From: Gammaproteobacteria bacterium
Lineage (GTDB): Bacteria; Pseudomonadota; Gammaproteobacteria; CAIRSR01
Length of the DNA stretch: 33,294 bases
Assembly: GCA_963575715.1 (NCBI GenBank)
Contig: CAUYTW010000177.1
Location: 1-33,294, forward strand
Reading direction: 5' to 3'
Shown: piece by piece, positions 1-33,294 of the stretch
Position numbering within the stretch: position 1 is the first letter of the stretch
Layout of the letters: the number at the start of each line of letters is the position of its first letter
The notes under the pieces: model-generated
Database searches by the model: none
The model's input: only the letters and a program-made list of their open reading frames with translations
Told to the model about the DNA's origin: nothing
Made by a program: the position numbers and the translations under genes

Positions 1-242
1 CAGATAAGTACGTTTTCCCTACACGCCATCGCAGTCGGCAAAAAAAGCACTTTGGATTCGAAACCGGCGACCAGGTACGGGCTAATATTTCTTTTGGCAG
101 AAAGGCAGGAATCTATAAAGGTCGGGTTCTGTGTCGAGCCTCGGGGAGTTTTGATATTAAAACTGCAACGGGACGTGTTGCTGGTATTTCACATAGATAC
201 TGCTCAAATATTCAACGACAGGATGGCTATGCCTACGCTTGA
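1..242 (+). CDS. iscB: IscB RNA-guided endonuclease, C-terminal end only (window-edge partial)
   Basis: Reading frame 3 is open from base 3 to a TGA at 240-242 and gives the last 79 residues of a larger protein. Recognisable pieces in order are HFGFETGDQVRA, KAGIYKGRVLCRASGSFDI, TGRVAGISHRYC and QRQDGYAYA. This order (FxTGDxVRA, GRVxxRxSGSFxI, GxSHRYC, DGYxY) is the C-terminal region I know from IscB proteins, the RuvC/HNH nucleases that use an omega-RNA and are ancestral to Cas9. The RuvC and HNH parts and the RNA lie upstream, outside the window, so activity cannot be judged. The right end of the element follows at 261-297. The overlapping frame starting at TTG 52 lacks any family resemblance and is a shadow. 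Identification is from recall of family motifs, not from a search. Confidence 0.82.
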   Translation, partial: DKYVFPTRHRSRQKKHFGFETGDQVRANISFGRKAGIYKGRVLCRASGSFDIKTATGRVAGISHRYCSNIQRQDGYAYA

Positions 243-260
243 AAACCGCTCGCTTTCCTC

Positions 261-297
261 ACCACTGCTAAAGCCGGGGGCTTCTCGCGGGCATTTG
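261..297 (+). mobile_element. Right end of the IscB element, bounded by GTGA
   Basis: Twenty bases after the iscB stop lies a small hairpin, AAGCC (271-275), loop GGG, GGCTT (279-283), followed by TCTCGCGGGCATTTG and then GTGA at 298-301. The same arrangement (TAAA-containing hairpin, TCTCGCGGGCATT-like stretch, RTGA) recurs on the minus strand at 3814-3850. In looser form it ends the RNA-like elements at 9367 and 31457. As I recall, HEARO/IscB elements were reported next to ATGA or GTGA, which fits this as the 3' boundary of the element. Confidence 0.65.
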
Positions 298-420
298 GTG
301 AATATGTAGCGATACATCGTCGGTCCATAAAAAAGTATCGGATGTAATAGATGTACATGTAACAGGAATAGTGCGTAATCATTGACCAATGCAAGCCGAC
401 TAGTTAAAGGGAAAAAATAC

Positions 421-1161
421 ATGGACACTGAATTGTTGGTTCATGGAATACACGCCACATGCGCCGCGCTGGCCCAGGGACGAGTACAAGTATTGTGGCT
501 AGACGGTAGTCGTCGTGACCCTCGATTGCAAATGCTACGAGAAGCCGCTGCCGCAATTCCGTGTCATGAAATAGAACGCAAGATGTTGGACCGGATGGTA
601 CCCGGTGCTCGTCACCAAGGAGTGGTGGCGCGCTGCGTTGGTCAGCCGATACTCGACGAGAATGATTTGTCCGCCTTTCTAAAAATTTTGTCGGATCCAC
701 CCTTTCTTTTGGTATTGGATGGCGTGCAGGATCCCCACAACTTGGGCGCATGCTTGCGCAGCGCCGATGCCGCTGGAGTCCATGCTGTGATTGCTCCCCG
801 CGACCGGGCGGCAGGAATTACTTCAGTAGTCCGCAAGGTGGCGAGTGGTGCTGCTGAAGTTGTGCCTTTTGTTCAAGTCACCAACCTGGCCCGCGTCTTA
901 CGTGCGCTCAAGGCGGATGGGATATGGGTGGCTGGCACGGATAGCAACGCCCCGTTATCCCTCCATCAGGCAAATCTTACCGGCCCATTGGCGCTCGTCA
1001 TGGGAACCGAAAGCCAAGGGTTACGCCGAATCGTCATTGAACATTGTGATTTTCTTGTGCATATCCCAATGCTCGGCTCAGTGGAAAGTCTGAACGTTTC
1101 CGTAGCTACCGGCATCTGTTTATTCGAGGCGCTACGTCAACGTCAAGCGGCACATCGATAA
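421..1161 (+). CDS. rlmB: 23S rRNA (guanosine-2'-O)-methyltransferase RlmB
   Basis: SPOUT-family enzyme that methylates the 2'-O of G2251 in the 23S rRNA P-loop, using SAM. Of 246 residues, the first part (ELLVHGIHATCAAL, then HQGVVARC) is the substrate-binding domain. The catalytic knot carries the three family motifs: DPHNLGACLRSADAAGV, LALVMGTESQGLRR and MLGSVESLNVSVATGICLFEA. I chose ATG 421 because it is preceded by AAAGGG at 406-411 and matches the usual N-terminus; upstream codons back to 382 are open but add no family sequence. In many gammaproteobacteria rnr precedes rlmB; here the IscB element sits there instead. The 119 bases between the element and the gene show no other feature. 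Confidence 0.95.
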   Translation: MDTELLVHGIHATCAALAQGRVQVLWLDGSRRDPRLQMLREAAAAIPCHEIERKMLDRMVPGARHQGVVARCVGQPILDENDLSAFLKILSDPPFLLVLDGVQDPHNLGACLRSADAAGVHAVIAPRDRAAGITSVVRKVASGAAEVVPFVQVTNLARVLRALKADGIWVAGTDSNAPLSLHQANLTGPLALVMGTESQGLRRIVIEHCDFLVHIPMLGSVESLNVSVATGICLFEALRQRQAAHR

Positions 1162-1299
1162 TCATCTTGAAGTTCGCCCCTAATGCTTGGTCGATCTCAA
1201 CTAAGTCGTCAACTAAAACGACGACCTGCGCATTGGTAGATGGTTAGCGATTCATAGTGCGCCAGCTTTCCGGTTGCAACTTGGGACAACCATAAAACC

Positions 1300-3801
1300 A
1301 TGTCCTCTTGTAATCTACGTGACTATCGCCGCCTTTTGGCGACGCCTATCGGCATTAATCTCCTCCGCATCGATCTCACGCTCGATCTCTACGCAAAAAA
1401 TCCATTTCGCATCCTCGTGACGCCTGCCTGGTTGGAAGATGATCGGCGGGATGCACTGATCCAACGTTTCCGCAATCTATACAAGCTCCGGCCGGAAGCC
1501 GCGATGAAAAATGTCTTACGGATCGGTTACGAGGAATTCACGGAGATCCATGACCCCATAAAATTTTTGAACGATCTGCGCGAGCCACGGCGGCGTTTGG
1601 TGTGGGAGTTGTTCTGGCCGCATGTTGGGCAAGAAGATTTCAATGGCATTTCCGCCAAGGGTGCGTTGACCATCCCTACAAATGATTTGTTCCTCACATC
1701 CATTTCCTTGGACGAGAAAGCGACAACCTCTACACCAATTGCGCGGGAAAAGGAAAATAGTGAACGGGAAAGACTGACTGCTGCCGCCCTAGAAGCACAT
1801 ACCCTGGCTATTCTTTATCAAAATCGTGCCTTGGCCATTGAGCTATTGATTAACCATGCGACAACGGAATCGACACGCGCGCATTCCTGTCGCCTGGAGG
1901 CAGATGAACATTGGCGTAAATCCTTGGAATATTGGGCAGCAACCAAAGTAAATCCGTTGTTTTGGGAATACATAAAAACCCGGATCAAAATTTTTGATGA
2001 CCCGCAATTACATTCATTGCACCTGGAACCGTTGCGTGATCAATTGCCAGCCGCAATTCTCGCGTTTAACGCCACCTTCGTGCGTGCCTATGTTGGCGCC
2101 GGTTGTATCGAGGATGCAGCGCGTCATGTACGTTTGATTGGCGTCAATTCTTTTCATCTGCCCGATCAGCGGGCAATCATGGTGGGGCTGCTGCGGGAAG
2201 TAATGAATGCCTGGCTGAATCCTCTAGTGCAAAAACTGGAAAACCAACGCCCACGTCAAATTGCTCCCTGGAAAGAAGCTCAAGAATGGCTTATCCCGAT
2301 TATCGAATCCGCTGAAAAATTGCCCGCTGAAATGAAAGAAAAGTTCGCGGTGGATGAAACCATCATCACTGAAATACATTTTGATCTTCTTGCAGAAAAA
2401 GTATTCAACGGAATGACTGCGGAGGTAATTGATTATCAGCAATCGAATAGTCGAGCTTTATTATTTTCGATTCTGGTTTGTCGAAGAATTTTACGCTTGC
2501 CGATTTCCACTTCATTACGGCGCAGGGTAGAAGAGCGCCGCAGTGAATATACGGAAAATCTTTATGGTCGTTTCCATATCAATGCGCACCAAGCGCGGCT
2601 GCTTGATCCTGGCGAATGCTGGTTTTTGCCAGGAGAATCCGCCGACCCGGAATCTTCCATTCTGCTTCCGGTTTATAAAATCACTTCAGAAAAAGGTAAA
2701 CAGCTCTTATGGCATTCACGAGAAGTATTGGTTCCGCGCTCCTATTTGGCAAAAACCCTCAATTTTGGCAATACCGTCGAGGTTACCGAAAGACGCCAGG
2801 CTGAAATTAAAAAAATAAACCAGATGATAGAAGATCTTGAACGTGAAGCTGAGAATAATCGCAATCAACTGGAAAGCGCCTACGCCAGCTCTATGGCTCA
2901 GGAAGAATCTTATCGACAGACACGAATACGCATGTTTGACGAGGAAGTCGCCATTGAGGAAAGCACTTTACAAACGAAAATACAGGAAATCGAGGATCTC
3001 TTTCGTCCCCGGATTGCAGAAGTGAAAACGCGACTGATGGCAGCACGTTCCGCCGCTACCGATCGTTGGGCACCGGCATTAACCTTGGCCCGCGAGAAAG
3101 TAACTCGCCTCGAACCTTTAAGGCGCATGGCGCGAATCCATTTTCCCATAGCTGGAGCAATCGGATTCGTAGTGACGTTGTTACTTACCTTTTCCACCAT
3201 TAAAGCATGGATTTTGCAATACCTGGCACCGTTGGAATTAACCTTACGTCAGCGATTCCATGCCCCAGATCGGATGGTGAATTATCTCCCCATCCTTGTT
3301 GCGATCCTTCTAAGCGTTATCCTGACTATGGTTTTAATCGAAATAATTCTTGCCAAGAAAGTGCGTGCTGCCCAACAGGCACTAAAAAAGATCGAGGTAC
3401 GCCAGGAAGAGACGCTGGCTTGGGTCGAAGGAATATTCCAGGAGCAACACGAAACCATCATTCAGGAACAAGAAACAAAAGTCATGAGCCAACGTGCCAA
3501 ACTGGCGATCATCGCCGAGCGCCGAGAAAAATTGACTCAGGAAATGAACCGGATGGTGGATAACATAAAAAATCGCCACCAACAAGAAATTGAACGCGGT
3601 CGAATTTTTGAAGACCGACTCAGCCAATTGCGACAGCTTTTAGTAATCTATCAAAACCCCGCCAAGACTTTCGATAACAAGAGCAATTTTCCCGCCTATG
3701 TTGCCGCGTTGGAAAAAGGTTATTTGCCTGGTGAACGACCACCAAAACAAGAGGCTAAAAATTCAACCAGGCATGGAACGAACAAATTGTGGCCGTTTTA
3801 A
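1300..3801 (+). CDS. Large coiled-coil membrane protein with a J-like N-terminal region; function unknown
   Basis: An 833-residue protein I do not recognise as a named family. Residues about 28-108 (from YAKNPFRILVTP to LREPRRRLVWELFWPH) resemble the J-domain-related module 'NPFRxLGLP ... L.DP.RRLxxExFW' found at the N-terminus of some large uncharacterised bacterial proteins; that is from memory. A helical middle follows. Residues about 495-600 are charged coiled coil, 615-637 and 662-685 are two transmembrane segments, and 686-780 is a second coiled coil. The topology suggests a hairpin anchor in the inner membrane with both coiled coils on one side. No catalytic motif and no signal peptide are visible. 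ATG 1300 has no clear Shine-Dalgarno. The 138-base gap before it contains only a small GTCGTC/GACGAC hairpin (1205-1225) without a T tract. The gene stands alone on this strand, convergent with the HIT gene. Confidence 0.8.
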   Translation: MSSCNLRDYRRLLATPIGINLLRIDLTLDLYAKNPFRILVTPAWLEDDRRDALIQRFRNLYKLRPEAAMKNVLRIGYEEFTEIHDPIKFLNDLREPRRRLVWELFWPHVGQEDFNGISAKGALTIPTNDLFLTSISLDEKATTSTPIAREKENSERERLTAAALEAHTLAILYQNRALAIELLINHATTESTRAHSCRLEADEHWRKSLEYWAATKVNPLFWEYIKTRIKIFDDPQLHSLHLEPLRDQLPAAILAFNATFVRAYVGAGCIEDAARHVRLIGVNSFHLPDQRAIMVGLLREVMNAWLNPLVQKLENQRPRQIAPWKEAQEWLIPIIESAEKLPAEMKEKFAVDETIITEIHFDLLAEKVFNGMTAEVIDYQQSNSRALLFSILVCRRILRLPISTSLRRRVEERRSEYTENLYGRFHINAHQARLLDPGECWFLPGESADPESSILLPVYKITSEKGKQLLWHSREVLVPRSYLAKTLNFGNTVEVTERRQAEIKKINQMIEDLEREAENNRNQLESAYASSMAQEESYRQTRIRMFDEEVAIEESTLQTKIQEIEDLFRPRIAEVKTRLMAARSAATDRWAPALTLAREKVTRLEPLRRMARIHFPIAGAIGFVVTLLLTFSTIKAWILQYLAPLELTLRQRFHAPDRMVNYLPILVAILLSVILTMVLIEIILAKKVRAAQQALKKIEVRQEETLAWVEGIFQEQHETIIQEQETKVMSQRAKLAIIAERREKLTQEMNRMVDNIKNRHQQEIERGRIFEDRLSQLRQLLVIYQNPAKTFDNKSNFPAYVAALEKGYLPGERPPKQEAKNSTRHGTNKLWPF

Positions 3802-3817
3802 TTGCATCTGATTTCAC

Positions 3818-3850
3818 CGAATGCCCGCGAGAAGCGCCCGGCTTTAGCAT
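3818..3850 (-). mobile_element. Lone IscB-type right end, bounded by GTGA on the minus strand
   Basis: On the minus strand the sequence GCTAAAGCCGGGCGCTTC, then TCGCGGGCATTCG, then GTGA (plus-strand TCAC at 3814-3817), is nearly identical to the right end of the iscB element at 261-301. No iscB frame lies upstream on this strand; the HIT gene ends only about 15 bases away. It is therefore an end without a body. It sits between the convergent 833-residue gene and the HIT gene and could act as a hairpin terminator for one of them. Confidence 0.6.
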
Positions 3851-3864
3851 CGGTGTGATTAATC

Positions 3865-4230
3865 TTACGAACCACGTACAACCGATGGCGGACGTTTGCC
3901 CATGATATGAACATGAATGTGAAAAATGACTTGATCGCCACCAACGCCAGTATTAATAATGGTGCGAAAGCCATCCACGAGACCATGTTCTTGGGCTACC
4001 TTGGGAAGCAGCCGCATGATATGTGCCATGAGTGGATCATGCGCGGCGGTAATTTCCCTAAGACTCGGAATATGAATGCGGGGCAAAACCAAAAGATGGA
4101 CCTCAGCCTTGGGAAACTTATCTGGGATGACCAAGACATGTTCATCTTCATAGAGTCGTTGAGCAGGAAGATTTCCGGCGATAATCTGACAAAATATGCA
4201 ATCGTTCATTAAATTTTCTTGCATAAGCAT
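3865..4230 (-). CDS. HIT-family (histidine triad, Hint-like) nucleotide-binding hydrolase
   Basis: Small purine-nucleotide phosphoramidase-type protein. The N-terminal zinc/Hint segment CIFCQIIAG and the central region with VIPDKFPKAEVHLLVLP fit Hint-like proteins. The active-site triad is HIHVHIMG, close to the C-terminus as expected. Three starts are possible. ATG 4209 (MNDCIFC) matches homologues best in length. ATG 4230 (MLMQENLMNDCIFC, 121 residues) has the only good ribosome site, AAAGGA five bases upstream, and is annotated here. That ribosome site and start lie inside a 37-base sequence repeated at 6463-6500, so the start may have been brought in by a repeat. The gene is downstream of soxK on the same strand, separated by a strong hairpin and likely not co-transcribed with it. 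Confidence 0.9.
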   Translation of the reverse strand: MLMQENLMNDCIFCQIIAGNLPAQRLYEDEHVLVIPDKFPKAEVHLLVLPRIHIPSLREITAAHDPLMAHIMRLLPKVAQEHGLVDGFRTIINTGVGGDQVIFHIHVHIMGKRPPSVVRGS

Positions 4231-4262
4231 CGTTATCCTTTTTGATAACCTCCTCATTTACG
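4226..4262 (-). repeat. 37-base repeat containing the HIT ribosome-binding site (copy 1 of 2)
   Basis: Plus-strand AGCATCGTTATCCTT to CCTCCTCATTTACG matches 6463-6500 at roughly 32 of 37 positions. On the minus strand both copies read VNEEV(I/T)K in one frame and then AAGGATAA, followed by ATGCTTA. Here the ATG is a plausible start of the HIT gene; in copy 2 it opens only a nine-codon frame. Both copies lie upstream of minus-strand genes. It could be a mobile-element end or a shared remnant of a coding sequence. Confidence 0.5.
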
Positions 4263-4268
4263 GGGAGG

Positions 4269-4332
4269 CAATCCACCGACCTCAATCTGTCGATGGCTTT
4301 ATCATTCAGCAGATGAGGTCGGATGTGGATTG
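4269..4332. other. Long imperfect hairpin between sox operon and HIT gene
   Basis: CAATCCAC (4269-4276) pairs with GTGGATTG (4325-4332). CGACCTCA pairs with TGAGGTCG, leaving GAT bulged out, and TCTG (4286-4289) pairs with CAGA, with one A bulged. The total is about 20 base pairs with a loop near 20 bases. A second small hairpin, CCTCC/GGAGG (4249-4253 with 4264-4268), adjoins it. It may be a processing or attenuation structure in the sox-to-hit transcript, or a degenerate mobile-element end. Confidence 0.5.
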
Positions 4333-4368
4333 AAACATGACCGTCAGTCAAAAAAGCTGATCTTTCCG

Positions 4369-4388
4369 CCAGACCCGTGCGGGCCTGG
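4369..4388 (-). terminator. Possible terminator of the soxXAK operon
   Basis: On the minus strand CCAGGCCCG, loop CA, CGGGTCTGG forms a nine-base-pair stem with one mismatch, about 46 bases after the soxK stop. A T run (AGCTTTTTT) follows, but about 13 bases beyond the stem rather than directly, so rho-independent termination is plausible but not typical. Confidence 0.45.
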
Positions 4389-4434
4389 TAGGCAAAAAAC
4401 AGGAAAACAGGACAGCAGACATCAGGGAATTAAT

Positions 4435-4749
4435 TTAGCGCAAATACGCAGGAAAGCCGGCGTTTTTTTGTTGCATGGCCTGTTGATAGCCACGTTCGCC
4501 TTGAAAATGGGCCTGATTCGCCAGGTCGCGTGCGCTGGAGAAATTCCCCGCTTGCGCGGCGGCCTTAGCTTTTTGAATCATTTCGTTGGTATCACGCCAT
4601 TCGCCGTTCACGGAATCGGCTTTCTGCCGTGCGGCCTCGGCCTTTTCAATGGCACTGGCGGCCACAGCGGCGAGATTTTCAGCTTGTACCATTCCCGCAG
4701 CGAGGACCGTAACCAACAAGGCACCAAGGCGATAGTGAATAGACTGCAT
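4435..4749 (-). CDS. soxK: SoxXA-binding protein SoxK
   Basis: A 104-residue periplasmic protein that binds and activates the SoxXA cytochrome complex in thiosulfate oxidation. An N-terminal signal peptide (MQSIHYRLGALLVTVLAAGMVQA) precedes an Ala/Lys-rich helical body. The body holds the family pieces ARQKADSVNGEWRDT, MIQKAKAAAQAG and ARDLANQAHFQGERGYQQAM. No heme motif is present, as expected. ATG 4749 is chosen because GGGAG lies eight bases upstream; the upstream TTG at 4755 is less likely. It is the last gene of soxX-soxA-soxK, 41 bases after soxA. No soxYZ, soxB or soxCD is in the window. Confidence 0.88.
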   Translation of the reverse strand: MQSIHYRLGALLVTVLAAGMVQAENLAAVAASAIEKAEAARQKADSVNGEWRDTNEMIQKAKAAAQAGNFSSARDLANQAHFQGERGYQQAMQQKNAGFPAYLR

Positions 4750-4790
4750 AATCAATACTCCCTTTTTAAGGAAACCGTGCGGTTGGTTGA

Positions 4791-5630
4791 TTACTTGCGT
4801 GTCGAGGGGCCATTGAATTTGAGACCGTTGGCCATAACCGTAAGGAAATACTCCAGATTGCGGTATTCCTCGCCCTGTAGTTCAAAGGGCTTGGCGCGCA
4901 CCTGTTCATTGCAGCCATGGAAACGACGATGCAGGGTGCCCAACTCTCCCCAAGTCGAACGATATACCGGCCAGCTCGTGGCATGACCCAGCGCCGGACT
5001 CAAGACATCGCTGCGCAACAGCTTGCCAGCATTCCAGGCATGACAATTGGCGCAGGAAAAATTAAGTTGCCCCCGACGTGCAAACCAAAATTGCCTGCCC
5101 TGCTCATAAGCCGCCATCGCTTTTGGGTCATTCTCCGGGACCGCGACATCAATGGTCTGACCACGCGAGGAATAGGCCATATAGGCAGTTAGCGCCGCCA
5201 GCGGTCCTTTCTCGTAACTCAATGGTTTCTCGCCATTGGCCGTGCGGCAGTCATTAATCGCCAATTCCATGGTAATCACCATACCGCGCCGCTTGTCCCA
5301 GTGCGGGTAATTTTTACGCTGGGCAGGCCCATCTGGGAAGCAGTCGAGATAACTCCGGCCATTGGCGAATGGGGTTTTCCACATCGTCTTTCCTTGATCG
5401 ATGAAGGGGTCATACGGAGGAAATTCCTCAATGGCCTTCCAGCTTTCACGTCCCATGGGATCAATGGCATACACCCCATCGACAAACTCATCCCTGGAGA
5501 CATCGGGAAATTTTTCCAAGAAATAATGCTGGAAGCGTTCGGTATCCTCTTTTGGACCCGCGAGGCTGACGCCCGGCAAGGTCAACGCGAGACCAAGAAC
5601 ACCGACAAAGGCACTTATTTTCCGCGACAT
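4791..5630 (-). CDS. soxA: Sulfur oxidation c-type cytochrome SoxA, mono-heme type
   Basis: With SoxX, SoxA forms the complex that couples thiosulfate oxidatively to the carrier SoxYZ in the periplasm. Of 279 residues, a signal peptide ends near SLAG. Only one heme site is visible, CANCH at about residues 193-197. The active-site cysteine (persulfide heme ligand) is in the conserved FHGCNEQVRA at about residue 240. The N-terminal heme of diheme SoxA is absent; two isolated cysteines (LDCFPDG and NDCRTANG) sit where mono-heme family members carry a disulfide. The start is ATG 5630 with GGAG nine bases upstream; GTG 5645 would add five residues. The gene begins 23 bases after the soxX stop. Confidence 0.95.
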   Translation of the reverse strand: MSRKISAFVGVLGLALTLPGVSLAGPKEDTERFQHYFLEKFPDVSRDEFVDGVYAIDPMGRESWKAIEEFPPYDPFIDQGKTMWKTPFANGRSYLDCFPDGPAQRKNYPHWDKRRGMVITMELAINDCRTANGEKPLSYEKGPLAALTAYMAYSSRGQTIDVAVPENDPKAMAAYEQGRQFWFARRGQLNFSCANCHAWNAGKLLRSDVLSPALGHATSWPVYRSTWGELGTLHRRFHGCNEQVRAKPFELQGEEYRNLEYFLTVMANGLKFNGPSTRK

Positions 5631-5653
5631 GATCGATTTCTCCACGGTGCGCG

Positions 5654-6010
5654 TTATTTTGACCAGATGAAATCAACCACTTGGTCGATTTCTTGATCGG
5701 TTAGCATCTGGTGGCCGCCAAAAGGCGGCATGGAGGTTTCCGGGTTAGCCGTGGTGGCGTCCCAAATCTGGGCACGTAATTTCGCCTTGTCGGGATAACG
5801 CGCCTTAATGCCGACGAGGGCCGGGCCAATATTGCCGGGGGAATCACCACCCTCAATTTGGTGACAGGCCAGACAGTTTCCCCTGGCGCGATCAAATGCG
5901 ATCTCCTTGCCAGGTGCGCTGCTGTTGGTGGTCGTGGTAGCGGCGAGAACCCCGCCGCTCATGGCCAGGGCTACCACTATCCACGAAAAATGGTTTTTAG
6001 TGCCAAGCAT
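5654..6010 (-). CDS. soxX: Sulfur oxidation c-type cytochrome SoxX
   Basis: Mono-heme partner of SoxA, 118 residues. It has a signal peptide (about residues 1-23), a heme-binding CLACH at 46-50 and a probable methionine ligand in TSMPPFG (Met94). The C-terminus, LTDQEIDQVVDFIW, is typical of small cytochromes c. ATG 6010 is preceded by AAAGGA with a six-base spacer; codons upstream to 6142 run through a mobile-element fragment and are not family sequence. It is the first gene of the operon. Its promoter must lie in, or just beyond, the MITE-1 fragment at 6034-6102. Confidence 0.93.
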   Translation of the reverse strand: MLGTKNHFSWIVVALAMSGGVLAATTTTNSSAPGKEIAFDRARGNCLACHQIEGGDSPGNIGPALVGIKARYPDKAKLRAQIWDATTANPETSMPPFGGHQMLTDQEIDQVVDFIWSK

Positions 6011-6033
6011 GAAATTTCCTTTGGTTGACGTTG

Positions 6034-6102
6034 TAGTGGATAACAATAGCACCTCTCCCAAAGAGAGAGGGGAGAAAGACAAATAGGTAGCAACTTGAAT
6101 TA
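6034..6102 (-). mobile_element. MITE-1 fragment upstream of soxX
   Basis: The end AATAGGTAGCAACTTGAATT (6082-6101) matches the terminal repeat of the complete MITE-1 copy at 12024-12190. The other side, GTGGATAACAATAGC, matches in inverted orientation the segment that lies just inside that same terminus. CTCTCCCAAAGAGAGAG in the middle corresponds to the pyrimidine/purine arms. It looks like a shortened, rearranged copy filling the whole gap between soxX and the next gene. Confidence 0.6.
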
Positions 6103-6104
6103 GA

Positions 6105-6395
6105 TTATTGCTCGCAGGTACGAGTACGTGTAATAGTTCCATCTATATTTTGTGTTTCCGTCCAGGGACTACAATTTTTGAGGATCGCTTGTTGTGGAAA
6201 AGATGTGCTTTGTTGAATTATTTTTTGTTCAACGGGCTTTTGGTTTTGAGCAACTTCATAGCCAATAATACCGCCAATTATGCTCGGCAATAACCAAGTC
6301 CATCCACCGCCTCGATATCCATGCCCATATCCATACGCCATAGCCGTATTCGTTGCAACAAATAATACTAAAAATAACAATATTGATTTTTTCAT
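6105..6395 (-). CDS. Small secreted glycine-rich protein, hypothetical
   Basis: A 96-residue protein starting at ATG 6395, with AAGGA six bases upstream. A signal peptide (MKKSILLFLVLFVATNTAMA) is followed by YGYGHGYRGGGW, a short hydrophobic glycine-patterned stretch (PSIIGGIIGYEV) like a small glycine zipper, a Gln-rich linker, and a C-terminal NCSPWTETQNIDGTITRTRT with two cysteines that could form a disulfide. I know similar 'SPWTET...DGxxTRTRxC' endings from small outer-membrane-associated proteins, but no function can be given. The stop is three bases before the MITE-1 terminus, so the C-terminus may have been affected by insertion. It lies upstream of soxX on the same strand; a direct role in sulfur oxidation is not implied. 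Confidence 0.7.
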   Translation of the reverse strand: MKKSILLFLVLFVATNTAMAYGYGHGYRGGGWTWLLPSIIGGIIGYEVAQNQKPVEQKIIQQSTSFPQQAILKNCSPWTETQNIDGTITRTRTCEQ

Positions 6396-6462
6396 CAAAT
6401 TTCCTTGTTAGTTTGAGACCTCCCCCTTCAGGGGGATTAGTTAAATTTGATAACGATGCGTA

Positions 6463-6500
6463 AGCATCTTTATCCTTATTTGGTAACCTCCTCGTTTACG
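6463..6500 (-). repeat. 38-base repeat (copy 2 of 2), upstream of the small secreted protein
   Basis: Second copy of the sequence at 4226-4262. Here the downstream frame ATGCTTACGCATCG is short and stops after eight residues. GATGCGTAAGCATC (6455-6468) is a small palindrome at its edge. A CCCCC/GGGGG hairpin (about 6422-6435) lies between it and the gene start. Confidence 0.5.
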
Positions 6501-6839
6501 TTGAAACCTATTTGCCTTTCTCCCCTCTCCCTTTGGGAGAGGGGCCGGGGGTGAGGGAAAATTAATCATTATAGGAGTTACGCAGTTGAATTTGTAACTC
6601 TATACAGGATTGAGTTTTTTCTGTCATTCTACGCGGAGGTCGCGTTAGCGACCGGAGTCGCAGAATCTATATGTAGTATGTAGATGGATTCTGCGACTCC
6701 GCTTCGCTGCGCGCAGAATGACTTCCTATTTTTCAACTGTGTAACTCCTACATTAGTTAAAAGTCCCTCACCCCAACCCCTCTCCCAAAGGAAAAGGGGC
6801 TATTTTGTTATCCACCATAATAGGTAGCAACTTGGGTTA
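6500..6839. mobile_element. MITE-1 copy interrupted by MITE-2
   Basis: The left part (6500-6571: ACCTATTTGCC, then CTCCCCTCTCCCTTTGGG and GGGGGTGAGGG) and the right part (6751-6839: CATTAGTTAAAAGTCCCTC to the terminus AATAGGTAGCAACTTGGGTT) align with the two halves of the uninterrupted element at 12024-12190. The far left terminus is degraded. Between the halves sits a complete MITE-2 at 6574-6748. No coding capacity is visible. This fills the 448-base gap downstream of the DUF1566 gene. Confidence 0.8.
6574..6748. mobile_element. MITE-2, complete copy (about 175 bp), TA target duplication
   Basis: The termini GGAGTTACGCAGTTGAA and TTCAACTGTGTAACTCC are inverted repeats (16 of 17). Both are flanked by TA (6572-6573 and 6749-6750), as for the IS630/Tc1-mariner group. 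Inside, CATTCTACGCGGAGG and its partner GCGCGCAGAATG form a second long inverted repeat, so the transcript would fold into a long hairpin. No transposase is encoded; movement would need one from elsewhere. Confidence 0.82.
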
Positions 6840-6846
6840 ATAATGT

Positions 6847-9132
6847 CTATTGAACGGTATAAGTCCTGGTTAGCTGGTTGTTTGCCTCATTGGATTCAGC
6901 GGTTTCGCACCAGCTATCCACAAAGGCGCGCAGCGTCCTGGAACCCTTACTCGTTGCGTTTAATGTGATCGTCATGGTTTTACTCACGCCCGCCGCCAGG
7001 GTGCCAACATCAACCCAGGCGTTGCCCACCGCGCCGCAGGTCTGGATCGTGGCCTGATTGGTCCAAATATCTAGGTATCCTCCTTCCCCGCCTGCCGTGC
7101 CCTGATTTTTAATGGTTACGGTAACGGTGAAAACGCTGTTGGCTGTGGGGCTGACGGGATTCAGGACAAGGCTGGTGACCACGAAGTCTGGTTGACGACT
7201 GGCTGCCCTGAGTTCAACGCTGACTTCGTTTGACAGCGCACTGGTGCCCGCCGCATTGACAGCGGCCATTTTGAAGAAATACTTCGATCCATTGGTCAAT
7301 CCGATGATGACCACGCTGGTTCCGGTGACGCTGGTTTTGACCGGAGTCGTTGATTCACCGCCCGCTGTAACACCCTGATAAATTTTATAACTGGTGGCTC
7401 CCGTCACCGCCGACCACTTCAGCGTCACCTGAGAATAGCCCGCGACTGCGCTGGCAATCACCGGCGCAGCCGGGCGCGCCAAGAAGCTCGCGGTTACCGC
7501 TTTTGCGGCGTCCATGGTCACGACGCAGGAAGTGCTGGTTCCCGCGCAGGCTCCAGACCACTTTGTGAAAATCGACCCCGTGGCCGGCGTTGCCTTCAGT
7601 GTCACGACGGTACTCGGCGCGTAGTTTTCGCTGCAATCCGTCCCGCAAGTAATCCCCACCGGTGTACTGCTCACCGTGCCGCTTCCAGTGCCGGATTTCA
7701 CGACCACCAAGGAATAGGTTGCTGGATCGAAAGTCGCGGTTACCGTCGTGGCCGCATTCATCGTTACCGTGCAGGTGCCCGTTCCCGAGCAGCCGCCACC
7801 GCTCCAGCCCGCGAAGGTCGAACCTGTGGCCTTTGTCGCGGTTAGCGTCACGCTGGTTCCAGATGAATAATCCTCCGTGCAGTCCGTACCACAATCAATC
7901 CCCGCCGGGCTGCTAGAGACACTTCCGGCACCAGCACCCGTCCTGGTCACGGTCAGTTTGTTCCTCGAAGGCTCGGTACCCAAAATATCAAATGACTGTC
8001 CAGCGCGCACGAGGCGCACCTGGAACGCGTCACCCTTAGCGCCGCTGTAGGCGTACCCATCGTAGAAATGGACGTACCACGCGCTACCTGAATAGCCGGC
8101 GGAGGCCGAAGCCGACCAAAAACCCGACGCGGAGGTTGGAAAATAGTTGCCATCAATACTTGGAGAATAACGACCATAATCAACCAACGATATCAATTCC
8201 TTGATATTGGGCAGACGCCAATCATTGTAATTTGCCAGGCGCGTATCCTTCGCGGCGGTCAGTGCCTGTGTCCAAGTCAGGCCGGAAGCAGTACCGGTAC
8301 AAGCATCACCGCCATAGATCTGCCCTACACTGCACTTGGCCCACATGAGTCCAGTGCAGCCATCCGTGACGGTTCCGTCCAGATTATCAGTCAAATTGAC
8401 AATACACTGTCCAGCGCGCACGAGGCGCACCTGGAACGCGTTAAGCTCATTGCCGTAGTCGGCGTTACCACTGTCGAAATTGACGTACCACGCGTTACCT
8501 GAATAGTTGGCGTCGGCCGAAGCCGACCAAAAACCCGACGCGGGTGTGTTAGGGAAATAACTCACATCAATGTAAGTACCACCCGAGGTAACGCCATAAT
8601 GCACAATGCCGGTCAGTTCCTTGATGGTGGGCACACGCCAGTCATTGAAGCCGCAGAGACCTGAAGCATTGACGGTGGTGACAAAACTGCCCATGGCTTT
8701 GTCCCAGGTGTAGGTGTTGTCCTTGTCGCGGACACCACCATCATCGGTTTTAACCTCCCAAAGAAAGCCGGTGACATTGTCGCGGGTGCAGGCCCAATCT
8801 TTTGGACCGGTGCCAAGAACAGCGGAGACGGGAAGTTCGCTGCCGTCGTTAGCAATTTTTGTGAAATCAAACCCCACCCTGCCATCACCAACCTTAACCA
8901 GCTTACCCGCTGCGGCTTCGGCATCGCGTCCATAGCGACCATCCTGGCGCGGATTGACGGCGCTGTCGCCGGTGGTGGCTGCGGTACAGATGGATAAAGC
9001 GCCGTCGTCATTACTGCATACCGCCATGCCGGTGTCATTCAGCGCCCCGAGGGTGCCGACGGCGTGGGAAATATTTGAAAAACTTATTAAGGATAAAAAA
9101 TAACTTAGCAAAATTGTAATGATTGATTTCAT
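6847..9132 (-). CDS. Secreted multidomain protein with two DUF1566 domains; probable DGR variable protein
   Basis: A 761-residue exported protein. A signal peptide (about 1-24) precedes two DUF1566 (C-type-lectin/FGE-like fold) domains at about 110-241 and 250-378. Each contains NDWRxPxIKEL and ends in FQVRLVRAGQ. Two cysteine-containing divergent InlB-B-type repeats follow (about 391-470 and 471-551; GxDCGTDC and CTVTMxxA motifs), then a fibronectin type III domain (about 555-640) and a CARDB-like domain (about 647-760, VTIKNQGTAGG and ESNEANN). The two DUF1566 ends differ almost only at codon positions 1 and 2, the signature of DGR mutagenesis (see the two segments listed separately). The likely role is ligand binding or adhesion at the cell surface. 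ATG 9132 gives a canonical signal peptide. No reverse transcriptase or template is seen nearby. Confidence 0.88.
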   Translation of the reverse strand: MKSIITILLSYFLSLISFSNISHAVGTLGALNDTGMAVCSNDDGALSICTAATTGDSAVNPRQDGRYGRDAEAAAGKLVKVGDGRVGFDFTKIANDGSELPVSAVLGTGPKDWACTRDNVTGFLWEVKTDDGGVRDKDNTYTWDKAMGSFVTTVNASGLCGFNDWRVPTIKELTGIVHYGVTSGGTYIDVSYFPNTPASGFWSASADANYSGNAWYVNFDSGNADYGNELNAFQVRLVRAGQCIVNLTDNLDGTVTDGCTGLMWAKCSVGQIYGGDACTGTASGLTWTQALTAAKDTRLANYNDWRLPNIKELISLVDYGRYSPSIDGNYFPTSASGFWSASASAGYSGSAWYVHFYDGYAYSGAKGDAFQVRLVRAGQSFDILGTEPSRNKLTVTRTGAGAGSVSSSPAGIDCGTDCTEDYSSGTSVTLTATKATGSTFAGWSGGGCSGTGTCTVTMNAATTVTATFDPATYSLVVVKSGTGSGTVSSTPVGITCGTDCSENYAPSTVVTLKATPATGSIFTKWSGACAGTSTSCVVTMDAAKAVTASFLARPAAPVIASAVAGYSQVTLKWSAVTGATSYKIYQGVTAGGESTTPVKTSVTGTSVVIIGLTNGSKYFFKMAAVNAAGTSALSNEVSVELRAASRQPDFVVTSLVLNPVSPTANSVFTVTVTIKNQGTAGGEGGYLDIWTNQATIQTCGAVGNAWVDVGTLAAGVSKTMTITLNATSKGSRTLRAFVDSWCETAESNEANNQLTRTYTVQ
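7999..8118 (-). other. DGR-type variable region 2 (residues 339-378)
   Basis: It encodes SASASAGYSGSAWYVHF and then YDGYAYSGAKGDAF, followed by the constant QVRLVRAGQ. At nucleotide level it is identical to region 1 over the 27 bases leading in and about 37 bases at the 3' end. In between, 14 codons differ, 13 of them only at positions 1 and/or 2. Examples are TCC against GAC, GGC against AAC, TAC against GAC, and GCT against AAT. Confidence 0.75.
8410..8529 (-). other. DGR-type variable region 1 (residues 202-241)
   Basis: It encodes SASADANYSGNAWYVNF and then DSGNADYGNELNAF, followed by the constant QVRLVRAGQ. Several variable codons are AAC or AAT, the template-like state for adenine-directed mutagenesis. 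The constant GC-rich 3' segment next to the variable part is where an initiation-of-homing site would lie. Confidence 0.75.
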
Positions 9133-9179
9133 AAGGTTTTCTGCTATAATTTGGAATTAATGATGATAGAATTTTCTAA

Positions 9180-9367
9180 AGTATCGTGTTCAGATCTGGG
9201 ATGTCAAGCAGTCGATCTCGAATGCGACGCTACATCGATTAAAGTGTGTGTTACTTGGGCCGTGTAAGGGCTGATAGCCGGGAAAGATTCGGCGTTTTTA
9301 CCGGACGGTTGTAAAACCGTCTTCTTATCCTCTCCGCCCTAAAGGGCGAAGTTTCTCGGAGACACTG
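9180..9367 (+). ncRNA. ORF-less HEARO/omega-RNA-like element in the fimX-like leader
   Basis: GGGCCGTGTAAGGGCTGA (9257-9274) is followed by hairpin GCCG/CGGC (9277-9280 with 9290-9293) whose loop holds GAAAGAT. The same order with a co-varying stem occurs upstream of thiC. Further hairpins are GACGGTT-GTAA-AACCGTC (9304-9321) and GCCC-TAAA-GGGC (9336-9347). The 3' end abuts ATGA at 9368-9371, as does the thiC copy, and parallels the iscB right end. Its 5' limit is uncertain. It contains no nuclease gene. It also provides the GGAG ribosome site of the downstream gene. The HEARO assignment is by motif recall and context. Confidence 0.5.
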
Positions 9368-11434
9368 ATGAAGCAAGAAGAACCGTTACGTTTGCTGATC
9401 ATTAGCGAATCCTGGAACGAAGCTGAAGTCCTTACCAACCACCTACGCAATGCCGGTTACATCGTTCGACCGCTAAGAGTCGAAGATGAAGAACGTTTAG
9501 CGGCAGTTGTGCGCGATCAAGATTGGGATTTGCTACTGCATTTACCAGATGATGCCTTGGATGTGGAACTTGCTACCGTCCTTGCTTTATTGGCGGATAG
9601 CCGCAAGGACATTCCGCTCATCGTGGTGTCGGATAATATTTCTCCCCAGCGAAAGCTCGAATTTTTGGAGGTGGGAGCTAGGGATACCGTTCCGAATACT
9701 CCACCTGGTTTATTACAAAAGGTAGTGCGCCGTGAATTGGAAGGGCTGCGTCTGCGTCGTGGGTTTCAAGCGTGTCAAGATTCACTTAGGGAAACCGAAC
9801 GACGCTGCCGAATTTTGCTGAACAACGCACGGGATGCTATTGCTTATGTCCAAGAAGGAGCGCATATCCTCGCTAATCCAGCCTATCTTCAGATGTTCCA
9901 GTTTGCTGATGTTGATGAAGTCATTGGTGTTCCTCTCCTTGACATGGTACCTCCAAGTACTCATCACTCATTGAAAAATTTATTACGCGCCGCAGAGCGT
10001 CCAGGAGGCAGCGGAGAAGTTCAATCCCTGGAAAGTCAAGCTCTGCGTAGCGATGGTGGACATTTCTTAGCACGTTTCGAGATAACCCCTACCATCCTTG
10101 ATGGAGAAACTTGCATTCAAGTAGTTATTCATGATTTATCACCAACCACTGAATTTCAGGATCAAATTAACGAACTCTCTCATCGAGATTTTTTAACTGG
10201 ATTATATAACCGTCAATATTTCCTCCAAGAATTGAATCGAACCTTGCCCAATAAGCCAGGCATGATTTATCTAACGGTAGACAACTTGGCGACACTACGC
10301 AATAAATTGGGAATTGCTGGAACCGATCAGGCACTCAAGGAAATAGCAAATATAATTATCCGTCACACGGAATCCAGTGATTTAGTGGCTAATTTTAGCG
10401 ATGGTGTGTTTACCATTCTCGCTACTCAGGGAGAAGAATTTCGTTTACGTACTCTTGCCGAGCGAATCCGAAAAAAACTTAGCCATGAAATGATCGAAGT
10501 AGGAGGACTTAGCGTTAATGTCAGCGCCAGTATTGGTTTTCACCATTCTAATCTGGATGTCAAGGACAGCCAAACATTACTGACGCGGCTGGAAGCTGCG
10601 GCGTTGGCCGCCCGTGAAGGCAAAGGAACAGGCATCATGGTCTGTTTTGAAGATTCCAAAAAATCCAACGTGGAGGAAAGTATCAGTATCGTAAAAACGG
10701 CACTGGAACGGAATCAATTCTTTTTCCTGTATCAACCCATTGTGTATTTACGAGGCGATGGGCGTGAACTCTATGAGGTTTTTTCACGGCTTGCTGGCCC
10801 CAATGGCGGACAACCAATTCCTGCGCAAGTAATGCGGCTTATTAATGACACCCACCTGCCGTCAGCGGTGGATCGCTGGACAATCTCACGACTCCTAGAG
10901 GTAATCTCGAATCGACAGACGCGACATGGTAAACCGCTACAAGTATTGGTTGGGTTATCCTTGGATACGCTATTGGATGAAGCGTTTCCCTCTTGGCTCG
11001 GAGGAAAATTAAAATCATTGGGTGTGCCCCCAGCGTCGCTGATTTTACAAGTCGATGACAACCTTGTTGTTGACCATTACCTTAGAATGCGTTTTCTTAT
11101 TCCTTCACTGCATGGGTTGGGTTGTAGTTTTGCTTTATCAAATTATCGCGGCAGTGCGGTATCCTCACAATTAAGCCAACTCAGCGTTGATTATTTTAAA
11201 ATCGACGGTAGTATCATCCGCGATTTAGCAATTAACCACGAACATCAATTTTTAGTACGAACCATCAATGAACAAGTTCATGAACTTGGTAAGCATACTC
11301 TCGCTGAATCGGTTCGAGATGCAAACACGTTAAGCTTGCTTTGGCAATATGGAATAGATTATATCCAGGGTGAATATTTACAGAAACCTTCAGAAACGAT
11401 GGATTACGATTTTTCTAATTTATTTATTGAATAA
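9368..11434 (+). CDS. FimX-like degenerate REC-PAS-GGDEF-EAL protein
   Basis: 688 residues, close to the length I recall for Pseudomonas FimX, with the same domain order. A CheY-like receiver without clear phospho-Asp occupies about 1-125, PAS about 145-265, a GGDEF domain about 275-430 and an EAL domain about 445-680. The GGDEF motif is replaced (FSDGVF) and EAL is replaced (YEVFSRL), so neither cyclase nor phosphodiesterase activity is expected. FimX proteins bind cyclic-di-GMP through such an inactive EAL domain and promote type IV pilus assembly and twitching. The start ATG 9368 has GGAG (9358-9361) as ribosome site, supplied by the RNA-like element that ends on this ATG. The gene is followed within 13 bases by a convergent small gene. 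No pil genes are in the window. Confidence 0.82.
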   Translation: MKQEEPLRLLIISESWNEAEVLTNHLRNAGYIVRPLRVEDEERLAAVVRDQDWDLLLHLPDDALDVELATVLALLADSRKDIPLIVVSDNISPQRKLEFLEVGARDTVPNTPPGLLQKVVRRELEGLRLRRGFQACQDSLRETERRCRILLNNARDAIAYVQEGAHILANPAYLQMFQFADVDEVIGVPLLDMVPPSTHHSLKNLLRAAERPGGSGEVQSLESQALRSDGGHFLARFEITPTILDGETCIQVVIHDLSPTTEFQDQINELSHRDFLTGLYNRQYFLQELNRTLPNKPGMIYLTVDNLATLRNKLGIAGTDQALKEIANIIIRHTESSDLVANFSDGVFTILATQGEEFRLRTLAERIRKKLSHEMIEVGGLSVNVSASIGFHHSNLDVKDSQTLLTRLEAAALAAREGKGTGIMVCFEDSKKSNVEESISIVKTALERNQFFFLYQPIVYLRGDGRELYEVFSRLAGPNGGQPIPAQVMRLINDTHLPSAVDRWTISRLLEVISNRQTRHGKPLQVLVGLSLDTLLDEAFPSWLGGKLKSLGVPPASLILQVDDNLVVDHYLRMRFLIPSLHGLGCSFALSNYRGSAVSSQLSQLSVDYFKIDGSIIRDLAINHEHQFLVRTINEQVHELGKHTLAESVRDANTLSLLWQYGIDYIQGEYLQKPSETMDYDFSNLFIE

Positions 11435-11447
11435 GTATATTATTATC

Positions 11448-11792
11448 CTATCGGCATGCAAACTGGCTACGTAATGCCTCCAATACTAGATTACGTGCTA
11501 CATTTCGTTGCGATTGGTGGTGGTCATTAATACCTGTGATAACTTGCTGGAGTATGCGTTCTAGCGGAATATTATTGGGAATACATAAAGCCGTTCCATC
11601 TAAAGCATCTAAAATACCGCGAATATAGCCTAAAAACATTCCCGCCTTAATCGAATTTCCTTCATAACCATTTTGAACCTTAAGATACTCTTCAAGATAA
11701 TTATATAGCTCCTGCCCTTGCATGGGTTGAGCGGCTACGGTAGTGATAAGAAAAAAAGTTAAAATAAAGCTAGGAATAAAAGTATCACGCAT
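11448..11792 (-). CDS. Rap1a/Tai-family secreted protein
   Basis: A 114-residue exported protein starting at ATG 11792, with a signal peptide running to about VAAQP. The body has the pattern I associate with the Rap1a/Tai domain: a central GMFLGYIRGILDAL, CIPNN about 15 residues later, and a C-terminal ARNLVLEALRSQFAC. Founding members are immunity proteins against type VI secretion amidase effectors, but many members stand alone with unknown roles. No effector or T6SS gene is adjacent, so immunity is only a possibility. The TTG at 11822 would add ten residues before the signal peptide and is less likely. Confidence 0.72.
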   Translation of the reverse strand: MRDTFIPSFILTFFLITTVAAQPMQGQELYNYLEEYLKVQNGYEGNSIKAGMFLGYIRGILDALDGTALCIPNNIPLERILQQVITGINDHHQSQRNVARNLVLEALRSQFACR

Positions 11793-11831
11793 AGAGTTTA
11801 TCCAGGATTGAATCGTCAACAATTAAATTTA

Positions 11832-11956
11832 GAATTACGCAGTTGAATTTGTAACTCTATACAAGATTGAATTTTTTGTTGTACAGGATTGAATTTTTTC
11901 TGTCATTCTGCGCGGAGGTCGCGTTAGCGACCGGAGTCGCAGAATCTATCTACATG
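11832..11956. mobile_element. MITE-2, left half only
   Basis: GAATTACGCAGTTGAA to CGCAGAATCTATCTACATGG matches the left half of the complete copies at 6574 and 28015. A short internal duplication (TACAAGATTGAATTTTTT, then TACAGGATTGAATTTTTT) is unique to this copy. The right half and terminal repeat are missing. Confidence 0.7.
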
Positions 11957-12023
11957 GTATGGATTGTTATGGTCGAAAGTCAAATTATAAAAAAATATAT
12001 TGGATATTCTGTCTAATAATATC

Positions 12024-12190
12024 TAACTCAAGTTGCTACCTATTTGCCTTTCTCCCCTCTCCCTTTGGGAGAGGGGCCGGGGGTGAGGGATAATTCCTCA
12101 ACATTAGTCAAAAGTCCCTCACCCCAACCCCTCTCCCAAAGGGAGAGGGGCTATTTGGTTATCCATCATAATAGGTAGCAACTTGGGTTA
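12024..12190. mobile_element. MITE-1, complete copy (about 167 bp)
   Basis: The terminal inverted repeats AACTCAAGTTGCTACCTATT and AATAGGTAGCAACTTGGGTT agree at 19 of 20 positions. The interior is two arms of CTCTCCC/GGGAGAG type (CTCCCCTCTCCCTTTGGG against CCAACCCCTCTCCCAAAG), so the whole element is nearly palindromic. There is no coding capacity. With the MITE-2 fragment it fills the gap between the Rap1a-like and ZorA-like genes and ends about 60 bases upstream of the latter, so the promoter is at or inside it. Confidence 0.82.
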
Positions 12191-12250
12191 TCTACTATTG
12201 TTCTTAAATCAATATACAGTTTTTAGCTCGCTATTTATCTTTGGTGGATC

Positions 12251-13918
12251 ATGTCCCTGACCTTGGACGAAATTGCTCTTATTGCTACCGCCCCGGCAAA
12301 TGCCTGGTATCTCAGTGGCGCGATTGTCGTTTTGGCACTGCTGGCTTTTATCAATTTTCGTTGGCGGATTGCGCCACTACTGACGGAAATGCGCAGCGCG
12401 CGTGCATTGCTGGAAATTGTGCCTGACTCGCGGACGCTGGTAAGTCAACTGCCTGAGTTAGATGCAAATCTTGGCTCTTGGCCGTTATTGGGTCCGCCTT
12501 GGCGGGAGTTTCGCGCGACTCTGGTTCTTCCAGAACCGGGTGAAACTGTTCAAGTCTTGGCGACTCGTGATCCTGTGGCTGCCTTTCAGGCGGGAAGATT
12601 ACTGACGACACATCTTAATCTACGCTTTTACCACGCGATGCCCAACATGTTGGTGGGAATCGGTATTCTGGGCACTTTTATGGGGCTGTTGTTCGGTATT
12701 CATGTGGCGAGCAAGGGCCTGGCTGCGTCCGACATCGCGGTGGCACGAGGAGCGTTACAAGGATTGTTATCCGCAGCCGCACTCAAATTTTCTACTTCGG
12801 TAGCCGGCCTGCTCACGTCGCTGCTTTTTTCCTGGCGCGAGAAACAATGGACCCATCGTTTCGAGGTGCTTGTCGATCAATTTACCACTGACCTGGAAGC
12901 ACGACTTGTCCGTGTGACTTCTGAAGCCATCGCCTTGTCCTCATTACGCGCTATCGCGCGCCAAGAGGCATTACTTTTGAATCTGCCGGAGCGCATTGGA
13001 AACATTTTGGCTGCGAATTTAACACCGCAACTTGCTATGCTCGCTGCCAATAATGAAAAACGAGAAGCGGGGATGATGGAACGTTTGGAACGATTGAGCC
13101 GTGACTTTTCACGAGCATTGTCCGGCGGATACGGTGGAGAGGAAACGACACGCCTTGCCACCACTTTGGAACGAGTGAGCGTGGCCTTGGAAACTCATAC
13201 CGCAGGATTGCGCGGCTCTTCGGGAGAAATTGCGCGTGAGCTTTCATCGACTTTTCGGGAGGGAGGCGAGACGCTTAAACGCGACGTGGCGCAGACACTC
13301 ACTGCTATGCTCGGACGGTTATCCACTGCGATTGAAGAAATGACCGGACATCTTTCTATGGCCGGAGTGAACGCAGCGCATGATCTAAATCGCGCCGCGA
13401 GCGGAATGGATTCAGCGGGCGGACGGCTTACCAGTGCCTTGGGCGGCATGGAAACAGCCGCTGAAACCTTCGGGAGTGAAACCGAGCGGCTACTGATAGG
13501 TCTACGCGAGGCGCACGCTGGTTTTGTCGTTGCCGCCGCACCCTTGGCAGAAGCTGCGGTCGCTTTTCGCAACAGCGCCACGCGGATGGAAGGAACCACA
13601 GGACGAGTCCAGGAAACCACAGAAGGGTTACGTGCTACGGTGAGCGAACTGTCACGTCTGGAGGTGCAGGTCTGTAATCAATGGCGTGAATACGAGGAAC
13701 GCTTCACCAACCTTGACGCTGCTCTTGCCAACACTTTTCACGAGTTTGACTCTGGGCTTTCCCGGACTACAACCTTAGTGCGTGAATGGGTGGAGGGTCT
13801 AGATCGTCATACTGTTAGCATTGTTCGTGAGTTAAGCACCGCAACTGAAGAACTACGCGAAACGGTAGCCGAATTTACCGCGATCTTGGTGGAAACGCGA
13901 CTCGGAAATCACCATTAA
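12251..13918 (+). CDS. ZorA-like MotA/TolQ/ExbB-family proton-channel protein with long coiled-coil tail
   Basis: 555 residues. TM1 is about 18-37. A soluble segment follows, with the pair 'PWREFRATL' and 'RDPVAAFQAGRL' seen in ZorA relatives. TM2 is about 129-152, with the channel motif GIGILGTFMGLLFGI. TM3 is about 168-196, GLLSAAALKFSTSVAGLLTSLLFSW. Residues 200-555 are a long Ala/Glu/Thr-rich helical tail. This layout matches ZorA of Zorya anti-phage systems, whose stator uses ion flow and whose tail signals to effectors; E. coli ZorA is longer (about 700 residues). The stop TAA overlaps an ATG (TAATG), as expected before a coupled partner, but that frame dies after 13 codons (see next). 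Without ZorB a working stator is not expected. Confidence 0.68.
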   Translation: MSLTLDEIALIATAPANAWYLSGAIVVLALLAFINFRWRIAPLLTEMRSARALLEIVPDSRTLVSQLPELDANLGSWPLLGPPWREFRATLVLPEPGETVQVLATRDPVAAFQAGRLLTTHLNLRFYHAMPNMLVGIGILGTFMGLLFGIHVASKGLAASDIAVARGALQGLLSAAALKFSTSVAGLLTSLLFSWREKQWTHRFEVLVDQFTTDLEARLVRVTSEAIALSSLRAIARQEALLLNLPERIGNILAANLTPQLAMLAANNEKREAGMMERLERLSRDFSRALSGGYGGEETTRLATTLERVSVALETHTAGLRGSSGEIARELSSTFREGGETLKRDVAQTLTAMLGRLSTAIEEMTGHLSMAGVNAAHDLNRAASGMDSAGGRLTSALGGMETAAETFGSETERLLIGLREAHAGFVVAAAPLAEAAVAFRNSATRMEGTTGRVQETTEGLRATVSELSRLEVQVCNQWREYEERFTNLDAALANTFHEFDSGLSRTTTLVREWVEGLDRHTVSIVRELSTATEELRETVAEFTAILVETRLGNHH

Positions 13919-13959
13919 TGCTTGGTCGTCCGCCTTCCCTGGCAGGCTGCCACGCATAG
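13918..13959 (+). pseudogene. Possible truncated start of the ZorB/MotB-like partner gene
   Basis: ATG 13918 overlaps the stop of the ZorA-like gene and reads MLGRPPSLAGCHA before TAG. A start MLGR directly coupled to a channel-protein gene would fit a MotB/ZorB-like partner, whose N-terminus is a few polar residues before the membrane helix. After this the sequence runs into an IS200/IS605-like hairpin and then the convergent 1356-residue gene. The interpretation as a cut-off gene rests on the TAATG overlap and context only. Confidence 0.28.
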
Positions 13960-13971
13960 CCGCACGGTTCA

Positions 13972-13998
13972 CTTAAAGCCCCGCATTTAGGCGTGGGG
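13972..13998 (-). mobile_element. IS200/IS605-like end hairpin
   Basis: On the minus strand CCCCACGCCTAAATGCGGGG, then CTTTAAGTGAAC, folds through CCCC/GGGG and CGC/GCG around a TAAA-containing loop. It is close to CCCCACGCC-TAAA-GGCGGGGG at 33232-33252. Such hairpins are typical ends of IS200/IS605-type elements. No tnpA or tnpB is present, so it is a remnant, placed between the broken ZorA-like operon and the stop of the next gene. Confidence 0.5.
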
Positions 13999-14000
13999 TG

Positions 14001-17000
14001 TCAATCTTGTATCACCGATAATGTCTGTCCACCTAGAGTAATGGTGCCCGTGCGTTGGGTTTTACCGCTATTAGTATCCACGGTGTAGCTGATAGTTTGT
14101 GAGCCAGAACCGTTCGTCTGTCCAAGATGAATCCATTTATTATTGGTACTCACTATCCAGTTACACGTAGACTTGGTATCCGATGTGGTCTTCAGGGTAA
14201 ATTTCCCACCTTCCATCGCCACGCTTTGGAAATTGGGATTGATGTTGTAGAGACAACTATTGCCTTGTCCCAACTGAGTTACCATAAACGGATACTGCCC
14301 GGCCAGAGTAATGGTAGCGGTGCGCGTTTGCGTCGTGGAATTGGGTTTAGCCACAAATTGAACGGCAGCTAAACTGTTCCCAGCGCTGTCCTTGACCATC
14401 GCTGAGGTAGTAGTGAGCCACGAAGGATTACTGCTCACCACTGTAATATTGCAGCCCTGCGCCACCTTGGCAGTAAAACCAGAACTCAAGCCCGCTGCAC
14501 TCACCTGTTTACTGTTCACCGTCATCCCGTAAATACAATTTTGCGGTGGTGTTGGTTGCTGTGTTGCACCACTTTGATTCACCGTAAAAGTCTGACCAGC
14601 CACCGTAAACGAACCAGTGCGGTAACTTCCACTATTGGGAGTTATGGTGTAGTTAATGCTGCCTGACCCAGTTCCATGATTGGAACTGAGGTTAATCCAC
14701 GATACATTGCTACTGGCTGACCAAGTGCAGGCCACTGAATTACCACCAATATTCACAGTACCATTACCACCAGATGCGGTGTAATTGTTTGGTACTACTG
14801 GTGAAAGTTTATTGGAGCACACCATGGCATCTTGTGAGACCGTAAGGGTTTGTCCCATTACGTATATCGTGGCTGTCCGTACTACAGAAGTGGGATTTGG
14901 CTCAACTTTGAATTGCACCTTGCCGCCACCGGTGCCACTGGGTTGAATCATTGTCACCCAGGGAGCGCTGCTGTTAGCGTGCCAATTGAGGGTATTATTG
15001 AGCGTGGACACGATAAAAGAATCCATGCCGCCATCAGCACCCATAATAATGTCATTCGGCATCAATGAGTTACCTATTACGCCAGCATGAACATCGGTTA
15101 CCGGCAGCACTCCAGCACTATCAGCGTTCAAAGCACCTTGAGTTCCAACCGCCGCCGGCCACAGGGTAAATACCTGGCTGGCATCCTGCCCCGCAATGTA
15201 GCTGCCACCGGGGGTCAACCCAGTCACGTACACCTGATCTGGCGTGTTGACTAAAGTCACCTTGAGACCTTCCACTGTCCCTCCATTCACCGGGAAGAAC
15301 ACATAGGTAGTCCCGATACCACCGGCATAGCTCTGGATCAACACCCCATCAAAAGCCGTAGCGCTATTACCGTTGCTGTGTAACAGGGTTACTGGATCAG
15401 GCATTTGGCTGGGATCCGCTCCCTGCATCACATTGAGGAAACGTACATCCTTAGCCGTTGGCTCTTCAATCTGTAAGTGATAACCAGAGGGAGTGTTGAC
15501 ATGGGCATCCACTGCCGGATTGGGCGCACCCTGTTGACTAGGCTCTGGTTGCGCCAAGGCAGAATTACTCCAATTAAAAGCCAGATCCAATTTGATGTCC
15601 GCGCCCACAGGTAATAGAGCGTTAATGTAAAATTGCTGGCCTCCAGTGGTGGTCTCGGTAATGAGTGCCGGTACTTTCCGTGGATTAGAGGACACGGAGG
15701 GAGGAGGAAGAAGTGCATGGGTCACTGGATCTACCCCCTGCTCCAACACCAGGTTAAAGTGTTTGAAGAGACCTTCACTCTGGGTCGTGACTCGATCATA
15801 TACCACAATATGATCAGGCTTGATCCACAGGTTGGAGCGCACTGCCTGCACCACATCGTTGGCCGTAATGCTGGTCTGACTGTTGGGTAGCCGGTTATAC
15901 AGATTGGTGATGTCATCCTGCACGTAGACGTAGTGTTCCTTCAAGCTGCTGAGGGTGGTCGGATCCCCTATACCCATGGCCACAATCCACTGTCCACCAA
16001 AATCCCAAATGGGTTTCTCATACCAACCCAGCTTAACCGGCGTACCTGTGGCGTCTGTGGGGCTGGTGGCCTTGTTCTTGATCCCTAAACAGTTGTGATA
16101 TTCACAAGTGGAACCGATCCCAGGGGTGCCGTTGCTGTCGTAACCGGAACGTTCCTTGGTTAACCACTCACCCTTGCGCCACAACTCAAATTCCCCGCAA
16201 ACCCCACTTTCATGACCAATGGATTGCCATTCACAGATGTGAGTGAACCAAGAGGCGTTAGGTGTCCAATCGGTGCGCGCCAAAACGCGTGCGATGGGTT
16301 TAGCCAAAAACATGGTGGATAATGATGGTCGTGGATCAGAGGGTGGTGCTTGATTGGCGCTGATAGGATACTCACTGGGATCGAACATCAGAAACAATAA
16401 AATCGCCTCGCGTGATAGCGGGCTGTTGGAATCCTTGGCTTTCGTACCCACCATCCCCGCTGAATTACCTGCAATCTGATACAGATTACCAGGCGTATCG
16501 CTGCGCTCTAAACCATTCAATAACAACCATTTGACCGCATTGAGACGGGCGTCACGACCAGGATTACTACCCAAGTTACGCTTGAGTTCTTGGTCATAAA
16601 CCCCGAGGGATGCCAGCAGCGGCAGGTTGTCGTGACTGGTGAGGTAGTTAAAGTACAGATCCCCATAGGCAGCGATGGGCCAAACGTGGTGGACGGTATC
16701 GTAGACGGGGGCTAATTGGTGTAAATGAGCGGCCACCACTTGATCCCAATAAGAACTGCTCACCAGACTACCCTGAGGTCCAGCCAAATTTTTACCGTCA
16801 TAGCCGGCGGTATGTAAGGCCAATAAAGTTTGGAACAGATAGCCCAGTGATTCACCATACATGGCACCTTCCACTGGCAGACCTCCGTTGGCCAGACCAA
16901 GGCCCATACCCTTGGTATCCACATTAGGACCTAGCAGTAGCTGTTTAACGGTTTCAGCCTGCTCAAACATACCAAAAATTTGATATAGCCAAGCCCCAAG

Positions 17001-18071
17001 TAAATCGTTGGTGTAAGTGGAAACAAAATCGGCACTGTTCTGGCTGGGAGAATCACTGCTATCAATGGCCAAAGCCATAAATGTCAGTAACCGGAAACGA
17101 CCCAAATAATAGTTATTAGCCATCATTCGTTCTTGGTTAGGCCAACGATAGATATTGGTGCCCCGTAACAGCTCCGGATCATTCAACAGATCAATCGGCC
17201 AAGGATGCTCCTGTTGAATCCAATGAGCCGAATAATCAGCCCACTTAGAAAAAACTTTTACGATGTTATCCTTGTCCGCAGTGCTCAAAATCGGATCTAC
17301 CGGACTACCATTGAAATTTTTACGATTCTGTTCGTAGCCTTTAATCCAATCCACAATCAGCCCGATGGTATCACCGCCCCCCACTGCAAGACGATTGGCC
17401 ACACCACTCATCCAGTAAGGGTCACAGAAAGGAGGATAGTTTCCCGTAGATAATTTCTGGTACAGATTGGGATTATCTATGCACTGCGCTGCACTATTGA
17501 CGATGTGCATCAAGATGGTACGAGCCATTTTGGCATCGGTCGTGGCTTGAGATAATGGTGCCACCATAGAATGAAAGGCCAAAATAGCTGCCAGGGTCTC
17601 GGTCGCATAGTAACCACCGTTGATGCCAATATCCGTACCTATAACTGGATCCCACCAAGCAGGAAGTGGATTACCGGCGGCATCGAACATAAAGGCATAC
17701 TTGGATTCGGCTACGGTAGCTGCTTGGGCCAGACCCTTGGTATACATAGGATTAGCAGGCACGGCCCAACCTTGCAGACGGGGTAGATCGCTTGAATTGA
17801 GCCAGATGCGGGGATGAGTAATGACTGGAACAGAAACGGCAGGTTGTCCGATTTTCGATTCAAAAGGACATTCACTAGGACAATTGGTTATGGTTTCTCC
17901 ACCATTGCATATTCCATCGCCATTACAAATTGTAAATTTACTTGTTGGATTGTTACCTGTTGCAAAACCAGCGATATTTATCTTCTGATTTACCCATGCT
18001 AATACAATAACTATTAAACTTATAAAAATTAAAGCTACTCTTTTTTTGCCAAAATTTTCAAATTTAAACAT
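14001..18071 (-). CDS. Very large secreted heparinase II/III-like protein with C-terminal BACON-type domains
   Basis: 1356 residues. A membrane/signal segment (about 9-27) is followed by AGFATGNN and a cysteine-rich GDGICNGGE...CPSECP motif (about 50-69), as in short calcium-binding or cell-surface linkers. From about 84 (THPRIWLNSSDLPRLQ) to about 600 is an alpha-helical region resembling the toroid of heparinase II/III or alginate-lyase-like proteins. A beta-rich part follows to about 1000. The rest is four BACON-like repeats of about 85 residues, each with CxW or W near the centre, a GxGSGxxxxTV stretch and a closing GQTxxVxQ. It probably binds and perhaps cleaves polysaccharide outside the cell; no catalytic residues can be assigned. 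ATG 18071 is the only start giving the membrane segment. Confidence 0.72.
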   Translation of the reverse strand: MFKFENFGKKRVALIFISLIVIVLAWVNQKINIAGFATGNNPTSKFTICNGDGICNGGETITNCPSECPFESKIGQPAVSVPVITHPRIWLNSSDLPRLQGWAVPANPMYTKGLAQAATVAESKYAFMFDAAGNPLPAWWDPVIGTDIGINGGYYATETLAAILAFHSMVAPLSQATTDAKMARTILMHIVNSAAQCIDNPNLYQKLSTGNYPPFCDPYWMSGVANRLAVGGGDTIGLIVDWIKGYEQNRKNFNGSPVDPILSTADKDNIVKVFSKWADYSAHWIQQEHPWPIDLLNDPELLRGTNIYRWPNQERMMANNYYLGRFRLLTFMALAIDSSDSPSQNSADFVSTYTNDLLGAWLYQIFGMFEQAETVKQLLLGPNVDTKGMGLGLANGGLPVEGAMYGESLGYLFQTLLALHTAGYDGKNLAGPQGSLVSSSYWDQVVAAHLHQLAPVYDTVHHVWPIAAYGDLYFNYLTSHDNLPLLASLGVYDQELKRNLGSNPGRDARLNAVKWLLLNGLERSDTPGNLYQIAGNSAGMVGTKAKDSNSPLSREAILLFLMFDPSEYPISANQAPPSDPRPSLSTMFLAKPIARVLARTDWTPNASWFTHICEWQSIGHESGVCGEFELWRKGEWLTKERSGYDSNGTPGIGSTCEYHNCLGIKNKATSPTDATGTPVKLGWYEKPIWDFGGQWIVAMGIGDPTTLSSLKEHYVYVQDDITNLYNRLPNSQTSITANDVVQAVRSNLWIKPDHIVVYDRVTTQSEGLFKHFNLVLEQGVDPVTHALLPPPSVSSNPRKVPALITETTTGGQQFYINALLPVGADIKLDLAFNWSNSALAQPEPSQQGAPNPAVDAHVNTPSGYHLQIEEPTAKDVRFLNVMQGADPSQMPDPVTLLHSNGNSATAFDGVLIQSYAGGIGTTYVFFPVNGGTVEGLKVTLVNTPDQVYVTGLTPGGSYIAGQDASQVFTLWPAAVGTQGALNADSAGVLPVTDVHAGVIGNSLMPNDIIMGADGGMDSFIVSTLNNTLNWHANSSAPWVTMIQPSGTGGGKVQFKVEPNPTSVVRTATIYVMGQTLTVSQDAMVCSNKLSPVVPNNYTASGGNGTVNIGGNSVACTWSASSNVSWINLSSNHGTGSGSINYTITPNSGSYRTGSFTVAGQTFTVNQSGATQQPTPPQNCIYGMTVNSKQVSAAGLSSGFTAKVAQGCNITVVSSNPSWLTTTSAMVKDSAGNSLAAVQFVAKPNSTTQTRTATITLAGQYPFMVTQLGQGNSCLYNINPNFQSVAMEGGKFTLKTTSDTKSTCNWIVSTNNKWIHLGQTNGSGSQTISYTVDTNSGKTQRTGTITLGGQTLSVIQD

Positions 18072-18322
18072 ATTGATTCTCCACGTATTGTAAGCGATGG
18101 TGTTTACATTAGTTTAAATTAAGTGAACCACTCTAGCAAAGCCATGTATATTGATTATGTGACATTCAAAAAATACCTGTCTATTTAAAAATTTTTTCTG
18201 CATTTTTAGCTCCTCCTCACAAAGTAAAGACCTGTCTAAAATAGAAGAATTCTATCACTTTAGGATAGTCATCGTGTTATCATCTTGATACAAATTTTCC
18301 CATTAGAGATATATTAAAAAAT

Positions 18323-19162
18323 ATGGATAAAAATAGATTTCGTAAAAATGTCGGAAGCTTAATATCTGATTTATTTGAAATTAATAGTAATGACATGAAC
18401 AATTTTTACAGTTATTTTATTATATTTATGGAAGGTGTTTTTTCAACTTTAATAAGTGTATATATATGTAGTTTTATAAATATATCAAATCAAGGATTGT
18501 TTTCAATATTTTTAGTTGCATCAACATTTGTTTTGAGATTATCACAAATATTGGATAATAATACAAAAAATATAATATATTCTAAAAAAAATATATTTAA
18601 TTCTAACAAGAATAGTATTACTTTAGTAACAGTTATTTTTCTTGGAATATTTACTGGATACATCATTGTTTCTATATTCATTAACGATGGTGTTATAAAT
18701 TATTTTAATTTTATTATTAATCTAACTCGTAAAGGAATGATTGGAAATAGATTTGGACCGTTTGTTGCTACATTCTCGAATAACATAAGTGTTATGCTAT
18801 TATTTTTTTTATTATCATTTATATACCGTTCATTTGGAATGATGCTTATCATTGGATGGAATGCTTGCGTATGGGGGATTACGTTTTCAACAATATTTAT
18901 ACAAAATAAAGACGGCAATAATATTAATATTTTTTTATCGATTATCGCCGTAACCCCACATCTGATTATTGAAGCAGTTTCATATATTACAACAGCATTA
19001 TCGGCTATTTTTTTATCTAAAGCAGTAATCATTTATAATTTTAAAGAAGAAACATTTAAAAGTATAATTAAGAGCGTTATAATAATGCTTTGTTTTTCTT
19101 CTTTTTGTCTTTTTATTTCATCTTTAGTGGAAAGCTACTATACCACATACCTTTTGGGATGA
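18323..19162 (+). CDS. SpoIIM-like (DUF95) integral membrane protein, strongly AT-rich
   Basis: 279 residues with six or seven membrane segments. The second half has the SpoIIM pattern: FSNNISVMLLFFLLSF, a segment ending WNACVWG, then TPHLIIEAVSY (the family's PHxxxE) and FLSKAVI, before a last helix. The order and spacing resemble the SpoIIM-like proteins I know from DPANN archaea (FNN, LTWNASVxG, HGxxE) more than Firmicutes SpoIIM. Function is unknown outside sporulation; this is not a spore-former signal. Base composition is far more AT-rich than every neighbour, with A-ending codons throughout, indicating recent horizontal acquisition. A possible promoter is TTGATA (18285-18290) with GATATA 17 bases on. 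It is divergent from the large secreted protein gene. Confidence 0.62.
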   Translation: MDKNRFRKNVGSLISDLFEINSNDMNNFYSYFIIFMEGVFSTLISVYICSFINISNQGLFSIFLVASTFVLRLSQILDNNTKNIIYSKKNIFNSNKNSITLVTVIFLGIFTGYIIVSIFINDGVINYFNFIINLTRKGMIGNRFGPFVATFSNNISVMLLFFLLSFIYRSFGMMLIIGWNACVWGITFSTIFIQNKDGNNINIFLSIIAVTPHLIIEAVSYITTALSAIFLSKAVIIYNFKEETFKSIIKSVIIMLCFSSFCLFISSLVESYYTTYLLG

Positions 19163-19209
19163 TATTTGTATTGCTCAATATGGTTATCTACTTAATTCGC
19201 AACATCCAT

Positions 19210-19576
19210 CATTCAAATTCAGCGCGGAAATGGCTTTGGCCATGGTGAAGCGCAATCTTTCTGTTATTTGACTTTAGAGATGTAAAAATTGCCGGTCTTT
19301 TTCGGCTATCAACCTTTACAGGTCTGGTGACGTAAATGCTAATAATGTTACTTTTTTCTTTCAAACGGAAACTGTCTGAAGTATTGAGTCTATAATAGAC
19401 CTATTTAAAATTCTGTAATTTTTTTCACTTCTTGTTTGTAACTTTTGTCACCATGATTCCTTGCGTCTCCCTTGATGAAAGAACTCATTTTCTGCGTTGA
19501 TTTCGCGCCGAATTTGAATGACAGCAAAGAAAACACTTAATTTTTTATAGAGTTACAAATTCAACTGCGTAACTCC
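19210..19576. mobile_element. Degenerate MITE-2-like element filling the 438-base gap
   Basis: CATTCAAATTCAGCGCGGAAAT (19210-19231; it is 22 bases, shown to give the match) would be CATTCAAATTCGGCGCGAAAT when the segment 19500-19520 is read on the minus strand, giving long inverted arms around about 270 bases. The right side, GAATGACAG at 19517 to the terminus AACTGCGTAACTCC at 19576, matches a reversed MITE-2 end. CGGAAACTGTCTGAAGT (19367) recurs as CGGAAACTGTCTAAAGT at 19585-19601, next to the downstream start. No gene is visible in the gap. Confidence 0.45.
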
Positions 19577-19600
19577 TATTTTTATCGGAAACTGTCTAAA

Positions 19601-22600
19601 GTGACTAATTCAACAACCGTTGTGCCGTCTAACCCAGTTACCCACAATAATTCTGCATCCCAATTAGATAAGCCTTACGTCGTTGGCATTGGTGCGTCGG
19701 CGGGGGGACTGGAGGCATTAGAAAGATTTTTCGGCGCTATGCCCGCCGATAGCGGCATGGCTTTCGTGGTGATCCAGCATTTATCTCCTGATTTCAAAAG
19801 CATGATGGATGAACTTCTCGGCAGGGTCACTCCGATGAGCATCCGCCAGGTCGTCGAATTGATCGATATTCATCCCGATACGGTTTACATCCTACCGCCG
19901 CGCAAGGAAATGGTGATTCGATCTGGAAAGTTGCTAACCCAGGACAAGCCTACTGATCAGCAACTTAACATGCCGATCAATACTTTTTTTCGATCATTGG
20001 CGCGTGAGCAGGGAGATCGTTCAATTGCCATTGTGCTCTCCGGTACGGGTAGCGATGGCAGCATGGGCATTCAGGACGTGCATGAGGTTGGCGGATTGGT
20101 GTTCGCGCAGGATGAGGAAAGCGCCAAGTTCGATGGCATGCCTAAAAGCGCGATGAACACGGGCTGCGTCGATGTTTGCCTGGCACCGGAGAATATGCCC
20201 GCCATTTTGCTCGAATACCTCAGAAATCCTTCGCGCATCTTGCTCAATTTGCGATCCGAGCGACACCCGGGTGAGCCACTGACCGGAATCGCGGCGGTTT
20301 TGGAAAAATTAAAGGAAATTTACGATCTCGATTTCAGCTTTTACAAATCAGCCACGATTACTCGCCGCATTGACCGCCGGGTGATGCTTGGCGGCTCCGG
20401 TATTTTTCAGGATTACATTGATTTGGTGTTGCGTGATCTGGGCGAGCTTGATCGCCTTTATAAGGATCTATTAATTGGAGTCACCCGTTTTTTTCGTGAT
20501 GAAGAGGCATTTATCAGCATTGCAAAAACCGTGATTCCATTAATTTTGGATTCAACTCCGGCTGAGTCGGAGATTCGGGTATGGATACCGGCCTGCGCAA
20601 CCGGAGAAGAGGCTTATTCGTTAGGAATGTTATTTCTTGAAGCATTCGAGCAGCGTAAGCGTGAACCTAATCTAAAGATTTTTGCCACTGATATGCACCG
20701 CGACTCCCTGCAACGTGCGTCCGAGGGATTGTATAACGCGGAAGATCTTAAAGCCATTATGTCAACGCAACGCCGTGAATATTTTTTCATTCATGAATCG
20801 AATGATATTTATCGTGTTATTCCATCCTTACGCAAATTATTAATTTTTTCTCAACATAATCTTATCAAGGATCCGCCCTTTACTCGAGTTGATTTGGTCA
20901 GTTGCCGTAATTTATTAATTTATTTTGAACAACCCGCGCAAAACAAAGTATTGGCTTCCTTTCATTTTTCACTAAAGCCACACGGCTTTCTACTTCTTGG
21001 GCCTAGTGAAGGCACCGGAGACCTGGCGTCTGAATTCGATACCATTGACCGACAATGGAGAATTTTTCGCAAAACTCGTGATGTTCGCTTGCCGTTCGAC
21101 ATGCGTGGTGGTCTGAAATTATTATCGGGAAAATCTCCAATTCATCCTTTCGCCGCGCAAGGCACACGGTTGCCCTATGTTTATGATGAACTGCTGAATC
21201 GCTATATGCCAACTGGCGCATTGGTCAATGAACGCCGTGAAGTCCTCCATATTTTTGGTAATGCCGCGCGTTTCTTGAAGCATTCCACCGGACAGATAAG
21301 TAACGACATCATGGATTTAACCCATGGTGATCTCCGCATTGCCCTGGCATCGGCGCTGCAAAACGTTGGCAAGAAAAACGAACGTGTTGAACTCAAGGGC
21401 GTGCGGCATGTCGATGCCGAGGGAGAAATCATTTTCAACATCATCGCGGAGCCAGTTGATGACAAATATCGTGGTGGTAAATTCACCATGATGTTGTTTC
21501 AGGAAAGAGTGCCGTTGGTCCCTCGTGAACCACAGGCGGTTCCTAATTTTGATGTTAGCGAGGAAGCTCGCCAGCGCATTCTTGGCCTGGAACAAGAGTT
21601 ATTACATACCCGCGAGGCACTGCAATCGACCATTGAGGAATTGGAAACTAGCGGTGAGGAACTTCAGGCTAGTAATGAAGAATTGCTGGCTTCCAATGAG
21701 GAAATGCAGAGTACCAATGAAGAGCTGCATTCCGTAAATGAAGAATTATACAGTGTCAATTCTGAGCATGAACAAAAAATCAATGAGCTAAATGAATTAA
21801 CCGCAGATTGGCGCAATCTGATTCGTTCTATCGATATCGGTATCGTATTTCTTAGAGAGGATTATAGTATTCGACTATTTTCTCCCAAGGCGACGGAAAT
21901 TTTTAATTTGTTGCCGCAAGATGCTGGCCGCGACATGCGTCACATTACCTCACGGATCGCCAATGATGATATTTTCATGGTGCTTCCCCGTGTTTTCAAA
22001 AGCCGACGTTCGGAAGAAAGTAAATTGACCTGTGCCGACGGGCGTACTTTCCTGCGCCGCGTTCTGCCATATGAAGGGCCAGATAAATCTGGTTCAGGTA
22101 TTGTTATTACCCTGGTGGATGTTAGCGAATCGGCGCGTGCCGAAATTTCTCTGAGAGAAAGCGAAGCACGTTTTCGTGGCATTATTCATGCGTTCTGCGA
22201 GGGAGTATTGTTGATTAATCGTGATGGCCTAGTATTATCCTGCAATGAAGAGGCGATGCGGCTATTGGCAACGCCAGCGAACGAGATGATCGGAAATAAA
22301 TTTTTCGATATCCAGGGATTACAGGTATTGAGGGAAGATGGAATTCCCTTCCCGGAAGGAGAATCGCCCATAGCCCGAGCATTATCAAGCGGTGCCTCGT
22401 CGCGTGGAACGCTCATTGGATTACGCCACCAGTATGTGAGCGATTTGTGGGTCATCGTGAATGCCGAGCCAATTATTGTACCGGATGAGCAACAGGTGTC
22501 GGTGATGCTCTTCACGCTGACGGATATCACCGAGCGTAAATTGGTCGAGGAGCAATTACGCATCGCGGCGGTTGCCCTGGAAGCTTGGGAAGGCATGATG

Positions 22601-24283
22601 GTCACTGATACAGAGGGAACTATTTTGCGTGTTAATCATGCCTTCACGAAAATCACCGGATATTCCATGGATGAAATAATAGGACGCAAGCCATCACTGC
22701 TTAAATCTGGAAAACATGACGCGGATTTTTATCGCCAGATGTGGCGAAAACTGAATCAGGAAGGTTGCTGGCAAGGTGAGATATGGAATCGAAAAAAAAA
22801 TGGCAAGAATTACCCACAATGGCTGACTATCTCCGCTGTCAGAAATACTAACGGCCTACATACTCACTATGTAGCAACCTTTTTCGATATTTCTGACCGC
22901 AAGCAGGCCGAAGAAAAAATTCGGGAAATGGCTTTTTATGATTCGTTGACCAACCTGCCCAACCGCCGTCTCCTAATGGATCGGCTGGAACAGGCTCTCG
23001 CCACCAGCGTTCGCAGTGGCCAATTTGGCGCGCTGGTTATGCTAGATTTAGATAATTTTAAAACTATCAATGATGTATATGGACACGCTACAGGTGACAA
23101 ATTTTTAATCGATGTCTCCGAGCGTATCAGGCGTACTGTTCGAGATAGTGATACCGTGTCTCGTTTGGGTGGTGATGAATTTGTTCTGATACTGGAAAAT
23201 TTCGGCATAGACGAATTCACTGCCGGTGCTCATGCACAAAAAATGGTCAACAAGATTCTCACGGTCCTAAATGAACCTTATTATTTTCCCGTGGATCAAA
23301 AAATAGAACGTTATGATACTTCGGCGAGTTGTGGTATCTGTTTATTTCAAGGACAAAAAAATTCAGCCGAGGATGTACTGAAACACGCAGATGTTGCCTT
23401 GTATCAAGCAAAAGATGCTGATGGTAATACAAGTAGATTCTTTAGTGAAATTACCCAAATCGAAGTCAATCATGCTGCACAAATGGATGCTAATTTGCGT
23501 CTCGCCCTCAGAGAAGAGCATTTTCAGCTATATTTTCAGCCGCAGTTCGACCGGGATAACCGGATAATCGCCGCTGAGGCGTTAATTCGCTGGCTACCGC
23601 CGAATGGAACCATGATTAACCCCGTTGAATTTATCCCCTTCGCAGAAAAAAATGGGCTAATTCTGCCGATTGGCAACTGGGTACTGGAATCAGCTTGCAA
23701 AACATTAAAAGAATGGTCCAAAAATCCTTACACAAGATCTTTGCGACTCGCGGTCAATATCAGCGCCCGACAGTTCCACGAACCCTTATTTTGCGAATCG
23801 GTCTCTAGTGTATTGCAACGTCATGAAATTGATCCCACAAAACTAGAGCTGGAATTGACCGAAAGCGTGGTCATTAACGACATTGGTCAAGCCATTGCTA
23901 AAATGAACGCAATCAAAAAATTAGGTATTGCCTTGTCCCTGGATGACTTTGGCTCGGGTTATTCTTCGCTCACCTATCTTAAGCGGCTACCTTTTGAAAA
24001 ACTCAAGATTGATCGAGAATTTATTCGTGACATCATGAGTGATTCGGACGACGCGGTGATCGTGCGTACCATTATTGCTATGGGAAAGGCGTTACGACTG
24101 GAAGTGACCGCTGAGGGTGTAGAAACTGAGGAACAATTTCAATATCTCGGCCAACAAGGTTGTCGATTATTTCAGGGCTATTTGTTTAGCCCACCGGTAC
24201 CACTCGCAGCTTTTAATTTGATTATGGAAAATAATTTAACACCTCAATTGAGGAAGAAAATTTCTGCCAGTCAAAAAAAATAA
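19601..24283 (+). CDS. CheB-CheR-PAS-GGDEF-EAL hybrid signalling protein
   Basis: 1560 residues. The CheB methylesterase domain (about 25-210) has its triad visible as Ser33 (GASAGG), His60 (IQHLSP) and Asp152 (GTGSDGS). The CheR methyltransferase (about 225-490) has the SAM loop ACATGEEAYS and CRNLLIYF. A Glu/Asn-rich coiled coil (about 675-735, repeated SNEE/TNEE) and three PAS domains (about 735-1100) follow. The GGDEF domain has an intact GGDEF and an RxxD inhibitory site (RDSD) five residues before it. The EAL domain has EALIRW, DDFGSGYSSL and AEGVETEEQ, so both cyclic-di-GMP activities look intact. It joins chemotaxis-type methylation with c-di-GMP turnover. The start is GTG 19601, only 24 bases after a MITE-2 terminus; the ribosome site is weak. 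Confidence 0.92.
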   Translation: MTNSTTVVPSNPVTHNNSASQLDKPYVVGIGASAGGLEALERFFGAMPADSGMAFVVIQHLSPDFKSMMDELLGRVTPMSIRQVVELIDIHPDTVYILPPRKEMVIRSGKLLTQDKPTDQQLNMPINTFFRSLAREQGDRSIAIVLSGTGSDGSMGIQDVHEVGGLVFAQDEESAKFDGMPKSAMNTGCVDVCLAPENMPAILLEYLRNPSRILLNLRSERHPGEPLTGIAAVLEKLKEIYDLDFSFYKSATITRRIDRRVMLGGSGIFQDYIDLVLRDLGELDRLYKDLLIGVTRFFRDEEAFISIAKTVIPLILDSTPAESEIRVWIPACATGEEAYSLGMLFLEAFEQRKREPNLKIFATDMHRDSLQRASEGLYNAEDLKAIMSTQRREYFFIHESNDIYRVIPSLRKLLIFSQHNLIKDPPFTRVDLVSCRNLLIYFEQPAQNKVLASFHFSLKPHGFLLLGPSEGTGDLASEFDTIDRQWRIFRKTRDVRLPFDMRGGLKLLSGKSPIHPFAAQGTRLPYVYDELLNRYMPTGALVNERREVLHIFGNAARFLKHSTGQISNDIMDLTHGDLRIALASALQNVGKKNERVELKGVRHVDAEGEIIFNIIAEPVDDKYRGGKFTMMLFQERVPLVPREPQAVPNFDVSEEARQRILGLEQELLHTREALQSTIEELETSGEELQASNEELLASNEEMQSTNEELHSVNEELYSVNSEHEQKINELNELTADWRNLIRSIDIGIVFLREDYSIRLFSPKATEIFNLLPQDAGRDMRHITSRIANDDIFMVLPRVFKSRRSEESKLTCADGRTFLRRVLPYEGPDKSGSGIVITLVDVSESARAEISLRESEARFRGIIHAFCEGVLLINRDGLVLSCNEEAMRLLATPANEMIGNKFFDIQGLQVLREDGIPFPEGESPIARALSSGASSRGTLIGLRHQYVSDLWVIVNAEPIIVPDEQQVSVMLFTLTDITERKLVEEQLRIAAVALEAWEGMMVTDTEGTILRVNHAFTKITGYSMDEIIGRKPSLLKSGKHDADFYRQMWRKLNQEGCWQGEIWNRKKNGKNYPQWLTISAVRNTNGLHTHYVATFFDISDRKQAEEKIREMAFYDSLTNLPNRRLLMDRLEQALATSVRSGQFGALVMLDLDNFKTINDVYGHATGDKFLIDVSERIRRTVRDSDTVSRLGGDEFVLILENFGIDEFTAGAHAQKMVNKILTVLNEPYYFPVDQKIERYDTSASCGICLFQGQKNSAEDVLKHADVALYQAKDADGNTSRFFSEITQIEVNHAAQMDANLRLALREEHFQLYFQPQFDRDNRIIAAEALIRWLPPNGTMINPVEFIPFAEKNGLILPIGNWVLESACKTLKEWSKNPYTRSLRLAVNISARQFHEPLFCESVSSVLQRHEIDPTKLELELTESVVINDIGQAIAKMNAIKKLGIALSLDDFGSGYSSLTYLKRLPFEKLKIDREFIRDIMSDSDDAVIVRTIIAMGKALRLEVTAEGVETEEQFQYLGQQGCRLFQGYLFSPPVPLAAFNLIMENNLTPQLRKKISASQKK

Positions 24284-24303
24284 TTTTAACTCACACTACA
24301 TTC

Positions 24304-26109
24304 GTGAACAAGTATCTTGCCAATTTTGGTATTGTTTGCCATTCATTGTTTTTTTTGACTTTGCTCCTGAGTGGTGTGAGCCATTCAGCCGATGAAGAAT
24401 CTGGTGAACCGCAATTACGCTACCAGGTCAAGATCGAGGGCGTCGATAATGCGCTGAAGGATTATCTCCAGGAGATATCCAATGCCTATGCCCGACAAAA
24501 TCGCACGCCCGCCAATGCCAGCGTGCTCAGGCATCGCGCTGAGGCGGATTTGCCCACATTACACGACGCCCTGCGTGCCCGTGGCCATTATGATGGTCAG
24601 GTGGATCTAAAAATCACCGAAGATGGGAAATTCTCAACCGTCATTTTTGCCATTGAACCTGGTCCACTGTACCGTTTTGGTCAATGTCGAGTTGAAAATC
24701 TCGCTGCCGAAAGTGCTTATCGCTTGCCGCCTGCCCGGGATCTCGGCCTGGTGGTTGGCCAGCCCGCTGAAGCTGCTCAAGTGCTGGCGGCAGAGGCCAA
24801 TCTGCTCGCCGGAGCTAAGGAATCAGGGTATGCCCTGGCTCAGACCGGCGAGCGCGTTGTCACCGTTGACCACGATACCCAAACCATGGAAGTTCTGCTG
24901 CGTCTGCGTCCTGGTCCTCGGGCGTTCCTGGGAGACGTGGCATTCAGTGGAAAATTCAAGGTGGATGACGGCTTTTTGCGCAGCCTGGCACCTTGGCGAC
25001 TCGATACTCCCTACCACCCTAAGTTGATCGAAGATCTGCGTCAGGCGCTAATAGACACCGATCTCTTTGCTAGCATCCGTGTGTCGCTGGGGGATAGCCT
25101 CGATACCAGAGGACGAATTCCCGTTCATGTCGAACTCGCGGAGCGTTTCCAACGCACCTTCAAAGCGAATCTTGGCTATAACGTCACCAAGGGTCCGGCG
25201 ATTAGCCTGGGTTGGTGGCACCGCAATTATTTTGGCGCGGGCGAGCGGCTTTCGCTGGCAGGAACTTTATCCGGGATTGGTTACTCGCTTGAAACCAAAT
25301 ATCGCCAGCCAAATTTTTATTATCCCGATCAAGCATTGGTCATCGACGGCGGCATGGCTGCCGAGAACACGAATGCCTACAACACGCTTACCGCGAGCAT
25401 TAGCGCAGGCTTGGAGCACAAACTGGCGAAAAACATGACATTGACCATCGGTTCCACTTTTCGTCTTAGCGAGGTGGAGGACGTTGCCGAAAACGCCAAT
25501 CGTTTTGGCTTGCTGTCTTTGCCGCTGAAGGTTGATTGGGATTTTAGCGACAATCGCCTTGACGCAGCGCACGGAGGACGCCTGTTTTTTCAGGGAACGC
25601 CTTATGCGGAAATTCTTAATACAAGATTATATTTTGGCAAAATATTGGGAAAATACAGCCACTACCTTGAACTTTTAGATCATCGCCGGTTAGTGCTTGC
25701 TGGACGGGTCAGCCTCGGCGTCATTCTTGGCGCGCAACGCGACAGCGTACCGGTTGACGAGCGTTTTCACGCCGGCGGGGGTGGTTCGATTCGTGGTTAT
25801 GGCTATCAAATGGCCAGCCCGCTGAACGCGAAAGGGAAACCCCTTGGCGGGGTGTCCCTGCTGGAACTGTCAACCGAGGCTAGATTTGAAATAACTCAAA
25901 ATTTTGGCGGGGTGCTATTTATCGATGGTGGAGGTGCTTTTGCGCGTGATGTACCGGATTCGGGCGATTTCTTGGTTGGAGTTGGGGTCGGTGTCCGCTA
26001 TGCCACACCCATTGGCCCCATTCGTCTGGATTTAGGCGTGCCCACCGAAAAACGCGAAAAATTCGATGATTCCTTTCAAATCTATTTAAGTATTGGCCAG
26101 GCTTTTTAA
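24304..26109 (+). CDS. tamA: TamA, Omp85-family translocation and assembly module protein
   Basis: Outer-membrane barrel protein that, with TamB, helps insert and secrete outer-membrane proteins and supports lipid transport. 601 residues begin with a signal peptide (to about SHSA). Three POTRA domains follow (about 35-115, 118-195 and 205-285). The 16-strand barrel carries the Omp85 lid-lock motif GGGGSIRGYGYQ and ends in F (IYLSIGQAF), the outer-membrane signature. The start is GTG 24304, 18 bases after the preceding stop, without clear Shine-Dalgarno; no alternative start preserves the signal peptide. tamB, normally next, is absent: a convergent protease gene follows within 35 bases. Confidence 0.92.
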   Translation: MNKYLANFGIVCHSLFFLTLLLSGVSHSADEESGEPQLRYQVKIEGVDNALKDYLQEISNAYARQNRTPANASVLRHRAEADLPTLHDALRARGHYDGQVDLKITEDGKFSTVIFAIEPGPLYRFGQCRVENLAAESAYRLPPARDLGLVVGQPAEAAQVLAAEANLLAGAKESGYALAQTGERVVTVDHDTQTMEVLLRLRPGPRAFLGDVAFSGKFKVDDGFLRSLAPWRLDTPYHPKLIEDLRQALIDTDLFASIRVSLGDSLDTRGRIPVHVELAERFQRTFKANLGYNVTKGPAISLGWWHRNYFGAGERLSLAGTLSGIGYSLETKYRQPNFYYPDQALVIDGGMAAENTNAYNTLTASISAGLEHKLAKNMTLTIGSTFRLSEVEDVAENANRFGLLSLPLKVDWDFSDNRLDAAHGGRLFFQGTPYAEILNTRLYFGKILGKYSHYLELLDHRRLVLAGRVSLGVILGAQRDSVPVDERFHAGGGGSIRGYGYQMASPLNAKGKPLGGVSLLELSTEARFEITQNFGGVLFIDGGGAFARDVPDSGDFLVGVGVGVRYATPIGPIRLDLGVPTEKREKFDDSFQIYLSIGQAF

Positions 26110-26144
26110 CGTCCCTGTACCAAACTAAAAATATCGTAAATCGC

Positions 26145-27956
26145 TTATCGCCGAGTTTTCCACCAGCCAAGCAAACTAATCAATATCAATCCCAATAAAG
26201 CGTAGCCATCTACTGCTCCACCACCACCTTCTTTGGATGAGGAACCAGAAGCAGTCAACTTAAAATTTTCCTGAGTGGTGCCGCTTACACCCAAGTTATT
26301 AGTGACAGTCAACGATATGACATAAGTACCAGCAGCAGTGGTGCGCAGTGATGTGCTTGGTGCATCAACCGGGATCAAGCTGGCTCCTCCTGGAGAGGAG
26401 ATTAGCGCCCAATTCCAGGCGGTGATTGTTTGGCCGGGCCGGATTGCGTCAACTTTTCCATCCAGACGGATGGTGCTATTTTCACTCAATGGATCGAGTA
26501 CCGCGATGGTTGGAATTGGGGTCATCGCCGCAATGACCGCCGCCTCGGCGTCGAGCAGGCCAGCGCCACAACTGCTGGTAGTGCAGTTGCATTGATCAAT
26601 GACCATTGGCTCGCTTGGGCAGTCGGTCAGCGTAGGGTCGGCAGGAAACGGACGCGCGGAATTTTTTATGCGGTCGATGATCTCAACTGGAGTCAACTCG
26701 GGATTGACAGAAAGCATTAAGGCTGCCACCCCAGAGACTTGCGGCGCCGCGAAACTGGTCCCCACGTTCATGTCATTTGGTTCGGTATACGTACTTTTCA
26801 CTGGGGTGGTGGTGCCCATGTCGCTGGTGGTATTGATGCTGTACAGGCAGGAGCCATCGTCATTGACGCAGTTCCCGGCGGGAGCGCCAATCGAAATTTC
26901 AGGGCCAAAGCCGCTGTAACCCACCTTGATTCCGTTATGCCGGACTCCCGCCACCGCCATGACCCCTGGACAATTCGCAGGCGCGCCGACCGCACCTGAT
27001 TCATTGCTGACAGCGGTAACCACCAGCACACTCCGATCCATAAGTTCACCAACAGCATCAGTGTATGCCGCATCGCAAGGACTATCGCCCCCGAGGCTTA
27101 AATTAATGACGCGCGCTGGATGTGGGTTGTCGGGTATCTCGGGAACGGTCAACCCTGCGGCCCAGCGCATAGCGGCAATGATGTCGGAATCGAAACCACC
27201 ACATTTTCCCATGACCCGCACCGGCAACAAGGTAACGCCCCAACTCGTGCCCGCGATGCCGATGGAATTGTTGCTTGCTGCGCCAACGATGCCAGCAACA
27301 CGGGTTCCATGCCAGCTACTGTTTTGCTCGACAAGTTCGCCGCATAAGGAACGCAAGTCAGCATTGCGCGCGTCCGCGCTGGAGATGTAATCGCCCGCAT
27401 CACTGGCGTCGTCGTCACGGCTGTCTCCATCACCGGCATTGGACGGGTCGGAAATGAAGTCGTACCCGTTAAGCAATTTACCTGCGAGATCTGGGTGTTC
27501 ATAACGTACTCCGGTGTCGAGGATGGCGACAACCACTTCTGCTGAACCCGTAGTCACATTCCAGGCCCGATCAGCACGGATCGCCGCTGCTTCCGTTGAT
27601 TGCAGATACCACTGCTCGGCGAACAAAGTATCGTTGGGCAGGGTCCGAATCGCACGCAAACGATCCGGAACCGCATATTCGACATCAGATTGCGCCGCGA
27701 GACGGCGTGACAGTTCCTGAGAAGAAATTTCTGCGCTACGCACGACCTCCATTCGTGTGGCGAGACGTCGTCCAAAACGCATCGCCAAACCAAGCCGCCG
27801 GGACAAATGTGCAGCCCGATCAGTCGATGGTTGTGTAAGAATGCTGGCGTCGGCCTTGTACTTGACAATGACACGGCCTTCCTGGGAAGCCCGTGTGTCG
27901 AAATTGACGCCTAGTATGACAATCATCGTGAAAGCCATAAAAAAATTTTTAGCCAT
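26145..27956 (-). CDS. S8 subtilisin-like serine protease with GlyGly-CTERM tail
   Basis: 603 residues. Signal peptide is 1-23, an I9-like propeptide about 26-100, and the peptidase about 115-480. The triad is Asp147 (AILDTGV), His216 (SSWHGTRVAG) and Ser401 (GTSFAAPQ), with oxyanion Asn318. Several cysteines suggest periplasmic or extracellular folding. A PKD-like beta domain lies at about 483-570. The last 27 residues are GGGG, a hydrophobic helix (YALLGLILISLLGWW) and KTRR, the three-part GlyGly-CTERM signal cut by rhombosortase and used for surface delivery by type II secretion. ATG 27956 has AGGA eight bases upstream. A rhombosortase gene is expected elsewhere; none is in the window. Confidence 0.92.
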   Translation of the reverse strand: MAKNFFMAFTMIVILGVNFDTRASQEGRVIVKYKADASILTQPSTDRAAHLSRRLGLAMRFGRRLATRMEVVRSAEISSQELSRRLAAQSDVEYAVPDRLRAIRTLPNDTLFAEQWYLQSTEAAAIRADRAWNVTTGSAEVVVAILDTGVRYEHPDLAGKLLNGYDFISDPSNAGDGDSRDDDASDAGDYISSADARNADLRSLCGELVEQNSSWHGTRVAGIVGAASNNSIGIAGTSWGVTLLPVRVMGKCGGFDSDIIAAMRWAAGLTVPEIPDNPHPARVINLSLGGDSPCDAAYTDAVGELMDRSVLVVTAVSNESGAVGAPANCPGVMAVAGVRHNGIKVGYSGFGPEISIGAPAGNCVNDDGSCLYSINTTSDMGTTTPVKSTYTEPNDMNVGTSFAAPQVSGVAALMLSVNPELTPVEIIDRIKNSARPFPADPTLTDCPSEPMVIDQCNCTTSSCGAGLLDAEAAVIAAMTPIPTIAVLDPLSENSTIRLDGKVDAIRPGQTITAWNWALISSPGGASLIPVDAPSTSLRTTAAGTYVISLTVTNNLGVSGTTQENFKLTASGSSSKEGGGGAVDGYALLGLILISLLGWWKTRR

Positions 27957-27979
27957 AAAATTATTCCTAAATAGTTAAA

Positions 27980-28226
27980 AGCTATGTAGTTGAACTTGCA
28001 ATTCTATACAGGTAGGAGTTACGCAGTTGAATTTGTAACTCTATACAGGATTGAGTTTTTTCTGTCATTCTGCGCGGAGATCGCATTAGCGACCGTAATC
28101 GCAGAATCTATTATGTAGATGGATTCTGCAACTCCACTTCGCTGCGTGCAGAATGACTTACTATTTTTCAACTGCGGAACTCCTAAACTGTTAGAAGCTA
28201 TGCAGTTGAATTTGTAAATCTATAAA
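27980..28226. mobile_element. MITE-2, complete copy (28015-28183) flanked by two older end fragments
   Basis: The complete copy has termini GGAGTTACGCAGTTGAA and TTCAACTGCGGAACTCC (16 of 17) and TA on both sides (28013-28014 and 28184-28185). It shares the internal CATTCTGCGCGGAG arms with the 6574 copy. On each side lies a further left-end-like segment, GCTATGTAGTTGAACTTGC at 27981 and GCTATGCAGTTGAATTTGT at about 28198. This suggests repeated insertion at one spot. Together they occupy most of the 453-base gap between the protease and the kinase; the remaining bases (28227-28389) show nothing recognisable. Confidence 0.75.
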
Positions 28227-28389
28227 ATTGTGTGCTAATTCTTAAATTATTTTGATAAACTACGCCGTTTACATCTTGCTCTAAAACATACAGCAGCATA
28301 ATTTATATTTTTCTAGCTATTAAGTCATTTAACGGATGGTTAATCTGTCATTATAGCTGGTAACTTAGATTAATTAGATCTTACATCTT

Positions 28390-28410
28390 TATAGGTGGCA
28401 ATTTAAGTTA
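28390..28410. mobile_element. Degenerate MITE-1 terminus at the kinase start
   Basis: TATAGGTGGCAATTTAAGTTA matches the MITE-1 terminal repeat at about 16 of 21 positions. Its last base is the A of the ATG used by the downstream kinase, and an in-frame TAA (28404-28406) lies inside it. Confidence 0.45.
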
Positions 28411-30005
28411 TGTATGACGATAACGGTAATGCAGTCAGTTTACCGAGCATGGTACAGGACATCACCCATGACAAGTGTAACGAAATGGAATTGCAATTGT
28501 ATCGTGACCATCTGGAACAACTGGTCAAGGATCGCACCTGGGAATTACAGGAAGCACGCAATAACGCGGAACGCCTGTTGCGGGTGAAAACCGAATTTCT
28601 CAACAACATGAATCACGAAATCCGCACGCCCTTAAATGCAATTCTGGGATTTGCCCAGGTGCTGGAGCGCGATTCTTCTCTGCTACCACGGCAGGCCGAG
28701 CACATTCGGAGCATCATCCGTAGTGGCGCACATTTGCTCAAATTAATCAACGATATCTTTGATATGTCTAAAATCAATGCCGGGCAGGTGACGCTTAATC
28801 CCACCATATTTTGCCTGCATGATATGTTGAATGACTTGGAGAGTATGTTTCGTTTCCGTTCCCAGTCCAAGGGGTTGGAATTTGTTCTGGAACGTGACAG
28901 CAACGTGCCGCGTCGTGTGTTTGCCGATGAGAATAAATTGCGGCAAATATTGGCTAATCTGATAGAAAACGCCATCAAGTTCACTACAAGGGGCAAGATT
29001 GTCACACGATTGCGCGCCGAGGCGGTCACGGCGAAAGCCTGGCGTCTGTGGGTCGAAGTCGAAGACACCGGACCAGGCATCCCCGCTAAGGAAATAAATG
29101 CGATATTTACTGCGTTTCATCAGGCCGATGTGGGTATCAACCAGGAAGGTGGCGTTGGGCTGGGATTAGCCATCAGCCGCCAATTCGTGGAAATGATGGG
29201 GGGCGTGCTTAAAGTCACCAGTAAGGTAGGCCAAGGCAGTTTTTTTGGGTTTGATGTGTTACTGACAAGAGTCGATGACGAATGCTTGGCGGTGCCGAAT
29301 CATCAATTTGACGCGCCGTCAATCGTGGCTAGTAACACCAACCGGGAGACACGGAATCATCCACCGCGTGTTATTGGCCTGAAGCCAGGCACGGGACCGG
29401 TGCGAGCATTGATTGTCGATGACGAGTCCGTCAATCGCGCAATTTTGCGTGAACTGCTAAAGCCGGTTGGTTTTGATATCAATGAAGCAAGTAACGGTTT
29501 GGCAGCCTTAGAGATTTTCGAGCATTGGCAGCCATCCGTGGTACTCATGGATCTGCGTATGCCAATTATGGATGGCTATGAGACCACGCGGCGGATCAAG
29601 TTGACAATGGCGGGGCGCACCACTCCCATCATCATGGTCACGGCCAGTATCTTCACGGACGACAAATTGACGGGTGGCGTAGATGCTTTTTTGCGCAAAC
29701 CATTTAAAGTAGAAGAGCTGTTCGAGACCATCGGACGATGTTTGAATTTGCACTATATTTTTGCTAACGATGTTGAACCCACTCCAGCCACTGCGTCAAC
29801 GAGCGTCGCGTTACCGCTCGATTTCGTCAATGCGATGCGTCAGGCAATATCCGAAGGTGACATCGCGCATCTAATGGAATTGATTGACCAGGCGGAAACA
29901 TTGAATGGCGATGCGGCTCGAACGCTACGAACGATAGCAAACCAATATGATTATGATGGTCTTTTAGTCTGTCTAAACCACCCTACGGCTAAAGCCGGGG
30001 GCTAA
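28410..30005 (+). CDS. Hybrid histidine kinase, N-terminally truncated
   Basis: 531 residues. The first 20 (YDDNGNAVSLPSMVQDITH) are the end of a PAS/PAC domain, so the sensor region is missing. HisKA follows with phospho-acceptor His69 (NHEIRTP). The HATPase_c domain has N-box (LIENAIKFT), G1 (EDTGPGIP) and G2 (GVGLGLAIS). A receiver domain follows with Asp381 (LMDLRMP) and the Lys of RKPF. A C-terminal helical segment of about 70 residues ends in TAKAGG, encoded by an IS-like hairpin. The ATG spans the junction with a MITE-1 terminus, and no upstream frame continues. A catalytic core remains, but signal input is lost unless a partner supplies it. It is convergent with glk; the two stop codons abut without a spacer. 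Confidence 0.85.
   Translation: MYDDNGNAVSLPSMVQDITHDKCNEMELQLYRDHLEQLVKDRTWELQEARNNAERLLRVKTEFLNNMNHEIRTPLNAILGFAQVLERDSSLLPRQAEHIRSIIRSGAHLLKLINDIFDMSKINAGQVTLNPTIFCLHDMLNDLESMFRFRSQSKGLEFVLERDSNVPRRVFADENKLRQILANLIENAIKFTTRGKIVTRLRAEAVTAKAWRLWVEVEDTGPGIPAKEINAIFTAFHQADVGINQEGGVGLGLAISRQFVEMMGGVLKVTSKVGQGSFFGFDVLLTRVDDECLAVPNHQFDAPSIVASNTNRETRNHPPRVIGLKPGTGPVRALIVDDESVNRAILRELLKPVGFDINEASNGLAALEIFEHWQPSVVLMDLRMPIMDGYETTRRIKLTMAGRTTPIIMVTASIFTDDKLTGGVDAFLRKPFKVEELFETIGRCLNLHYIFANDVEPTPATASTSVALPLDFVNAMRQAISEGDIAHLMELIDQAETLNGDAARTLRTIANQYDYDGLLVCLNHPTAKAGG
29981..30003 (+). mobile_element. IscB/IS605-like end hairpin forming the kinase C-terminus
   Basis: CCCTACGGCTAAAGCCGGGG, then GCT, contains CGGC-TAAA-GCCG (29986-29997) and shares GCTAAAGCCGGGGGCT exactly with the iscB right end at 267-282. 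It encodes the last residues of the kinase and its stop (TAA 30003-30005). The TCTCGCGG continuation of the iscB end is absent, so this is a remnant or a TnpB-type end. Confidence 0.5.
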
Positions 30006-30962
30006 TTAAGCGCGAGCAGCGAACAGGCCAGCGCCAAGAAGTCCGACGCGGTGGTTGAGCACTACGCGAACCGGAATTTCCACCAATAAACGTTCCATGC
30101 GTCCCTTGGCCCGAAAGGCCCGGATAAATTCTCCTTCTTGAAGGAAGGGTAAAATACGCGGAGCGATCCCACCAGCCACATAGACTCCACCTCGCGCCAG
30201 ACAGGTTAGGGCCAGATTGCCTGCTTGTTGGCCGTAAATCCGAACAAATAAGCGTAAGGCATGTACCGCCAGCGGATCGGCAGTGAACGCTGCGGCAGAA
30301 ATGCTCGCTGCGTGTTCAAAATTTGGTGTGTCCTGGTTTGATGTTTGGCTACGTAAAAATCGATAAATTTCCACCAGGCCCATTCCGGAAAGCAAGCGTT
30401 CATAACTCACATGGTCGTAGCGCGTCTGCAAAAATTGTAATAATCCTTCCTGTTCTTTGTCGCGTGGTGCGAAGTCCACATGTCCGCCTTCGCTATCCAG
30501 GGGAAAATAGTGTCCGTCCTTCCAGACAAGAATGCCTTGGCCGAGTCCGGTGCCTGCTCCAAGCAAGGCGCGCGGCGCGCGCGGTACTTTGTATCCCGCT
30601 TGGAGGGTGGCGAGTTCGGCTGCCGCAAGTCCCTCGATTCCGTAACCTATCGCCTGAAAATCATTGATGATCGAGACTTGGCGTATTCCAAAATGAGTAG
30701 CCAGGCGGGTAGCGTCCAGATCTTCCCACGAGAGATTAGTTAGTTTCGCGTGCGTGCCTTCCACCGGACCCGCGACCGCGAAACAGGCTTTTTCCGGAAA
30801 GAAAGGAACTGTGCGCAAGAATTCCTCAACGAGGGGCACGAAGCCAGACCAGGCGACGCTTTCAAAGCGTGCCTCGTGGCGGGTGTGGTAACCACTTGCG
30901 GTTACTTCCGCGATTTGGAGTAAAGTTTTCGTGCCACCAACATCACCGGCGAGCACGTTCAT
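30006..30962 (-). CDS. glk: Glucokinase
   Basis: ATP-dependent phosphorylation of glucose to glucose 6-phosphate in the cytoplasm. 318 residues, the usual length for the proteobacterial Glk family. Visible are the phosphate-binding GDVGGTKT near the N-terminus, CFAVAGPV, INDFQAIGYG with the catalytic Asp, GAGTGLGQGIL, the hexose-binding SEGGHVDFAP, and a C-terminal GGVYVAGGIAPRIL. ATG 30962 gives the canonical N-terminus MNVLAGDVGGTK; no obvious ribosome site precedes it. It is a stand-alone gene divergent from thiC, with no glycolytic neighbours. Confidence 0.93.
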   Translation of the reverse strand: MNVLAGDVGGTKTLLQIAEVTASGYHTRHEARFESVAWSGFVPLVEEFLRTVPFFPEKACFAVAGPVEGTHAKLTNLSWEDLDATRLATHFGIRQVSIINDFQAIGYGIEGLAAAELATLQAGYKVPRAPRALLGAGTGLGQGILVWKDGHYFPLDSEGGHVDFAPRDKEQEGLLQFLQTRYDHVSYERLLSGMGLVEIYRFLRSQTSNQDTPNFEHAASISAAAFTADPLAVHALRLFVRIYGQQAGNLALTCLARGGVYVAGGIAPRILPFLQEGEFIRAFRAKGRMERLLVEIPVRVVLNHRVGLLGAGLFAARA

Positions 30963-31218
30963 TGGGTGACAAAACTCAAGCGGCTATTCATGTATAGTAT
31001 CCTTAAATTTTTTCCGCCTTGGCGGTCGATTTGATGCGATTCATTATCACGGCTAAACCCAGCAGATCTCTCGCTGGTTTCGTAAGAACTCATAAAGCCT
31101 GATTTATCAGCCTGAGTCTGGGAAATCAGACTACGCTGCAACGAAGTGCAGGACTCACTCCCGAGGCGCTTCCTTCTGCCTGTCGGCAAATAGACAACTC
31201 TGAGCACTGAAAGCGGTA
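30963..31218. other. Glk-thiC intergenic region, 5' part, with two hairpins of unknown role
   Basis: No gene is visible. AAACCCAGC (31055-31063) can pair with GCTGGTTT (31073-31080), and CTGATTT (31099-31105) with AAATCAG (31123-31129). The conserved core of a TPP riboswitch, which often precedes thiC, is not recognisable here. The divergent promoters of glk and thiC should lie in this stretch. Confidence 0.3.
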
Positions 31219-33218
<2,000 letters not shown>

Positions 33219-33231
33219 TAATGGTCAGGAA

Positions 33232-33284
33232 CCCCACGCCTAAAGGCGGGGGCTTGAGAAGTCAAATTCACAAGTTCGAACTTG
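33232..33284. mobile_element. IS200/IS605-like hairpin and adjacent palindrome at window end
   Basis: CCCC-A-CGCC, loop TAAA, GGCG-GGGG (33232-33252) starts 14 bases after the thiC stop, followed by CTTGAGAAG as in many IS200/IS605-type right ends. CAAGTTCGAACTTG (33271-33284) is a perfect 14-base palindrome. The remainder of any element is beyond the window. The hairpin could double as the thiC terminator although no T run follows. Confidence 0.5.
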
Positions 33285-33294
33285 ACCAGCCTAA

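What the first reader, a model, noticed from the sequence alone, without database searches (positions are those of the whole stretch)
7999..8529. Two DUF1566 variable regions in one protein show a diversity-generating retroelement signature
Seen: between residues 202-241 and 339-378, 14 codons differ and 13 differ only at positions 1 or 2 (AAC/GGC, AAC/TAC, AAT/GCT, GAC/TCC, AAC/GAC and so on); the exception is GGT/GGG. Of about 20 mismatches, 14 have A in one copy. The flanks (27 bases before, about 37 after) are identical, while codons elsewhere in the two domains have diverged at third positions. Known: DGR reverse transcriptases copy a template with mutation at adenines, typically AAY codons, into FGE/DUF1566-type C-terminal domains. 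Inference: both regions were overwritten from one adenine-rich template. Both variable regions lie inside the protein with about 380 residues after the second, which is unusual since variable regions normally sit at the C-terminus.
Basis: partly seen in the sequence, partly recalled or inferred. Interest (0 to 1): 0.92.

Follow-up and report, generated by a model that had tools for sequence, protein, structure and literature searches.

The report
Retroelement rewriting twin lectin domains
A bacterium uses a mutagenic copy machine (a diversity-generating retroelement), sitting on another contig of its genome, to rewrite two binding patches inside the same secreted protein, and does the same in at least six sister genes, so the kind of system is known but the placement in the middle of the protein is unusual.

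Summary
The missing parts, a reverse transcriptase and an adenine-rich template, are on another contig (C72) of the same draft genome. That cassette holds an intact DGR-type reverse transcriptase (IGNLTSQ and YVDD motifs, C-terminal MutS-I domain), an Avd-like gene and a template repeat (TR) reading ...NNSNNAWNVNFNNGNANNNNKNN.... Both window regions match the TR at 87 of 88 non-adenine positions and differ at 13 and 21 of 36 adenines. In all, 15 variable regions (VRs) in eight intact genes, plus degraded copies, come from this one TR. Seven genes carry two VRs each, none at the C-terminus; 280-820 residues follow. Multiple VRs per gene, DUF1566/Lcl_C targets and trans targets are all published, so this is a DGR with unusual architecture, not a new mechanism. 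One point looks new. In this reverse transcriptase clade VRs are followed by an 8-base-period TTTG repeat (13/19 VR flanks, 0/19 TR flanks, background 0.3%), and the internal VRs here carry it inside coding sequence (8/15 strict, background 0.17%). I found no conserved hairpin. The repeat's role is inferred; current activity was not tested because no reads were available.

The parts
6847..9132 (-). Target gene, 761 aa: N-terminus that looks like a signal peptide (by eye), two Lcl_C/DUF1566 domains, InlB-type B repeats, fn3, CARDB
8407..8811 (-). First Lcl_C (DUF1566) domain, ends with VR1
   Evidence: Pfam Lcl_C, two stretches in the protein; domain boundaries
8407..8541 (-). Variable region 1 (residues 198-242)
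   Evidence: 13/36 TR adenines changed, 1/88 other positions changed
8389..8409 (-). 3' flank of VR1, CAG TGT ATT GTC AAT TTG ACT: VR-type GGACAGT end plus loose form of the 8-base TTTG repeat, in coding sequence
7996..8406 (-). Second Lcl_C domain, ends with VR2; modelled as a C-type lectin fold
   Evidence: AlphaFold2 pLDDT 92.9; best PDB match Legionella Lcl C-terminal domain 8q4e
7996..8130 (-). Variable region 2 (residues 335-379)
   Evidence: 21/36 TR adenines changed, 1/88 other positions changed
7978..7998 (-). 3' flank of VR2, CAG TCA TTT GAT ATT TTG GGT: strict TTTGNNNNTTTG repeat inside coding sequence
6868..7950 (-). C-terminal part downstream of both VRs: InlB B-repeats, fn3, CARDB (probable surface stalk)
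   Evidence: Pfam PF18998, PF00041, PF07705

Best explanation
The window gene is a trans target of a diversity-generating retroelement. Steps shown here by sequence: (1) contig C72 of the same genome carries Avd, TR and reverse transcriptase in that order, with the RT start about 10 bases after the TR; (2) the TR differs from the window VRs almost only at adenines; (3) the same TR accounts for VRs in at least seven further genes on other contigs and beside the cassette. Steps inferred from the known mechanism: TR RNA is reverse-transcribed with errors at adenines, and the cDNA replaces the VR by homing at the shared 3' end (CTCGTGCGCGCTGGA, then G in the TR or C in the VR, then AGT). Each rewrite changes up to 17 codons on a C-type lectin surface of a probably secreted or surface protein, twice per protein, so a gene carries two separately diversified binding faces in front of a fibronectin/CARDB stalk. 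Also inferred: a TTTG repeat with 8-base period just after the VR helps mark it as target, and because it can be written in codons (Q-S-F-D-F-L and similar) the VRs are not tied to the gene's end.
For: TR and RT found in the genome. RT: the PDB hit far ahead of all others is 8ub7_A at E 1e-33; invariant SQ motif, YVDD-type site and catalytic D across 10 relatives. Avd-like gene (bAvd 9e-6, DivGenRetAVD 1e-6, both below curated cut-offs). For the seven freshest VRs, 119/251 adenine sites changed against 4/616 other sites, p = 4e-69. Substitutions A to G 151, T 88, C 28; the two adenines in the 3' block never change. Between the window gene and C305n or C99, third-base identity at same-residue codons is 0.67-0.70 in the backbone but 0.96-0.98 in the VRs. 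Homologous cassettes with A-biased TR/VR pairs and the same GGAGAGT/GGACAGT difference in relatives. Lectin fold. TTTG repeat statistics.
Against: No reads or second strain, so present activity is not shown. The assembly is a 363-contig draft, so target and cassette are linked by binning plus sequence match, not by one contig. The hairpin usual after VRs was not found. The closest held relative, G001 (same genus), has a VR-like copy but no match to this RT. The paralogous flanks in this genome are not independent of each other, so the repeat statistic rests mainly on the 19 flanks from other genomes.
Confidence: 0.95

Rival explanations
1. Ordinary gene conversion between the many Lcl_C paralogues homogenised the repeats; there is no retroelement step.
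For: The paralogues are many and share the region.
Against: Gene conversion does not place differences on adenines of one non-coding template (119/251 against 4/616). The donor lies between Avd and an RT, outside any Lcl_C gene.
Confidence: 0.02
2. The element was a DGR but is now dead; the window VRs are recent relics.
For: The VR next to the cassette has a 1-base deletion and frameshift. Four of the seven double-VR genes have non-adenine decay (3-26 mismatches per VR).
Against: The RT is intact with conserved catalytic motifs. Seven VRs have 0 or 1 non-adenine mismatch while their gene backbones are about 30% diverged at silent sites. The frameshift could be an assembly error or a one-cell event.
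Confidence: 0.15
3. The TTTG repeat after internal VRs is only a conserved protein linker (Q-S-F-D-F-L) with no role in homing. (This rival concerns the repeat only, not the DGR.)
For: It is in frame and encodes a similar linker in paralogues. G001 paralogues without a close VR match show near-miss versions.
Against: In relatives the same 8-base spacing (21 of 25 gaps) lies mostly in non-coding DNA after C-terminal VRs and never after the TR.
Confidence: 0.4

Closest known systems
Thiohalocapsa PB-PSB1 DGRs 2, 4 and 5 (PMC10907252)
   Same: Several VRs in one target gene (three in the single DGR 4 target); targets at DGR 4 and 5 thought to be diversified in trans by DGR 2; C-type lectin VR domains
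   Different: There the targets are intracellular conflict-system sensors (vWA, NACHT and similar); here they look secreted, with 280-820 residues of other domains after the last VR, and seven genes share the two-VR layout
DGRs with DUF1566 targets, e.g. Stenotrophomonas SKA14 and Vibrio cholerae 1311-69 (PMC6642488)
   Same: DUF1566 (Lcl_C) VR domains; one or two TRs serving several target genes
   Different: Separate target genes per VR in those examples, C-terminal in the Vibrio case; here two internal VRs per gene
Marichromatium purpuratum three-VR ORF (PMC3521204) and the 31 DGRs with several VRs in one ORF (PMC6642488)
   Same: More than one VR in a single reading frame
   Different: The Marichromatium ORF is FGE-type and was suspected to be an artefact; here the layout repeats in seven paralogues
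Bordetella phage BPP-1 DGR
   Same: Avd, TR and RT parts; IMH-like 3' block; adenine mutagenesis
   Different: Phage tail target in cis with a C-terminal VR and a downstream hairpin; here chromosomal, trans, internal, no hairpin found, RT with an extra MutS-I domain

Membership tests
Diversity-generating retroelement | Reverse transcriptase of the DGR group with (I/V/L)GxxxSQ motif | tested here: met
   IGNLTSQ and YVDD; invariant G, SQ and DD in a 10-member alignment; PDB chain 8ub7_A at E 1e-33
Diversity-generating retroelement | Template repeat near the RT, differing from VRs at adenines | tested here: met
   TR C72:1950-2090; 119/251 adenine against 4/616 other sites changed in seven fresh VRs
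Diversity-generating retroelement | Accessory protein (Avd, HRDC or MSL) | tested here: met
   Avd-like ORF C72:2240-2662, matches below curated cut-offs; MutS_I (the MSL accessory, PMC10053308) fused to the RT in 9 of 10 clade members
Diversity-generating retroelement | VR in a C-type lectin (or Ig-like) ligand-binding domain | tested here: met
   Model pLDDT 92.9; PDB matches Lcl C-terminal domain and C-type lectins
Diversity-generating retroelement | IMH/IMH* block at the 3' end differing between TR and VR | tested here: met
   GGAGAGT in TR; C in place of the central G in the VRs read; same in several relatives
Diversity-generating retroelement | Inverted repeat (hairpin) just after the VR; common but not strictly required (PMC12875486) | tested here: not met
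   No conserved hairpin in the 45 bases after the VRs of this genome; an 8-base TTTG repeat is found instead
Diversity-generating retroelement | VR at the C-terminus of the target (near-universal, not defining) | tested here: not met
   283 or more residues follow the last VR in all eight intact target genes (two run off the stretch read); 382 in the window gene
Diversity-generating retroelement | Adenine-limited variation among individuals; dependence on RT | not testable with these tools
   No reads, no second genome of the species

The most novel reading that the evidence does not exclude
In this RT clade the target is recognised by an 8-base-period TTTG repeat after the VR, instead of a hairpin. 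Because the repeat can be written in codons, one cassette can drive two internal binding sites per protein across a dispersed gene family, which removes the supposed reason why DGR variable regions sit at C-termini.
Probability: 0.4. Interest if true: 0.65.

Novelty: new variant of a known kind. Interest (0 to 1): 0.5.

Why it matters
A large survey of DGRs (PMC8144416) explains C-terminal variable regions by the need for non-coding signals just downstream. Here fresh rewriting occurs in the middle of genes with the candidate signal kept inside codons, so that explanation becomes testable by synonymous recoding. It would also mean diversifiable sites can be placed inside a protein, and it shows one cassette serving a dispersed family of double-headed lectin proteins.

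Tried and rejected
The RT on C38 looks group II intron-like rather than DGR (by eye); the C96 RT was not pursued. First AlphaFold job on both domains together failed (pLDDT 31.7), probably because only nine paralogues were in the alignment; a single-domain job with 58 sequences worked. A post-VR hairpin was looked for in this genome and in relatives: none conserved in this clade. Sequence search of the double-domain region against the PDB gave nothing. Searches for a paper naming PDB 8ub7 as a DGR enzyme, or describing repeats after VRs, gave nothing in the held library, which is not proof of novelty. Gene conversion without a retroelement was rejected on the adenine pattern.

Full report
OBSERVATION. 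The gene at 6847-9132 (-) encodes 761 residues. Its two Lcl_C/DUF1566 domains each end in a repeat, residues 198-242 and 335-379. Outside the repeats the two domains share third bases at 16/33 same-residue codons, inside at 25/26. The repeats were therefore copied from a common source long after the domains diverged.

THE MACHINE. A search of the window's own genome (3.70 Mb, 363 contigs, 99.4% complete) found three reverse transcriptases. A search with the window repeat found matches beside one of them, on contig C72. On the minus strand of C72 lie, in order: a single-VR target gene, an Avd-like ORF (2240-2662), the template repeat (about 1950-2090) and a 529-residue reverse transcriptase (352-1938). 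The TR would read ASGFWSASAYANNSNNAWNVNFNNGNANNNNKNNAFQVRLVRAGEW; it is not part of an Lcl_C gene. The RT has the DGR SQ motif and YVDD, and its PDB hit far ahead of all others is 8ub7_A at E 1e-33 (I believe this is the Bordetella phage enzyme, from memory, not checked). A MutS domain I lies at its C-terminus, weak here (E 0.008) but matched in 9 of 10 clade members, best 8e-10. MutS_I is the known MSL accessory (PMC10053308).

TEMPLATE AGAINST VARIABLE REGIONS. Sixteen VR copies were aligned to the TR over 124 bases. The seven freshest, including both window copies, have 119 of 251 adenine sites changed and 4 of 616 other sites (p = 4e-69). Older copies have the same kind of adenine changes plus 3-21 other changes. 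Adenine becomes G 151 times, T 88, C 28. The last two adenines, in the fixed 3' block, never change. The VRs have C where the TR has G in GGA(G/C)AGT.

TARGETS. Besides the frameshifted cassette copy and a degraded one on C34, the VRs lie in eight intact genes: window C177, C99, C36, C305 (two genes), C343 and C361 with two VRs each, and a second C72 gene with one. In none is the VR C-terminal; 283 to 821 residues follow, and two of these genes run off the stretch read, so their counts are lower bounds. The two VRs of a gene have similar age by non-adenine mismatches (pairs 1/1, 0/1, 1/0, 5/3, 9/13, 11/10, 21/26; Spearman 0.88, p 0.009, n = 7), as if a gene joins or leaves the active set as a unit. 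The sample is small.

FOLD. AlphaFold2 on the second domain with 58 homologous domains gave pLDDT 92.9. Best solved match is the Legionella Lcl C-terminal domain (8q4e, E 2e-4), then C-type lectins; the viral library gives DUF1566 proteins. Seventeen codons can vary per VR, about 2e19 theoretical proteins, with a stop possible at only one codon.

TARGET SIGNAL. No conserved hairpin follows the VRs here. In relatives of this RT (L034-L047), VRs are followed by TTTG repeats of 8-base period: TTTGNNNNTTTG in 13/19 VR flanks, 0/19 TR flanks, 0/50 VR flanks of more distant DGRs, background 0.3% of windows; 21 of 25 successive TTTG gaps are exactly 8. The internal VRs of this genome have the same pattern in coding sequence (8/15 strict, 11/15 loose; background 0.17% and 0.47%). 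A same-genus genome's internal VR copy also has it (CTTTTGGCTTTTTGG). I infer a cis signal for homing that tolerates being translated. Caveats: the flanks in one genome are paralogous, the pattern was defined after looking, and a protein-level reason for the linker is possible.

KNOWN AND NEW. DUF1566 targets, several VRs per ORF, and trans targets are published (PMC6642488, PMC3521204, PMC10907252). A signal within coding sequence has a precedent: hairpins inside target genes of nanoarchaeal DGRs (PMC4372165). The seven-gene twin-VR internal layout and the TTTG repeat were not found in the held papers, but that library is partial.

LIMITS. No reads, one genome per species, draft assembly, organism unnamed. 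Activity now, and the role of the repeat, are inferences.

Noticed in passing
L024 (contig C72) 2601-3668 (-): The target gene beside the cassette has a 1-base deletion in its VR, which shifts the frame and loses the usual ...RLVRAGQ end; real event or assembly error.
   Followed up: partly
L024 352-1938 (-) and L034-L046: The DGR reverse transcriptase is fused to a C-terminal MutS domain I (MSL accessory) across this RT subclade; L033, L039 and L041 have shorter RTs without room for it.
   Followed up: partly
L024, end of TR to RT start (about 1935-1955, -): The TR-specific G in GGAGAG(TGGTTTA)ATG makes what looks like a ribosome-binding site for the RT, so IMH* and RBS may overlap.
   Followed up: no
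L068-L073, L076, L087, L107 VR flanks: Other DGR clades show their own repeats after the VR, such as TCTG units at roughly 8-base spacing in Firmicutes; several archaeal loci between L055 and L078 show GCGCCGGAGGCGC inverted repeats.
   Followed up: no
L144 / L133 (genome G001, same genus, contig C100:80-210): A VR-like internal copy (23/37 adenine, 11/104 other mismatches to the window TR) in a genome with no match to this RT; likely a relic.
   Followed up: partly
L031 (contig C34) about 6236-6829: A degraded target copy with a stop codon and deletions still carries VR sequence.
   Followed up: no
window 9368-11434 and 19601-24283: Two large c-di-GMP signalling proteins (PAS/GGDEF/EAL; CheB/CheR-PAS-GGDEF-EAL) near the target gene; ordinary chromosomal context with SoxA/TsdA-type cytochromes at 4791-6142.
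   Followed up: no
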